Positions 1 to 58,261 of a stretch of 58,261 nucleotides of DNA are shown piece by piece (the first letter of the stretch is position 1; every line of letters begins with the position of its first letter). The notes beneath the pieces were generated by a model, which saw nothing but the letters and a program-made list of their open reading frames with translations, was not told the DNA's origin and ran no database searches. The position numbers and the translations under genes were made by a program. Origin of the DNA: Verrucomicrobiia bacterium (GTDB lineage Bacteria > Verrucomicrobiota > Verrucomicrobiia > Verrucomicrobiales > DEV007). Location of the stretch: assembly GCA_030430255.1 (NCBI GenBank), contig JAUIGD010000002.1, forward strand, positions 1-58,261, in the 5' to 3' direction.

Positions 1-153
1 TAGAATTTCGATCCAAATCGACACGATGGTGAGGAGTTGATCGAGATCAGCGACGAGACAGCGGGGCGATTTGGGCAAATTGTAAAACGATTCGCGCCGG
101 AACGGGTAAGTCCGACAGGCTCCTAGGTGCGCGGTCGGGATCGCCCGGGACCG
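1..153. other. Non-coding left edge of the window
   Basis: No convincing gene is seen. The reading frames crossing it are GC-driven shadows of the LamG gene on the minus strand. Bases 60-105 are noticeably more AT-rich than the surroundings. An imperfect inverted repeat at about 130-152 (CGGTC.GGG, loop, CCC..GACCG) lies just past the minus-strand stop codon and could act as a terminator, but it has no T-tract. Confidence 0.4.
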
Positions 154-1548
154 TCAAGCGCGGCGCCGGCGCGCGACGAACGCGAGGGCGCCGAACAGCA
201 TCAAGCCCGCGGTGCCAGGCTCGGGGATGAGGAAGAGCTCGAAGCCGTTGACGGCGAGGTGCTCGCTGTTGGCGCCGCCGAGCAGGTCGATGGCCGTCGG
301 CACGGCGCCGTCGGAGCTGAAGGTGAGGTCGGTGAAGCTCAGTTCGCCGTTGCGCCCCACGGACACCCCGGTCTCGGCGGACGCCCCATCGATGTCGATG
401 TCGAAGGTTCCGCCGCCGAACTGGCTCGAGTTGGTGTACGCCCGGAGCACGTAGTCGCCCGCCTCCAGACCGTCGAGCGTGAGCGTCAACGTGCCGTCGG
501 CGTTGCGCAGCACCATGTCGGAGAGCAGTTCGTCTTTGCCGTAGGTCGCCGCGTGGGCGGCGTAGTCGCGCCAGTGGGTCTGGCCGCTGACCGTCACATC
601 GATATCTCCCCCGCCGACGAGGCTCGCGTAGGTGTTGGTCGCCGAGCCGGTGCCGGCGGCCTCGAATGCGGAGAACCCGGACTGGGTGCCGCCCGGGCCG
701 CCGCCCGCGTTGTCGGACGCCCCGAAATCGATCGCCAAGACCTTGTCGCCCGCGGGGTCGGCGTGGGAAGTGACGAGGCCGGACGCCACAAAGTGGTCGG
801 AGACGCGGGAGGCGCTCAGTGCGGTGCCATAAATGGCGACCTCGTCGAGGCCCGCGTCGAGCGCGCGGTTGAAATGGTTGGCCAAGGCGAAGGGGCGGGC
901 GTTGGTGCCGAAGGCGTCGGCGGCCACGCCGCCGGCCGAGGCGTTGAGGACGCCGTCGATGTAGAGGTTGATCGTGCCGCCCCCGGCGTCGTAGGTCGCG
1001 ACGACATGGTGCCAGAGGCCGTCGGTGATACCGGTCGTGCCGCCGATGGAACTCGTGTTGCTCGACGAGTCGCGCATGATGAAGTTGGCGGTTCCGCCAT
1101 TGTAGCGGGAGATGTACCAGGGCAGCTCCTGAGCCTCGTCGTAGCCCTTGGTAACGATGCCGGCGTTGCCGCTCGAATCGTTGCCCGCTTCGGCGCGGAA
1201 GAGATACTCGATCGAGAAGCTGGTCCCGGAAGCGAAGCCGAGCTGGTTCGGGTCGCCACTCACCGCGTAGGGGTGGACGGGCGGGTTGTTCAGCCCCGGA
1301 TCGGCGCCGTCGCGACCGAACTGGGTGGCATTGCCGACCGCGCCCATGGCGCCGATCGTCCCCGCGCCGGCGAAATTGGTGAAGGTGAGATCGTTGCCGT
1401 TGCCCGAGCTGTCGGCAGCGACGGTGCCGGACGTCTCGTCGAGGCGCCAGTAGCCGACCGGGTTGTCGGCGAGGATCTCGGCGGGGAGGTCGGCGTAGGC
1501 CGCCGGCGCCAGGGCGAGGAGCAGCAAGGGGGGAAACTTGTAGAACAT
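154..1548 (-). CDS. Secreted LamG-domain protein with PEP-CTERM sorting signal
   Basis: The 464-residue product begins with a signal peptide (MFYKFPPLLLLALAPAAYA). I chose the ATG at 1548 because the frame upstream of it is not signal-like and would overlap the neighbouring gene. Residues about 25-220 form a concanavalin-like LamG domain (VGYWRLDE at the start, a GLWHHVVATYD motif, LYIDG). Residues about 240-430 carry an 'IDFG' domain also found in the next gene and in the CotH gene. The last 24 residues are a PEP-CTERM signal: IPEPG, a hydrophobic helix, then RRRR. In known systems exosortase (EpsH/XrtA type) removes this tail and routes the protein to the surface or matrix. It lies 55 bp downstream of its paralogue and is probably cotranscribed with it. 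The ligand is unknown. Confidence 0.88.
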   Translation of the reverse strand: MFYKFPPLLLLALAPAAYADLPAEILADNPVGYWRLDETSGTVAADSSGNGNDLTFTNFAGAGTIGAMGAVGNATQFGRDGADPGLNNPPVHPYAVSGDPNQLGFASGTSFSIEYLFRAEAGNDSSGNAGIVTKGYDEAQELPWYISRYNGGTANFIMRDSSSNTSSIGGTTGITDGLWHHVVATYDAGGGTINLYIDGVLNASAGGVAADAFGTNARPFALANHFNRALDAGLDEVAIYGTALSASRVSDHFVASGLVTSHADPAGDKVLAIDFGASDNAGGGPGGTQSGFSAFEAAGTGSATNTYASLVGGGDIDVTVSGQTHWRDYAAHAATYGKDELLSDMVLRNADGTLTLTLDGLEAGDYVLRAYTNSSQFGGGTFDIDIDGASAETGVSVGRNGELSFTDLTFSSDGAVPTAIDLLGGANSEHLAVNGFELFLIPEPGTAGLMLFGALAFVARRRRA

Positions 1549-1603
1549 GGGACTGGCGGAGGGTGTTTTTTGACGGATCCCGGGCGCTCGATCAAGCCCT
1601 AAT

Positions 1604-3202
1604 TCAGTTATTCTGAACGCGATAGAGCCGGATGGAGGCATCCTCGGGCTCGGGCGATCCGGTGTAGGTGGTGGTTTCGCCGCCCGAGGGGTAGCTGTCG
1701 TCGATCTCGATCCACGAATCGCCGTCCGCCGTCCACTCGACCAGATAATGGGCCCCGGGAACCGAGTCCCAGGTGAAGGTCGGCACGCGCGTGCCGGGAT
1801 CGAAGGCGAAGTCGGTCATGCGCAGGCCGGAGCCCGGAGGGGCCGCGACGGTGAACCCGCACAGGGAGAGGTGCGTGCTGTTCGCGCCGCCGGTCATGGT
1901 CAGGGTGATCGGCGTCCCGTCCGAAATCGCCTCGAAGGTCACCGCTTGCAGCTCCGACGCCCGCGCCACGGGCACCGCGTCGGCGATGCTGCGCTCGCCG
2001 GCGGCATCGTTCACCGTCAGGCTGAAGGTGCCGCCGCCGAACTGCGTGGAGACATGGTAGGTGGTGAATTGGTATGCGCCCGAACGCAGCGCATCGAGGG
2101 TGAGGGTCATGGTGCCGTCGGCGTTGCGCAGCACGTTGTCGGAGACGAGATCGTCGAGCCCGTACGTGGCGCCCGGCGCGGCATAGTTCCGCCAGTGTGT
2201 GTAACCCGCGACCGTGACGGTGACCGCCTCGCCAACCGCCGCGGCGCTGCTCGGGTAGTCCATCGCGACCGGATCGAGGCCATCCCCCTCGTTGGCGGCG
2301 AACTCGGCGAAGCCGTCCTGGACGCCACCCAGCCCGCCCCCGCTGCCCGCCGAGCTGCCGAAATCGACCGCCAACAACGCCTCCGCACCCGGCTCCGGGG
2401 CGACGATCCCCGCGGCGGCATAGTGTGCGGCGATGCGGTCGGGTGCGAGCGCGGCGGCGTAGACCGCGACCTCGTCGAGCGCGACGTCGAGCCGGCGGTT
2501 GAAGTGGTTGGCGAGGGTGAAGGGGTCGAGGTTGGTGCCGTAGGCGTCGGGGGCGACGCCGCCGGTGGTGCTCTGGAGGGCGCCATCGACGTAGATCGCG
2601 ATCTCGCCGAACGCCGCGTCGTACGTGCACACCACGTGGTGCCAACGCCCGTCGCCGACCCCGGCGGTGGCGGCGACCGAGGCGTTGGTGCTGTTGATGT
2701 CGCGGAGGAAGAAATCGACCCGGCCGGCGTTGTAGCGCGACAGATACCAAGGGAGCGCCTGCAGGCTGGAGTAGCCTTTCGTGACCACGCCCGCATTGCC
2801 GGTCGAGGTGTTGCCCGGGGCGGCTTGGATCCAGTATTCGACCGAGAAGCTCTCGCCGCTCGCGAAACCGAGCGCCCCGGGGTCCGGCGCGACCAGGCTG
2901 GGGTGGGTGCTCGGGCCGCCGTTGAGCGGGGTGTTGTCCCCCTCCGCCGGCGTGAAGCGCACGGCGGTGTCCGCGTCATCGACGGCGCCGCTCTGGCCGA
3001 AATCGGCGTCGTTGAACAGCGTGTAGTCGAGGTGCGTCGCACCGCCCGAAAGGTCGATCGCCTGCAGCGAGCCCGCGGCATCGCCCAGGCGCCAGTAGGC
3101 GAGCGGAGAATCGGCGAGCACTTCGGCGGCGTAGTCGGCCCGCACCGGCTGGCCGAGCGGGACCATCGAGGCGGCGACAGCGAGAAAAATCCGCGTTTCC
3201 AT
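1604..3202 (-). CDS. Secreted LamG-domain protein, paralogue of the downstream PEP-CTERM gene
   Basis: The 532-residue product has a signal peptide (about residues 1-22, ending near PVRA). A LamG domain follows at about 25-250 (LAYWRLGDA, WHHVVCTYD, IYVDG), then the shared 'IDFG' domain at about 275-450 (LLAVDFG, THWRNYA, LVSDNVLRNADGTMTLTLDAL, STQFGGGTF). The first two domains match the downstream gene closely, so the pair arose by tandem duplication. The C-terminus differs. It has no PEP-CTERM tail but a beta-type module ending in RLYRVQNN, of a kind common at the ends of Verrucomicrobiota secreted proteins. A promoter lies just upstream. The function is probably glycan or surface binding (inferred from LamG only). 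Confidence 0.85.
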   Translation of the reverse strand: METRIFLAVAASMVPLGQPVRADYAAEVLADSPLAYWRLGDAAGSLQAIDLSGGATHLDYTLFNDADFGQSGAVDDADTAVRFTPAEGDNTPLNGGPSTHPSLVAPDPGALGFASGESFSVEYWIQAAPGNTSTGNAGVVTKGYSSLQALPWYLSRYNAGRVDFFLRDINSTNASVAATAGVGDGRWHHVVCTYDAAFGEIAIYVDGALQSTTGGVAPDAYGTNLDPFTLANHFNRRLDVALDEVAVYAAALAPDRIAAHYAAAGIVAPEPGAEALLAVDFGSSAGSGGGLGGVQDGFAEFAANEGDGLDPVAMDYPSSAAAVGEAVTVTVAGYTHWRNYAAPGATYGLDDLVSDNVLRNADGTMTLTLDALRSGAYQFTTYHVSTQFGGGTFSLTVNDAAGERSIADAVPVARASELQAVTFEAISDGTPITLTMTGGANSTHLSLCGFTVAAPPGSGLRMTDFAFDPGTRVPTFTWDSVPGAHYLVEWTADGDSWIEIDDSYPSGGETTTYTGSPEPEDASIRLYRVQNN

Positions 3203-3239
3203 GGCGGCAGTTCTAGCAAGGCGCGCCCTGAGTCGGCAA
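3203..3239 (-). promoter_or_regulatory. Predicted sigma70-like promoter, probably leaderless
   Basis: Read on the minus strand: -35 TTGCCG (3239-3234), an 18-bp spacer, -10 TAGAAC (3215-3210), then 7 nt to the ATG. Transcription would begin at or next to the start codon. The same layout recurs before several other genes here. Confidence 0.5.
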
Positions 3240-3308
3240 ATCCGGTTTCAAAAGCGCATCATTATCTCAACATCTTGCCGAAATCGGTCTAGAACCCGCT
3301 GAGAGACC

Positions 3309-6300
3309 ATGCCTTCTTCACCCCGCGCCCCCGCCATCGCCGCCTTTCTCGGGCTCGCTGCCGTCTGCCTGCTCTGGTTCGTCCATCGCCAACCCCCGCC
3401 AGACGGCCCGGCGCCGGGCGCGCCGACCGCCGGCACGGCGGACGCCCGCGACGTCGCCGATGTACCGGATGGGCCCGATGCGATCGCCGCGTTCGACGCC
3501 TGGCTCGCCACCGACCTCGCGGGGGGCGCTGTGGATCGCCCCCGTGCCGCCGGTGTCCGGGTGACCCGGTCGGCGCGGGAACTGGCGGCCGCCCGCGGCG
3601 AGGAGATGCTCGCCCTGATCCGCAGCGATCCCGAACTCGCGCTCGAGCGCGCCTTGAGCTGGCGGCAGTGGCTGGCGCTGCCGGAGCCGCTGCGCGAACT
3701 CGTCGAGCGGCCGTTCAGCGCCACCGGGGAGTACACCGTGCAATCCGACTGCCGGCCCGGCGCTGAACGCGTGGCGGAACCGCGCCACCGCACCTGGTTC
3801 ACCGCGGCCGGGGGCGAGCGCCTGAGAGTCTACCCCACCGCCGCCTGGGACGGGGTGACGACCAAGTCGGAGCTGCCGGTGCAGGGGATCACCATCGCCG
3901 GCCACGCGGCGCTGCGCCCGGGGATGGTGCAGATCTTGCCCGCGACCGATGCCCGCGCCTTGGGCGACCACTTCCCGGCCCATGCGGAATCGCCGCCCGC
4001 GGGCGCCGGGGCCGTCGCGCTGGTCGGCGGGAGCCGCGCCGGGTTCGCGAGCCGCGCCGCCGCGCACGAAGTCTCTTCGGCCTTGCGAGAAACCCTGACG
4101 CTGCCCGGCCACCGCACGCCCCGCGCGGCGCTCTCCGTCGCCTTCTCGGCCTCGGACGGCGGCGGCGAAAACATCATCGGCGCCGCCAGTGCGGAATCGC
4201 TGGCCTGGAGCAAGGCGCCCAAGGACGTGTTGGTGATCCGCTGCGATTTCTCCAACTGGACCGGCGCGCCGATGACGGTGGCCGAGATCGAGGCCGCGGT
4301 CGACGGCGCCAGCCCGGTGCTCGACGAGATGTCCTTCGGCAACGCCTACATCCGTTCCCGCACCGTCACCCCGGAGGTGTTCCGCCTCGATGGGGGCGAC
4401 ACCTTCTTCTACGATGACAAGGGTTCCGGGCGCTTGGCCAGCGACGCCAAGGCGCTGGCGGAAGCGGCGGGCTACGTGCTCGCCGACTACGACATCTTCG
4501 TGTTCTCGTTCCGGGCGACGACCAAGATCGGCGGCGCCTTCGCCAACCTCGGGGGTTCCGACCAGTGGGAGACCAACGTGCAGGACGCCGACACCTACCT
4601 GCACGAGTTCGGGCACAACTACGGGCTCGGGCACTCGAACTTCTGGGTGCGCGCCCAGGCCGGCGGCGACTGGGGCGAGCGCTACGGGGTGAACCGCAGC
4701 TGGGGGGCGGCCGGCAACGACGAGTACGGCGACACCTTCGACATGATGTCGGTGCAGTTCCGCCAGCGGCCCGGCATCGAGAACGTCTGGCAGAACGGCC
4801 ACTTCTCGATGAACAACAAAGTCTGCCTCGGCTGGATCGAACCCGACCGGGTGGTCAACGCCACCGGCGACGGCATCTACCGCATCCACCGCTTCGACCA
4901 CCCGGACGCCCACAGCTCCGGCAACAAGCTCGGCCTCACCTTCCGCACCGGCGGCGGCAAACGCATCTGGGCCGGCCTGCGGCGCAAGTTCCCGGCCAAC
5001 CACACGCTGAGCACCGGCGCCTACCTGGTCTGGGAGCACCGGCCGAACCAGCACCGGCAGCTCGACGGCACACCCTTCTCGCAGATCGAGGGGATCACCT
5101 CGTCGATCACCACCGACCCGATGACGATGGCCACCGAGGAGTACGACCACTCGGACTTCGACCGCGACGATTCCGCGCTCGCGGCCGGCGCCTCCTGGAC
5201 CGCCCCCGACGGTTCGGTGCGCCTGACGAACCTCGGCCTCGGCGGCAGCGCCCCGGACGAATACCTCGACCTGAAGGTGGAGTTCCTCGCCGAGATCTCG
5301 CCCTTCCCGGAGTTCGAAGTCTATACCGACGCGGCGTCGGAGACCGTGGGCTTCGTCGGCAGCTACTTCAACGGCGTCCTGCTCGGGGACGACGGCGACT
5401 GGACCGCCTCGGACACCCCGGCCGGCACCCGGGTCGACAAGGACCCCCGCTTCTTCAGCAAGGACTGGGGCGACCGAGACGCCCTCGGCTTGACGGGCGG
5501 CACGGCCGACGACTGGGACGACTTCTCGGTGCAGTGGGACGGCTATCTCAAAGTGACCCGGCCTTACGTCCAGACCGACCTGTCGATCTTCACCTTCGCG
5601 CCCGGCGGCGGCGACGCCCGCATCTGGATCGACCGCGACGGCGACGGCACCCTGGAGGCATCGGAGCGCACCACGCTGACGAACTTCCAAACGGTCGACC
5701 TGCCGGCGCTCGGCGAGGGTAACTACCGGGTGCGCATGCAGTACGGGCACGGCACCGGCGCCAACCAGTTCATCCTCACCCGCAACACCCAGACGCTCGG
5801 CATCGGCGAGTTCGAGATCTTCCAAGACGCGGCGCTGACCGATTACGGCCTCACCGCCAGCTTCGTGAACTCGAGCCTGCGCGGGGTGAGCTCGCACGCC
5901 GATTGGCGCACCAGCCAGACGATCTCCGGCACCCGCACCGAGGAGATGCCCCTCTACTGGGACAACAACATGGGGCCGCGCGGCGACGTCGGCATCACCG
6001 GCGGCAGCGACGGCCGTTGGCAGGATTTCTCCGTCCAGTACGACGGCTGGCTCAGGGTGCTGCGCCGGACCCGCTTCACCACCTACGGGGGCGACGGCAT
6101 GCGGCTGTGGATCGACCGCGACGGCGACGGCAGCTTCGGGTCGGGCGCCCCCGAGTTCCAGCCCGGCACCTGGGGGCAGGCGGGCCGGCACCGCTACGCC
6201 CCCTTCGGCGACTGGGTCGAGCCCGGCGTCTACCGGCTGCGCATCCAGCGCGAGATGGGCTCGACCACCTACAGCAACCGCTTCGCCTTCATGGGCCAGG

Positions 6301-8519
6301 CGGAGGACGAGCTCGCCGCCGGGCGCGGGTTGGAGTTCGGTGGTGTCCACCACATCGAGGCACCCTACGGGAGCACCGTCAGCGGGGAGTACACCGTCGA
6401 GGCCTGGGTCAAACCCGACAGCACCTCGCGGATGACGGTCTTCAGCACCCGCGGCGCCGCCGCCAACTACGGCTTCACGATGAAGATCCATGACGGCACG
6501 ACCTTCCTCGCCCACATCGGCTCGGCGACCGGCTGGATCGACACGGACGCCTCCGTGCAGCAGAACTACCGCGCCGGCGAGTGGGTGCACATCGCCTACG
6601 CCGTGCGGCAGACCGGCTACGACATCTACCTCAACGGCTGGCAGATCAAATCGCACGACCACATCGGCTCGCCCGCAGCGCCCGTGCTCACCGACCCGGC
6701 CCACCCGGTGAACATCGGACGCGACGGCATCTACGGCGAGAACTTCGACGGCGCCATCGACGAGGTGCGCATCTGGTCGGTGGCCCGGAGCGGCGAGGAG
6801 ATCGCCGCCGACATGCGCCGCACTGTCCCCGCCGACACGCCCGGCCTGGCCTCCTGTTGGCGCCTCGACGAGGCGGGCGGGCGCGACGTCGCCGACCTCC
6901 GGTCGCTGCGCCCCGGCGACCTCGTCGGCGCCACCACCCCGTGGGCGGCGATGCCGACGCCGGTGAACGCCCTGCTCGAGTCGGTCGATGAGATCCCGTC
7001 CGAGCTCGCGGTGGCGCTCGGCGGCAGCATCCCCGAGCCCTTCGCCTCGACGCACTACCGGATCGAGGTCGACCAGCCGGGCACGCTCGAGCTTTGGACC
7101 ACCGGCGGCACCGACACCATCGGCACGCTCTACCACAACGGCACCGGCACCCCGCTGGTGCAGATCGATGACACCGAGGGGCGGAACTTCCGCATCTTCT
7201 ACGACGTCACGGAGCCCGGCGTGTACCTCCTGGAAGTGAGCGGTTGGAGCGACTCCACCGGCGGCTACACCCTGCACGCGAACGTCCACGACGCGATCTT
7301 GCCGTTCGCGGCCAGCCTCTCGCCGACCGGCGTCTTCAGCATCGATACCCGCCTCGGCGCGAACTACTGGTTCCTCGGCTCCGGCGACCTGCTGCGCTGG
7401 AACTACCTCGTGCCGACCCCCTTGCCGGGCGAGGGCACGCGGGAGTTCGACCGGATCGACCCCGACGCCCTCGGCGCCAGGCAGTTCATCAAGGCCGTCG
7501 AATCCCCGGCCAAGGCGATGTTCGCCGCCCGCATCCGCGCCTCGACGAGTTCGGCGGGATACGCGATCGCCCACGGGCAGACGGCGGGCTACGCGCTCTC
7601 GCTCGCCGACCCGCCGAACTTCGGCGACACGACCATCACCGCCGACGGCGCGCCGCTGCGCCAGAGCGAGGGCGTGTTGCTGGCCAGCACCGGCAGCCTC
7701 GACACGTTCCGCAAGGTGACGACTTCGCCCGGCGAACTCACCGACAGCATCCCGGCCGGCTTCCCGGTCGGGACCTGGATCGCGACCACCGTCGAGAACG
7801 CCAACGAGGTGGCCTCCCTCAACGTCGGCCTCGCCCGCTTCCCCTTCGCCGACGGTTGGGCGGGCGGCCACATCGGCGCCGCCGGGGAGGTGCTGGCCTT
7901 CGCCCACCTGCCCGGCGGGTCCGCCCCCTTGGTCGTCGCCGCCGGGCGCCACCACCTGCCGAGCGAGAACGGCACCTTCACCCCGGACCTCGGCGCCCTG
8001 CTCGTCGTCGGCGCGGAGAACGGCGGCGTGCCCAAGGTCGTCAGCACCGGGACCGGTTTCGCCCCGGGGACGAACACCTACGGCTGGCGCGTGCGGGTCG
8101 ACCCCGCCACCAGCGACGGCAGCGCCCCGGCCGACGGCGCCTGGAGCTTCGTCTACGTCCCGTATGACACGCCCGACCTCACGGTCGGGCAGGTCGGCCG
8201 CACCGGGGCCACGGTGGCCTCCGGACCGGTGCCGTTCACCTGCACGCGCGATTTCACCACCGGGATCTACCGGCTGGAGATCCCTTCCATGGGCGACCTG
8301 GACGGCGGCGCCCTGTTGATCAACGCGCTCGATATCACCGTCGGCGTCGGCGGCACGGTAGCGCGCTCCTGCCATTTCGAGTGGCGCGTCGTCGACGGCG
8401 GCGCGGCGATCGAAATCCACCCCTTCGGCCTCCCGCTCGCCGCCGGCACCCGCATCCCCTGCGGGTTCGCCTTCGCCTACGTCCCCTTCGACCGCCTCGT
8501 GTTCGGCCCTCAGCGCTGA
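3309..8519 (+). CDS. Large secreted multidomain zinc metalloprotease (M11/M6-like)
   Basis: The 1736-residue product has an N-terminal signal or anchor helix (about residues 8-26). A metzincin-type zinc site HEFGHNYGLGH lies at residues 432-442. It is followed at about 472-482 by EYGDTFDMMS, which fits the Met-turn region of gametolysin-like (M11) and M6 peptidases. Downstream are two related beta modules at about 680-830 and 846-1000, each with a DGDG..WIDRDGDG Ca-binding-like loop and a DDFSVQWDGYLKV/QDFSVQYDGWLRV core (PA14-like). A LamG domain spans about 1010-1170, a bacterial pre-peptidase C-terminal domain (PPC) about 1244-1327, and the tail is long and unassigned. It likely degrades extracellular protein. 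It converges on the CotH gene and overlaps it by 10 bp. Exact family assignment (M11 versus M6) is uncertain. Confidence 0.88.
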   Translation: MPSSPRAPAIAAFLGLAAVCLLWFVHRQPPPDGPAPGAPTAGTADARDVADVPDGPDAIAAFDAWLATDLAGGAVDRPRAAGVRVTRSARELAAARGEEMLALIRSDPELALERALSWRQWLALPEPLRELVERPFSATGEYTVQSDCRPGAERVAEPRHRTWFTAAGGERLRVYPTAAWDGVTTKSELPVQGITIAGHAALRPGMVQILPATDARALGDHFPAHAESPPAGAGAVALVGGSRAGFASRAAAHEVSSALRETLTLPGHRTPRAALSVAFSASDGGGENIIGAASAESLAWSKAPKDVLVIRCDFSNWTGAPMTVAEIEAAVDGASPVLDEMSFGNAYIRSRTVTPEVFRLDGGDTFFYDDKGSGRLASDAKALAEAAGYVLADYDIFVFSFRATTKIGGAFANLGGSDQWETNVQDADTYLHEFGHNYGLGHSNFWVRAQAGGDWGERYGVNRSWGAAGNDEYGDTFDMMSVQFRQRPGIENVWQNGHFSMNNKVCLGWIEPDRVVNATGDGIYRIHRFDHPDAHSSGNKLGLTFRTGGGKRIWAGLRRKFPANHTLSTGAYLVWEHRPNQHRQLDGTPFSQIEGITSSITTDPMTMATEEYDHSDFDRDDSALAAGASWTAPDGSVRLTNLGLGGSAPDEYLDLKVEFLAEISPFPEFEVYTDAASETVGFVGSYFNGVLLGDDGDWTASDTPAGTRVDKDPRFFSKDWGDRDALGLTGGTADDWDDFSVQWDGYLKVTRPYVQTDLSIFTFAPGGGDARIWIDRDGDGTLEASERTTLTNFQTVDLPALGEGNYRVRMQYGHGTGANQFILTRNTQTLGIGEFEIFQDAALTDYGLTASFVNSSLRGVSSHADWRTSQTISGTRTEEMPLYWDNNMGPRGDVGITGGSDGRWQDFSVQYDGWLRVLRRTRFTTYGGDGMRLWIDRDGDGSFGSGAPEFQPGTWGQAGRHRYAPFGDWVEPGVYRLRIQREMGSTTYSNRFAFMGQAEDELAAGRGLEFGGVHHIEAPYGSTVSGEYTVEAWVKPDSTSRMTVFSTRGAAANYGFTMKIHDGTTFLAHIGSATGWIDTDASVQQNYRAGEWVHIAYAVRQTGYDIYLNGWQIKSHDHIGSPAAPVLTDPAHPVNIGRDGIYGENFDGAIDEVRIWSVARSGEEIAADMRRTVPADTPGLASCWRLDEAGGRDVADLRSLRPGDLVGATTPWAAMPTPVNALLESVDEIPSELAVALGGSIPEPFASTHYRIEVDQPGTLELWTTGGTDTIGTLYHNGTGTPLVQIDDTEGRNFRIFYDVTEPGVYLLEVSGWSDSTGGYTLHANVHDAILPFAASLSPTGVFSIDTRLGANYWFLGSGDLLRWNYLVPTPLPGEGTREFDRIDPDALGARQFIKAVESPAKAMFAARIRASTSSAGYAIAHGQTAGYALSLADPPNFGDTTITADGAPLRQSEGVLLASTGSLDTFRKVTTSPGELTDSIPAGFPVGTWIATTVENANEVASLNVGLARFPFADGWAGGHIGAAGEVLAFAHLPGGSAPLVVAAGRHHLPSENGTFTPDLGALLVVGAENGGVPKVVSTGTGFAPGTNTYGWRVRVDPATSDGSAPADGAWSFVYVPYDTPDLTVGQVGRTGATVASGPVPFTCTRDFTTGIYRLEIPSMGDLDGGALLINALDITVGVGGTVARSCHFEWRVVDGGAAIEIHPFGLPLAAGTRIPCGFAFAYVPFDRLVFGPQR
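8510..8519. other. Perfect palindrome carrying both convergent stop codons
   Basis: TCAGCGCTGA is self-complementary. Read on either strand it encodes Gln-Arg-stop, so the metalloprotease and the CotH protein both end in QR and share the same 10 bp. Whether it also helps terminate transcription cannot be told from sequence. Confidence 0.9.
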
Positions 8520-11500
8520 TCCACGCGCAGCCTCAGGAACGGTGGCGCGTCGGCCGGCAGCTCGTGGGAGATCCGCACCCTGCCGGAGCCGAGATCCTCG
8601 CGCCCGGACCAGGGCAGAGCGAGGGCCGTCCAGCCGGCGAGGTCATCCGCGCCCTCGGGCGTGACCCCGGCCGACTCGGCGGCGAGATCCAGCACGTAGC
8701 TCAACACCCGCGTCCCGTCGCCGAGCGAGGCGACCGCCAAGGCCGGCCGCACCGCGGGGTCGGCGTCGTCGCCCCCGAGCGCGAACTCGGCGAGTGCCGC
8801 CAGCCCGTCGCGGTCGCCATCGTCCCCGGGGTCGGCAGGCGCGGGCCGGGCGTCGGAGCCCCCCGGGCTGCCGCCGGGGAAGCGGCTCGATCGCCAGCTC
8901 GCCGGGTCGGCGTGGTCGGGGTCCGAGGCGGGCGCGATCAGCGTCAGCGAGAAGCCGCCGTTGTCGGGCGACTCCGGCCACGGCGCGCGGTCGTCGTAGC
9001 GGAACGAGCGCACGGTCGCGCCGTCCGCGGCGGTCAAGGTGATGGTCTCGCCGCCGTTGTCGAGGTCGCCGGAGAACTCGCCGGCGACCGGCAAGCCGGG
9101 CCCGTACTCGGCCTCGAACGCCGCCAGCCGATCGACCACCAAGACCCGCTCGCCGGGCGCGAGGGTCGCGCCTTGCGGGAACTCGAACTCGACCCCCTCC
9201 GTGAAGCGCAGGCCGGTCAGCTCGAGGGTCGCACCGCTGATGTTGGCCAGTTCGAGGAACTCCAACGCGCCGCCGCCGAGCGGCTTGTAGTGGATCTCGC
9301 TCACCGCCAACGAACCCGGCCCCGCAGGCGTGCCGACGATGAAGTCGGCGGTGTTCAGCGCCGACCACTCGCCGCCGGCCAGCGCCCGCGCCTTGACGCT
9401 GCCGGAGGCGGTCAAGGAGACGCCCGACGCGCCCCCGGCGCTCCGGGTGCCGGCGAGCGCGAGGTCGAGCACGAGGTCGCTGCTGCTGGTCGCGCTCTGG
9501 TGGACCTCGACCGCGAGCGTGTTCTCTCCCTCGACGAGGAGCCCCGGCGCCAGCGGCACCGTGAACGTGAGGTACGCTTCCTCGTCGGTGCCGCCGATGC
9601 CCTCCAGCGCGAGGGTCGTGAATTCGAGCGCGCCGGCCGGGAGGTTGCTGCGGACGATCTCGGCGCCGTTCAGATAGACCGCCGCGCCGTCGTCGCGACG
9701 CAGGGAGAGCGCGAGTTCGGTGAACGCGCCCGCCCCGGCCGCGGTGAAGGTTCGCCGGAAATATGCCGCCGGGTGCTTCGAAGCCAGCGGCCCGGAATCG
9801 ATGGTCGTGGCGATGTCCGGATCGCCGACGCCGCCGTAGCCGAGCGGCGCCGCGCCGGCGCCCCAGGCGGAGTCGTCATAACCCGCCGACGCCCAAGCGC
9901 CGGGCGGCGCCGAGCCGCCGTCGGAGTAGCGCCAACCGGACGCGCCGGCGGCGAGCAAGGTCTCGCTGACCGTCCCCGTCGCCAGGGCGATCGCAGCGGG
10001 GTTCACCGCGCCGCCGCGGAGGCGCGGATCGCTGCCGTCGAGCGTGAGGTAGATGGTGCCTGCGGGGGCGGTGACGCCGAGGGGGGAGCCTTCCGGCAAG
10101 GTGCCGCCGTGTTGAGAGAAAGCGGGCGCCGTGACATCCGGGTAGAGCCCCTGGGCGCGGAACTGGCCGAGCACGATCGCCGAGCGCTGCGGGAACCAGT
10201 TGGTCATTAGGTCTTCGCGCAGCGGCAGGAAATCCCCGGTCACGGTGTAGGGGTCCGACCGGCGGTAGTCGCCCCAGCGTGCGCTCTCGGCGACCAGCGC
10301 CGGGCGGATCTCCTCGGTCAGTTCGATCCACCGCGCGGCGGCGCTGTCGGCGGTGAGCGGGCCGCCGTTGAAGAACGCGCGGTGCAGGTGGTCGGCGAAG
10401 CGCAGGCGGTATTCGGCGTTGGCGCGCAGCGGGTGGTGGAACTTCGTCGGCGAGTCGTTGTCGCGCGAGTGCGGCTGCGTGCGGTCGATGCCCGCGGAGG
10501 GCTTCATGCCGTGCTCGTTGTCCCAGCTGAAGAATTTGAAGCCCGTGCCCGCCGCCGTGCGGTCGCGGGCGATGTAGTTGTTCCCCGGCCAGTCGGTGGC
10601 GGCGGAGTACATGTTGTGGATGACGTAGTCGATCAGGTTCGGCACGTCGAGGTAGCTGGGCAAAGCCGGGTCGGGCGTCCCGTCGGGGGCATTGCCCTGC
10701 AGCGCCTCGTACGCCGCCGCGGAGGAGAAGTCGCGGTAGCCGGCACCGAAATTGCCGGGGTCGTTCTGGATCAGCGCTAACAACTCGTTGTAGCCGACAC
10801 CGTCGCCGTCGATGACCTCCTCGTGATTCTTGAGCGCGTCGTAGTCGTCCTTGTCACCGCCGAAGTAGCTGGCCGCAAAGCTGGCGTCCGGCCGCTCGAC
10901 GGGGTTGTAGACCCCCCAGTAGAGGCCGTTGAGATAGAGGTGGACCCAGGTGCCGTGAGGGCTCGGCCGGCCCATCTCCAGCTGCGTGCGCCGGTTCCAC
11001 TCGTCGCGGACGAACTGCCCGGCGCGGTTGCCGGCGCTGTTGTAGACCCACGCGTCCTGGGAGTTCGAGCGCAGGATGACCGTGTCGAACCGGTCGGCGG
11101 CCGACCCGCCGAACAGCGGATAGTCGAGCTTGCCGGCGCTGTACGCCCGGCGGAAGATCAGCCGTAGCGAGTGCTTCGGGTTGCGCGTCGGGTCGCGCGA
11201 GGTGAAACCCTGCAGGCGCACGCCGCAGTCGATCTGCAACAGCCCCCCATCGACGGGGTCGATCAGCTCGATCGAACACGGTCGCTCCCACGCGGCTCCG
11301 CGCCCTTCGGTGTTATGATAGATGCCGGTCGCCGGGCTGAACAGGTGATCGACATCGGTCACCAGCGAGAGCGTCGGTAGCGCCCGCAGCGACTCCGCGA
11401 CCGCGGCCTTGGCGGCGGCTTCGTCGGCCGCAGGGTCATCGACGATCGCGCGCAGATCGGTCAGATTTTGATCCATCCCGTAGTCCCAGCCGGTCCAGGT

Positions 11501-12943
11501 CGTCGGGAACCCGGGCGGTTGGTCGGGCTGGTCGGGGACGTGCGCGGTAAAGACGTAGGTGTGCGTGTCGATGTTGGTCGGCTCGTGGCCCGCGAGGAAC
11601 GCGGCGGCCCGCACGATGCGCGTGGTGTCGATCGCCACAGGCGCGCTGTAGACCGCGCCGTGGTCGGGCGCCGGCTCCGAGCCGTCGAGCGTGTAACGGA
11701 TCTCCGCGCCGGGCGTGGCGGTGGTGATGGCCAGCGCGAAAGGCGCGTCGTAGAGCCCGCGGTCGCGGCTGAACTTCGTGTCCGCGACGAAGCCGGCGAC
11801 CGGCTCGCCGATGTTGCGCGCACCGGGTGTCGGCGCCGTGAAGTAGCCGCGCGCCAGCGGGAGCTCGGTGCCGATTTGTCCGTAAGACACGTCCTCGCGC
11901 TGCTCGGGATAGGCAGCGAACGAATCGACCAGTTCCCAGCCGCCCGCGCCGTCCGGGCGGTGCAAGGCCAGGTGCCCGCCCGCCGAACGATCGATGCGGA
12001 AGTCCGTGTGGAGGTGGCCGCCCGGGTCGGCGTAGCCCCCGCCGCCCTTGCCCGAGGCGAACACCACCAAGTATCCATCGCTTTGCAAGACCGAACCGTC
12101 CGGGAAACGCCAGAGCCCCGGCGCCGCCGGGTCGTCGCTGAGCGCCCATCCGGAGAGGTCGAGCGCGGCCCCGGTCGAGTTCCAGATCTCGACCCAGTCC
12201 GGGGCGTCGCCGTCGCCGTCGGTCAGCGTGTCCGCGTTCGAGGCCATGAACTCGGTGAGGAAGGCGCCCCCGAGCACGAGCGGCGGGGGCGGCGGGCCCG
12301 CGAGCGCGAGCTCGAACCCGCACAAGGCGAAGTGGTCCGGCGTCCCCTGGTCGGGGCCGCGGACGAAATCCACGTGGGCCGCCCCGGCGGCATCGACGAC
12401 GAACTCGAGCTCGACGACGCTCAGCGCGGGGCTGGCGTTATCGGACATCGCGACGCCGGACGCGACCGGCACGGCATCGCCGGCGGCGTCGGTGAGGCGG
12501 ACGTCGAACGGCGTCGCCGGCGGGCGTTCGGAGGGGCCGAACTGCGTCGTGTGGTGATAGGTGGTCAGCGCGTAGCTGCCGGGCAGCAACCCGGAGAAGG
12601 TCAGCGTCATCACCCCGGCGCGGTTGAGGAGCGGCCCGTCGGAGAGCAGCGCGCTGTCGGCGGCGAAGGCGCCGGTCGCCGGCGCGTAATCGCGGGCGTG
12701 CGAGTTGCCCGCCAGCGCGACCGCGACCGAACCGCCCAGGCCGGCGAGTTCGTCATCGGCGAAGGGAGCCGCGACTTCGTCCCCGCCCGTCCCCGGCAGG
12801 CCGAAACCGAGCCAGCCGGTTTGTAGCGGTGCCAACCCGGCGTCGTCCGAGCGGCTGAAGTCCACCCGCAGCGGTCCGGCGGCAACCGATCCGCCCACAC
12901 CGAGGGAGCCCAGCGTCACCAGCAGTCGAGCGAGAGGGGGCAT
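8510..12943 (-). CDS. Secreted CotH-kinase/lamin-tail-domain protein
   Basis: The 1477-residue product starts with a signal peptide (MPPLARLLVTLGSLGVGGSV). I chose the ATG at 12943 over an upstream in-frame start at 13072 because of this peptide and the promoter 7 nt before it. The domain order is as follows. The shared 'IDFG'-type domain spans about 25-220. A lamin-tail domain follows at about 231-330 (LTEFMASN, DWVEIWN). A chitobiase/HEX C-terminal-like domain lies at about 400-470 (IRYTLDGSEP). A CotH-like kinase domain spans about 550-910 (RLQGFTSRD, HLYLNGLYWGVYNPVERPD, FFSWDNEHG). A second LTD covers about 1210-1330, and the end is a DGDRDGLAALAEFALGGDDADP module plus a beta tail. CotH proteins are atypical protein kinases of spore coats and secreted bacterial proteins. 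The substrate here is unknown. Confidence 0.9.
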   Translation of the reverse strand: MPPLARLLVTLGSLGVGGSVAAGPLRVDFSRSDDAGLAPLQTGWLGFGLPGTGGDEVAAPFADDELAGLGGSVAVALAGNSHARDYAPATGAFAADSALLSDGPLLNRAGVMTLTFSGLLPGSYALTTYHHTTQFGPSERPPATPFDVRLTDAAGDAVPVASGVAMSDNASPALSVVELEFVVDAAGAAHVDFVRGPDQGTPDHFALCGFELALAGPPPPPLVLGGAFLTEFMASNADTLTDGDGDAPDWVEIWNSTGAALDLSGWALSDDPAAPGLWRFPDGSVLQSDGYLVVFASGKGGGGYADPGGHLHTDFRIDRSAGGHLALHRPDGAGGWELVDSFAAYPEQREDVSYGQIGTELPLARGYFTAPTPGARNIGEPVAGFVADTKFSRDRGLYDAPFALAITTATPGAEIRYTLDGSEPAPDHGAVYSAPVAIDTTRIVRAAAFLAGHEPTNIDTHTYVFTAHVPDQPDQPPGFPTTWTGWDYGMDQNLTDLRAIVDDPAADEAAAKAAVAESLRALPTLSLVTDVDHLFSPATGIYHNTEGRGAAWERPCSIELIDPVDGGLLQIDCGVRLQGFTSRDPTRNPKHSLRLIFRRAYSAGKLDYPLFGGSAADRFDTVILRSNSQDAWVYNSAGNRAGQFVRDEWNRRTQLEMGRPSPHGTWVHLYLNGLYWGVYNPVERPDASFAASYFGGDKDDYDALKNHEEVIDGDGVGYNELLALIQNDPGNFGAGYRDFSSAAAYEALQGNAPDGTPDPALPSYLDVPNLIDYVIHNMYSAATDWPGNNYIARDRTAAGTGFKFFSWDNEHGMKPSAGIDRTQPHSRDNDSPTKFHHPLRANAEYRLRFADHLHRAFFNGGPLTADSAAARWIELTEEIRPALVAESARWGDYRRSDPYTVTGDFLPLREDLMTNWFPQRSAIVLGQFRAQGLYPDVTAPAFSQHGGTLPEGSPLGVTAPAGTIYLTLDGSDPRLRGGAVNPAAIALATGTVSETLLAAGASGWRYSDGGSAPPGAWASAGYDDSAWGAGAAPLGYGGVGDPDIATTIDSGPLASKHPAAYFRRTFTAAGAGAFTELALSLRRDDGAAVYLNGAEIVRSNLPAGALEFTTLALEGIGGTDEEAYLTFTVPLAPGLLVEGENTLAVEVHQSATSSSDLVLDLALAGTRSAGGASGVSLTASGSVKARALAGGEWSALNTADFIVGTPAGPGSLAVSEIHYKPLGGGALEFLELANISGATLELTGLRFTEGVEFEFPQGATLAPGERVLVVDRLAAFEAEYGPGLPVAGEFSGDLDNGGETITLTAADGATVRSFRYDDRAPWPESPDNGGFSLTLIAPASDPDHADPASWRSSRFPGGSPGGSDARPAPADPGDDGDRDGLAALAEFALGGDDADPAVRPALAVASLGDGTRVLSYVLDLAAESAGVTPEGADDLAGWTALALPWSGREDLGSGRVRISHELPADAPPFLRLRVDQR

Positions 12944-12950
12944 GGGGCAG

Positions 12951-12980
12951 AGTGTAGCGCGGACCGGCGGCGGCGGAAAG
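12951..12980 (-). promoter_or_regulatory. Predicted promoter of the CotH gene
   Basis: On the minus strand: CTTTCC (12980-12975), an 18-bp spacer, -10 TACACT (12956-12951), then 7 nt to the ATG. The -10 is good and the -35 weak. The spacing implies a leaderless transcript. Confidence 0.45.
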
Positions 12981-13046
12981 CGGGTAGTGGTGGGCCGCGC
13001 CGGAGAGCGTGGATCGGTTCCCCCCCACGCTGCGGGCGACGCCGGC

Positions 13047-13092
13047 GCAAAAAGATTGGCGTCTCCCGTCACCGAACTGCGCCGATGGGGAC
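13047..13092 (+). promoter_or_regulatory. Conserved upstream motif of the S74/ECF sigma/kinase operon
   Basis: The motif is GCAAAA followed by TTGGCGTC (13056-13063), 14 bp, TGCGCCG (13078-13084), 8 bp and the ATG. The same two blocks with identical spacing precede the FG-GAP gene at 21054. Because the operon encodes an ECF sigma factor, this is a candidate target promoter, possibly autoregulated. It does not resemble the TTGCC/TAnnnT promoters elsewhere in the window. Confidence 0.5.
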
Positions 13093-15756
13093 ATGAAGCG
13101 GACCTCCATCGTGCTCGCCTGCCTTTGTCAGCTCTGTCACGCCGCCGCCCCGGTGGCGGTGCCGAACACCGTCCCGCACCAGGGGCGGATCGCGGTCGAT
13201 GGCGTGAATTTCGACGGGCTCGGGAGGTTCAAATTTGAGATCTACGCCGCGACGCAGGTCGCCGGGGAGCCGGCGGTCGGGCAGGCGATCATCGGCGAGC
13301 TGGGCGGGGTGGAGGCGGTGGAGGTCGTGGAGGGGGGATCGGGCTACCTCGAGGCGCCCGCGGCCAAGCTGCCGAATGGCAACGAGGAAGGCCACGGGCT
13401 GGCACAGTTCGATTGCGTCGTCGCAGGGGGTTCGGTGGTCGCGGTGCAGGTGCTCGACCCCGGCGCCCTATACCCGTTGGGCGAGGGGCCGCTGGAGTTG
13501 GTGATCGACCCGCCGGGGGGGTTGGTCGCGGGGGAGCGGCGGCTCTGGGCGCACGACGGGACGCCGGCGGGAGGGCCGGTGAGCTACATGGAGGTGCCGG
13601 TCGAGCGTGGGCTCTACTCGGTGCAACTGGGTGGCGCGGGCATGGAGCCGCTGCCGGAGGACCTCGCGCCCGCGGAGGAGGGCGAGCAGTTGTTCCTGCG
13701 CATCTGGTTCGACGACGGCGTCAACGGCTTCGCCGCGCTGGCCCCGGACACGCCGCTGTCGTCCTTGCCCTTCGCCCTCAGCGCGCGGCGCGCGGCGCAG
13801 GCGGATTTCGCCGAGGTCGCCGGGGCGATGCAGCCGGGCAGTATCACGACCGAGATGCTCGCCGACGGCGCGATCACCCGCGACAAGCTCGGCGGCGCGC
13901 CCGCCGTGTCGGGCGATCGAGCGCTGCCCCAGCCGTCCGGCGGCACGCTCCAGGTGACGTTCGACGAGCCCTTCGGACAGGTGCCGACCATCTCGCTGCC
14001 CGACGGCGAGGACTACCCGGTGAGCAACGTCACCACCACCGGCTTCGAAGTGGAGATGCCGGTGTCGTTCGAGGTCGAGCCCTTCGCAGGGCACGCGCTC
14101 GGTGTGGATTCGGTGGTGCTGCAGGGGGGTGCGATCGGACTTTTGATCCGCACTTCCGGAGGGCTCCGTTTTGTCCGCGCATTGGATGCGGCGGGAACGG
14201 CCTGGTCGCCGCCGGTGACCGTGGCGCCGACCCCGCCCGGCGAGATGGTCGGACTGGGGGACTACGGCGGCAGTCCAGGGTTCTTCTACCGAGCCGGCGG
14301 CGTGGTCACCTTCTACCGCGCGGCCGACCCGTCGGGCAGCGTCTGGAACGCGCCGGTGACGGTGCTCTCGCTCGACAGCGCATTCTTCGACTCGATCATG
14401 GACCCGAGGAACGACGAGCGGATCGGAGGGATCGCCGTCGCGAAGATCGCCGGCGCGCCCGCGGTGGCGCTTTGGGCGGCCGCGCGCCTCGAGATCGGCG
14501 GCCAGGGCGGATGGGTGGCGCGGATCGCCTACCGCCGCGCGGTGGGATCCACCGGCGCTCTGTGGGGGGCGGTTTCGGCGACCGGCACGTTCTCCGCGGG
14601 CGATGCCGCCAGGGACGCGGTGGCCCTGACCGACTTCGGCGGCCAGCCGTGCCTCGGCTTCACCATCGCGACGAAGCACACTTCGGCCTGGGACCCCTCG
14701 GGCTACTACACGTTCGATTCGCACGTCGCGCTCGGCGCCGACGCGAACGCGGCGTCGTGGTCGGCGCCGGTCGCGGGCGGGATCGGCGGAGGGGAGCTCG
14801 ATGACGACAGTGGCTTCCTGGCCGCGTTCCTCGACAGCGAGCATTTCGAGAAGTTCTACTTCAGTCGCACGCTGCTCCCCGGCATTTCGGGATGGGGCGA
14901 CTGGACACAGGTGGCGTACGGCACGAACGAGATCGGGGACCTCGCAGCTCGGGAGTTCACCCTGGACCTCTCAGGCCCGGTGCCGGCGGTGCTCGGCCTC
15001 GGCTGGGGTGAAGGCGAGCTCCAGGCGTGGCGCTGGCAGGCCAACGATGCGGCCGGACAAAACTGGGCCGCCCCGGTGCCGGAGCCGGTGCCCGCGGTGC
15101 GCGCCCTGGGAGGGGACTTCATCCTCGGCGGGCGGATCTTCGAGAGGATCGGCAGCCACCCCCTGCGCTACCGCAGCGGCCCGGAGATCGCCCCGAGCCT
15201 CCGCTGGATCGCGGCTTCGCCGGACGGCGGGGGCGTGTTCGGCGAGGGCACGCTCGGCGGCGGCGAGGAGTTGGAGATGGTCTTCGGCCGCTACAACGTG
15301 CAGGTGCCGGACGCCGCCGTGGTGGTGGGCAACGGCGCTTCGGATGGGGCGCGCTCGAACGCGCTGGTGGTGACGACGGCGGGCGACCTCTACGTCGGCA
15401 ATGACGCCTACAAACCCGGCGGCGGCAGCTTCCTCAACAGCTCCGACGCGCGCCTGAAGAAGGTCGAGGACGAGCGCTTCGGCGAAGGTCTGGATGCCAT
15501 CGCGAACCTCAAGCCGGTGCGCTACCGCTACCGCCGGGACAACCCGCTCGGCCTGCCGAGCGACCGTGCCTACGTCGGCGTGCTGGCGCAGGAGCTCGAG
15601 GCGGTGCTGCCGGAGGCGGTGAGCTACGACCGCTCGGGCTACCGGCTGGTGAACAACGACGTGGTGCTGTGGACGATGCTCAACGCGGTCAACGAACTGC
15701 GCGCGGAGAACGAGTCGCTGCGGGCGCGGGTCGGGCAACTGGAGGCGGCGCGATGA
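13093..15756 (+). CDS. Secreted tail-fibre-like protein with C-terminal S74 auto-processing domain
   Basis: The 887-residue product starts with a signal peptide (MKRTSIVLACLCQLCHAAAP). This ATG is preferred to one at 13009 because of the signal peptide and the upstream motif. The N-terminal half resembles secreted collar or tail-fibre proteins, including a PGSITTEMLADGAITRDKL segment at about 256-275. The middle (about 330-690) is a repetitive beta-rich region with many W/F-S-A-P-V repeats. The C-terminus is a Peptidase_S74 domain: the catalytic motif SDARLK puts Ser784 and Lys789 five residues apart, as in the endosialidase chaperone dyad. A trimeric coiled-coil-like end follows (ELRAENESLRARVGQLEA). 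S74 domains drive trimer folding and then cut themselves off. It is the first gene of a four-gene operon and overlaps the next by ATGA. Confidence 0.82.
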   Translation: MKRTSIVLACLCQLCHAAAPVAVPNTVPHQGRIAVDGVNFDGLGRFKFEIYAATQVAGEPAVGQAIIGELGGVEAVEVVEGGSGYLEAPAAKLPNGNEEGHGLAQFDCVVAGGSVVAVQVLDPGALYPLGEGPLELVIDPPGGLVAGERRLWAHDGTPAGGPVSYMEVPVERGLYSVQLGGAGMEPLPEDLAPAEEGEQLFLRIWFDDGVNGFAALAPDTPLSSLPFALSARRAAQADFAEVAGAMQPGSITTEMLADGAITRDKLGGAPAVSGDRALPQPSGGTLQVTFDEPFGQVPTISLPDGEDYPVSNVTTTGFEVEMPVSFEVEPFAGHALGVDSVVLQGGAIGLLIRTSGGLRFVRALDAAGTAWSPPVTVAPTPPGEMVGLGDYGGSPGFFYRAGGVVTFYRAADPSGSVWNAPVTVLSLDSAFFDSIMDPRNDERIGGIAVAKIAGAPAVALWAAARLEIGGQGGWVARIAYRRAVGSTGALWGAVSATGTFSAGDAARDAVALTDFGGQPCLGFTIATKHTSAWDPSGYYTFDSHVALGADANAASWSAPVAGGIGGGELDDDSGFLAAFLDSEHFEKFYFSRTLLPGISGWGDWTQVAYGTNEIGDLAAREFTLDLSGPVPAVLGLGWGEGELQAWRWQANDAAGQNWAAPVPEPVPAVRALGGDFILGGRIFERIGSHPLRYRSGPEIAPSLRWIAASPDGGGVFGEGTLGGGEELEMVFGRYNVQVPDAAVVVGNGASDGARSNALVVTTAGDLYVGNDAYKPGGGSFLNSSDARLKKVEDERFGEGLDAIANLKPVRYRYRRDNPLGLPSDRAYVGVLAQELEAVLPEAVSYDRSGYRLVNNDVVLWTMLNAVNELRAENESLRARVGQLEAAR

Positions 15757-16664
15757 GGGCGACGGTCGCTTTGGCTTGGCTCGGGATCGCGGCCGCGCAG
15801 GCGGCGTCGCCGTACGCCTTGGTGGTGTCCTCGCTCGGCGACGGCGCACCCGGGGCGCAGGGCGGCCCCTACCGGGCGGACCCGGCGGTGGGCGGCGGCG
15901 GGCGTACCGGCGCCCAGGCGGCGGACGCGGCGTCCGGGTATGCAGGCCTGTTGACCGACCCGGTGGCCTTGGCCGCCGCGCCCGCCGAACCGTCCGTCCC
16001 AGAGGGCGCGCAAAACGCCCTCGGCGCGGCGGCGCTGATGGACGACGGCACGCTGACGGCACTGGAACCGGACTGGGTGGCGTGGTCGGTGCAGGGCGGG
16101 CCGCTGACCGGCATCGACGCCGACGGCTTGGCCTGGGCGGGGGCGGTGCGCGCGCCGGCACTGGCGGAGTTCGGCGCGGCGTGGGGCGGCTTCGACGCCG
16201 GCGGTGCGTTCTGGGTCGAGGACTCCGACCCCGACAACTTCGGCCCGGTCGCCGGCGACGGCCTGCCCGACGGCTGGCAGTTCGACCACTTCGACACCGA
16301 CGCCGATGGCGCGCTCGACGCTTCCGAACTGGCCGCCGCCAACCCCGGCGCCGACGGCGATGGCGACGGGCAGAGCAACGCTTTCGAGTGGTTGGCCGGC
16401 TACGACCCCGGCGACGCCCTGTCCCGCTTCGAGGTCGAGCTGCTGGGCGTCGATGGCCGGGTGGCGACGCTCCGGCTGTCGCGCGTCCGCCCCGGCGTGC
16501 GCTACGAGCTGCGCGCCGCCGGCCTCCCCGGCGCCGCGCCGGGCGCGCTGATCGCGACCCTCCAACCGGAGGCCGAGGCCGACGGGGTCACCGTCGAGGC
16601 GGGTTGGGAGGACGGCGGCGGCGAGCGCGGCTTTTTCTGGGTGGACCTGTCCGATCCGCCCTAG
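15753..16664 (+). CDS. Small secreted protein with DGDG Ca-binding-like loop
   Basis: The 303-residue product begins at the ATG overlapping the previous stop (ATGA) and has a signal peptide (MRATVALAWLGIAAAQAA). The first half contains PEGAQNALGAAALMDDGTLTALEPDWVAWSV-type low-complexity sequence with no family I recognise. Residues about 160-225 hold acidic D-x-D-x-DG loops (SDPDNFGPVAGDGLPDGW, DTDADGALDASEL, GDGDGQSNAFEWLAGYDP) like thrombospondin type-3 or EF-hand calcium loops. The C-terminal ~80 residues form a beta-type module similar in position to those ending the CotH and FG-GAP proteins. It lies 10 bp before the sigma factor gene. Confidence 0.75.
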   Translation: MRATVALAWLGIAAAQAASPYALVVSSLGDGAPGAQGGPYRADPAVGGGGRTGAQAADAASGYAGLLTDPVALAAAPAEPSVPEGAQNALGAAALMDDGTLTALEPDWVAWSVQGGPLTGIDADGLAWAGAVRAPALAEFGAAWGGFDAGGAFWVEDSDPDNFGPVAGDGLPDGWQFDHFDTDADGALDASELAAANPGADGDGDGQSNAFEWLAGYDPGDALSRFEVELLGVDGRVATLRLSRVRPGVRYELRAAGLPGAAPGALIATLQPEAEADGVTVEAGWEDGGGERGFFWVDLSDPP

Positions 16665-16674
16665 GTTCCGCCCG

Positions 16675-17276
16675 ATGCAGCCGCCCGAACACACCGCCCC
16701 CGGGGCGGGCGCGACCCACCGCGTCACCGAATTGCTCGGCGGCGTGGCGGCGGGCGATTCGGGTGCTGCCAACGAGTTGCTAGAGATCGTGTACGGCCAC
16801 CTGCGCAAGATCGCCGCGCGGCGCATGGCCGGCGAGCGCCCGGGGCACACGCTGGGCGCGACGGAGCTGGTGCACGAGGCCTACCTCAAGATGGCGGGCA
16901 GCCTCGGCGAGCGCGACTGGAAGACGCGCGGCCACTTCTACGCGGCGGCGGCGGAGGCGATGCGGCGCATCTTGGTCGACCACGCGCGGCGCCGCCTGAG
17001 CGCCAAGCGCGGTGGCGGCGCGGAGCGGGACTTCATCGACGTCATCGAGCTCGCGGCCGAGGGCGACTCGGAGGCGGTGCTCGCCCTGCACGAGGCGGTC
17101 GACCGCCTGGAGGCCGCCCACCCGGCGGCGGCGGCGGTGGTCAAACTGCGCTTCTTCGCCGGCCTGAGCGTGATCGAGACCGGCGAGTCGCTGGGGATCT
17201 CGGAGCGCAGCACGGTGCGCCACTGGCGGTTCGCCCGCGCTTGGCTGTACGACAAACTGTCCAGGGGGGCGGCGCT

Positions 17277-17280
<4 letters not shown>
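16675..17280 (+). CDS. ECF-type RNA polymerase sigma factor
   Basis: The 201-residue product matches the sigma-70 ECF-like family typical of Planctomycetes and Verrucomicrobia (PF07638 type). Region 2 is at about 25-110 (HLRKIAARRMAGERPGHTLGATELVHEAYLKM, then HFYAAAAEAMRRILVDHARRR). Region 4 is at about 135-195 (LRFFAGLSVIETGESLGISERSTVRHWRFARAWL). No anti-sigma gene is adjacent; instead a Ser/Thr kinase gene overlaps it by GTGA, the usual partner of this sigma family. It probably directs RNA polymerase to the TTGGCGTC-N14-TGCGCCG motif found in front of its own operon and the FG-GAP gene (inference). Confidence 0.9.
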
Positions 17281-20978
<3,698 letters not shown>

Positions 20979-21010
20979 GGGCAGTGCTCCGGCAGCGGCC
21001 CGGACCGATC

Positions 21011-21053
21011 GCAAAATTGGCGTCCCGAGCCCCGCCTTTGCGCCGCAGGGGGT
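21011..21053 (+). promoter_or_regulatory. Conserved upstream motif of the FG-GAP gene
   Basis: GCAAAA, TTGGCGTC (21017-21024), 14 bp, TGCGCCG (21039-21045), 8 bp, ATG. The blocks and both spacings match those before the operon at 13093, so it is a second candidate site for the ECF sigma factor. Confidence 0.5.
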
Positions 21054-23912
21054 ATGAGCGCGAATTCTCTCCCCCCGTCGCCCGCCCGCCTCGCTGTGCA
21101 CGCGGCGTTCGCTTTGATGCCTTTCCTGGCGATCCCTGCGGGCGCCGTCCAACCGGGCGAGGATCGGCACTTCACGGTCGCGGTCGGAGACAGCGCCGAG
21201 GGCCAGGAGTTCGGCCGGGCCCTATCGATCAGCGGCCCGCGCATGGCGGTCGGAGCGCCCGGCTACGGGGTGCGCGGAGCGGTGTTCGTCTACCGGCGCG
21301 GCGAGGGCCACCAATGGGGCCAGGTCGATCGCATCGATGGCCCTCCCGGCACGCTGCGCTTCGGCGAGACGGTTTCGTTGGATGGCGAGCGCCTCGCGGT
21401 CGGCGCGCCGGCTTCGGACTTCAGCGAGCTCACCAGCGAAGGCACCACGGTCCATGTCGGCGCCGGTCGCGCGTTCGTCTATCGCGGGGAGCCAGAAACG
21501 GCGGGCGAGGGCTGGGCGCTCGAGTCCGAACTCTACCCCGCCGAACCCGCGGGCGGCGCGCGCTTCGGCGAGAGCCTCGCGTTGAGCGGCGGCAACGTGC
21601 TCGTCGCCGCCCCGGACCATGGCGCCGGCAAGGTGACCGCCTTCGCGTGGACCGGCGGCGCCCCGGCCTGGCAGCGGGCCGGCACGCTCGAACCCACCGA
21701 CCCGGAGGTGGCTCGCTTCGGCCGCAGCGTCGACGCCCACGGCGACCGCGCGATCGTCGGTGCCGCGCACGCTTCCGAGACGGGCGTCGCTTTGCTCTAC
21801 GAGCGCGAGCCGGCAGGTGGCGGCGCTTGGTCGCTGGCGCAAACCTTCGCCCGCCCGGACGGCGACCTCGAGAGCGAGGGCTGGGCGCATCGCGTGCGCA
21901 TCGACGGTGGCCTGCTGGCGGTCGGGTCGTTCCGCGGGCCGCGCGCGGGCAACGAAGGTTCCGTCTACCTCTACCGCGCATCCCCGACGGGTTGGGACCA
22001 GGAGCTGCGGATCGATCCGCCGTCGCCGGGCGACCGCTTCGCGAACGACTTCGATCTGAGCGGGGACCAGCTCGCCATCGGCTCGCCGTTGTTCGGCAAC
22101 TCCGGCAGCGTCTTCCGCTACGCTTTCGGCTACGTGCCATCGCTCGGGAAGAATGGGTGGCATTCGCTGCCGCCGCTCGCGCTGGGCACCGGCATCCAAC
22201 CCGCCGCGTTCGGTGCGGCGGTCGCCGTCGGCGGCGGGTTGACCGCGGGCGGTGCGCCGGGCGCCGCGAACGACTTCTTCGGCGGGGTCGGCGAAGTCGT
22301 GCTCGCGCTGAACGCCACATTTCCGGAATGGGGCGAACTGGCCGAGGCGCCCGGCGACGAGTTTGGGGCGGCGCTCGACTTCGACGGCGCGCGCGCCGTC
22401 GTCGGCGCCCCCGGGGCTCGGGAGGTGAAGGTCTACGAGCACGCGCCGGGCGTCGCGCCCCAGTGGATCGGCACGCTGTCGCCACCGGCGGGCTCCGACC
22501 CGGCCGACCGCTTCGGCGCCGCGGTCGCGGTCGAGGGTCCGCTCGTCCTCGTCGGCGCCCCGGGCGCCAACAACGACACCGGTGCGGCGTGGATCTTCGA
22601 GCAGACCGGCACCGGCCCGGGCGGCACCCCGGTCTGGACGCGTCGCGATCTGACCGGAGCCACCGTCGGGGGCGACTCGCGCTTCGGCGCCGCGGTCGCG
22701 CTCAACCGCGGCCAGGCCTTCATCGGTGCGCCGGGCGCGACCGCCAGCAAGAAGATCGGCGGGCTTTGGTTCTTGATGATCGAGGTCGGCCTCGTCGCCA
22801 TCCACGACGCCGACACCGGCGGCCCGAACGCCTGGGGGCGCCGCCAGACCCTGCGCCACGGGCAGCCGGAGGGCGGGCAGCGCTTCGGCTACTCGCTCGA
22901 CGCCTCCGGCGACTACCTCGCGATCGGCGCCCCGTCCATCGCGCCGCAGCATTCCCCCGCCTCAGTCTGGGTCTATCACAACACCGACCCCGCCGCCGAC
23001 TGGGACCTCCTCCGCTCGCGGGACGCCATCGCCACCGAGCCGCCCGGGCTGCTCGGGACGGCGGTCGCCATCGGCGCCGATGGGCTCGCCGCCTACGGCG
23101 ACCGCGCGTTCACGGCGGGGTTAGTGTACTTCTACCAAGAACGGCTCGACCCGCTGCCGCCGCCCGCCCTCGGTGCCCTGTTCTCGTTGGACCCGGCCAC
23201 GCCCGGGCAATTCGGCGCCTCGTTGGCCATCGACAACGGCCGGGTGTTGATCGGTCATCCCGACGACGGCAACCCGGAGTTCGGCAAGGCCTACCTATTC
23301 ACCGCGCCCCCCACCGAAGAGGGGTACTACCACGCCCTCGACCACTGGCGGATCGACGAACTCAACCCCTCGTTGCGGCTCGGCGACGGCGCGAACGGGA
23401 CCGCCGCCGCGCTCGCCGCCGGCGTGGCGCTGGTCGGCCAACCCGGACTCGGCAGCGGAGGCGCCGTGAACGGCTACGAACTCGATGGCTCCTCCTTCGC
23501 CGAGTGGCAGGCCTACCACTACCCCGGACAAATCGCCCCCGGCCGCGCGGATGACACCGATGGTGACGGTCGCGCCGAAGTCTTCGAATGGCTGGCCGGC
23601 ACCGACCCGCATGCCACCGACGTGGGGCCGCCGATCACGATCCGCCACGCACCCGGTGGCGGCTCGCTGCTCGTCGAGTTCACCGCGCCCGCATGGCCGT
23701 CGAGAGGGGCCGGGCCGCAGCTCGACCAATCGACCGATCTGCAGAAGTGGTTCCCCGCCGCCTGGGCCGACGCCGGCGGCAGCTGGTGGGGGGCGCAGAC
23801 GCTCACCGCGCCCTCCGCGTCCCCCGGTCACCGGCGCGTCAGCCTCGCCTTCCCCGTGCAATCGGGAGGGGCGCTGCACTTCGAGCTGCGGGCCGACCCG
23901 CCGGGGAACTGA
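21054..23912 (+). CDS. Secreted FG-GAP repeat protein
   Basis: The 952-residue product has a signal peptide (about residues 1-32, ending near IPAGA). The body (about 35-840) is a series of FG-GAP/integrin-type blades with recurring FG.ALSISG..M.VGAPGYGVRGAVFVY, RFGESLALSGGNVLVAAP and DRFGAAVAVEGPLVLVGAPG units, predicted to fold as a beta-propeller. Next comes DDTDGDGRAEVFEWLAGTDP (about 838-857), the acidic-loop module also seen in the small secreted protein and the CotH protein, then a ~95-residue beta tail. It probably acts at the cell surface or outside. Its upstream motif matches that of the sigma/kinase operon that ends 75 bp before it. Confidence 0.85.
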   Translation: MSANSLPPSPARLAVHAAFALMPFLAIPAGAVQPGEDRHFTVAVGDSAEGQEFGRALSISGPRMAVGAPGYGVRGAVFVYRRGEGHQWGQVDRIDGPPGTLRFGETVSLDGERLAVGAPASDFSELTSEGTTVHVGAGRAFVYRGEPETAGEGWALESELYPAEPAGGARFGESLALSGGNVLVAAPDHGAGKVTAFAWTGGAPAWQRAGTLEPTDPEVARFGRSVDAHGDRAIVGAAHASETGVALLYEREPAGGGAWSLAQTFARPDGDLESEGWAHRVRIDGGLLAVGSFRGPRAGNEGSVYLYRASPTGWDQELRIDPPSPGDRFANDFDLSGDQLAIGSPLFGNSGSVFRYAFGYVPSLGKNGWHSLPPLALGTGIQPAAFGAAVAVGGGLTAGGAPGAANDFFGGVGEVVLALNATFPEWGELAEAPGDEFGAALDFDGARAVVGAPGAREVKVYEHAPGVAPQWIGTLSPPAGSDPADRFGAAVAVEGPLVLVGAPGANNDTGAAWIFEQTGTGPGGTPVWTRRDLTGATVGGDSRFGAAVALNRGQAFIGAPGATASKKIGGLWFLMIEVGLVAIHDADTGGPNAWGRRQTLRHGQPEGGQRFGYSLDASGDYLAIGAPSIAPQHSPASVWVYHNTDPAADWDLLRSRDAIATEPPGLLGTAVAIGADGLAAYGDRAFTAGLVYFYQERLDPLPPPALGALFSLDPATPGQFGASLAIDNGRVLIGHPDDGNPEFGKAYLFTAPPTEEGYYHALDHWRIDELNPSLRLGDGANGTAAALAAGVALVGQPGLGSGGAVNGYELDGSSFAEWQAYHYPGQIAPGRADDTDGDGRAEVFEWLAGTDPHATDVGPPITIRHAPGGGSLLVEFTAPAWPSRGAGPQLDQSTDLQKWFPAAWADAGGSWWGAQTLTAPSASPGHRRVSLAFPVQSGGALHFELRADPPGN

Positions 23913-24021
23913 ACGGCGCCCGCCCAGCCCGGACCCACGCCGGGCACCCCGGCGCGCGCCCGGCGCCCGCCCGGCGCCGATTGCCGCTTGGCTCCCGCTT
24001 TGAACCGAGGCATGGAGAGGC

Positions 24022-25131
24022 ATGACCATCGACCTGCCGAAATGGTTCGACTTGCACACGCACTTCCGCCAGGGGGCGTCGGTCGGAAGCTACATCCGCG
24101 CCCACCTCGAGATGGGCTGTGCCGGGGCGCTGGCGATGCCGAACACCCGCCCCCCCGTGGCGCGGGTGTCCGGCGACAATACCGCGGAGGCCTGGAGCAT
24201 CGAAGGCTACCGGGCGATGCTCGAACGTGAGGGGGCGGACGCCTTCGAGCGCCTCATCGTGCCGCTCTACCTGACGCGCGCCACCACGCCCCAGATGATC
24301 GCCGACGGGGCGGAATCCGGGTTGCTGCAGGCCTGCAAATACTACCCCCCGCACGGCACGACCAACGCCGAGCACGGGGTGCCGATGGCCGAGCTGGTCG
24401 GCGGCGAGGTGCTGCGGGCGATGGAGGAACACGACGTCATGCTCTGCATCCACGGCGAACAGCACGCGCTGGGCGGCGAGGACTATCTGGCGGCGGACCG
24501 CAATGCGGAATCGCTGTTCTACACCGAAGCCATGCCCCAGCTGCTCGAGCGCCACCCGCGGCTGCGGACCGTCTGCGAACACATCACCACGGCGGAGGCG
24601 GTCGAGTTCGTCCGCGGCGCCGGACCGTCGCGGGCCGGGGCGACCGTCACCCCACAGCACCTCCTCTACACCGTCGGCCACCTGATCCAGGGCCTGAAGT
24701 ACCATCTCTACTGCCTGCCGGTGGTGAAGTTCGATACCGACCGCGCGGCGCTGCGCGAGGCCGTGACGGCCCCGGGGCAGACCCAGTTCTTCGCTGGCAC
24801 CGACAGCGCGCCCCATAGCAAAAAAGTCACCGATTGCGGCTGCGCGGCCGGCTGCTTCACCGGCGGCTGCGCGCCGCAGCTTTACGCCATGGCCTTCGAG
24901 GCGGCTGGGGTCGACCTCAGCGGCGAGAGCGGGCGTTCGGCCTTCGAGGCCTTCCTCTGCACCAACGGACCCGCGCACTACGGCTTCGCGCCTTCAGAAG
25001 AGCGTTTCCAGTTGGTGCGCGAGCCGGACCAGGTCGAGGCGCTGACCACCCCCGAGGGGGAGATCGTCCCGCTGCCGCTCGGCGTCGGGCTCGACCTCGA
25101 TTGGCGCCTCGCCCAGACGACGCGGGCTTGA
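24022..25131 (+). CDS. pyrC: Dihydroorotase (pyrimidine biosynthesis)
   Basis: The 369-residue product fits the homodimeric PyrC type (E. coli-like, about 350 residues), which cyclises N-carbamoyl-aspartate to dihydroorotate in the cytoplasm. Zinc-site features are all present: HTH at 12-14, the carbamylated Lys106 in CKYYP, IHGE, EHITT, TPQHL and the catalytic Asp261 in GTDSAPH. A clear Shine-Dalgarno-like GGAGAGG lies 1 nt before the ATG, which is unusual in this window. No other pyr genes are adjacent. Confidence 0.96.
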   Translation: MTIDLPKWFDLHTHFRQGASVGSYIRAHLEMGCAGALAMPNTRPPVARVSGDNTAEAWSIEGYRAMLEREGADAFERLIVPLYLTRATTPQMIADGAESGLLQACKYYPPHGTTNAEHGVPMAELVGGEVLRAMEEHDVMLCIHGEQHALGGEDYLAADRNAESLFYTEAMPQLLERHPRLRTVCEHITTAEAVEFVRGAGPSRAGATVTPQHLLYTVGHLIQGLKYHLYCLPVVKFDTDRAALREAVTAPGQTQFFAGTDSAPHSKKVTDCGCAAGCFTGGCAPQLYAMAFEAAGVDLSGESGRSAFEAFLCTNGPAHYGFAPSEERFQLVREPDQVEALTTPEGEIVPLPLGVGLDLDWRLAQTTRA

Positions 25132-25219
25132 CCGAAATCGATCGCCATACCCTCGGGTGACCTCAGGCGAAGCGCCGCCAGCCGTTGGCGCCGGCCGGCC
25201 AGAATCGCCTCTTGACCGA

Positions 25220-25249
25220 TTGCCATTGGCGCGACCGGCGCGCTAGGCT
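25220..25249 (+). promoter_or_regulatory. Predicted promoter of the 2309-residue protein, leaderless layout
   Basis: -35 TTGCCA (25220-25225), an 18-bp spacer, -10 TAGGCT (25244-25249), then 6 nt to the ATG. Same arrangement as the promoters before 52724 and, on the minus strand, before 3202. Confidence 0.5.
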
Positions 25250-25255
25250 CCCACC

Positions 25256-28200
25256 ATGACCGCGTTTTCTCGCCGAATCTTTTCGTGCCACAGCTTCGCT
25301 CTCTTCGTGTGTTGTTTGGGTGTGGGCGTTCCCCGAGCGGGAGCGGCGCTGTCGGACCTCGATGCCAAATCGATGCAGTACGAGGGGATCTACTATTTCG
25401 CCCTCTCACGACCAAACCGGATTGAGCGCTTCGACTTGCTCACCGACGAGTGGCTTTCCCCGATCCCGCTCACGAGCCCGCCCACCAGCCTGTGGGTGGA
25501 TGGGAGCGGGGTCTTCGTCGCGCAGGGGGCGAAGATCCATCTGGTGGCTCCCGAGGGAAGCCCGCTCCTCCTCGCCGAAGCGGAAGGGGTGGTGGACGGG
25601 CTGTATTCGACCGCAGATGGATACCTGGTGGGGATCGTCGGCGACAGCGGGAGCTACACGGTCATCTCGGGCGACAACCCGGAGGAGGTCCATACCTACC
25701 AGCGATCCGAGCGCCTGACGGGAGTGTCGATCGCCCGCGGGACGAACACCGCCTTCGCCAACACCATTTTCGTCGCCCCCACGGACATCGTCCGGATCGA
25801 GATCGACCCCGGGGCGGCCGGGGTGAGTGTCACCGATTCCCCCCTCCACGGCGACACGCCCACCGCCAGGCGCACGTTCCCGTTCCCCGACGGGTTGCGG
25901 GTGGCGGACGACGCCGGCACCGTCTTCCACACCGCAGACCTCACCCTGAGCGGGACATTGGGCGAACCCCTGGTGGACATCGACTTCGTGGGCGAGGACA
26001 TCCCAGTCGTACTGCGCGGGGGACGGGTCACCGCCTACGACTCCGTGTTCAACCCGACCGGCAGCATCGATGTCCCTGCCGATGCCGCACGGCTGGCGGT
26101 CCGCAGCGACGACCTGGTCGTGTTTTCGCAGGACGGCTCGAGCGCCCACTCGATCCACGTCGAGCACTTTCCCCTCGCCCCTCTCAGGCTGTCGACCCCG
26201 GGCCTGCCGAAGAATCCGGTCGGGCTCGAGTTCGTCCCGGACGAGGCGTTCCTCGACCGCGACGGCACCCTGCTCCTGCTCAGCAAGGCCCACTCTAGCC
26301 TGTTCCGCTGGTCGATCGCCGAGCGCCGCTACATCGGCACCATCCCGCTCGACGGCCCCCCGGTCTCGGCCGCCTATGCGGCACAGACTCACAGGATGTT
26401 TTTCGGCTACCCGGACGGTTCGGTGACACGGGTCGATCTCGCCCGCGGAGACCAATCGAGGGAAGACCCGTTCGCCGCCCTCGAACATGCACCGCTCCCA
26501 TTGTTCGCCATCGATGATCAACTGCTGGCGCGCAGCGGAGGCTACCACCTGCTCTCCGCCAACGGTGAGCCGGTCGCGACGACCCCCGAGACGGGCGGCG
26601 ACATCCCCTACGGATGGAGTGAGGCCACCCGGACCCTGTTCGAAGGGCCTGAACTGCGGGCGCGACTGATCGACGGGGAGGACGCCATCGGCAACCAACT
26701 CCCCGGCGGCGACCCCGATCGGCGGCGGCTGACCAAACCCCTGTCCGTCAGCCCGACGGGTTTGCGCCTGGTGTGCGAGCACGGGCTCTACGATGCGCAC
26801 TCTCTGTACAGCCTGGCGCCTCTGCCACCCGGCTACGCATCCGCCTTCTGGTCGGGGGACAACGAGTTCGTCATGGCGCGGACGGAGGACGGCCTGACGG
26901 TGGTCGAAACCTACGCCGGCCCGCCGCTCGAGCGGACGCGCACCGCGACCTTCGACGGCACCCCGGTCGGGATTTTCGACAACGGCGACAACGGCGTACT
27001 GGTCAGCGTCGCCGGCGGGATCCCCCGCATCACCGAGTTCGACAAACGGTCGCTCTCACCGCTGTTCGCCTCGCCCGCCCCGCCGGCGCGCCCCGGAGGT
27101 CTGGGTATCGGCGGGCGGGGGCACCAATGGATCGAGGTCACATGGGACGACCGCTCAGATAGTGCGGTCGGCTTCGCGGTGGAGCATCGTTCCGTGGGCG
27201 CCGCGGCATGGACGAGGAGCACCGTCGTCCTCGGGGAGACCCACTCTCGCGTCGAGGGATTGCCGGCGGGCACCGAGCTCGAGTTCCGAGTGCTGGCGAT
27301 CAACGCGGAGGGGGAATCAGCACCGTCCGACATCCTCGCGACCAAAACCCTCGACCACCCCGACTCGCCCCCCGGCATGGCCGAGGCGGTGTTCGCCGAA
27401 CGGGTCTTCATCGACCTCGTGCAGATCGCTTGGCGGGACGGGGCCGACGGGGAGACGGGCTACCGCGTTTTCAAGACCACCGACCCAGCGCTCCCGCTGA
27501 GCAGTTGGCAAACCTTTGACCTGCCTGCCGATAGCACCCGGTTCTCCGATGGGGAGGTTGTGGCCGACGAGGGCTATTACTACCGTGTCGCGGTCGTGGC
27601 TGGAGCGCGTGCGGGCGACCTCTCCCCGCTGCTCGGCGTCGGGACGCCCCGCGAAGCCTATGGCGCCTCGTCCCCCCGGCTGACCCTCGAAGCCACCGCG
27701 CCCGATACCGTCCTCCTGACATGGGAGGACCGAAGTTTGAACGAAGACGGGTTCATCGTGACCCGCTCGACCTCCCCCGACGTCGGGGGAGCGGGGGTCG
27801 AGATCGGCCGGCTCGGGTTCAACGAGACGCGTTTCACCGACATCGGCTTGGAGCCGGACACCCAATACTACTACCGGGTCTCGCCCTACAACGCGCTCGG
27901 GACCTCCAGCGGGGGGAATTCCGAAATCACGACGCCCCGGACGTTCACCGGGCTTTCGGCGAAGGGGGACGGGGTGTACTACTTCGCCTTCGAGTCCCCG
28001 AACCGCCTCGAGCGCTATGATCTCGCCGGCGGCGAATGGCTGGAACCCTGGCCTCTGTGGGGGGCACCCTCCGCACTGACCGCCAACGCCCACGGCCTCT
28101 TCGTCGGTCGGGTGGGCAGCGTGGTGGAAGTGCTCGAGGGCGGGGCGGAACGACACGTCCTCGATTTCGGTGCCCGCTTCCAATTCAGATCCGTACACGA

Positions 28201-31200
28201 GATTCTCGTGATGGGGGGAGGGCTGGTGGTGGCGCGGACGCCTGACGGCTTTGTCACAGGGCTGCTGGACGGGCGGCCCCGTGTCGATGGGTTCGGCACC
28301 TTTCGGAGCGCGAGGGGGATCGTCGCCCCGCCCGGCAGAAACCGCTTCTTCGGCGTCGAGGAGTCCGGGGCCGGGGCGCGCGTGGGCTGGTACGAACTCT
28401 ACGCAGATGGGCGCAGGGGCACCGGCTTCATGAGCACCCACTTCGCCGGTCACACCGCTTCGGACGAAGCCTATATGTATCCCGATGGTTCCCGCTTCAT
28501 CACTTCCAACGGTGCCGTGTTCGGCACCGGCGACGTCGAGGAGATAGAGATCGAGGCCGAGTTGGGCGCGGTCCTCGATGTCGATTTCGTGGGCGGCGAT
28601 ATCCCCATCGTACTCAAGGAAGGCAGCGTCGAGGCCTACGACCAACGCCATGCGATGACCGGGCGGATCGCCGTCGATCCCGCCGCGGCTCGCATCGCTG
28701 TCTGGGGTCAGGAGCTTGTGACCTTCCACGGGGACGCGGCGGCGGAGTCCGGCATCCGGGTGGGGCGGCTGGCGGCTGCGGACCTGAACCTCGCCCCACC
28801 GACCGACCTCGATCAGCCCATCGATCTCAAACTCACCATCGACCAGATGTTCGTCGGTCACGACGGCACGGCGCTCCTCTATAGCTCCGCCTACGGCAGG
28901 CTGTTCCGCTGGCGCCACGGGGAGGGCTTCCTGCCCAGCATCCCGCTCCGCGGCTACCTCGATGACATCAGTTACTCCCCGGAGCTCAACCAGCTCTACA
29001 TGCTCTCCCGCGGCGACGGCTGTTACGCGATCGATCTCGATCACCCGGAGGTCGGCGAACGGCTCTTCGCCGACCTCCCCGTCCGGGTCATCGGCATCGA
29101 GGCGGCCGGCGAGCATCTGCTGGCGCAGTGGAACGATGAGACCGGGATCCGGATCTATGACGTCAACGGCATGCTGACCGGTGCCCGCGGAGGAGAAGCC
29201 AGCCAGCTGCAACTCGTGTGGCGCCCCGCCACCCGCACCTTCGTCCGCTTCGGCACCGGTGCCAGTTACGGGTCACTGGTCTCGTTCGGCATCGGTGCCG
29301 ATGGCTCGATCGGCCCCGACGAAGCCGGACCCACCCTCCCGGTCGCACCCCGCTATCCGCTCCGCACCCAGCCGGATGGCGATGGGATCGCGGTGGGATC
29401 AGGCACGGTGTTCGGGGGGGGATCACCTCGCCCCATCGGCGAGCTGCGGCGCATCGTCGACGATATCACCTGGCTGGGCGATCAGCCGCTGACGGCGGAG
29501 GCCATCGATGACGGCGGCACCACCAAGCTCACGCTGCTGGACGAGTATCTGCACAGCGCCGGGGCAGGCGCGGTGGAAGGTGCGTTTGTGGGCATGGGTT
29601 CGATCCCGGGCGGGCGGGCGCTGGCCGTGACGAGCGGTGATGACGGGCTGCGCTTCCTGGTGTTGGGCCCGGGATTTGCCGTCGAGAACGGCGTCCTGTC
29701 AGGGTTGCCACCGGAGATCGTGCGGCAGCCGACCGGTGGCCAGGTCCCATGGGGGGAACCCTTGGTTCTTCGGGCCGACATCGCCGGCAGCGGTGACCTC
29801 CACTACACCTGGTACCGGGACGGGGTGACCGTCGGCACGGGTTCTCAATTCTCGGTCCCGAGCGCGCGCTTCGAAGACGCGGGCAGCTATCGCGTGAGGG
29901 TGAGCAACAGTCTCGGGCAGGTCACGACCGGAACCTTCGAGGTCGTTGTCGGACGATCGACCTCCCCCGCCTTCCAGCCCGGCAACCTCCTCGTTTCCGG
30001 CGGGTCGTCGATCCTCGAATACACCGCTGATGGGGAGCTCGTCCAATCGGTTCCCATCCCCCACCCCGACTTCGCGACTGCCGGCGCCAAAGGGATCGCG
30101 GTAGACCACTTCGGCAGGGTGTGGCTGCTCGACGACATCAGGTCGTCGCATGTTTACCTCAGCGTGTTCACACCGGAGGCGGGGCAGTGGGAGCACCACG
30201 CGACCCCCTCCCCGGTGAGGCTTGGATCCCTCGCCATCATAGGCGACACCATCTACACGGCGACCGCCGCGCACGATCTGCGGACGGGTGCCCTGCTCGG
30301 GGACTGGCAGCCGGCAAGCCCTGCCGCCGGCATCAGCGCCGGGCACGACGGCCGACTCTACGCGCGCGACGATACGCGGGTGATCGAACTCGATCCCGCC
30401 ACCGGCGCCGTGAGGCGCAGCGTCGAACTCGGGGATCGTGTCGAGGCGCTCGCCGCAGACGCCGCCGGCGCGTTCTTCATCGCCCGACAGGGGGTCCTCC
30501 ACCACCTCTCTCCCGCCGGGGACCCACTCGACAGCCTCGACTTCAATCCCCTCTTCGATACGGGCAACCCGTTCGACCCCAATTCGATGGGCGCGCTCGG
30601 CACGATCGCCCTCTCGCGCTCTGGCGAACTCGCCCTACCGACCAGCAGGTCCTGGGTGCTGCGCGGCGGCACGCCGTTCGGCGCGCCGTCGAGGTTCCGG
30701 GCCGGGGGGCGCGACTACGCCGCTTGGGTGCCCCATTTTGTGACTTTCGACACCGAGCCCCCGCCCGGCATCCATCGCGAAGACACCCCGTTCCGCTATA
30801 CGGTCCGGTTTGTCACCACCGGTGGCGACCCGCCCCTGACCCTCGCTGCCGAACTGCCCGAATGGCTCAGTTTCACCCCCCATGGAGACGGGACGGCCAC
30901 GGTCGCCGGCACCCCGGCGACCGATGCCGAAGCTGGGCAGCACGTGGTGGCGCTGACTGCCAGCGCTCCAGGGGCGCCCCCGTCGGAACAGCGGTTCCTG
31001 ATCGAAGTCGAGGCAGTCAACGATGCCCCGGCGATCACCGGCCCGACCGCGTTCACACTGGCCGAGGACCAGGAACCTGTTTCGATCGAACTCTCAGCAC
31101 TGTTTGCCGACGAGGAGGACGGGTTGCTCGCCTTCGCGCTCGCAGACACGGATGGGGGCGCCGGTCGCGCGGGCTTCGCGATCGAAGGGACGCGATTGAC

Positions 31201-32185
31201 CGTCTCCCCCCTACCGGATGCCAACGGCACCGCGACGGCTACCGTGTCGGCTCGCGACTCCGGCGGCCTCGAAGGCAGCGCCCAACTGGCCTTCGAGATC
31301 GCGCCGGTCCCGGACGCGCCGACGGCAACCGCCCCCCCCGCAGTCGACGCGGGAGCGGCCGCGGCACCGATGGTGCTCGCGATGGCCCCCCAGTTCAGCG
31401 ATGCAGATCAGGGCGACACGCTCACCTTCACGCTCGGCGGCAACACGAATCCGGGGATCTTCGAACACCTCGCGATCGATGCCGTCACGGGCGATCTATC
31501 GATCACTTTTGCCCCCTATCTCAGCGGCGCCGCGACCGTCACGGTCCGCGCCACCGACCGCGATGGATTGAGCGCTGAGACCACCGTGGACATCTCCCTG
31601 CCCGAGATCCCCGAACCTGTATCCGCAGCGGCGCCGCCCGCCGTCAACAGGCAGACCGGACTGGTCGAGCAAGCCCTGACGATCACCAACAACGGGGCTC
31701 GGGCGATCGGCGGGTTCCGTGTGGAGATCGGTGATCTGCCCCCCGGATTGTCCTTGCACAACGGCAGCGGACAGCCGGCGGCCGGGATGTGGGAGATCGG
31801 GTACGGACGGCCGGTCGCCGCAGGCGAATCCGTCACCGTGTGGCTCGAGTACTATTCCGCCGAACGGGTCGCCGCAGGCGCTGGGAGCCTGCTCGTGGAA
31901 CAACGGCTACCAGGGGACCCCCAACCGGCGCCGGGCGCGACGCCCCCCCCTGCGGTCGATCGGGTGCTGCATCTCCCCGACGGGGCGATACTCATCGAGT
32001 TCGCGGCGGAGCCTGGCGAACGGTATCGGATCCAATATCGTGATGGCGGATCCCCCTGGCTGGAGAGCTCGGCCCCGATCCGGGCGGGGGGTTCTCGGGT
32101 CCAGTGGATCGACCGCGGACCGCCGAAGACCACCGCTCACCCGAGCGAGGTCGGAGGACGCCTCTATCGCGTCGTCCGCGAATAG
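25256..32185 (+). CDS. Giant secreted repeat protein with FN3, Ig-like and cadherin-like domains
   Basis: The 2309-residue product has a signal peptide (about 1-30, ending VPRAGA). Two long propeller-like blocks are internal duplicates: GIYYFALSRPNRIERFDL at residue 44 and GVYYFAFESPNRLERYDL at about 906, a period of about 862 residues. Three fibronectin type III domains lie at about 613-895, with D.S..E.GF.V.R and YYYRV cores. An Ig-like domain spans about 1484-1566 (YTWYRDG, DAGSYRVRVSN). A further propeller-like stretch runs about 1570-1830. Putative-Ig/cadherin-like domains with a VEAVNDAPAITGP linker cover about 1830-2130. The C-terminus ends in a beta module finishing GRLYRVVRE. Likely an adhesin or surface structural protein. 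No catalytic motif was seen. Confidence 0.87.
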   Translation: MTAFSRRIFSCHSFALFVCCLGVGVPRAGAALSDLDAKSMQYEGIYYFALSRPNRIERFDLLTDEWLSPIPLTSPPTSLWVDGSGVFVAQGAKIHLVAPEGSPLLLAEAEGVVDGLYSTADGYLVGIVGDSGSYTVISGDNPEEVHTYQRSERLTGVSIARGTNTAFANTIFVAPTDIVRIEIDPGAAGVSVTDSPLHGDTPTARRTFPFPDGLRVADDAGTVFHTADLTLSGTLGEPLVDIDFVGEDIPVVLRGGRVTAYDSVFNPTGSIDVPADAARLAVRSDDLVVFSQDGSSAHSIHVEHFPLAPLRLSTPGLPKNPVGLEFVPDEAFLDRDGTLLLLSKAHSSLFRWSIAERRYIGTIPLDGPPVSAAYAAQTHRMFFGYPDGSVTRVDLARGDQSREDPFAALEHAPLPLFAIDDQLLARSGGYHLLSANGEPVATTPETGGDIPYGWSEATRTLFEGPELRARLIDGEDAIGNQLPGGDPDRRRLTKPLSVSPTGLRLVCEHGLYDAHSLYSLAPLPPGYASAFWSGDNEFVMARTEDGLTVVETYAGPPLERTRTATFDGTPVGIFDNGDNGVLVSVAGGIPRITEFDKRSLSPLFASPAPPARPGGLGIGGRGHQWIEVTWDDRSDSAVGFAVEHRSVGAAAWTRSTVVLGETHSRVEGLPAGTELEFRVLAINAEGESAPSDILATKTLDHPDSPPGMAEAVFAERVFIDLVQIAWRDGADGETGYRVFKTTDPALPLSSWQTFDLPADSTRFSDGEVVADEGYYYRVAVVAGARAGDLSPLLGVGTPREAYGASSPRLTLEATAPDTVLLTWEDRSLNEDGFIVTRSTSPDVGGAGVEIGRLGFNETRFTDIGLEPDTQYYYRVSPYNALGTSSGGNSEITTPRTFTGLSAKGDGVYYFAFESPNRLERYDLAGGEWLEPWPLWGAPSALTANAHGLFVGRVGSVVEVLEGGAERHVLDFGARFQFRSVHEILVMGGGLVVARTPDGFVTGLLDGRPRVDGFGTFRSARGIVAPPGRNRFFGVEESGAGARVGWYELYADGRRGTGFMSTHFAGHTASDEAYMYPDGSRFITSNGAVFGTGDVEEIEIEAELGAVLDVDFVGGDIPIVLKEGSVEAYDQRHAMTGRIAVDPAAARIAVWGQELVTFHGDAAAESGIRVGRLAAADLNLAPPTDLDQPIDLKLTIDQMFVGHDGTALLYSSAYGRLFRWRHGEGFLPSIPLRGYLDDISYSPELNQLYMLSRGDGCYAIDLDHPEVGERLFADLPVRVIGIEAAGEHLLAQWNDETGIRIYDVNGMLTGARGGEASQLQLVWRPATRTFVRFGTGASYGSLVSFGIGADGSIGPDEAGPTLPVAPRYPLRTQPDGDGIAVGSGTVFGGGSPRPIGELRRIVDDITWLGDQPLTAEAIDDGGTTKLTLLDEYLHSAGAGAVEGAFVGMGSIPGGRALAVTSGDDGLRFLVLGPGFAVENGVLSGLPPEIVRQPTGGQVPWGEPLVLRADIAGSGDLHYTWYRDGVTVGTGSQFSVPSARFEDAGSYRVRVSNSLGQVTTGTFEVVVGRSTSPAFQPGNLLVSGGSSILEYTADGELVQSVPIPHPDFATAGAKGIAVDHFGRVWLLDDIRSSHVYLSVFTPEAGQWEHHATPSPVRLGSLAIIGDTIYTATAAHDLRTGALLGDWQPASPAAGISAGHDGRLYARDDTRVIELDPATGAVRRSVELGDRVEALAADAAGAFFIARQGVLHHLSPAGDPLDSLDFNPLFDTGNPFDPNSMGALGTIALSRSGELALPTSRSWVLRGGTPFGAPSRFRAGGRDYAAWVPHFVTFDTEPPPGIHREDTPFRYTVRFVTTGGDPPLTLAAELPEWLSFTPHGDGTATVAGTPATDAEAGQHVVALTASAPGAPPSEQRFLIEVEAVNDAPAITGPTAFTLAEDQEPVSIELSALFADEEDGLLAFALADTDGGAGRAGFAIEGTRLTVSPLPDANGTATATVSARDSGGLEGSAQLAFEIAPVPDAPTATAPPAVDAGAAAAPMVLAMAPQFSDADQGDTLTFTLGGNTNPGIFEHLAIDAVTGDLSITFAPYLSGAATVTVRATDRDGLSAETTVDISLPEIPEPVSAAAPPAVNRQTGLVEQALTITNNGARAIGGFRVEIGDLPPGLSLHNGSGQPAAGMWEIGYGRPVAAGESVTVWLEYYSAERVAAGAGSLLVEQRLPGDPQPAPGATPPPAVDRVLHLPDGAILIEFAAEPGERYRIQYRDGGSPWLESSAPIRAGGSRVQWIDRGPPKTTAHPSEVGGRLYRVVRE

Positions 32186-32350
32186 TGCCCCCACCCCATC
32201 AACGGCAGCCGAATGCACCGCACCACATCGAACCCGAACCGGCCTACCGCGCTCCAGCGAGCCGCCAGAACCGGCGCGCCGATCTGTTCTGCGCGGCGAC
32301 CGGCGTCCGCCACAGACACCACCGCCGGCAGTGTCTCCAACCCACGGCCC

Positions 32351-33517
32351 ATGGTAGGTGCTCGGTTCGGGATCGCCTCGCTCCTCGCCGCCGCATTGGC
32401 AACTTGCACTGCGGCCGCCGAGGTCGGCGGCATCAGCGCCGCGCAGGCGGCCGAGTACGATCTCGACCCCGACTTCTTCAAGAAGGGATTGATGGTCCAG
32501 GACATCCTGATCGCCACCTCCGCCACCGTCTCCGACCATGCGATCCTCGAGTCGGCCTACCTCTTCGACCATATGATGCGGTCGATCGACGGACCGGTCG
32601 CCGCGCGGATCCGCGACAAGAAGGTGCTGTGTATCTTGGTCGGACACAGCGCGTTGACCTCCGACATCCCGCAGTTCGCCACCGACAAGACCGGCGAGGA
32701 ACTCGACTTCTACAACTGGCGCCAGCGCGGGTTCCTGACCCGGGTCAAAGGCCGCCAAGTCGTGCTCTTCGCCGAGGAGGATGTGTTGGAGTACGAGGGC
32801 GGGATGCAGCTCGAGAGCATCCTGATCCACGAGTTCGGACACGTCATCCACGGCGCCGGGTTCGACGACGACCAGCAGAGACGCCTCACCGAAGCCTTCG
32901 GCAAGGCCAAGGCGCGCAGCATCTGGAACGACGGCCGCGCGGCGCAGCGATTCCGGCGCGTCCGCGGCGAGGAGCCGGTGCGCCTGCTGGACGCGCTGGC
33001 CGAGTCGTTCCCCGACCAGCCGCGCGAGCTGTTGGCGAAGTGCCTCGACGCCGGCGACATCCTCGTCAACGGCGGGCCGGCCGACGCGGCGGTGCAGGTG
33101 ACCGGCGACGACAAGATCCTGATCCAGTTCGGCGGCAAGAAGGGCTGCTACGCGGGGCGCAACCGCGCGGAATACTGGGCCGAGGGGGTGCAGTGTTGGT
33201 ACGACACCAACCGGACGATGGACCACGACCACAACCACATCCACACGCGGGAGGGCCTGCGCGCCTACGACCCGGGCCTGGCGGCGCTCTGCGAAGAGGT
33301 GCTGGGCGACAAACCGTGGCGCTTCGTCTCGCCGCGCCAGCGCGCCGGCGCCGCACACCTCGCCGGCTACGACCCGGCGGCCGCACCGGAGGTGATCGAC
33401 CCCGAACACATCCGCGAGGCCGCGCTCGACTACTACGACGAGTACTGGTCGACCTACTGGGACCGGTTGCGGACGAAACACGGCTTCGGGCCGACGCCTT
33501 TGGAGGAAGGAGGATGA
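32351..33517 (+). CDS. Secreted zinc-peptidase-like protein (HEFGH)
   Basis: The 388-residue product starts at ATG 32351, giving a signal peptide (MVGARFGIASLLAAALATCT). Upstream in-frame starts produce a poor, Arg-rich N-terminus. HEFGH at residues 160-164 is a gluzincin-type zinc motif. Downstream NRAEYWAEGVQCWYD (about 273-287) supplies a Glu and resembles the second motif of lethal-factor/Pro-Pro endopeptidase-like (M34) proteins found in Planctomycetes and Verrucomicrobia. MDHDHNHIHTREGL follows. It is probably an extracellular or periplasmic peptidase. It overlaps the following phosphoesterase gene by ATGA, so they form an operon. The substrate is unknown. Confidence 0.78.
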   Translation: MVGARFGIASLLAAALATCTAAAEVGGISAAQAAEYDLDPDFFKKGLMVQDILIATSATVSDHAILESAYLFDHMMRSIDGPVAARIRDKKVLCILVGHSALTSDIPQFATDKTGEELDFYNWRQRGFLTRVKGRQVVLFAEEDVLEYEGGMQLESILIHEFGHVIHGAGFDDDQQRRLTEAFGKAKARSIWNDGRAAQRFRRVRGEEPVRLLDALAESFPDQPRELLAKCLDAGDILVNGGPADAAVQVTGDDKILIQFGGKKGCYAGRNRAEYWAEGVQCWYDTNRTMDHDHNHIHTREGLRAYDPGLAALCEEVLGDKPWRFVSPRQRAGAAHLAGYDPAAAPEVIDPEHIREAALDYYDEYWSTYWDRLRTKHGFGPTPLEEGG

Positions 33518-35196
33518 ACCCACCGGGACCCTCGAGGATGGCGGGGGCCGCGACCGCCATCGCGGCCTTGGCCGCCCCCTCCGCCGCGGCCGGGGCGGAG
33601 GGGGCCGGCGCCCTGGAGCTCCCGTTCGTCGAGGGCAGCACGACCGTGGCCGTATTGCCCGACACCCAGTATTACTCGCAGCGCTTCCATCAGCATTTCG
33701 AGGCACAGACGCGCTGGATCGCCGACCACCACCGCGCGCGCAACATCGCCTACACCCTGCACCTCGGCGACATCGTCCAAAACGACGCCCGGCCCGAGTG
33801 GGAGGTGGCGAGACGCTGCATGGGGATGCTCGACGGCAAGGTCCCCTACCTGCTCGTCCCGGGCAACCACGACTACAGCGGCGGCACCCGCACCACCCGG
33901 CTGAGCGCGTATTTCCCGGTCGCCGAGTTCGAGGCCTGGCCGAGCTTCGGCGGAGTCTTCGAAGCGGGGAAGCTCGACAACTCCTACCACCTGTTCCGCA
34001 TTCTCGGCCGAGACTGGATCGCCCTCGGGCTGGAGTACGGCCCGCGGCAGAAGACGATGGCCTGGGCGAACGATGTGCTGGCCGAACACCGCGACCGCCG
34101 CGCGATCATCGTCACCCACGGCTACCTCTTCTACGACAACCAGCGCTACGACCACCGCCGGGGGAAACAGCGGGCGACCCCCCACCTCTACGCCGGCGAC
34201 GGCGCCGACGGCGAGCAGCTTTGGAACGCCGTCGCCCGCCGGCACCCGAACGTGATGATCGTCATCTGCGGCCACGTGCGCACCGGCGGCCTCGGCTACC
34301 GCGCCAGCGAGGGCGACTACGGCAACACCGTGCACGAGATGATGGCCAACTACCAGAGGCTGCCCGCGGGCGGCCTCGGTTACATGCGGCTGCTGGAGTT
34401 CCAACCCGACCGCGAAACCGTCCGGGTGCGGACCTTCTCGCCATCGGTGAACAAGTCGCGCGACAGCGAGCTCGAGGACTTCGCCTTCACGCTGCAAGGC
34501 CCGACGCGCACCGCGCCGCGGCGCACACCGCCCGACCTCGCCCCCCTGCGGGCCGCACCCGTGCATCGCTACTCCTTCGGCGGCCTCGGCGGTGACGGCG
34601 CGGTGATCGGCGACCTCGCGGGCGGGGCTGACGGCACGCTCCGGGCAGCGGACGGATCGGCGCGCCTGGACGGCGATGGCCGCCTGGTGATCGACCGGTC
34701 CGCCGCGGCCGGCTACGTCGAGCTCCCCGCCGTGCTGGTCGGAGGTCGCCGGGCGGTGTCGATGGAGTTCTGGCTCACCCCGACCGCCGACGCCTACGAC
34801 TGGAATGCCCCGGTCTACTTCGGCGACCGCGACGACGCGTTCTACTACACCTTCCGCACCCTCACCAAACACCGCGCCGAACTCATTGACGACCGGCACA
34901 ACGAGGACATCCAGAGGACCGTGCCCGCCGAGGCCGGCCGCCCGCTCCACGTGGTCATGACCTACGATCAAGGGGCGGCCGGGGGGGCGCCGGAGATCGC
35001 CTCCTACGTCGACGGCGAGCAGAACGGGCGCATGGCGACCGCGATCGAACTGTCGGGGCTCGACCTGAGGGACGCCCGGATCGGCCCCTTCGCCGGCATC
35101 TACGACGAGCTCCGATTTTACGACTACGCGCTGACGCCGGAGGAAGTGCGGAACAACTTCCGCCACGGACCGGACCGCATCGAGGTCGCCGAGTAG
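33514..35196 (+). CDS. Secreted calcineurin-like phosphoesterase with C-terminal LamG domain
   Basis: The 560-residue product starts at the ATG overlapping the previous stop; a strong GGAGGAAGGAGG stretch precedes it. A signal peptide spans about 1-25. The metallophosphoesterase motifs come in order: VLPDTQYYS, LHLGDIVQND, VPGNHDY, IIVTHGYLF, VICGHVRTGG (about residues 45-255). A LamG-like domain occupies about 345-555 (VELPAVLVGGRRAVSMEFWL, YVDGEQNG, YDELRFYDYALTPEEV). It probably hydrolyses phosphoesters outside the cytoplasm while the LamG domain binds a surface ligand. It converges on the next gene. Confidence 0.88.
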   Translation: MNPPGPSRMAGAATAIAALAAPSAAAGAEGAGALELPFVEGSTTVAVLPDTQYYSQRFHQHFEAQTRWIADHHRARNIAYTLHLGDIVQNDARPEWEVARRCMGMLDGKVPYLLVPGNHDYSGGTRTTRLSAYFPVAEFEAWPSFGGVFEAGKLDNSYHLFRILGRDWIALGLEYGPRQKTMAWANDVLAEHRDRRAIIVTHGYLFYDNQRYDHRRGKQRATPHLYAGDGADGEQLWNAVARRHPNVMIVICGHVRTGGLGYRASEGDYGNTVHEMMANYQRLPAGGLGYMRLLEFQPDRETVRVRTFSPSVNKSRDSELEDFAFTLQGPTRTAPRRTPPDLAPLRAAPVHRYSFGGLGGDGAVIGDLAGGADGTLRAADGSARLDGDGRLVIDRSAAAGYVELPAVLVGGRRAVSMEFWLTPTADAYDWNAPVYFGDRDDAFYYTFRTLTKHRAELIDDRHNEDIQRTVPAEAGRPLHVVMTYDQGAAGGAPEIASYVDGEQNGRMATAIELSGLDLRDARIGPFAGIYDELRFYDYALTPEEVRNNFRHGPDRIEVAE

Positions 35197-35238
35197 TTGC
35201 GGGATCGCGAAACAGGCTCTGGCGCCCCCCTTCGGCAC

Positions 35239-35256
35239 ACCCGATCCCCCTCGGGT
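35239..35256. terminator. Possible bidirectional terminator hairpin
   Basis: ACCCGA, a 6-nt loop, TCGGGT lies between two convergent genes and overlaps the stop codon of the minus-strand gene by one base. The stem is only 6 bp and there is no T-tract, so this is tentative. Confidence 0.3.
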
Positions 35257-36233
35257 CAAGGGTCGGCGATCCTCTCCCGCTGTTCGGCGGGGTAGAGTTC
35301 GCGTGCGACCTCCCACAACGCCTCGGCCTTCGCCCAGCCCGCCCGGTCGCCCTCCACGAACACCCACTGGTTCCAGCCATCCGCCCCCTTGATCATCACC
35401 TCGATGAGCTTGCCCTCCTTGACCAGCCTGCCGTCGTCCAGCGGGGCGGAGACCGCCGAACGCGGATAGCGGTACGCGGTCGTCGCCGTTTTGATCGCCT
35501 CGAACAACGGGCGGATGTGTTTCGGCTCGGGCTCCGCGCGCAGCGAATCGCCGGTGCGCGGGGACCAGCTCGTATCGAACGAAATCTCCCCATCGTCGGC
35601 CCGGCGCCATTCGAAGTTGAGGTTCTCGTAATGGGTCTCCTCCATCGAGATGTAGGTGACCATGGCCTCGAGCGCGAGGTACTCGGCGATCGGCCCCATG
35701 CCGCCCCGATCGCCACCGCCGCCCTCGAGCCGGGCGAGATCCGGCAGGTCGCCGCGATCCTCCTCCGGCAGCGCCCGGCGGAACTCCTCCCACAAACCGA
35801 GCGCGCGGTTCCAATGCCCCGGGCTGCGGGCGGGGAAGGTCAGCAAGATCTGACACACGGGGGAGCCGAGCTCGATCGTCAGGCACTCGCCCTCCCCGCC
35901 GCGCTCCCCGCGGGAAGGAGGCAGACCGTATCCGGTCACCGCCTTGGCCAGGGCCCGGAACAAGTCGTCGCGACCCCTCTCATCGATCACCACCGGCTCG
36001 GGGTCGTCTCCGCCGCCGCCGGGATCCAGCGTGAGCGCGACGTCTTTCAAATCGACACCCCGATCCGGCATGCCCCAAGTACATGAGACCCGCGCGGATT
36101 CGTCCCCGCCGCCGTGGTGGGAGATGGCGAACTCGAACCGGGGGTAGCTCGAAAGCGCGTCCAGCTCCACGGCGCCGATCGAGGGCGGCAAGAGGGCGGC
36201 CAGGGGCGCGAAGAATGTCGGGAACCATCTCAT
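35256..36233 (-). CDS. Exported hypothetical protein made of two duplicated domains
   Basis: I do not recognise the family. The 325-residue product has a signal peptide from the ATG at 36233 (MRWFPTFFAPLAALLPPSIGA). An alternative GTG at 36284 overlaps the tyrS stop (GTGA) but gives a less signal-like N-terminus. Two halves are related: LFRALAKAVTGYGLPPS ... CLTIELGSPVCQILLTFP ... LWEEFRRALPEEDRGDLPD, and LFEAIKTATTAYRYPRS ... KLIEVMIKGADGWNQWVFV ... LWEVARELYPAEQRERIAD. It lies 47 bp downstream of tyrS on the same strand and may be cotranscribed. The role is unknown. Confidence 0.65.
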   Translation of the reverse strand: MRWFPTFFAPLAALLPPSIGAVELDALSSYPRFEFAISHHGGGDESARVSCTWGMPDRGVDLKDVALTLDPGGGGDDPEPVVIDERGRDDLFRALAKAVTGYGLPPSRGERGGEGECLTIELGSPVCQILLTFPARSPGHWNRALGLWEEFRRALPEEDRGDLPDLARLEGGGGDRGGMGPIAEYLALEAMVTYISMEETHYENLNFEWRRADDGEISFDTSWSPRTGDSLRAEPEPKHIRPLFEAIKTATTAYRYPRSAVSAPLDDGRLVKEGKLIEVMIKGADGWNQWVFVEGDRAGWAKAEALWEVARELYPAEQRERIADP

Positions 36234-36280
36234 CACTGCAGAGTTCGGAATGTTGGGAGATCGGGGGACGCGGCGCCAGC

Positions 36281-37447
36281 TCACCGCAGCCGCACGCTGC
36301 GCTTCTTGTCGAGGCGCAGCACCTTGCCGGCGACATCGGCGGGGAGTTTGGCTCTGACGTCGGTGATCTTCTCACCGTCGAGCTGGACCCCCCCCTGCTC
36401 CACCAGCCGGCGCACCTCGCCGTTGCTGCGCTTCGCCGCGTGGCCGCGCTGGAAGGCGAGCGCCACGGCGGCGATGATCCGCCGCTCATCGCCCAGCTCG
36501 ACCTCCGGCCAATCGGCATCGCCTCCGCCCGCCGCGCGCTTCTCGTATTCGTCGGCCGCCGCCGCTGCGGCGTCGGCGCCGTGGAAGCGTTCGACCAGAG
36601 CCGCGGCGAGCGCCTTCTTGGCATCGCGGGGCGGGAGCGCTTGGTCCTGGTCGCGCCCCAGCAACAGCGAGCACCAGCGCGGCATGAGGGCGTCGGGGAT
36701 GCCCATGGTCTTGACGAAGGTCTCGGCCGGCGGGTCGTCGACACCGACGTAGTTGCCGTAGCTCTTCGACATCTTCTTGACGCCGTCCGTCCCCTCTAAC
36801 AAAGGCATGCACATCACCACCTGCGGCTCCATGCCCTCGCCCTTCTGCATGTCGCGGCCGACGAGGATGTTGAACAGCTGGTCGGTGCCGCCGAGCTCGA
36901 CGTCGGCGCGCACCTCGACGGAGTCCCAGCCCTGGAGGATCGGGTACTGCAGCTCGTGCAGGCGCACCTCCTTGCCCCCGTCGACGCGGTTCCTGAAGTC
37001 CTCGCGCTGCAGCATCTGTTGCATCGTCACGCGCGCGTTCAGCTTCAGGACGTCCTCGTAGCGCATCTCGCGGAACCAGTCGCCGTTGTAGACGATCTCC
37101 GTCTGCGAGCGGTCGAGCACTTTGAAGGCTTGGTCGGTGTAGGTTTTGGCGTTGGCCAAGACCTCGTCGCGCGTGAGCGGCGGGCGCGTGCTGGAGCGCC
37201 CGGTCGGGTCGCCGACGGTGGCGGTGAAATCGCCGATGATGAGCACCGCCTGGTGGCCCATGAGCTGGAACTGGCGGAGCTTCTCCAGCACGACGGTGTG
37301 GCCGAGGTGGATGTCAGGCGCCGTCGGGTCGACGCCGAGCTTGGCGCGCAGCGGTTGCCCCTTCTCGATCTTCTTCAGCAGTTCGTCGGCGCTGAGCACC
37401 TTGGCGGTGCCGCGCAGGAGGGAGTCGACTTGTTGTTGCGGGGTCAA
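36281..37447 (-). CDS. tyrS: Tyrosyl-tRNA synthetase
   Basis: The 388-residue product charges tRNA-Tyr in the cytoplasm. Class I signatures are present: HLGH at 47-50 and KMSKS at 225-229, with the Tyr-binding ELGGTDQLFN stretch at 184-193. The C-terminal ~60 residues are an S4-like RNA-binding domain (RRLVEQGGVQLDGEKITD). The start is a TTG codon with no Shine-Dalgarno sequence; no later ATG would keep the N-terminal helix. Length is normal for the HLGH-type bacterial enzyme. Confidence 0.95.
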   Translation of the reverse strand: MTPQQQVDSLLRGTAKVLSADELLKKIEKGQPLRAKLGVDPTAPDIHLGHTVVLEKLRQFQLMGHQAVLIIGDFTATVGDPTGRSSTRPPLTRDEVLANAKTYTDQAFKVLDRSQTEIVYNGDWFREMRYEDVLKLNARVTMQQMLQREDFRNRVDGGKEVRLHELQYPILQGWDSVEVRADVELGGTDQLFNILVGRDMQKGEGMEPQVVMCMPLLEGTDGVKKMSKSYGNYVGVDDPPAETFVKTMGIPDALMPRWCSLLLGRDQDQALPPRDAKKALAAALVERFHGADAAAAAADEYEKRAAGGGDADWPEVELGDERRIIAAVALAFQRGHAAKRSNGEVRRLVEQGGVQLDGEKITDVRAKLPADVAGKVLRLDKKRSVRLR

Positions 37448-37553
37448 GGGAGGGCGGGTTGGGCTTCGTGGAGATCGCTCGGTAAGGCGATGGCAAAGGG
37501 TGGTCGGCTGCGCGCGGCGGTCAAGGCTGGCTTGCCGGCGGGCCGGCCCGCCC

Positions 37554-37597
37554 GGCGGCGGGGCGCCGCCGGCACGATCATCGGCGGGACGCCGGTG
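37554..37597. repeat. GGA-loop double hairpin repeat, copy 1
   Basis: Two adjacent hairpins: GGCGGCG-GGG-CGCCGCC (37554-37570), 8 nt, then CATCGGCG-GGA-CGCCGGTG (37579-37597, one T-G wobble). It lies in the gap between tyrS and the flavoprotein gene and matches a copy at 40782-40825. Looks like a REP-type palindromic element. Confidence 0.7.
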
Positions 37598-37604
37598 CCA
37601 CGGG

Positions 37605-38909
37605 TCACGGCTTCACCCGCGGCGAAAAGCGGTCCGGCGCGAGCTGGGCGAGGCCGATCTCCGGCGCCTCGCCGCACAGCAGCTGGGCGATGAGCTGGCC
37701 GGTGACCGGCGCGAGGCTCAAGCCCATCATCGAATGGCCGGTGGCGAGGAACAGGTTGTCGGCGATCGAGGGGGCGGGACCGAGGTAGGGGAGGCCGTCG
37801 GGCGAACAGGGGCGCAGGCCGGCCCAGCGGCGCAGCCCGGCGAAATGACCGGCCTCGAAACGCGGGAGATAGCGCGGCACCGAGGCGATGATGCCCTCGA
37901 CGCGGCGCTCGTTCACCCGCAGGTCGTTGCGGCCGATCTCCATGGTGCCGGCGAGGCGCAGCCCGCCGCCGGCGACCGGCGTCACGGCGACGCGCGCCTC
38001 GGTCAGGATCGAGCACAGCCGCGGCCGCTGCACCGGTTCGGGCACCGTCATCGAATAGCCCTTCCCGGCCTGCATCGGCAGGCGCAGGCCGAGGCCGCGC
38101 GCCAGCTCCGGCGTCCATGCGCCGCCCGCCAACACGAACTGGTCGGCGCGCAGCTCCGCCCCCCCCGCGCCGGCCAGCGTTGCCGCCCGGATCGTGCGGC
38201 CCTCCCTCACGAAGCCTCGCACCTCGACCCCGTGGCTGATCTCGCCCCCCATGCGCAGCACCTCGCCGCGCAGGCGATCGAGGAAACGTCCCGGGTCCAT
38301 GTGGCAGTCCTGTTTGAACCAGACGCCGCCCGCGGCGGCCATGTCGATGTCCGGGTCGATCGCCGCCAGCCGTGCGGCGTCGCAGACCTCCACGTCGAGA
38401 CCCAGCGCCGCCGCATCCCCGGCGAGGTGCGCCTCGGCATCGAGCGCCTTTTGCCCGGCACAGAGCATCACCAGCCCGCGCTGCACCAGCCCGTAGCCAC
38501 CCTCGCCTTCGAGCTCGGCGAACAGCGCGCGGCTGCGCAGGTTGAGGTCGCGCAGCAGCTCGCGCGAGGCTTCGACGTGGCGCCGGTTCGCGTGGCGCCA
38601 GAACAGCAGGCCCCAACGCAGCAGGTCGCGGCTCGGGCGCAGGCGGATGGCGAAGGGGCTGCGCGGGTTCAACATCCACCGCAGGCCCAGCGACACCATC
38701 CCCGGGGCGGCGAGCGGCACGAAGTGGCTCGGCACCACCATCCCCGCGTTCTCCGTGCAGCAGTGCCCGTCCCCCTCGGGCCCGCGCTCCAACAAGGTCA
38801 CGCGCTTCCCCGCCCGCAGCGCGTAATAAGCGGCGCAAAGGCCGATCACCCCGCCCCCGACGACGGCGACGTGCAGCGGCTCGTTCGGGATCGGGCTCCG
38901 TGCTGCCAA
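37605..38909 (-). CDS. FAD-dependent D-amino-acid dehydrogenase-like oxidoreductase
   Basis: The 434-residue product belongs to the DAO/DadA superfamily, which oxidatively deaminates amino acids. The Rossmann FAD motif VVGGGVIGLCAAYYALRAGK lies at about 16-35. Conserved DadA-like elements follow: the acidic residue closing the fold (TLLERG), VPSHF, FKQDCHMDPGRFL and the C-terminal LFLATGHSMMGLSLAPVTGQL. The start appears to be TTG, 7 bp downstream of the PEPCK stop, so the two are probably one operon: amino-acid catabolism feeding gluconeogenesis (inference). The exact substrate is not determinable. Confidence 0.82.
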   Translation of the reverse strand: MAARSPIPNEPLHVAVVGGGVIGLCAAYYALRAGKRVTLLERGPEGDGHCCTENAGMVVPSHFVPLAAPGMVSLGLRWMLNPRSPFAIRLRPSRDLLRWGLLFWRHANRRHVEASRELLRDLNLRSRALFAELEGEGGYGLVQRGLVMLCAGQKALDAEAHLAGDAAALGLDVEVCDAARLAAIDPDIDMAAAGGVWFKQDCHMDPGRFLDRLRGEVLRMGGEISHGVEVRGFVREGRTIRAATLAGAGGAELRADQFVLAGGAWTPELARGLGLRLPMQAGKGYSMTVPEPVQRPRLCSILTEARVAVTPVAGGGLRLAGTMEIGRNDLRVNERRVEGIIASVPRYLPRFEAGHFAGLRRWAGLRPCSPDGLPYLGPAPSIADNLFLATGHSMMGLSLAPVTGQLIAQLLCGEAPEIGLAQLAPDRFSPRVKP

Positions 38910-38916
38910 GGGTCGG

Positions 38917-40710
38917 TCAGAGTCGCGAAGCCAGCAGCTCCCGTTGGAAGATCAGCTCCTTCGGCAGGTGGTCGTGCAGCTTCAAATAGAGTTCGCCCTG
39001 CGAGAGGAACTCGCGTTTCCACTCCTCGGGATCGATCTTCATCGCGCGTTCGAAGTCCTCCCGCCCGAAGCCCTCGAGCCCCTCGGTGTCGAAGTCCTCC
39101 CAATGCGGGATCCAGCCGATCTGCGTCTCGTGCCCGGCGATCTGGCCGTGGCAGCGCTTCACGATCCACTCCAGCACGCGCATGTTCTCACCGAAGCCGG
39201 GCCACAGGTAGCCGCCGTCCGCGCCTCTGCGGAACCAGTTCACGTGGAAGATCCGCGGCAGGTACTTGATGTGGCGGCGCATCTCGATCCAGTGCTGGAA
39301 GTAATCGCCCATGTTGTAGCCGCAGAAGGGCAGCATGGCCATCGGGTCGCGGCGCACGACCCCGGCCGCCCCCTCGGCGGCGGCGGTGGTCTCGGAGCCG
39401 ACGGTCGCGCCGATGTAGACCCCGTGCGTCCAGTTGAACGCTTGGTAGACCAGCGGCATCGTCCCCGGGCGGCGCCCGCCGAAGATGATCGCGTCGATCG
39501 GCACCCCGTCGGGCTTCTCCCAATCCGGGTCGATGCCGGGGTTCTGGTCGGCGGGCGCGGTGAAGCGCGAGTTCGGGTGCGCGGCCGGCTCGCCGAGGTC
39601 CGGCGACCACTCGCGCCCCCTCCAGTCGATCAGGCCCGCTGGCGGTTCGGTGCCGATGCCCTCCCACCAGACGTCGCCGTCGGGGGTCAGGGCGACGTTG
39701 GTGAAGATCGTGTTCTTCGACAGCGCCGCCATCGCGTTCGGGTTCGATGCCGCGGAGGTGCCTGGCGCGACCCCGAAGTAGCCCGCCTCCGGGTTGATCG
39801 CGTAGAGGCGCCCGTCGCGCCCCGGCTTCAGCCAAGCGATGTCGTCGCCGACCGTCGTCACCTTCCAACCCTCGTAGCGCGCGGGCGGGATGAGCATGGA
39901 GAAGTTGGTCTTGCCGCAGGCGCTGGGGAAGGCCGCCGCGACGTAGGTCTTGTCCCCCTCCGGCGACTCGCAGCCGAGGATGAGCATGTGCTCGGCCATC
40001 CAGCCCTCGTCGCGCGCCATCGCGCTGGCGATGCGCAGGGCGAGGCACTTTTTCCCTAACAACGCGTTGCCCCCATAACCGCTACCGTACGACCAGATCT
40101 CGCGCTCCTCCGGGAAGTGGACGATGTACTTGGTGTCGTTGCACGGCCAGGCGACATCCGCCTCCCCCGGCGCGAGCGGCTTGCCCACCGAATGCACGCA
40201 GGGGACGAAATCGCCTGCGGCGCCGAGCTGCTCCCACACCTGATTGCCGATCCTCGCCATGATCCGCATGTTGACGACGACGTACGGCGAGTCGGTGACC
40301 TCGACGCCGATCTGCGCCAGCGGCGAGCCGACCGGGCCCATGCAGTAGGGGATCACGTACATGGTGCGGCCCTCCATGCAGCCCTCGAAGAGCGACCAGA
40401 GCGTGGCGTGCATCTCGGTCGGGTCGCACCAGTTGTTGGTGGGGCCGGCGTCGTCCTGGCGCTGCGAGCAGATGAAGGTCCGCGACTCGACCCGCGCCAC
40501 GTCCGCCGGGTCGGAGCGGGCGAGGAAACTGCCCGGGCGCAGCTCGGGGTCCAGCGGGGTGAAGGTGCCCGAAGCGACGAGCTGCGCGCAGAGGGCGTCG
40601 TTCTCGGCGTCGGTGCCGTCGACGAAGTGGACCGAACCCGGCCTGCAGTGTGCGGCGAGTTGCTCGACCCAGTGTCTGATGCGCTTGTGGGCGATCTCGG
40701 AGGCGTCCAT
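38917..40710 (-). CDS. pckG: Phosphoenolpyruvate carboxykinase (GTP)
   Basis: The 597-residue product converts oxaloacetate and GTP to PEP, the committed step of gluconeogenesis. The hallmark [13 protein letters not shown]-loop with the GTP-type active-site Cys is present at about 260-275. Other family motifs are [46 protein letters not shown] and [16 protein letters not shown]. Length fits the GTP-dependent family (about 600). It is followed by the flavoprotein gene after 7 bp. No clear promoter is seen; the region upstream holds a palindromic repeat. Confidence 0.96.
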
Positions 40711-40760
40711 CGCGGAGGGTGCGCGGGAAGCGCCGGGGGGTCAAGCGGCGCTGTGAAGAA

Positions 40761-40825
40761 CGGGAGGGCGCGGGAGGGCGCGGAGGCGGGACGCCTCCGG
40801 CACGGACATCGGCGGGACGCCGATG
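40761..40825. repeat. GGA-loop double hairpin repeat, copy 2
   Basis: GGGAGGGCGC occurs twice in tandem, followed by GGAGGCG-GGA-CGCCTCC (40782-40798), 8 nt, then CATCGGCG-GGA-CGCCGATG (40807-40825). Against copy 1, the third pair of the first stem changes from C-G to A-T on both sides, so pairing is kept. The rest of the 252-bp gap holds no gene; 40850-40900 is locally AT-richer. Confidence 0.75.
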
Positions 40826-40962
40826 CCACGTCGGGGGACTCCTCCGGTTCGCGACGAATTTTTCCTCGCTGTAGGGAAAGCAATGGTGGAGCGGTGGCGT
40901 AATAGTTGGCGGCCCGCCGCCTCCGCGGACGGGCGGACCCATCCGCAACCCACCCCGATCCC

Positions 40963-41802
40963 ATGCAGACCCACCGCCGATTCGCATTCACCCTCTCGTT
41001 CGCCACCCTGTGGCTCGGCCTCGCTGCGGGGCCCGCGCAGGAGCGCGGCATCACCGCCCGGGCGGCGCTCGACCGGATCGCCGCGAAGCTCTCCCCGCGC
41101 CTGACCGAACGCGTGGTGGAGATGAAGGGGCGCCTCGGGCAAAGCCAGCCGAGCGAGTGGTGGATCGTCGTGCACGACGAGCGCTCGCCATATCGCCTGC
41201 GAACGCTCTGGGTGGGTGATGTTCGGGCGACGGACGAGGGTGAGAACGACGACTTCTATCCGGAGGAACTGCCGGTCGGGTTCGCGGCGGTGAAGCGGCT
41301 GAGGATCGATTCGGTCGCCGCCTTCGCGGAGTTGGAGCGGCTCGCCCGCGGCGCGAAGATCGGCTTCGACTCGGTCGACTATCTGCTGCGCAGCGCCGAG
41401 TTCAGCGACGAGCCAATCTGGAGCCTCACCGCGCGGGACGCGCGTGGCACAGCCGTCGGGCGGGTGGTGCTCTCCGGCTCCGACGGGCAGCTGCTGCGCA
41501 CCGTCTGGTTTTACCCGCAACCCAACGGCTACCCGCGCATCGTCGATTCGGCCTTGGACGGCCGCCTGCCCGACGGCGGGCGGAGCGGCGACCCGCGACG
41601 GCCCGATGGCGAGCCGCTGACGGTGCGCGAGCCAGACGGCTCCGACGCACCGCCGCCGCCCAACCCCGGGGAGGATCTCGATCCCGACCCCGGCTTGCCC
41701 AGTATTCCCCCGGCACCTCCGACGCTCGACCCCGCCCCCGATCCGGGCACCGAACAGGCGGAAGTCGAGGAGATCGTCCGGCCGCGGGATCCACGCCCCT
41801 GA
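40963..41802 (+). CDS. Secreted hypothetical protein with proline-rich tail
   Basis: No family recognised. The 279-residue product has a signal peptide from the ATG at 40963 (MQTHRRFAFTLSFATLWLGL, cleavage after AAGPA). Residues about 30-200 look like one compact alpha/beta domain (EWWIVVHDERSPYRLRTLWVG, FAELERLARGAKIGFDSVDYLLR, VGRVVLSGSDGQLLRTVWFYPQ). The last ~70 residues are disordered and rich in Pro, Asp and Gly. Upstream in-frame starts give no signal peptide. It is followed by a dispersed repeat and then dnaN. Confidence 0.68.
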   Translation: MQTHRRFAFTLSFATLWLGLAAGPAQERGITARAALDRIAAKLSPRLTERVVEMKGRLGQSQPSEWWIVVHDERSPYRLRTLWVGDVRATDEGENDDFYPEELPVGFAAVKRLRIDSVAAFAELERLARGAKIGFDSVDYLLRSAEFSDEPIWSLTARDARGTAVGRVVLSGSDGQLLRTVWFYPQPNGYPRIVDSALDGRLPDGGRSGDPRRPDGEPLTVREPDGSDAPPPPNPGEDLDPDPGLPSIPPAPPTLDPAPDPGTEQAEVEEIVRPRDPRP

Positions 41803-42106
41803 GCTTCGGGCAGGGCGAGGCGCCGCCATTCGTTGAGGCTGAGGAGGCCGCGGCAGGGATCGCGGACCGGGCGAAGTGGTTCCCCGCCATGGCATCGGCG
41901 GCCTGGCGTGGCGGCCGGTCGGATGGTCGATCCGGACTACCGGCCGGGGCTGATCCCGGGAATTGCGCGGGTTGGGCGGCGGCTGCGCAGCGGAGACCGG
42001 CGCCGACGCTCCAGCCTAGACACCCCGGCGATTTCAGTACAGTATCGCCTCCCTGCCGGGCGCCAACCCGGCTTGGGCCCGCGGCCTCCCCGCGCCCTTC
42101 CCGACC
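41803..42106. other. Gap before dnaN: repeat fragment and possible promoter
   Basis: No gene seen. 41811-41880 is a fragment of the dispersed element described at 57995. 42038-42043 (TACAGT) is a possible -10 for dnaN, with a weak -35 and a leader of about 55-60 nt; no Shine-Dalgarno sequence precedes the ATG. Confidence 0.4.
41811..41880. repeat. Dispersed CTAG-ended element, partial copy A
   Basis: It matches the left-central part of the full element: GGCGAGGCGCCGCC, ATTCGTTGAGGCTGAG, GGC.GCGGCAGGGAT, GCGAAG. The terminal inverted repeats and the GGGTA hairpin are missing. It lies just after the stop of the preceding gene. Confidence 0.7.
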
Positions 42107-43204
42107 ATGAAATTCACGATCACCAAAGAGGCTTTCCTCGACGGGCTGCAGCTCGTCCAGCACGTCGTCAGCAACCGCACGACGCTCCCCATCCTCTCCA
42201 ACGTCCTGCTCGAGGCCGAGGATGGCGCACTGCGCCTGACCACCACCGACCTCGATGTCGGCGTCACCGGCACCGTCGAGGCGAAGGTGGACAAGCCGGG
42301 GTCGACGACCCTCCCGGCACGCCGCCTCGCCGGCATCGTGCGCGAGCTGCCCGCCTCCGAGATCAGCGTCGAGGTCGATGGCAAAGACACCGCCTCCATC
42401 CGCAGCGGCCCCAGCTTCTTCAAGATCCTCGGCCTCCCCCGCGATGAGTTCCCGCCGCTGGCCACCTCCGATGATGCGAAGGAGTTCAAGATCGAACAGA
42501 AGGTGCTGAAGGAGGCGTTGAAGCTGACGTCCTACGCCATCTCCACCGACGAGACCCGCTACGTCCTCAACGGCATCTACTGCTCGTTCCGCGGCGGCTC
42601 GCTCACCATGGTCGCCACCGACGGCCGGCGCCTGGCGATGGTCGAGAACGACGTCGAGTTCCCCGAGAGCAGCGAGGTCGATGTCATCGTCCCGACCAAG
42701 GCGGTCAACGAACTCGGCCGCATGCTGCGCGACGAGGGCGAGGTCAAAATCTCCATCGGCGAGTCGCAGATCACCTTCGACCTCGACGGCAAGCTGCTCG
42801 TCAGCAAGCTCATCGAAGGCAACTACCCGAACTACCGCCAAGTCATCCCCGAGGAGACCAAGGAGCGGATCGTCCTCGACCGCGAGACCTTCCACAGCAC
42901 GGTCAACCGCATCTCCCTGTTGGCCAGCGAGAAGTCCAACTCGGTGAAGTTCATCTTCGGCGAAGACCAGATCGACGTCACCGCCAACTCCCCGGACGTG
43001 GGGGAGGCCAGCGAGAATATCGCCGTCTCGTACAAGGGCCCGCAGTTCTCCATCGCCTTCAACCCGGACTTCCTCATGGCGCCGCTCCGGGCTCTGGACA
43101 CCGACGAGGTCTACCTCGACCTCATCGACGAGATGAGCCCCGGGGTCATCAAGTCGGAGGGCTCGTTCCTCTACGTCCTGATGCCGATGCGGGTCAGCCA
43201 CTGA
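42107..43204 (+). CDS. dnaN: DNA polymerase III beta subunit (sliding clamp)
   Basis: The 365-residue product encodes the ring that tethers polymerase III to DNA. The N-terminus MKFTITKEAFLDGLQLVQHVVSNRTTLPILSN is diagnostic. The three-domain clamp follows, with ISTDETRYVLNGIY and VATDGRRLA in the middle domain, and it ends in the conserved hydrophobic LMPMRVSH. Neither dnaA nor recF is adjacent, and no DnaA-box cluster was noticed, so this is not obviously the replication origin. Its stop is followed by a dispersed repeat. Confidence 0.97.
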   Translation: MKFTITKEAFLDGLQLVQHVVSNRTTLPILSNVLLEAEDGALRLTTTDLDVGVTGTVEAKVDKPGSTTLPARRLAGIVRELPASEISVEVDGKDTASIRSGPSFFKILGLPRDEFPPLATSDDAKEFKIEQKVLKEALKLTSYAISTDETRYVLNGIYCSFRGGSLTMVATDGRRLAMVENDVEFPESSEVDVIVPTKAVNELGRMLRDEGEVKISIGESQITFDLDGKLLVSKLIEGNYPNYRQVIPEETKERIVLDRETFHSTVNRISLLASEKSNSVKFIFGEDQIDVTANSPDVGEASENIAVSYKGPQFSIAFNPDFLMAPLRALDTDEVYLDLIDEMSPGVIKSEGSFLYVLMPMRVSH

Positions 43205-43357
43205 GCGGGTCCGCAAGCCGGCCACCGATGGTCGCTGCGAAGACCGGGGTGAAGCGGCTGGGTGAACACCCTGCCCGAGCCGATCCCAACGCCAGCGCCC
43301 TCAGCATCAACGAGGGCAAGCCACAGCCCGGAGCTTGGTGATCGATCCGGGCTAGCG
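43205..43357. repeat. Dispersed CTAG-ended element, copy B
   Basis: The right end is intact: GGAGC, TTGGTGATCGAT, CCGGGCTAG. The left end is degenerate (GGTCCGCAAGCC). The central hairpin is GGGTG-AA-CACCC (43260-43271), against GGGTA-AA-TACCC in copy C, so the loop-closing pair changed on both sides. The element fills the space between convergent dnaN and the isomerase gene, and its right end supplies the isomerase stop codon (TAG in CTAG). Confidence 0.8.
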
Positions 43358-44473
43358 CTTCGCCCCGAGCCCCAGCTCCTTCTTGCAGTAGGCGATGCTG
43401 CGCTCGATCTCGCCTTTCTGGTACTCTTTCGTGGCTTCGTTGCGGTCGCGGTCGGCACGGTCGCCGGGTTTCCACGGCTCGCGCGGTTCGCCCTTTTTCG
43501 CCAACGCGAGGAACTGGTCGTAGCCGGGCGGCTCGCCCTTCGGCCACGCCTTCCAAAACTCGTCTTTCTTGACCGCGAGTTCACGGTTGAAACCCGAGAT
43601 CGTCTCGATGTTCACCGCGGTCGCGGGGCAGAGTTCGCGGAACAGTGCGAAATAGGCCCCGAGGTCGGTGGTGCCTTCGCCCATGGCGGTCCACTGCGCG
43701 GTGACGCCGTTCTCGCTCTCCCAGACCGCCGTGTCGCGGAGGCTGGTGGTGAGCGCGTAGGGGCCGAGGTTGCGCAGGTTCTCGACCGGGTCCTCCAGCG
43801 TCCAGACGGCGTTGCCGGAGTCCATGTTGGCGCCGACGAAATCCTTGCCCGCCTCCTCGATGAGGCCGACCAGCTCGGTCGAGTGCATGTCGCCGGCGTG
43901 GTTCTCCATCGCGATCTTCACGCCGTGGTCGACGCAGTAGCTCTTGTTGTCCTTCAGCACCTTCACCGTGTCGGCGATGCGCGCCTCGATGCCGCCCTCG
44001 CTCAGGCGGTCGCCGCCGTCACCGAGCACCACGCGGAAGGCGGGGGAGCCGAGCGCCTTCGCCATGCGCACCCCGAGCCGCAGGTGTTCGTCGGCGGTGC
44101 CCCAGTCGTCCTTGAAGCGCCCCGCCGTCGGGCAGATCGACCACGAACCGAGCAAAATCTTGACGCCCTTGTCGGCGGCACCCTTCGCGAGGTCCCCCAG
44201 ATACGTGTCATCGTCCAGCTTCTCCAGCGGCCCGAAATCGGTGATGAACAAGGTGTCGCAGCCCAGCTCGGCGGCGTAGTCGATCAGCTGCGGAGCCTTC
44301 CACCCCATCGCCCGCACGGCGAAGTTGTCGTAGCCGAGCGAGATCTTCGCCCCGACTTCGGGTTGCGCATCGCCCTCGCCGAGGGCGCGGCTTTGTCCGG
44401 CCAGAGCAGCGCCCGCGCCGGCGAGGGACGCGGTCTTGAGGAAGGAGCGGCGGTCGGTGTGATCTCGGGTCAT
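43352..44473 (-). CDS. Tat-exported sugar phosphate isomerase/epimerase-type TIM barrel
   Basis: The 373-residue product begins with a twin-arginine signal (RRSFLK at 8-13 followed by a hydrophobic Ala/Gly stretch). The mature part is an AP-endonuclease-2/xylose-isomerase-like barrel with metal-ligand-type motifs along the strands: ENHAGDM, NMDSGNAVW, and a Glu in MGEGTTDL. Such proteins are frequent in Planctomycetes and Verrucomicrobia and act on sugars, usually periplasmically. It is divergent from the histidine kinase gene, and the 105-bp space between them carries a candidate operator and a promoter for each direction. Confidence 0.85.
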   Translation of the reverse strand: MTRDHTDRRSFLKTASLAGAGAALAGQSRALGEGDAQPEVGAKISLGYDNFAVRAMGWKAPQLIDYAAELGCDTLFITDFGPLEKLDDDTYLGDLAKGAADKGVKILLGSWSICPTAGRFKDDWGTADEHLRLGVRMAKALGSPAFRVVLGDGGDRLSEGGIEARIADTVKVLKDNKSYCVDHGVKIAMENHAGDMHSTELVGLIEEAGKDFVGANMDSGNAVWTLEDPVENLRNLGPYALTTSLRDTAVWESENGVTAQWTAMGEGTTDLGAYFALFRELCPATAVNIETISGFNRELAVKKDEFWKAWPKGEPPGYDQFLALAKKGEPREPWKPGDRADRDRNEATKEYQKGEIERSIAYCKKELGLGAKR

Positions 44474-44480
44474 GGCGGGA

Positions 44481-44509
44481 GGCTAAAGGATCCCGCGGTG
44501 CTTTGCCAA
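44481..44509 (-). promoter_or_regulatory. Predicted promoter of the isomerase-type gene
   Basis: On the minus strand: TTGGCA (44509-44504), a 17-bp spacer, TTAGCC (44486-44481), then 7 nt to the ATG. It starts 12 bp from the 23-bp box at 44521. Confidence 0.4.
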
Positions 44510-44520
44510 GCGCCGACGCG

Positions 44521-44543
44521 CGCCATTTTGCAATTCCATGACA
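44521..44543. promoter_or_regulatory. Candidate response-regulator box, copy 1
   Basis: CGCCATTTTGCA-N3-CCATGACA, matching 20 of 23 bases with the site at 46982-47004. On the other strand it reads as two 11-bp half sites, TGTCATGGAAT and TGCAAAATGGC, the tandem layout used by OmpR/PhoB-type regulators. A possible -10 (TATGGT, 44565-44570) lies 21 bp downstream with no -35, as expected for an activated promoter of the kinase gene. Confidence 0.55.
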
Positions 44544-44578
44544 CGCCGGCACCGCAGCTTCTGCTATGGTGGCGCTCC

Positions 44579-46318
44579 ATGAATGGCCCGCACGGAAGGC
44601 GCCTGCTCTGGCAGAGCGCGCTGATCCTCCTGCCGCTCCTGCTGCTGGCCGGGTTGGCGGTTTGGCATCTCGCCGACGCGCGCAAGGTGGCGCTCGAGGA
44701 GGCCCGCGCCGACGCGGGGGACTTGGCGCGGCGGCTCGCGGAGCGCCTGGAGCGAGACTTGGGGGATGCGCACGCGAGGTCGACGCCGCAGATCCCGGTC
44801 GATCACCTCGACGCCTTCCTCTACCCCTTGGCGCCCGAACCCGCGCCGGACACCTCCGCCTACGAACGCTTCCTCGAGATCGACGGCGACCCCGGCGCCC
44901 TGGCGGAGTTCGTCCCGAGCATCAGCGAGCAGCGGACGCCCGCCGGGTTGCCGCTCAAACCCTTGGCGGCGCTGCGGCTGGCGCAGCTCAGCGGGGGTCA
45001 CGCCGACGTGTTCATCGATGCCGCCCTGCACGTGCATCCCTCGGCCATCTCGGGGGCGCTGCTCGCGAGGGCGCCCCCGGGCGCGGCCTTCGACGCCGCG
45101 CGGGCGGAGTGGGCACAGCACGAAGCGCTGCGCGCGATCCTGCGACCGGCGTTCGGGGAAGAAGTGCCGACCCGGTCGGCCTGGGCAGGCGGCGACTGGC
45201 TCTCGGTGCGCGACGGCACGCTGGCGGTGATCGCCGGCGACGAGGTCGCAAAGCTCGTCGAAGCCGCGATCGCCGGGGAGCGGCCGCGGCGGGCGGGCGC
45301 CATCGGCGCCGGCGTCTGGCTCGGCGGCAGGAGCCTCACCGGGGACGGAGCCACGACGTCGGCTGGCCCTGGGGAAGTCGCCCGCTCCGGTGGACCCGTG
45401 GCGCCCGGGGGCGCCCCGGGGTTCATCGAGGCCAGCACGGTGGAGCGCGGCCCCATTTCCGTCCGGGGGCACATCGCCGACAGCCGCGGGCTCTACGCCC
45501 AGGCCAACGCCCAGGCGCGCTGGTTCGCGGGCGTCATCGCCCTGAGCACGCTCGCGGCCATCTTCGGGCTGGTCGCCCTGCGCCGCTCGTACGCGCGCCA
45601 GGTCGAGCTCGGCGAGCTGAAGTCGAACTTCGTCGCGGGCGTCTCCCACGAGCTGCGCGCCCCGGTGGCTTCCGTTCGATTGTTAGCGGAGCGGCTGCGG
45701 GCGGGAAAGGTCGAGGACGAGGCCAAGCGCGCCGAGTACTTCCAGTTCATCGAGGGCGAGGCGCGCCGGCTCGGGACGCTGGTGGACAAGGTCCTCGATT
45801 TCTCGCGCATCGAGCGCGGGCAGAAAGCCTACCGGCTCGCGCCCGCCGACCTCGCCGAGCTGGCGCGCGACACCGTCGCCTCGCTGGCCCACTACGCCGC
45901 CGAGCAGAAGGTCCGGCTGGAGCCCGCGTTCGGCGACGATTTGGAACTGACTGCGGACGCCGACGCCGAGGAGCTGCGCGGCGCCCTGGTCAACCTGATC
46001 GACAACGCGATCAAATTCTCGCCCGAGGGCGCGGCGGTGACGGTCGGGGTCGAAGCTGGCGGGAAAGGCGAGGCCTCGCTCTGGGTCGCCGACGCCGGCC
46101 CCGGCGTCCCGGAGGCCGAGCGCGGGCGGATCTTCGAGCGCTTCTACCGCAGCGGCAGCGAGCTCACGCGCGAGACGCAGGGCGCGGGCATCGGCCTGAG
46201 CATCGTCGAGCACATCGCCGCGGGGCACGGTGGCCGGGTCGCCGTCGATTGCCCGACCGGCGGCGGCAGCCGCTTCACCATCACCATCCCGACGGGGCAA
46301 AACGGGGGCCATGCCTGA
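44579..46318 (+). CDS. Membrane sensor histidine kinase
   Basis: The 579-residue product has two transmembrane helices (about 9-28 and 314-337) flanking a ~285-residue periplasmic sensor domain that I do not recognise. The cytoplasmic part has a HisKA domain with phospho-accepting His357 in VSHELRAP and a HATPase_c domain: N-box LVNLIDNAIKFS, G1 DAGPGVP, F-box IFERFYR, G2 GAGIGLSIV. The start is ATG 44579; the frame upstream is open only by chance. It overlaps the response regulator gene by 8 bp, a tightly coupled pair. Confidence 0.93.
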   Translation: MNGPHGRRLLWQSALILLPLLLLAGLAVWHLADARKVALEEARADAGDLARRLAERLERDLGDAHARSTPQIPVDHLDAFLYPLAPEPAPDTSAYERFLEIDGDPGALAEFVPSISEQRTPAGLPLKPLAALRLAQLSGGHADVFIDAALHVHPSAISGALLARAPPGAAFDAARAEWAQHEALRAILRPAFGEEVPTRSAWAGGDWLSVRDGTLAVIAGDEVAKLVEAAIAGERPRRAGAIGAGVWLGGRSLTGDGATTSAGPGEVARSGGPVAPGGAPGFIEASTVERGPISVRGHIADSRGLYAQANAQARWFAGVIALSTLAAIFGLVALRRSYARQVELGELKSNFVAGVSHELRAPVASVRLLAERLRAGKVEDEAKRAEYFQFIEGEARRLGTLVDKVLDFSRIERGQKAYRLAPADLAELARDTVASLAHYAAEQKVRLEPAFGDDLELTADADAEELRGALVNLIDNAIKFSPEGAAVTVGVEAGGKGEASLWVADAGPGVPEAERGRIFERFYRSGSELTRETQGAGIGLSIVEHIAAGHGGRVAVDCPTGGGSRFTITIPTGQNGGHA

Positions 46319-47027
46319 CGGATCGCGCATCTTGGTCGTGGAGGACGAGGCGCCGATGCGCACCGCGCTCGCCGACACGCTCGGCGACGCCGGCCACCGC
46401 GTCGTCGCCGCCGCCGACGGCGAGGAGGGCCTGCGGCGCGCGCTCGCGGAGTCGCCCGACCTGGTCCTGCTCGACGTGATGATGCCCGGCCGCAGCGGCT
46501 TCTCGGTGTGCCGGGCGCTGCGCGAGGCGGGCAAGACGATGCCCGTCCTGCTGCTGACCGCCAAGGGGCAGATCGACGACCGCGTGGCGGGGCTCGACGC
46601 CGGCGCCGACGACTACCTCGTCAAACCCTTCAGCACCCGCGAGCTGCTCGCCCGCGTCCGGGCGCTGCTGCGCCGGGCCAAAGCCGATGGCGAAAGCTCC
46701 ATCACGTTGCTAGAGATCGGCGGCGCGCGGGTCGACTTCGAAGCCCAGGCGGCGGTCGCCGCCGACGGCTCCGAGCTGGCCATGACGGCCAAGGAGTTCG
46801 CCGTCCTGCGCCTGCTCGCCGCCCGCGCCGGCAAGCCCGTGACCCGCGACGAGTTCCTCGACCAGGTCTGGGGCTACGCCGCCTACCCGACCACCCGCAC
46901 CGTCGACAACCACATCGCCATGCTGCGCGCGAAGTTCGGCAAGGCCCCCATCGAGACCGTGCACGGCGTCGGCTACCGGCTCGCCATTTTGCACAACCAT
47001 GACAACCCGGACCGAACGCCCAGCTAA
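46311..47027 (+). CDS. OmpR/PhoB-family response regulator
   Basis: The 238-residue product has a receiver domain with acidic pocket EDE (11-13), phospho-acceptor Asp55 in LLDVMMPG and Lys105 in LVKPF. The winged-helix DNA-binding domain (about 140-230) carries LAMTAKEFAVLRLLAARAGKPVTRDEFLDQVWGY and TVDNHIAMLRAKF. It is partner to the kinase encoded upstream. The C-terminal tail (ILHNHDNPDRTPS) is encoded by DNA that also holds the second 23-bp box, so the gene end doubles as a probable control region for the ankyrin gene. Confidence 0.94.
   Translation: MPDGSRILVVEDEAPMRTALADTLGDAGHRVVAAADGEEGLRRALAESPDLVLLDVMMPGRSGFSVCRALREAGKTMPVLLLTAKGQIDDRVAGLDAGADDYLVKPFSTRELLARVRALLRRAKADGESSITLLEIGGARVDFEAQAAVAADGSELAMTAKEFAVLRLLAARAGKPVTRDEFLDQVWGYAAYPTTRTVDNHIAMLRAKFGKAPIETVHGVGYRLAILHNHDNPDRTPS
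46982..47004. promoter_or_regulatory. Candidate response-regulator box, copy 2
   Basis: CGCCATTTTGCA-N3-CCATGACA, inside the last codons of the response regulator gene. A possible -10 (TAAGTT, 47025-47030) lies 20 bp downstream, almost the same geometry as copy 1. The likely target is the ankyrin gene starting at 47061. Confidence 0.55.
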
Positions 47028-47060
47028 GTTTGGTGGTCAGAAACGGAAATCCATCCCGCC

Positions 47061-49856
47061 ATGAAAAACACCCTCGCCATCGCCACCATCACCGCGCTCT
47101 TCGCCGCGGGTTCGCCCGCCGAAGAGGACAAGCCCGGCCTCGCCGGCCACCTGCAGCAGGGGCTGGTCGAGGAGGAGGTGCACCGCGACCCGGAGGCCGC
47201 GCTCGCCCACTACCAGAAGCTGCTCGAGGACTTCGACGCCGGGCGCCGGTTCGCCGCCACCGCGCTGTTCCGCAGCGCCGAATGCCAGCGCAAGCTCGGC
47301 GACGAGGAGGCGGCCGCCGCTGACCTCCAGCGCCTCCTGCGCGAGTTCCCCGAGCAGGAGAAGCTCGCCGCCCTCGCCGGGCAAAACCTCGCCGCGCTGG
47401 GCGTGGAGGTCGCCGCCGCGCAGGAGCCCGCCGGGGGCGGGCTCGAGCTCACCGCCGCCGAGGCCGACCGGATGAAGGAGCTGCGCAAGCTCGCCGCCGA
47501 GAGCCCCGATGTGATCGCGGGCGATGGGACACGCTTGGGCGAGGCGGTGAAAGCCAACCACTCCACCGCGGTGGAGTTCCTGCTCGAGCACGGCGCAGAC
47601 GCCAACTCCTACCGGCTGCGGGAAGCGGCTGAAATCGGCAACCTGCGGATCTGTGAGATGCTGCTGGAGGCGGGCGCGGAGGTGAACCTCATCACCTTGC
47701 AGGCCGCCATCGAGCACCGGCGACCAGCGATCCTGGATCTCCTGCTGAAGCGTCTGGGGAACGAAGGCGAGGTCGACCTCCAAGCGCTCGGCAAGTTCTG
47801 CATCGAAAAGAACAATATCGACGCCTTCAAGCGCCTGGAGGCTGCCGGCCTCGATCTGGCGACGCCGGACAGCGAGGGCTACACCTTTGTCCATCAAGCG
47901 GTGGTGAAGGGTTGGGGGAACCTTCTCGACTACCTCCTCGACGAGAAGGGGCTCGCCGCCGACACCCGATCGTCGCTCGGCATCACGCCGCTGGACCTCG
48001 CCGCGCAGTATCGGCGGATCGATCTGGTCAACAGGCTGATCGCCGCCGGGGCCGACGTGAACAACCGCAGCTCGGGCGACTATTTGGAGGACAAGCCGAA
48101 CTGGCAAGGGCTCACCCCGCTGATGCGGGCGCTCGGGCCGGGCTACAGCCGCCAGCTGAAGTTGGCGACGGACTGTGTCGAGGCGCTGCTCGCGGCCGGC
48201 GCGGACATCGATGCCGCCGACGCATCGGGAAACCGGCCGGTCCACTATGCGCTGGGGAACGCGATCCGCGGCACCGGGGATTTCCGCAACCCGCAGAGCC
48301 ACCCCCAAACTCCGGCGATGGACTTCGAAGCCACCGCCCTCCCCGCCCTCTTCGCCGCGGGGGCGAAACTCCGCTCCGATGAGTATCGGAATTTGGTGAA
48401 TGGCGTCACTTCCCAGAGCAGCCTGTATTCGACCGTGAGGCGCTACGCCCTGCTCTCGGGGGAAGATCGTGGCGAGTACATCTTGCTGGGGAACGAAGAC
48501 GGGTGGCTGTTCCAGGCGTTCTCGCGCATTCCGGAGGACAGGGTCCCACCGCGCTTGGTGGATGCCATCCTCGAGAGCCGGGTCGCGGCCACGCACTTGC
48601 ACATCCACCGTCCGGGTGAGGGTCCGCCGCAGGAGGTCGATGTGGCGGCGCTCTGCCGCGACGGAGAAGCCTTCCCCGCGCTGAAGTGGGGCGATTTGGT
48701 CATGATCGGCGAAGGCGCGGATGAAGGGGAGGTGCTGCTCGTGCGCGATCGGTTGCTCGCGGATCTCAAACGCACCGTCACCGTCTCCCGCGGCGAGCTC
48801 GAGGCGGCCTTCACGGTGTATCCTCCGCTCGAGGGCTACCCGGAAGTCGAGGGCCTCTACGACCCCTCCGCCGGGGTCGTCCACGGCGCGAATTCGGCGC
48901 AAGATTTGGTGACGAAGGCCTTCCTCCTCACCCCCTACAGCTCGCGTGCGGTCGCCAAGCTCGTCCGCGCCGACGGCGAGGTCTTGAACGTCTCGCTGGT
49001 GGATGGGGCGGCAGGCCAGCCGGTGCTGCGCGACGGCGACCGGCTGGAGATCGTCGAGGCGGAGCACCTCGGTGCGCCGTACGCGATCACCTGCGACCAA
49101 CGGCTCCTCTGGTGGGAGCCGGAGGGGGGCATGCGGTCCGCAGCCGACTACCTCGGCGCCGCGTTTGGCGGCAGCACCCCGTTTGTGATCAGCCGCCCGG
49201 ACTTCACGAATCTCTCCGGCGTGGCAGAGCGAGAGGCTCCCGACCCGTTCGCAGAGCGAGCGACTTTCGGGGAGTTCGAATGGGACCTCCTGGCCGAAGA
49301 TGGGAGAGAGCCACCGAAGGGCGTCGTGTTGATGAACGTCCCCTTTTCAAAGCCTCCCGCTGAAGGAGAGGGGGAGTGGACGGGACTCCCTCACGCGGAG
49401 TTCAAGTGGCTCGAGGACAAGCTCGCCATCGAAGTCCATGTCCAGGCGCTCGACCTCCCGACCCGTACGCTCGCGGTGGGGCCGGAGCGGTTCCGCTACC
49501 GGTCGGAGTGGGGGCTCACCCTACGCGAGTCGATCCCGGCGCCCGATGGCGACCGTTTCGACGCGCGCGGGCGAGGGCTAGACCGGCTGGTGATCAATGC
49601 CGGATACCAGGATGATCGGCTGTTCAGATGGCAGAGTGCGTACGCCAGCGACGCCGCCGGGACGACCGTCCAGCGAGGAGCCGCCTGGCTCTGGGATGGG
49701 GCGGTGATCAAGATCGAGGCGCCGCGATCAAACGCAGCCCAACCCGACGATCTTCCGGCGACGGCGATCGAAGCGATTCGCCGAGCATCGCAGCAGGGCG
49801 CGGACCCCGGCGCCCGAGTGCCCCGCCGCCGCGTCGTCCTCCCGCCCTCGCGCTGA
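47061..49856 (+). CDS. Exported ankyrin-repeat protein with N-terminal TPR-like segment
   Basis: The 931-residue product has a signal peptide (about 1-19). A TPR-like stretch spans about 28-115 (HYQKLLEDFDAGRRFAATALFRSAECQRKLGDEEAA). Ankyrin repeats follow at about 145-420: AVKANHSTAVEFLLEHGADAN, AAEIGNLRICEMLLEAGAEVN, AAQYRRIDLVNRLIAAGADVN, TDCVEALLAAGADID..NRPVHYAL. The C-terminal half (about 430-930) is unassigned; a segment LTPYSSRAVAKLVRADGEVLNVSL with VLRDGDRLEI suggests SLBB-like beta-grasp folds. It probably belongs to the regulon of the two-component system encoded just upstream. Confidence 0.82.
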   Translation: MKNTLAIATITALFAAGSPAEEDKPGLAGHLQQGLVEEEVHRDPEAALAHYQKLLEDFDAGRRFAATALFRSAECQRKLGDEEAAAADLQRLLREFPEQEKLAALAGQNLAALGVEVAAAQEPAGGGLELTAAEADRMKELRKLAAESPDVIAGDGTRLGEAVKANHSTAVEFLLEHGADANSYRLREAAEIGNLRICEMLLEAGAEVNLITLQAAIEHRRPAILDLLLKRLGNEGEVDLQALGKFCIEKNNIDAFKRLEAAGLDLATPDSEGYTFVHQAVVKGWGNLLDYLLDEKGLAADTRSSLGITPLDLAAQYRRIDLVNRLIAAGADVNNRSSGDYLEDKPNWQGLTPLMRALGPGYSRQLKLATDCVEALLAAGADIDAADASGNRPVHYALGNAIRGTGDFRNPQSHPQTPAMDFEATALPALFAAGAKLRSDEYRNLVNGVTSQSSLYSTVRRYALLSGEDRGEYILLGNEDGWLFQAFSRIPEDRVPPRLVDAILESRVAATHLHIHRPGEGPPQEVDVAALCRDGEAFPALKWGDLVMIGEGADEGEVLLVRDRLLADLKRTVTVSRGELEAAFTVYPPLEGYPEVEGLYDPSAGVVHGANSAQDLVTKAFLLTPYSSRAVAKLVRADGEVLNVSLVDGAAGQPVLRDGDRLEIVEAEHLGAPYAITCDQRLLWWEPEGGMRSAADYLGAAFGGSTPFVISRPDFTNLSGVAEREAPDPFAERATFGEFEWDLLAEDGREPPKGVVLMNVPFSKPPAEGEGEWTGLPHAEFKWLEDKLAIEVHVQALDLPTRTLAVGPERFRYRSEWGLTLRESIPAPDGDRFDARGRGLDRLVINAGYQDDRLFRWQSAYASDAAGTTVQRGAAWLWDGAVIKIEAPRSNAAQPDDLPATAIEAIRRASQQGADPGARVPRRRVVLPPSR

Positions 49857-49893
49857 ACCGGAGCGCGGGCGTCCCGCCCGCATCGCGCTCCCC
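49857..49893. repeat. GGA-loop hairpin, single copy 3 (inverted orientation)
   Basis: GCGGGCG-TCC-CGCCCGC (49865-49881). On the minus strand this is GCGGGCG-GGA-CGCCCGC, with the same invariant GGCG-GGA-CGCC core as copies 1 and 2 but different outer stem bases, still paired. It lies directly after the ankyrin gene stop and may also end that transcript. Confidence 0.6.
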
Positions 49894-49991
49894 CCCGGGG
49901 CGCCGGAGCGGACAAGATAGCCGCGCTCCGAAACCGTCGCCGGCGCGACGATCCCTTGCATCCGCCGCCGGCTGGCGCGTCAGTCCCGGCG

Positions 49992-50738
49992 ATGGAGGAG
50001 CCGCCGCCCAGCCCCACCGGCGCCGCCTCGCCCCGCTTCCCCGACACGCGCTGGTCGCTGGTGTCGGAGCTGCGGCGCGGGGGCGATGCCCGCGAACGGG
50101 CGCTGTCCGACCTGTGCCGCGTCTACTGGTTCCCGATCTACGCCTTCGCGCGCGGCAAGGGCTGCGACCAGCACCTCGCCGAGGACCTGACGCAAGACCT
50201 GTTCGCCAAGTTCCTCTCGCACGACTCCTTCGCCGCCGCCGACCCCGGCCGGGGCAAGATGCGCACCTTCCTGCTCACGGCGATGTCGCGCCTGATGGCG
50301 AGCGACGCCCGGCGGCGCGGGGTCGCCAAACGCGCCCCCGAGAGGACGGCGATCTCCATCGAGCGCGACCTCGCCGAAGAGATGCTCCAGTCCGGGGCGG
50401 CCGAGCTTTCCCCGGAGGAGGATTTCGACCGCCGCTGGGGCGAGGCGATCTTGCGCGAGGTCGAGTCGAAGCTCGCCGGCGAACACGAGCGGCGTGGCAA
50501 AGCGGCGCAGTTCGCAGCCTTGAAACCCTACCTCTTGCCGGGGGCCGGCGACGAGGGCTACGCGGGCGAGGCGGCCTCGCTCGGCATGTCCGAGGGCGCG
50601 GTCAAGGTGGCGGTGTTCCGCCTGCGGCAACGGTTCCGCACGCTGATGCGGGAGGAGGTCGAACAGACGCTCACCGCCGAAGAGGACGTCGATGACGAAC
50701 TGCGCCACCTCTACGCGGCCCTGGCGCGGGCGATGTAG
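49992..50738 (+). CDS. Second RNA polymerase sigma-70 family (ECF-like) factor
   Basis: The 248-residue product has region 2 at about 20-110 (TRWSLVSELRRGGDARERALSDLCRVYWFPIYAFARGKG, EDLTQDLFAKFL, MRTFLLTAMSRLMASDARRR) and region 4 at about 175-225 (EAASLGMSEGAVKVAVFRLRQRFRTLMREEVEQTL). It differs from the first sigma factor and matches the type found in Planctomycetes and Verrucomicrobia. The ATG at 49992 is preferred to an upstream TTG. No kinase or anti-sigma gene is adjacent in this window. The next gene converges on it. Confidence 0.88.
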   Translation: MEEPPPSPTGAASPRFPDTRWSLVSELRRGGDARERALSDLCRVYWFPIYAFARGKGCDQHLAEDLTQDLFAKFLSHDSFAAADPGRGKMRTFLLTAMSRLMASDARRRGVAKRAPERTAISIERDLAEEMLQSGAAELSPEEDFDRRWGEAILREVESKLAGEHERRGKAAQFAALKPYLLPGAGDEGYAGEAASLGMSEGAVKVAVFRLRQRFRTLMREEVEQTLTAEEDVDDELRHLYAALARAM

Positions 50739-50780
50739 CGCCGCCGGGCGGGAGCATCGGGCAGTGGGCGGAGGAGGATC

Positions 50781-51359
50781 TCAATGCGGGAGCCCCTCGT
50801 CCTCCAGGGCTTCCAATGCCTCCAGCTCCCGTTTCGCCCGCGAGAGCGTGCCGGGCGAGGGTTTGGAGTCGATGATCTCCCGCACCAGGGGCAGCAGTTC
50901 TTGGCGCAGCGGCGGGTACCGCTCGCAGAGCCGCCGCGCGGTGGTGATCGAGAAGGCGCGGATCGCGATCGCCTCCCCGGGGTCGGCCAGCAGGCGCACC
51001 GCGAGGTCGAACACCTCGCCCTCGAGGTCAGCGGGGATCGCGACCCGCTGCAAAGAGCGCATCGTCGCGCGCTTGACGGCATCGTGTGGCAGCGACCGCA
51101 AGTTGTCCAACATCGGCCGCAGGTGCGGCACCAACAGGTCGGGGTCGAGGTCGACGATCTTGCCGAGCACGGCGCCGGCGTTCTGCTGCACCGCGGTCTC
51201 GGGGTCGGTGCAGAAGCCCAAGAGGGGGCCGATCAGCGCGGGGTCGGCGGCGCAGTCGGCGGCGATCGCCTCCCAGTTCCACTTGAGGTTGTCGCGCTGG
51301 AGGAGGGCGCGGAGGAAGGCCCCTCGCTCGGGTTCGGGATCGGTTCGGTCGGGGGGCAT
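50781..51359 (-). CDS. HEAT-like repeat protein of unknown function
   Basis: The 192-residue, all-helical product contains HEAT/Armadillo-like units (PLLGFCTDPETAVQQNAGAVLGKIVDLDP, LLVPHLRPMLDNLRSLPHDAVKRATMRSLQRVAIP, RLLADPGEAIAIRAFSITTARRLCERYP). A similar arrangement is seen in small cytoplasmic scaffold proteins of Bacteroidota and Verrucomicrobiota. An in-frame GTG at 51371 could add four residues. It is divergent from the MFS gene, starting 58 bp away. No signal peptide. Confidence 0.7.
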   Translation of the reverse strand: MPPDRTDPEPERGAFLRALLQRDNLKWNWEAIAADCAADPALIGPLLGFCTDPETAVQQNAGAVLGKIVDLDPDLLVPHLRPMLDNLRSLPHDAVKRATMRSLQRVAIPADLEGEVFDLAVRLLADPGEAIAIRAFSITTARRLCERYPPLRQELLPLVREIIDSKPSPGTLSRAKRELEALEALEDEGLPH

Positions 51360-51417
51360 GGGCTCGGACACTTTGACAAGCCCACGGATCTCCTGTCACC
51401 TCAGAAGCGCTACCTCG

Positions 51418-52662
51418 ATGCCAATTCAGCCGCCCGATGCCGAGAGAACCTGGCGCACCTTCCGCCTCGAACTCTGGCGCTCGGTGCCGGTGGGGATGAT
51501 CGAATACATGTTCGTCCCGTTCGCGGGGCTGGTGGCGCTCAAGCACTTCGACGCCTCGGAGGCGCAGAAGGCGTTCTTGTTGGCGATCGCGCAGGTGGGG
51601 CTGATCGCCAGCTTCGTGACCGTGCCCCTGGTGCGCCGCCTCGGCTGGGGCAGCACGGGCGCGGCGGCCTTCTTCCATTTCGTCGCCGCCGCGGGCCTGG
51701 TGTTGGCAGCTGCGCTGCCTGATTCGCTCGAGGCCTTCATCGTCGGCCTCAGCGTCGGGATGTTCGCCTTCATGCTGCCGATGCCGCTGATGACGGGGCT
51801 GTATCAGGCGAACTACCCGGCCTCCCACCGCGGCACGCTCTACGGCTGGACGACCATCGCCCGCGGGCTGGTGGCGGTCCTGTTCGCGCATGGCGCGGCG
51901 GAGTTGCTCGACGGCGACATCGGGGCGTTCCGCCATCTGCTCTGGGTGTTCGCGGCGGTCTCCGTCTGGGCCGGCGTGCTGGTGCTGCGCATCCCCGCCG
52001 TCCCGGTGGCGGGGGGCAGCCGCAACCCCTTCGTCGCCTTCCGCTGGCTCCGGGCCGACAAGAAGTTCCGCATCCTGATCGTCTCCTGGATGCTGATGGG
52101 GCTGGGCAACCTCACGACCCTGAAGATCTGGACGGAGTACTTCGCCAACGAGCGCTACGGCAACGGCTTCAGCGCCAAGGAGGTCACGTATTTGACGGTG
52201 GTCATCCCGGTGACGGTGAAGCTGATCTTCACCTACCCGTGGGCGTGGCTGTTCGACCGGCTGAACTTCTATCTGCTGCGGCTGATCCTGAACGCCTGTT
52301 TCATCGTCGCCGTGCTGGTCGTGTTCTTCGGTGAGGGTTTCGGGGTGATCGCCCTGGGGACAGCCCTGCAAGGGTTCGCCTTCGCCGGCGGCAACATCGC
52401 CTGGTCCTTGTGGGTGACGAAGGTCGCGCCGCCCGAGCACACGGCGGAGTACATGTCTGTGCACACCTTCACGACCGGCGTGCGCGGGGTGATCGCACCG
52501 GTGATCGGCTTCTGGTTCCTCAACCACTTCGGCGGCACCAGCGCGGCGGTCTTCAGCGCCGCGCTGATGGTGCTCGCCTCGATCGTGCTCATCCCGGACC
52601 TGCGCTTCGGTCGCGCGCGGCGGCGCGGCGAGGCGCTGGCGCCGGAAGACCCGAGTGTCTGA
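51418..52662 (+). CDS. Major facilitator superfamily transporter
   Basis: The 414-residue product is strongly hydrophobic with about 10-12 transmembrane segments, starting MIEYMFVPFAGLVALKHF and AQVGLIASFVTVPLVRRLGWG (the segment-2/3 loop of MFS proteins) and ending before a basic tail (FGRARRRGEA). ATG 51418 is chosen because the long open frame upstream is not protein-like. It has no substrate-specific motif that I recognise, so the cargo is unknown. Confidence 0.85.
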   Translation: MPIQPPDAERTWRTFRLELWRSVPVGMIEYMFVPFAGLVALKHFDASEAQKAFLLAIAQVGLIASFVTVPLVRRLGWGSTGAAAFFHFVAAAGLVLAAALPDSLEAFIVGLSVGMFAFMLPMPLMTGLYQANYPASHRGTLYGWTTIARGLVAVLFAHGAAELLDGDIGAFRHLLWVFAAVSVWAGVLVLRIPAVPVAGGSRNPFVAFRWLRADKKFRILIVSWMLMGLGNLTTLKIWTEYFANERYGNGFSAKEVTYLTVVIPVTVKLIFTYPWAWLFDRLNFYLLRLILNACFIVAVLVVFFGEGFGVIALGTALQGFAFAGGNIAWSLWVTKVAPPEHTAEYMSVHTFTTGVRGVIAPVIGFWFLNHFGGTSAAVFSAALMVLASIVLIPDLRFGRARRRGEALAPEDPSV

Positions 52663-52687
52663 GGCGCTTCCGGACGGTCGGATTGGC

Positions 52688-52717
52688 TTGCCCGACATCC
52701 CGCCTGCGGGGTAATCT
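52688..52717 (+). promoter_or_regulatory. Predicted promoter, leaderless layout
   Basis: -35 TTGCCC (52688-52693), an 18-bp spacer, -10 TAATCT (52712-52717), then 6 nt to the ATG at 52724. Best -10 of this class in the window. Confidence 0.55.
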
Positions 52718-52723
52718 GCCGGT

Positions 52724-53608
52724 ATGAAAACGCTGCCCCGGACGTGCATGGCAAACTTTGGTCGCCCCGCATTGATCATCGCAGGCCTCCTCGCGACGCC
52801 AGGGGGGACCGCGGCGGAGGTGCCCGCCGGAACCCGCCCGGTCGCGGAGCTCGCCGCCGCCCAGGAGGAGGCGGCGCGCGCGAGGAAGCCGGTCGCCATC
52901 CTCATGGGCGACAGCAACTTGGAGAAGGAGAACTACGAGGAGGCGCTGAAGCTCGCGGTGCGCAGCCTGCGAGGCTACGCCGTGGTCGTGTTCGCCGACA
53001 ACCAGACGGGCGGGCTCGCCGAGCTGCCGCCGGCGGCCTACACCGCCGCGACCGATCCGAAGCTGGGCACCTTCATCCCGCGCTTCACGCTGCTGGCTCC
53101 GGACCTCTCCGCATGGTGGGGCGGCACCGACGCCACGCTGTTGGGCAGCGAGGACGCGCGGCGCTTCCTGCGCCGGGCGGAGGACCAGACCGAGATCAAG
53201 ATGGCGGAATGGGCGCCGGACAAGCCGCTCGCCGACCTGCGCGAGGCACAGCTGCGCTGGCCGATGAAGGAGAACCGCTACGGCAACGGCAAGTTCGTCG
53301 ACCTCGATGGCGAGTGGCTCAACCTCGAGGGCAAGAACGGTGAGAAGGGGCGCTACGCGGTCGCCGACATGACCGAGGCCAGCCTCGCCTTCGCCCGCGA
53401 GCTCGCGGGCGCGGCGCCCGCGGTAGCGGGAGGGTTCGAGATCGAGACTTGGACGAGCAACGACGGCAAGACGCTGGAGGCCAAATTCGTCTCGCTGGAC
53501 GGCGAGAGCGTCACGTTGGAAACCGCAGCCGGCAAACGCTACACGTTGCCCCTGGAGCGGCTCGACAGCTTCAGCGCCGCGCGCGCACAGCAGCTCGGCG
53601 ACGGCTGA
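52724..53608 (+). CDS. Exported SHD1-domain protein
   Basis: The 294-residue product has a signal peptide (about 1-30, TPGGTAAE). Residues about 45-140 (KPVAILMGDSNLEKENYEEALKLAVRSLRGYAVVVFADN) resemble a thioredoxin-like fold, but no CxxC is present. The C-terminal 55 residues (WTSNDGKTLEAKFVSLDGESVTLETAAGKRYTLPLERL) are an SLA1 homology domain 1 (SHD1), which is common in Planctomycetes and Verrucomicrobia exported proteins. The promoter fixes the start at 52724, although a second Met at residue 9 would also give a signal peptide. The role is unknown. Confidence 0.75.
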   Translation: MKTLPRTCMANFGRPALIIAGLLATPGGTAAEVPAGTRPVAELAAAQEEAARARKPVAILMGDSNLEKENYEEALKLAVRSLRGYAVVVFADNQTGGLAELPPAAYTAATDPKLGTFIPRFTLLAPDLSAWWGGTDATLLGSEDARRFLRRAEDQTEIKMAEWAPDKPLADLREAQLRWPMKENRYGNGKFVDLDGEWLNLEGKNGEKGRYAVADMTEASLAFARELAGAAPAVAGGFEIETWTSNDGKTLEAKFVSLDGESVTLETAAGKRYTLPLERLDSFSAARAQQLGDG

Positions 53609-53704
53609 CCGGGGCGGCGCGGTATTGACGATCGGCGGGGATCGACTGTTGATTGGCGGGGTGACCTCCATGCGACCACCCGCCCGAAACCCCGCGCCGC
53701 GCCG

Positions 53705-54298
53705 ATGAAACGCTCCCGTTCGACCGGCGCGCGGCGCCACCAACACGACGCCGAACCGCGATCCCGGCGGCGGGCGTCGCGGGAGGAGGAACTGCCGGAA
53801 CTGTTGGCTCAGGATCCCGGCGGCCCGGCCCTGTTCCTGGTGCTCGACCAAGTCCAGGACCCCCACAACCTCGGTGCTTGCCTGCGGACGGCCTCCGCCG
53901 CCGGCTGCCGGGCGGTGATCGCGCCGAAGAATCGTTCGGCACCCCTCAATGACACCGTGCGCCGGATCTCCTGTGGTGGCGCCGAGAGCGTGCCCTACCT
54001 CCAGGTCACCAACCTCGCCCGCACCCTGCGCGCCCTCAAGGAGGCGGGCGTGTGGTTGGTCGGCACCGCCGACGGGGCGGACCGGTCGCTCTACGAGATC
54101 GACCTCGCGGGGCGCATCGCCATCGTCATGGGCGCCGAGGGCGACGGCCTGCGCCGGCTGACGGCGGAGGAGTGCGACTTCCTCGCCGTCATCCCGATGG
54201 CGCCGGGCGGGGTGCCCTGCCTGAACGTCTCGGTGGCCACCGGCGTGTGCCTCTTCGAAGCCGTCCGCCAGCGATCGGCGAAATCCCCGACACCATGA
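53705..54298 (+). CDS. rlmB: SpoU-family 23S rRNA 2'-O-ribose methyltransferase (RlmB-like)
   Basis: The 197-residue product carries the SPOUT knot motifs of TrmH/RlmB enzymes: motif 1 [17 protein letters not shown] (about 48-64), motif 2 [14 protein letters not shown] (about 140-153), motif 3 [24 protein letters not shown] (about 163-186). RlmB methylates G2251 of 23S rRNA. It is short: the usual N-terminal RNA-binding domain (~70 residues) is reduced to a basic, disordered-looking segment ([21 protein letters not shown]). Specificity is therefore less certain than the fold. It overlaps the next gene by ATGA. Confidence 0.85.
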
Positions 54299-55047
54299 TG
54301 CGCTGGATCTCCATGGCGGTGCTGGTTTGGTCGGGCGCCGGGGCGGCGGCGGTCGAGGCGCCGCCGAGTGCGCCGGCCATCGCGACCTTCTCGATCTGCG
54401 GGCGCGACCCGGACACCGGCGAGCTCGGGGTGGCCGTCGCGAGCAAGTTCGTCGCCGTCGGCGCGGTGGTGCCCTACGCGGAGGCGGGGGTCGGGGCGGT
54501 GGCGACCCAGGCCTGGGCAAACCCCGCCTACGGGCCGGGGGCGCTGCGGGAACTGGCCGCCGGACAGGCGCCCGACGCCGTCGTCGCGACGCTCACGGGC
54601 GCTGACCCGCAGGCCGCGAAGCGGCAGTTGGGGGTGCTGGCGGCAGACGGCGGCGCGGCGACCTTCACCGGTGGCGGCTGTCACGGATGGGCTGGAGGGG
54701 CGGCGGGCGAGGACTGCGTCGCGCAGGGGAACTTGCTCGCGGGCGAAGACGTCGTGACGGCGATGATCGCGGCCTTCGAGGCGGCGGCCGGGGCGGGCAA
54801 ACCGCTCGCCGAACGGTTGCTCGACGCGCTCGAGGCGGGGCAGGCGGCAGGCGGGGACAAGCGTGGCAAACAGAGCGCCGCGCTGCTCGTGGTGCGCGAG
54901 GGCTGGGGCTACGGCGGCGGCAACGACCGCTTCCGCGACCTGCGGGTCGACGAGCACGCCGACCCCCTCCCCGAGCTGCGGCGCGTCTACCGGGCCCACC
55001 GGAGACTCTTCCCCCGGCCCCGACCGCGCGCTCCGCGCCCCGAGTAG
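54295..55047 (+). CDS. DUF1028 family exported protein
   Basis: The 250-residue product starts at the ATG overlapping the rRNA methyltransferase stop (a second ATG at 54298 is possible). A signal peptide covers about 1-22. The DUF1028 hallmark [23 protein letters not shown] follows, then [48 protein letters not shown] and the conserved [18 protein letters not shown] near the end. These proteins are Ntn-hydrolase-like, but their reaction is not established. The tail is Arg/Pro rich. Confidence 0.85.
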
Positions 55048-55072
55048 GCAGCCGCCCGCCCCCGCATCCTCG

Positions 55073-56059
55073 ATGCCCCACCTCCGCACCGACGACTTCG
55101 ATTTCCAGCTCCCGCCGGAGCTGATCGCCTCGCGCCCCCCCGAGCGGCGCGATGCGGCGCGCATGCTGGTGGTCGACCGCGCCGCGGGGACGGTCGAGGC
55201 CGGCAGCTTCGCGGACTTCGAACGCCACCTGCGCGAGGGCGATCGCGTCGTGCTCAACGACACCCGCGTCGTGCCGGCGCGTTTCTTCTCGGACGACGGG
55301 CGCTTCGAGATCCTGCGCCTCGACGAGCCGGAACCGGGTCTCTGGAAGTGCCTCGCCAAACCTGGCAAACGCCTCAAGCCGGGCCGCGGGCTGCGCGTCG
55401 CCGGCGTCGCCGGCACGGTTGAGGCGGTGCTCGCGGACGGCGAGCGCCTGATCCGCTTCGATCAGCCTATCGATCTGGAAGAACACGGTCAGCTGGCGCT
55501 GCCGCACTACATGGAGCGCGCCGAGGATCCGGCCGACCGCGAGCGCTACCAGACGGTCTACGCGCGGGAGCCTGGCGCCATCGCCGCGCCCACCGCCGGG
55601 TTGCACTTCACGCCGGACTTGCTCGGGCGGCTGCCGCACAGCTTCCTCACCCTGCATGTCGGTGTCGGCACTTTCCAACCCGTGCGCGCCGAACGCATCG
55701 CCGACCACCGCATGCACTCGGAGCGGTTCGAGCTCTCGCCCGGTGCCGCCACCGCGATCAACGCCGCCGAGCGGGTGGTCGCCGTGGGCACGACCGTGGC
55801 GCGGGTGCTCGAACACCTCGCCCGGGCGGGCGGCGGGACGGTCGCCGCCGGGGCTGGAAGCACGGACATCTTCCTCTACCCGGGAAGCGAGTTCCTCCGG
55901 ACGGGCGCGCTCTTGACCAACTTCCACCTGCCGAAGAGCACCCTCTTCATGCTCGTCTGCGCCTTCGCCGGGACGGAGCTGATGCGCGGGGCGTACGCGA
56001 AGGCGATCGCGGAACGGTTCCGGTTCTACAGCTACGGCGACTGCATGTTGATCGTGTGA
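55073..56059 (+). CDS. queA: S-adenosylmethionine:tRNA ribosyltransferase-isomerase
   Basis: The 328-residue product transfers the ribosyl group of SAM to 7-aminomethyl-deazaguanine in tRNA during queuosine synthesis. Family motifs are present: [70 protein letters not shown]-like [40 protein letters not shown] and [11 protein letters not shown] at the end. It is about 15 residues shorter than the E. coli protein. It follows DUF1028 by 25 bp on the same strand. No other queuosine genes are present in the window. Confidence 0.96.
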
Positions 56060-56116
56060 CCGCGGTCGGCCGGCACGAACTCGGCGCCCGGCGGCCGAGC
56101 ACCGCGGACTCCGCGC

Positions 56117-56144
56117 TTGCCCCCTCCCGGATTCCTGCTACAAT
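56117..56144 (+). promoter_or_regulatory. Predicted promoter of the rpsB operon
   Basis: -35 TTGCCC (56117-56122), a 16-bp spacer, -10 TACAAT (56139-56144) preceded by TGC (extended -10). It would start transcription near 56151, giving a leader of about 147 nt, unlike the near-leaderless genes elsewhere. Confidence 0.6.
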
Positions 56145-56152
56145 TCCCGCCC

Positions 56153-56280
56153 CTCAGCCCCGACGGCTGAGCTTCAACTCGAAATCACAACACCCAGAAA
56201 ACCCAGCGCGGGGAAGTGGATCGACCGGAACGGTCGAGCGTCAGGGAAGCCAAAGCGGCTCCCGGCGTGCACGCCCCGCG
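56153..56280 (+). promoter_or_regulatory. Structured rpsB mRNA leader, candidate S2 autoregulation
   Basis: Perfect stems are CTCAGCC/GGCTGAG (56153-56171) and TCGACCG-GAA-CGGTCGA (56221-56237). GGCGTGCACGCC (56264-56275) is a self-complementary palindrome. A long-range helix, CGCGGGG (56207-56213) with CCCCGCG (56274-56280), would enclose the second stem and compete with the palindrome. S2 represses its own operon in E. coli, so a ribosomal-protein leader is plausible here; that is inference. Confidence 0.5.
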
Positions 56281-56297
56281 GACAGAACACCGATACG

Positions 56298-57011
56298 ATG
56301 GCAGACCTGATCGAAGAACTCGTCGAAGCCGGCGTCCATTACGGCCACCAGAGCCGCAAATGGAACCCGAAAATGAAGCCCTTCCTGCTTCAGAAGCGCA
56401 GCGGAGTCCACCTCATCAACGTCGAGGAGACCGCCCTCCGGCTGGAGGAAGCCTCCGAATACCTCTCCAAGCTCGCCCTCGAGGGCGGCAAGATCCTCTT
56501 CGTCGGCTGCAAGCGCCAAGCTCAGGACGCCGTGCGCCAAGCCGCCGAGGCCTGTGGCCAGTATTATGTCAACCACCGCTGGCTCGGCGGCATGATGACG
56601 AACAACGCCACGATCCGCAAATCGGTTGACCGCCTCCAATACCTCGAGGGTCTCGAGAACTCTCCGGAGAAGAAGACCATGTCGAAGAGCGAGCTCGCCT
56701 CGCTCAACCGCGAGCGCCAGAAACTCCTGCGCAACCTCGTCGGCGTCCGCGACATGCAGGGCCTGCCCGATGCGCTCGTCGTCGTCGACTCCGCCCGCGA
56801 GCACATCGCCGTCAACGAGGCGCGCCGCCTCAAGATCCCGATCGTCGCGATGGTCGATTCGAACGCCGACCCCTCGCAGGTCGATTACCCGATCCCCGCC
56901 AACGACGACGCCATCCGCTCGATCCGCATCGTCCTGCAAAACCTGATCGACCCGATCATCGCCGCCACCGACGGCGGCAGGCTGGTCAAACGCCGCCCCT
57001 CCGCCGCTTAA
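56298..57011 (+). CDS. rpsB: 30S ribosomal protein S2
   Basis: The 237-residue product is a clear S2: [37 protein letters not shown] near the N-terminus, [71 protein letters not shown] and a [14 protein letters not shown] motif before the C-terminus. Normal length. There is no Shine-Dalgarno sequence before the ATG. It is followed by tsf after 113 bp, the standard bacterial pairing. Confidence 0.98.
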
Positions 57012-57124
57012 CCCCACAAGCGAGCCACCACACGGGCCGGGCGCAGCCCGCGCGGCGGGATCGTCACCCGCCGCGGCTTCCCTCCATTTCGACCCCGAAC
57101 CCAACTTACACCCACACCACGACC

Positions 57125-57997
57125 ATGGCCCAAATCACCGCATCCCTCGTCAAAGAACTCCGCGAACGTACCAACGCAGGCATGATGGAGTGCAAAGGCG
57201 CGCTCACCGAGACCGACGGCGACATCGAGGCCGCCATTAAATTCCTCCGCGAACGCGGCGCCATCAAGGCCGCGAAAAAGGCGGACCGCGAGGCGAAGGA
57301 GGGCGTCGTCGCCGCCCAGCTCGCCGCCGACAACACCTCCGGCGTCCTGTTCGAGATCAACTGCGAGACCGACTTCGTCGCCAAGAACGACAACTTTGGC
57401 GCCTTCGTCGCCGAGCTCGGTGAGGCCGTGCACAGCTCCGGCGCCGGCGACCTCGAGTCCGCGCTCGCCGTCCCCAAGGGTGAGGGCACCGTCGACGACT
57501 TCGTCAAATCGAAGGTCATCGAGCTGGGCGAGAACCTGCAGTTCCGCCGCATGGCCCGCTACGACCTGTCGGGCGCAGGCACCGTCGCCTCCTACATCCA
57601 CCTCGGCGGCGAAGTCGGCGTCCTCGTCGAGGTCGGCTGCGAGAACGAATCGACCGCCTCGGCAGACGGTTTCGTCGATCTCGTCAAAGACCTGACGATG
57701 CACATCGCCGCCGCCGAGCCGGCCGGGATCGTCCGAGACGATGTCGATGGCAGCCTCATCGAGGCCGAGCGCGAAGTCTTCCGCAAGGAGATGGAGAACA
57801 GCGGCAAGCCCGAGAACATCATCGAGAAGATCGTCGATGGGAAGATCGACAAGTTCTACAGCACCGTCTGCCTCGCGGAGCAGGGCTTCGTCAAAGATCC
57901 CAGCACCTCGATCTCTGACCTCCTCGCCGCGAAGGGCAAGGAGCTGGGCGACACGCTCACCGTGCGCCGCTTCGCCCGCTTCGCCGTCGGCGGTTAG
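57125..57997 (+). CDS. tsf: Translation elongation factor Ts
   Basis: The 290-residue product is the EF-Tu nucleotide exchange factor. The N-terminal UBA-type domain ITASLVKELRERTNAGMMECKGALTETDGDIEAAIKFLRERG is diagnostic, followed by the core EINCETDFVAKND and ALVEVGCENE-type VLVEVGCENESTASADGF. The TAG stop lies inside the left end of a dispersed repeat element, so the repeat supplies the stop codon. The 113-bp space before the ATG is C-rich and contains no gene. Confidence 0.98.
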   Translation: MAQITASLVKELRERTNAGMMECKGALTETDGDIEAAIKFLRERGAIKAAKKADREAKEGVVAAQLAADNTSGVLFEINCETDFVAKNDNFGAFVAELGEAVHSSGAGDLESALAVPKGEGTVDDFVKSKVIELGENLQFRRMARYDLSGAGTVASYIHLGGEVGVLVEVGCENESTASADGFVDLVKDLTMHIAAAEPAGIVRDDVDGSLIEAEREVFRKEMENSGKPENIIEKIVDGKIDKFYSTVCLAEQGFVKDPSTSISDLLAAKGKELGDTLTVRRFARFAVGG

Positions 57998-58180
57998 CCC
58001 GGATCGACCACCCCATCCGCAGGCGGGGCGCCGCCATTCGTTGTTGTTGCTGAGAAGGCGGCGGCCGGGACCGGCGAAGCCGCTGGGTAAATACCCATCC
58101 CGAGCCGAGCACCACGCGGACGCCCTCAGGTTCAATGGGGGTGAGCCGCGGCCCGGAGCCTGGTGATCGATCTTGGCTAG
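57995..58180. repeat. Dispersed CTAG-ended element, full-length copy C
   Basis: About 186 bp. The left end TAGCCCGGATCGACCACC and right end GGTGATCGATCTTGGCTAG are imperfect inverted repeats. Inside are a CGCCGCC/GGCGGCG stem (58029-58035 with 58057-58063) around ATTCGTT...GCTGAG, and a TGGGTA-AA-TACCCA hairpin (58084-58097). It has no coding capacity. Its left end supplies the tsf stop codon. Most complete of the four copies. Confidence 0.85.
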
Positions 58181-58186
58181 CCCGGG

Positions 58187-58261
58187 CTAGCCCGGATCGA
58201 TCACCACATCCGCAGGCGAGGTGCCGCTAGTCGTTGAGGCTGAGTAGGCGGCGGCAGGGAT
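58187..58261. repeat. Dispersed CTAG-ended element, copy D (cut by window end)
   Basis: Begins CTAGCCCGGATCGATCACCA, then matches the left-central part: GCAGGCGAGGTGCCGC, GTCGTTGAGGCTGAG, GGCGGCGGCAGGGAT. It starts 6 bp after copy C in the same orientation, so the two form a tandem pair. It continues past the window. Confidence 0.85.

What the first reader, a model, noticed from the sequence alone, without database searches (positions are those of the whole stretch)
13093..20978. Four-gene operon joining an auto-cleaving secreted protein to an ECF sigma factor and kinase
The genes overlap (ATGA), lie 10 bp apart, and overlap (GTGA), so they are one unit: S74 auto-processing fibre-like protein, DGDG-loop secreted protein, sigma factor, Ser/Thr kinase-TPR. 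Known ECF/kinase pairs do not usually include an S74 protein. Inference: a surface appendage whose assembly, trimerisation and self-cleavage might be sensed by the kinase's extracytoplasmic TPR region, an undescribed signalling circuit.
Basis: inference. Interest (0 to 1): 0.75.

Follow-up and report, generated by a model that had tools for sequence, protein, structure and literature searches.

The report
Adhesive-fibre genes joined to kinase-sigma switch
In this Verrucomicrobia-type bacterium the genes for a self-cutting, phage-like adhesive fibre and its usual secreted partner share a gene cluster with a kinase and the gene switch it probably activates; the same grouping recurs, reshuffled, in related bacteria more often than chance allows, which suggests that fibre making is under direct signal control.

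Summary
The four-gene unit is real: fibre 13093-15756, partner 15753-16664, sigma 16675-17280, kinase 17277-20978. The fibre has the build of Bdellovibrio MAT adhesive fibres: signal peptide, distantly MAT_N-like beta domain, and a C-terminal S74 chaperone/protease with an intact SDxxxK motif. Gene 2 is an undescribed secreted family (Ig-like Big2 fold, DGDG loop, beta-sandwich) that sits next to such fibres in most cases. The sigma factor is ECF43-like: DAED is replaced by GATE with the conserved Thr63. The kinase has the kinase-TM-TPR layout of Xanthomonas PknS. Across 190 genomes of the order, ECF43 and fibre genes lie within 5 kb on one strand in five further independent lineages, against about 0.18 expected, in shuffled order; one pair of genomes shows the fibre cassette present or absent between sigma and kinase. 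So the link is recurrent and non-random, but most fibres and most sigma/kinase pairs lack it. Best reading: the fibre is the output of a phospho-activated ECF43 switch, as EcfK/PknS controls a T6SS.

The parts
13093..15756 (+). Gene 1: MAT-like adhesive fibre, 887 aa: signal peptide, beta-rich N-domain with an insertion of about 85 aa, repeat region with WSxPV-type repeats, S74 chaperone/protease, C-terminal coiled-coil-like end
13150..13800 (+). N-terminal domain, homologous at a distance to Bdello_MAT_N (NF053851)
15442..15621 (+). S74 domain; Ser784 codon 15442-15444, Lys789 codon 15457-15459 (SDARLK)
15753..16664 (+). Gene 2: secreted partner, 303 aa: signal peptide, disordered N-term, Big2 Ig-like domain, DGDG EF-hand-like loop, C-terminal beta-sandwich; habitual neighbour of MAT-like fibres
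16675..17280 (+). Gene 3: ECF43-like sigma factor, 201 aa (PF07638/TIGR02999)
16855..16866 (+). sigma2.2 motif GATE (aa 61-64) in place of DAED; Thr63 codon 16861-16863 is the expected phospho-acceptor
17277..20978 (+). Gene 4: transmembrane Hanks-type Ser/Thr kinase, kinase domain aa 82-283, TM about aa 353-371, extracytoplasmic TPR_12 repeats, C-terminal beta-type end
21054..23912 (+). possible fifth gene of the unit: FG-GAP_2 repeat secreted protein; 75 bp after the kinase; not conserved there
12944..13092 (+). divergent intergenic region (CotH/LTD gene on the other strand) where the operon promoter most likely lies; no sigma-70-like match

Best explanation
A two-gene cassette for a self-processing, trimeric, MAT-like adhesive fibre and its habitual secreted partner is co-transcribed with an ECF43-type sigma factor and its membrane kinase. 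Proposed working: an outside signal meets the kinase ectodomain; the kinase autophosphorylates and phosphorylates Thr63 of the sigma factor, which replaces the missing acidic charge of the DAED motif and lets it bind RNA polymerase; the sigma factor then transcribes its own operon and so makes the fibre on demand. The fibre is exported, trimerises under the S74 domain, cleaves itself at Ser784, sheds the chaperone, and is probably held at the surface by its N-domain and gene 2. Shown here: gene content, overlaps, motifs, and recurrent linkage beyond chance. Inferred from named precedents: phospho-activation of the sigma factor, self-cleavage, fibre as output. Pure inference: anchoring by gene 2 and the nature of the signal.
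For: Overlapping genes and no terminator-like site in the gaps. Sigma motif: DAED replaced by GATE/QATA/QPTA, with Thr in third place in nearly all sigmas where the motif was read, as in ECF43 (PMC8999054; PMC13147305, which gives consensus QTTA and a Glu after the Thr in EcfK). The kinase has the kinase-TM-TPR layout of PknS (PMC13147305). Linkage recurs: SIG-KIN-MAT-DGDG (L185), SIG-x-MAT-DGDG-KIN (L184), SIG-KIN-MAT (L183, L186, L187), SIG-MAT-DGDG (L182); expected same-strand pairs within 5 kb 0.18, P about 1e-6 for five. Precedent for output: EcfK/PknS sits in and induces a T6SS cluster (PMC8999054, PMC13147305). A different, DAED-containing ECF class with kinase also adjoins fibre cassettes (L253, L251, L259). 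Kinase ectodomains vary while the fibre stays, which fits a swappable sensor and a kept output.
Against: No promoter of the sigma factor was identified, so autoregulation is untested. Most fibre cassettes have no ECF43 neighbour and 28 of 59 fibre-bearing genomes of the order have no ECF43 match at all, so fibres do not need this switch. Close sigma relatives (L226, L227) have kinase but no fibre. Linkage is gained or lost repeatedly (at least 4 changes forced) and may partly reflect insertion preference. The window sigma has Glu64 in its motif, so some basal activity without phosphorylation is possible.
Confidence: 0.5

Rival explanations
1. Hitch-hiking: the fibre+gene 2 cassette is mobile and has landed next to or inside sigma/kinase loci; adjacency and shared transcription carry no regulatory meaning.
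For: L184 against L226: same TIM-barrel gene/sigma/kinase locus at about 82-92% DNA identity, with 28 bp between sigma and kinase matches in L226 and a 5.8 kb fibre cassette in L184. Linked sigmas are scattered on the tree. Fibre cassettes exist in many copies elsewhere.
Against: Same strand in every ECF43 case within 5 kb, close spacing (4-bp and 10-bp junctions in the window), about 28-fold excess over random placement, and the excess of S74-type fibres among linked ones.
Confidence: 0.3
2. Input model: the fibre or its released S74 part is sensed by the kinase ectodomain, so that assembly or contact drives the sigma factor.
For: Shared operon; all seven ECF43-linked fibres keep the S74 Ser/Lys pair, against 16 of 53 unlinked (Fisher P 0.004 without the window).
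Against: Kinase ectodomains of linked loci are unrelated (TPR, WD40, C-type lectin, LRR-like, none), which is odd for a shared fibre ligand. Fibres next to the other ECF class often lack S74 (L251, L259).
Confidence: 0.15
3. Two separate functions in one operon: the sigma/kinase pair controls envelope stress genes elsewhere, and the fibre is only one of many regulon members.
For: EcfP/PknT controls polymyxin resistance (PMC8999054); other ECF43 pairs here have no consistent surface gene next to them.
Against: Recurrent fibre linkage.
Confidence: 0.05

Closest known systems
EcfK/PknS of Xanthomonas citri (ECF43 sigma + Hanks kinase, controls an anti-amoeba T6SS)
   Same: sigma lacks DAED and has the Thr followed by Glu; kinase-TM-TPR layout; pair encoded beside the surface machine it may control (PMC8999054, PMC13147305)
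   Different: neighbour is an adhesive fibre cassette, not a T6SS; phosphorylation and target genes untested; kinase ends in an extra beta-type region
EcfP/PknT of Vibrio parahaemolyticus (ECF43)
   Same: intrinsically inactive-type sigma2.2 motif with the phospho-Thr position kept (PMC8999054)
   Different: no fibre genes described with it; responds to polymyxin
Bdellovibrio MAT fibres (S74 subgroup, e.g. Bd3182)
   Same: about 900 aa, signal peptide, beta-rich N-domain with no PDB homologue, S74 end with SDxxxK; genomes hold S74 and non-S74 versions (PMC10769870)
   Different: N-domain below the NF053851 cut-off; has a dedicated neighbour gene (gene 2); sometimes encoded with ECF/kinase genes; no predation evidence
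Leptospira LigA/LigB Big2 domains
   Same: the Ig-like domain of gene 2 matches them in fold (Foldseek E 6e-5 to 6e-4)
   Different: single Ig domain plus DGDG loop and beta-sandwich; no overall homology

Membership tests
ECF43 sigma factors | ECF sigma with only regions 2 and 4, PF07638/TIGR02999-type | tested here: met
ECF43 sigma factors | DAED of sigma2.2 replaced, Thr at the third position (QTTA consensus) | tested here: met
   GATE, Thr63; Thr in third place in nearly all the sigmas read; definition from PMC8999054 and PMC13147305
ECF43 sigma factors | next to a transmembrane Ser/Thr kinase gene | tested here: met
   kinase overlaps by GTGA; most relatives too
ECF43 sigma factors | activation by phosphorylation | not testable with these tools
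   needs biochemistry
ECF43 sigma factors | placement in the published ECF43 profile/tree | not tested
   the ECF classification profiles were not available
S74 (endosialidase chaperone) proteins | PF13884 above cut-off at the C-terminus with Ser/Lys SDxxxK | tested here: met
   46.5 bits against 22; SDARLK at aa 784-789
S74 (endosialidase chaperone) proteins | self-cleavage at the Ser | not testable with these tools
   needs protein; shown for Bd3182 S782 in PMC10769870
Bdellovibrio MAT family | conserved N-terminal beta domain (NF053851, cut-off 60 bits) | tested here: not met
   window 19 bits; 27 of 33 related N-domains match at E<=0.01, best 3.4e-10, and no match whose bit score was shown reaches the cut-off
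Bdellovibrio MAT family | trimeric fibre with adhesive tip | not testable with these tools
   inferred from layout only

The most novel reading that the evidence does not exclude
A contact-sensing loop: S74 self-cleavage or target binding by the fibre alters the fibre/gene 2 complex at the surface and is read by the kinase, which phosphorylates the ECF43 sigma factor and makes more fibres.
Probability: 0.1. Interest if true: 0.85.

Novelty: new variant of a known kind. Interest (0 to 1): 0.55.

Why it matters
It ties a phospho-activated sigma switch to a class of self-cleaving, phage-like adhesive fibres outside Bdellovibrio, and it names a partner gene that sits beside such fibres. What holds MAT fibres on the cell surface is stated as unknown in PMC10769870; gene 2 is a direct candidate for a related system. 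The present/absent cassette pair (L184/L226) and a cultivable relative would make both regulation and anchoring testable.

Tried and rejected
(1) After the first 37 relatives the finding looked refuted, because fibre pairs and sigma/kinase pairs lay apart; the larger order-wide cross-match overturned that. (2) One inherited operon: rejected, linked sigmas need at least four label changes on the 82-row tree. (3) TPR as the common fibre sensor: rejected by ectodomain variety. (4) S74 as a requirement for any ECF linkage: rejected, as fibres beside the second ECF class often lack it. (5) Promoter and Rfam scans gave nothing useful. (6) A fold match for the N-domain: none at E<=0.001. (7) The small gene caller failed on some loci (L183, L185, L213), so linkage was scored from six-frame hits instead. 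(8) One S74 test printed false zeros through a broken pipe and was redone.

Full report
1. The unit. The window is contig C423 of a fragmented assembly of 6.6 Mb in 679 contigs, 89% complete, 6.75% contaminated; matching contig lengths and titles place its relatives in Verrucomicrobiales/Verrucomicrobiaceae. Four genes on the + strand join by ATGA, 10 bp and GTGA. No terminator-like site lies in the gaps. The upstream neighbour (CotH/LTD protein) is divergent, so the promoter most likely lies in about 149 bp.

2. Gene 1. PF13884 at aa 784-843, one SDxxxK motif at Ser784, and PHROG tail-fibre matches confined to the C-terminal part from about aa 656. The N-domain is shared with other Verrucomicrobiota fibres. 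Of 33 such N-domains, 27 match Bdello_MAT_N at E<=0.01 (best 3.4e-10), the window only weakly (17.6-19 bits against 60). The model is beta-rich (mean pLDDT 72.6, best parts of the core above 90) with no PDB match at E<=0.001, which agrees with the statement in PMC10769870 that the MAT N-domain has none. The window copy has an insertion of about 85 aa.

3. Gene 2. No curated family above cut-off. An alignment of 46 relatives gave a confident model (mean pLDDT 83.6): Ig-like domain (best PDB matches LigA and LigB), DGDG loop with short helices, beta-sandwich. Of 83 strong gene 2 relatives, 69 have a fibre gene within 1 kb on the same strand, 55 with the fibre first and 14 with gene 2 first (some loci were found through the fibre and a few are near-duplicates, so this is not an unbiased rate). 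In the 70 loci found through gene 2 alone, strong matches nearly always have a fibre within 5 kb.

4. Genes 3 and 4. The sigma factor has GATE where canonical ECFs have DAED. Thr63 is in the place of the EcfP and EcfK phospho-Thr, and nearly all the related sigmas where the motif was read keep it (PMC8999054, PMC13147305). The kinase keeps the catalytic motifs and has the kinase-TM-TPR layout that PMC13147305 describes for PknS.

5. Is the grouping conserved? In 190 genomes of the order, 55 have the sigma type and 59 the fibre N-domain; 31 have both. Random placement gives 0.18 same-strand pairs within 5 kb; I found the window and six more, five independent (G038 and G058 are near copies), P about 1e-6 (gene counts were typed in, and the model assumes uniform placement). 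Layouts: L182 sigma-fibre-gene 2; L183 sigma-kinase-fibre (contig end); L184 sigma-small gene-fibre-gene 2-kinase; L185 sigma-kinase-fibre-gene 2; L186/L187 sigma-kinase-fibre. A looser case is L202 (G380, another family of the class). Only the window has fibre-gene 2-sigma-kinase with this sigma class, but L253 has fibre-gene 2-sigma-kinase-fibre-gene 2 with another ECF class that keeps DAED-like acids. That class is common (about 17 per genome), so its excess near fibres is mild; a hand count gave about six same-strand pairs within 5 kb against about one expected, from a truncated list.

6. Modularity. Linked sigmas do not form one clade. L184 and L226 share the flanking gene, sigma and kinase, but only L184 has the 5.8 kb cassette between them. 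The kinase ectodomain differs between linked lineages.

7. S74 link. All seven ECF43-linked fibres have S74, against 16 of 53 unlinked in the order; Fisher P 0.004 counting five independent cases without the window, 0.0017 against a wider set. Small numbers, and the S74 model came from these sequences.

8. Judgement. The best-supported mechanism treats the fibre as an output of an ECF43 phospho-switch, by analogy with EcfK/PknS; the sensor model is weaker. Nothing here tests regulation directly. Literature searches found no description of this fibre-ECF43 link, but the library lacks most subscription papers.

Noticed in passing
G000:C509, loci L102 and L103: The same genome has a larger cluster: S74 protein, a 2806-aa secreted giant, an FPPAPHHEI-type DGDG protein, a one-TM protein, then gene 2 and a second S74 fibre; a similar order occurs in L106.
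   Followed up: partly
window 49992-50738: A second sigma gene of another, DAED-like ECF class that is abundant in these genomes (24 matches in this assembly).
   Followed up: partly
window 8513-12943 (-): Large secreted CotH/LTD protein divergent from the operon; a relative lies near the other fibre locus of this genome (L103).
   Followed up: no
L185 10596-12194 (-): Kinase with a C-type lectin ectodomain directly upstream of a fibre gene and downstream of an ECF43 sigma: a natural candidate for ligand sensing.
   Followed up: no
G033:C2, G029:C3, G036:C5: Open frames of about 5,700-5,900 aa that match the repeat region of the window fibre.
   Followed up: no
L188 (G009:C297) and G009:C16: Sigma matches split over two frames, so these copies look broken.
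   Followed up: no

Follow-up and report, generated by a model that had tools for sequence, protein, structure and literature searches.

Short, non-autonomous elements with inverted repeats that number tens to hundreds of copies between genes are known from several bacteria, including the Correia elements, QMITE1 and QMITE2 of Coxiella (PMC5896051) and the MITEs of Anabaena (PMC3542288). The Coxiella QMITEs also lie at the 3′ ends of genes and have a high copy number (PMC5896051), and both properties are already known for bacterial MITEs. A different kind of repeat is the REP or BIME unit associated with RAYT transposases, which measures 20-40 bp, carries a GTAG/CGTC tag and creates no target duplication (PMC3733652, PMC2817692); REPs have been reported in Verrucomicrobia (PMC3733652).

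Here we describe a dispersed repeat in a 6.63-Mb metagenome-assembled genome of the Verrucomicrobiales (679 contigs, 89% complete, 6.75% contaminated). It resembles the MITEs named above in its small size, lack of autonomy, inverted repeats and intergenic copies, and we consider it, with a probability of about 0.88, to be a non-autonomous MITE of the IS1380 type. The window, that is, the whole stretch of DNA analysed, is the entire contig C423 of 58,261 bases, and it stops within a copy of the element. An earlier reading of the window, made from its letters alone (the sequence-only reading), had proposed four copies of a MITE or REP-like unit in gaps right after a gene, and had taken a hairpin difference between two of them as a sign of selection on structure. 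A profile HMM built from full-length copies matched all four sites (41814-41879, 43248-43355, 57995-58180 and 58187-58261), which places them in one family, and each of them does lie directly 3′ of a gene.

Anatomy, copies and insertion sites

Full-length copies are near-palindromes of 184 bp, consisting of 176 bp and two 4-bp target copies. The unit is laid out as CTAG-CCCGGATCGATCACCA ... TTGGTGATCGATTCGGG-CTAG, with both CTAGs counted in the 184 bp, and in the 61 aligned copies the terminal inverted repeat is CCCGRATCGATCACCA, 16 bp long and found at both ends. The element is thus shorter than 600 bp, lacks a transposase gene and has terminal inverted repeats, as a MITE does. The target site is YTAR, mostly CTAG, and its 4 bp are duplicated as a direct repeat: the flanks of the 65 full copies include CTAG/CTAG (34), CTAA/CTAA (4), TTAA/TTAA (1) and GTAG/GTAG (1). 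Since the variants often match as direct repeats rather than as the CTAA..TTAG expected of an inverted end, the outer CTAG is the target duplication. The sequence-only reading was correct that the ends are inverted, but not in extending this to the outermost CTAG, which is a direct repeat; in the window, moreover, both ends are present only in the copy at 57994-58180.

The claim of a mobile family hinged on further copies in the genome, and these are abundant. With up to 3 mismatches allowed, the end repeat had 924 matches genome-wide (472 + 452), compared to 0 for a control consisting of the same pattern backwards. A survey of 1.28 Mb, or 19% of the genome, yielded 65 full-length copies within a total of 131 copies and fragments, which together made up 1.5% of the bases, a density that may be slightly high because ten of the longer survey contigs were picked for holding copies. 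The median pairwise identity of copies was 91%. Of 210 contig ends, 23 (11%) had a MITE no more than 200 bp away, compared to 2.8% for random positions; this excess indicates that the MITE is itself a cause of breaks in the assembly, and accounts for a window that stops inside a copy. In the same 1.28 Mb, CTAG was about 4.5-fold under-represented outside MITE copies (354 seen versus 1586 expected from trinucleotides), so that the elements supply a large share of the CTAG sites of the genome.

Deleting the MITE together with one 4-bp copy restored other repeat families without gaps at three loci. The alignment of L088:11530-11713 with the empty site at L134:14740-14898 covered 159 columns with 0 gaps (93.7% identity), that of L090:11578-11761 with C519 covered 148 columns with 0 gaps (94.6%), and the result was similar at L136:3924-4107. 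Together, the inverted ends, the 4-bp target duplication, the hundreds of copies and the empty sites bear out the proposal of a MITE. Tandem copies have one CTAG in common (a gap of -4 in four pairs and of -3 in one), with all five pairs in the same orientation, an arrangement that would arise when the end CTAG of an old copy serves as the target of a new one.

Several intergenic repeat families are abundant in the host genome. One dispersed repeat of more than 160 bp (TCTCCGGAGCCATTCGTGTTGAACGATCC...) is the target of the MITE at L088:11530 and L090:11578 and is found at about ten other surveyed loci; its loci include L134, L066, C424 and C519. Another family, also MITE-like and about 160 bp long, has the ends GAGCCTGTCGGACTTAG; it is often flanked by CTAG and often directly abuts the IS1380-type MITE (window 106-125, L059:17943-18113, L095:434-593, L100:11462-11623 and L136:3781-4120), and at L136 the IS1380-type MITE is nested within it, at a TTAG.

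The complete copy in the window spans 57994-58180 on the plus strand and has both ends (HMM model positions 2-184, match 57995-58180), with target copies TTAG at 57994-57997 on the left and CTAG at 58177-58180 on the right. A nucleotide search with this copy returned itself at 100% and dozens of other copies at 82-84% identity. The TAG stop of the EF-Ts gene (57125-57997, plus strand), at 57995-57997, is part of the left target duplication. The EF_TS Pfam domain runs over residues 73-289 of 290 and covers 203/204 of the profile, and the gene is therefore full length rather than truncated. To the right of this copy, a CCCGGG between two CTAGs (58181-58186) is a putative minimal remnant of a further, deleted copy, since the sequence CTAGCCCGGGCTAG (58177-58190) resembles what a deletion from the CCGG word of one end to that of the other would leave of a copy. 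It is followed by the second, tandem copy at 58187-58261 (plus strand, HMM positions 1-75), which the contig end cuts. The copy at 43248-43355 (plus strand, model positions 77-184) is truncated at its 5′ end and keeps the right 60% without a left end. Its right end is intact, with the right CTAG at 43352-43355, and the CTA at 43352-43354 is at the same time the TAG stop of the minus-strand gene at 43352-44473, which encodes a xylose isomerase-like TIM barrel. An internal fragment at 41814-41879 (plus strand, model positions 29-86) has lost both ends.

Stop codons and genomic position

The target YTAR is a pyrimidine followed by a TAA or TAG stop codon. When positions relative to stop codons were mapped across the survey, as the sequence-only reading had proposed, 36 of 121 Y-TAR stops (30%) were directly followed by a MITE end, compared to 4/195 (or 4 of 195+4) R-TAR stops and 3/404 TGA stops (Fisher P 3e-13 for YTAR versus RTAR). 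Genes were called with a simple codon-usage caller that was purpose-written for this analysis, and the occupied share of about 30% was stable at every gene-score cut-off, including among high-scoring calls alone. Where the stop of a gene coincides with the TAG of a MITE, this TAG must have preceded the insertion, since the duplicated bases are copied from the target, and the stop is native. Among the papers searched, no MITEs that overlap stop codons through their target duplication were found, and the occupancy of nearly one third of target-type stops, with the stop rebuilt, may be the feature that surprises specialists.

An investigation of CTAG sites by genomic context revealed that 29/65 were occupied at stop codons, 12/39 in convergent gaps, 19/83 in codirectional gaps, 1/38 in divergent gaps and 0/162 within genes. 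In an overlap test made before this, most of one copy fell inside a called gene. The finding that no copy replaces an in-gene CTAG is consistent with purifying selection, which we infer to be the cause of the positional bias. CTAGs at stop codons were more often occupied than intergenic CTAGs as a whole (P=2.6e-4), but did not differ significantly from those in convergent gaps (P=0.21). Given this similarity, the purging of harmful insertions suffices for the pattern. The idea that the MITE is tuned to stop codons, actively preferring gene 3′ ends as a harmless niche that enables its hundreds of copies, is unlikely, and an active preference is not needed as a cause where a passive filter is enough. 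The orientation of copies relative to the upstream gene was unbiased (45 versus 44).

A probable IS1380 partner and a proposed mechanism

We scanned the end sequence across 387 genomes of the order and then read the matches. In the genomes G338 (L183, 1612-3397) and G173 (L179, 137-1928), MITE-like ends enclose an IS1380-family transposase of 487-489 amino acids (PF13701 E about 1e-131; NF033539 above cut-off). The ends of these ISs are YTAR-CCCGGATCGATCACC and YTAR-CCCG(A/G)AAAACTCACC, and the core CCCGGATCGATCACC is identical to one end of the IS in both genomes. Pieces of the transposase gene were found beside the same end in G365 and in G004, the latter from the family of the host, while IS1380 homologues in bacteria of other phyla have the ends CCCGGATWTCTCACCA, a 13/16 match to those of the MITE. 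IS1380 ends as a group match the MITE ends at 13-16 of 16 positions. CTAG/CTAG flanks the IS1380 loci L208, L210, L216, L231 and L235, and TTAA/TTAA flanks the IS in L183, a YTAR duplication as in the MITE. The transposases that the sequence-only reading had suggested (IS630, IS5 or RAYT) are accordingly not the match, the ends being those of IS1380.

One point against this assignment is that the autonomous ISs in relatives have two unlike ends, GGATCGATCACC and GGAAAACTCACC, of which the MITE carries the first type on both sides. The likeness of both MITE ends to the same IS end, together with the near-palindromic body, suggests that the MITE may have arisen when one IS end was duplicated in inverted orientation.

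The host assembly (89% complete, 679 contigs, with breaks at repeats) contained no PF13701 match, which is a further point against the assignment. The absence indicates that the MITE is non-autonomous, and it was probably mobilised in trans by an IS1380 transposase. Pairs of terminal inverted repeats 0.5-3 kb apart, the size of an element, showed just a few unrelated spacings in the 1.28-Mb survey. The autonomous partner is lost, unassembled or unbinned. MITEs commonly outlive their autonomous partner, and since the assembly is also fragmented, a partner in the same genome is a supporting rather than a defining criterion.

We propose that an IS1380-family DDE transposase, absent from the assembly, would recognise the 16-bp CCCGRATCGATCACCA ends and insert the MITE at YTAR, mostly CTAG, duplicating 4 bp. 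Since Y-TAR contains TAA or TAG, a MITE that lands precisely on an in-frame stop of the form Y-TAG or Y-TAA would rebuild this stop, and the encoded protein would stay as it was. Selection would remove copies from genes and promoters, so that surviving copies would pile up on stops and between convergent genes. CTAG would be regenerated at both ends of the MITE, where new copies and unrelated CTAG-targeting ISs would land, giving rise to tandem arrays with one CTAG in common, and individual copies would then decay neutrally. A duplicated target that contains a stop would thus make gene ends a free landing site and let short transposons saturate a gene-dense genome. For every bacterial element that targets YTAR or TTAA (IS1380, IS5 group), we predict an over-representation on Y-TAR stops.

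Alternative readings and known systems

The consensus folds back along its full length, with an MFE of about -120 kcal/mol, and the window copy has a folding z of -3.2. Such stability, together with the strong 3′ location and the convergent bias, could point to a functional 3′-end element whose hairpin is selected to terminate transcription in both directions or to stabilise mRNA at gene ends, much as the sequence-only reading had supposed. Its two hairpins, GGGTA-AA-TACCC and GGGTG-AA-CACCC, are literally present in the two sequences, but the compensatory change fails in the larger set: across 61 copies the pair is G-C in 40, A-C in 18, A-T in the window copy only and another combination in 2, so that GGGTAAATACCC was found once and an A-C mismatch stood at that position in 18. 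A 2-nt loop, furthermore, could not close in RNA. The RNAalifold covariation term over the 61 copies was nearly zero (-0.43 of -53.9 kcal/mol). Three of 34 named pairs were changed on both sides, a number reached by 68/500 shuffles, and 16/18 of the both-sides-changed cells came from one pair that was broken in 23 copies. Stem pair 63-151, which is C-G and U-A in 34/61 copies and would favour such an element, is broken in 23/61. Private substitutions neither avoided the stems (75 in paired columns versus 77 expected, P 0.32) nor spared the folding energy (P 0.34), and no Rfam family matched. Changes thus broke the stems as often as they preserved them, and since covariation is near zero and stems mutate at the chance rate, we reject covariation and an RNA function. 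With the orientation unbiased and the position explained by target and purging, a selected 3′-end element is improbable. That the consensus folds back over its full length reflects the shape of the transposon itself, and when two copies of such a palindromic element differ in a hairpin, this is no evidence of functional RNA.

A REP or BIME unit moved by a transposase of the RAYT (IS200/IS605) type would likewise be palindromic, extragenic and of high copy number, and the occurrence of REPs in Verrucomicrobia speaks for it. The element otherwise does not fit: it measures 184 bp instead of 20-40 bp, it lacks the GTAG-hairpin anatomy, and it has long, DDE-type terminal inverted repeats and a duplicated 4-bp YTAR with empty sites. 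Single-strand TnpA transposition is not known to give a target duplication, and a REP origin, also raised by the sequence-only reading, is extremely improbable. The IS5 group also targets YTAR, and an IS5-group MITE could have been mobilised by the one IS5-type (DDE_Tnp_1) transposase matched in the host, on contig C442, whose IS has CTAG on both sides and sits in the common CTAG between two tandem MITE copies. Its own ends, GGCGTGTTCACGCAA, are unlike those of the MITE, whereas the IS1380 ends match closely, which makes this partnership very improbable; we regard the IS as a CTAG-targeting element that used the shared CTAG. This IS427-like element (L070:1129-1967) is about 830 bp long, and an A8 run joins its two overlapping reading frames, likely by a programmed -1 frameshift.

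The IS1380-type MITE appears to be narrowly distributed. Phage and plasmid records gave no match, the exact core had none in about 85,000 species genomes (the host's own record was possibly left out), and a sequence model run over 388 genomes of the phylum, with few candidates scored in each, recovered the host alone. Among 57 relatives, only G023 had copies, two partial ones on one contig that are possibly a binning error. Seven end-sequence matches were found in G190, some of which are short elements with related ends that are partly similar inside (CTAGCCCGTATCGATCACC). Tiny palindromes with YTAR on both sides, at L197:2442-2486 (G034, 45 bp) and L190:2956-3023 (G190, 68 bp), consist of little beyond two IS1380-type ends and represent minimal MITEs in other Verrucomicrobiales. 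No bacterial MITE with a link to IS1380 was reported in the papers searched; to the extent that the literature could be searched, this family is new and the first to be tied to IS1380.

The closest relatives of the element are IS1380 ISs (PF13701/NF033539) such as that of the uncultured Verrucomicrobiales SRR3933180_bin.1 (contig CAJXVQ010000662.1, L183/L204), which have the end CCCGGATCGATCACC and the YTAR duplication in common with the MITE. Unlike it, they are 1.65-1.85 kb long with a transposase gene, and their two ends are of different kinds, GGATCGATC and GGAAAACTC, where the MITE has two of the GGATCGATC kind. The piggyBac elements have a reported TTAA duplication and CCC-type ends, and IS1380 has been used as their outgroup (PMC10813416). 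TTAA is one of the YTAR sites and the MITE ends begin with CCC; piggyBac is nevertheless eukaryotic, and the relationship would run only via the transposase superfamily. In contrast to the Correia elements, the QMITEs and the Anabaena MITEs, which have other ends and other target duplications, the MITE described here has a stop codon within its target and, in the survey, occupies 30% of the stops of this type.
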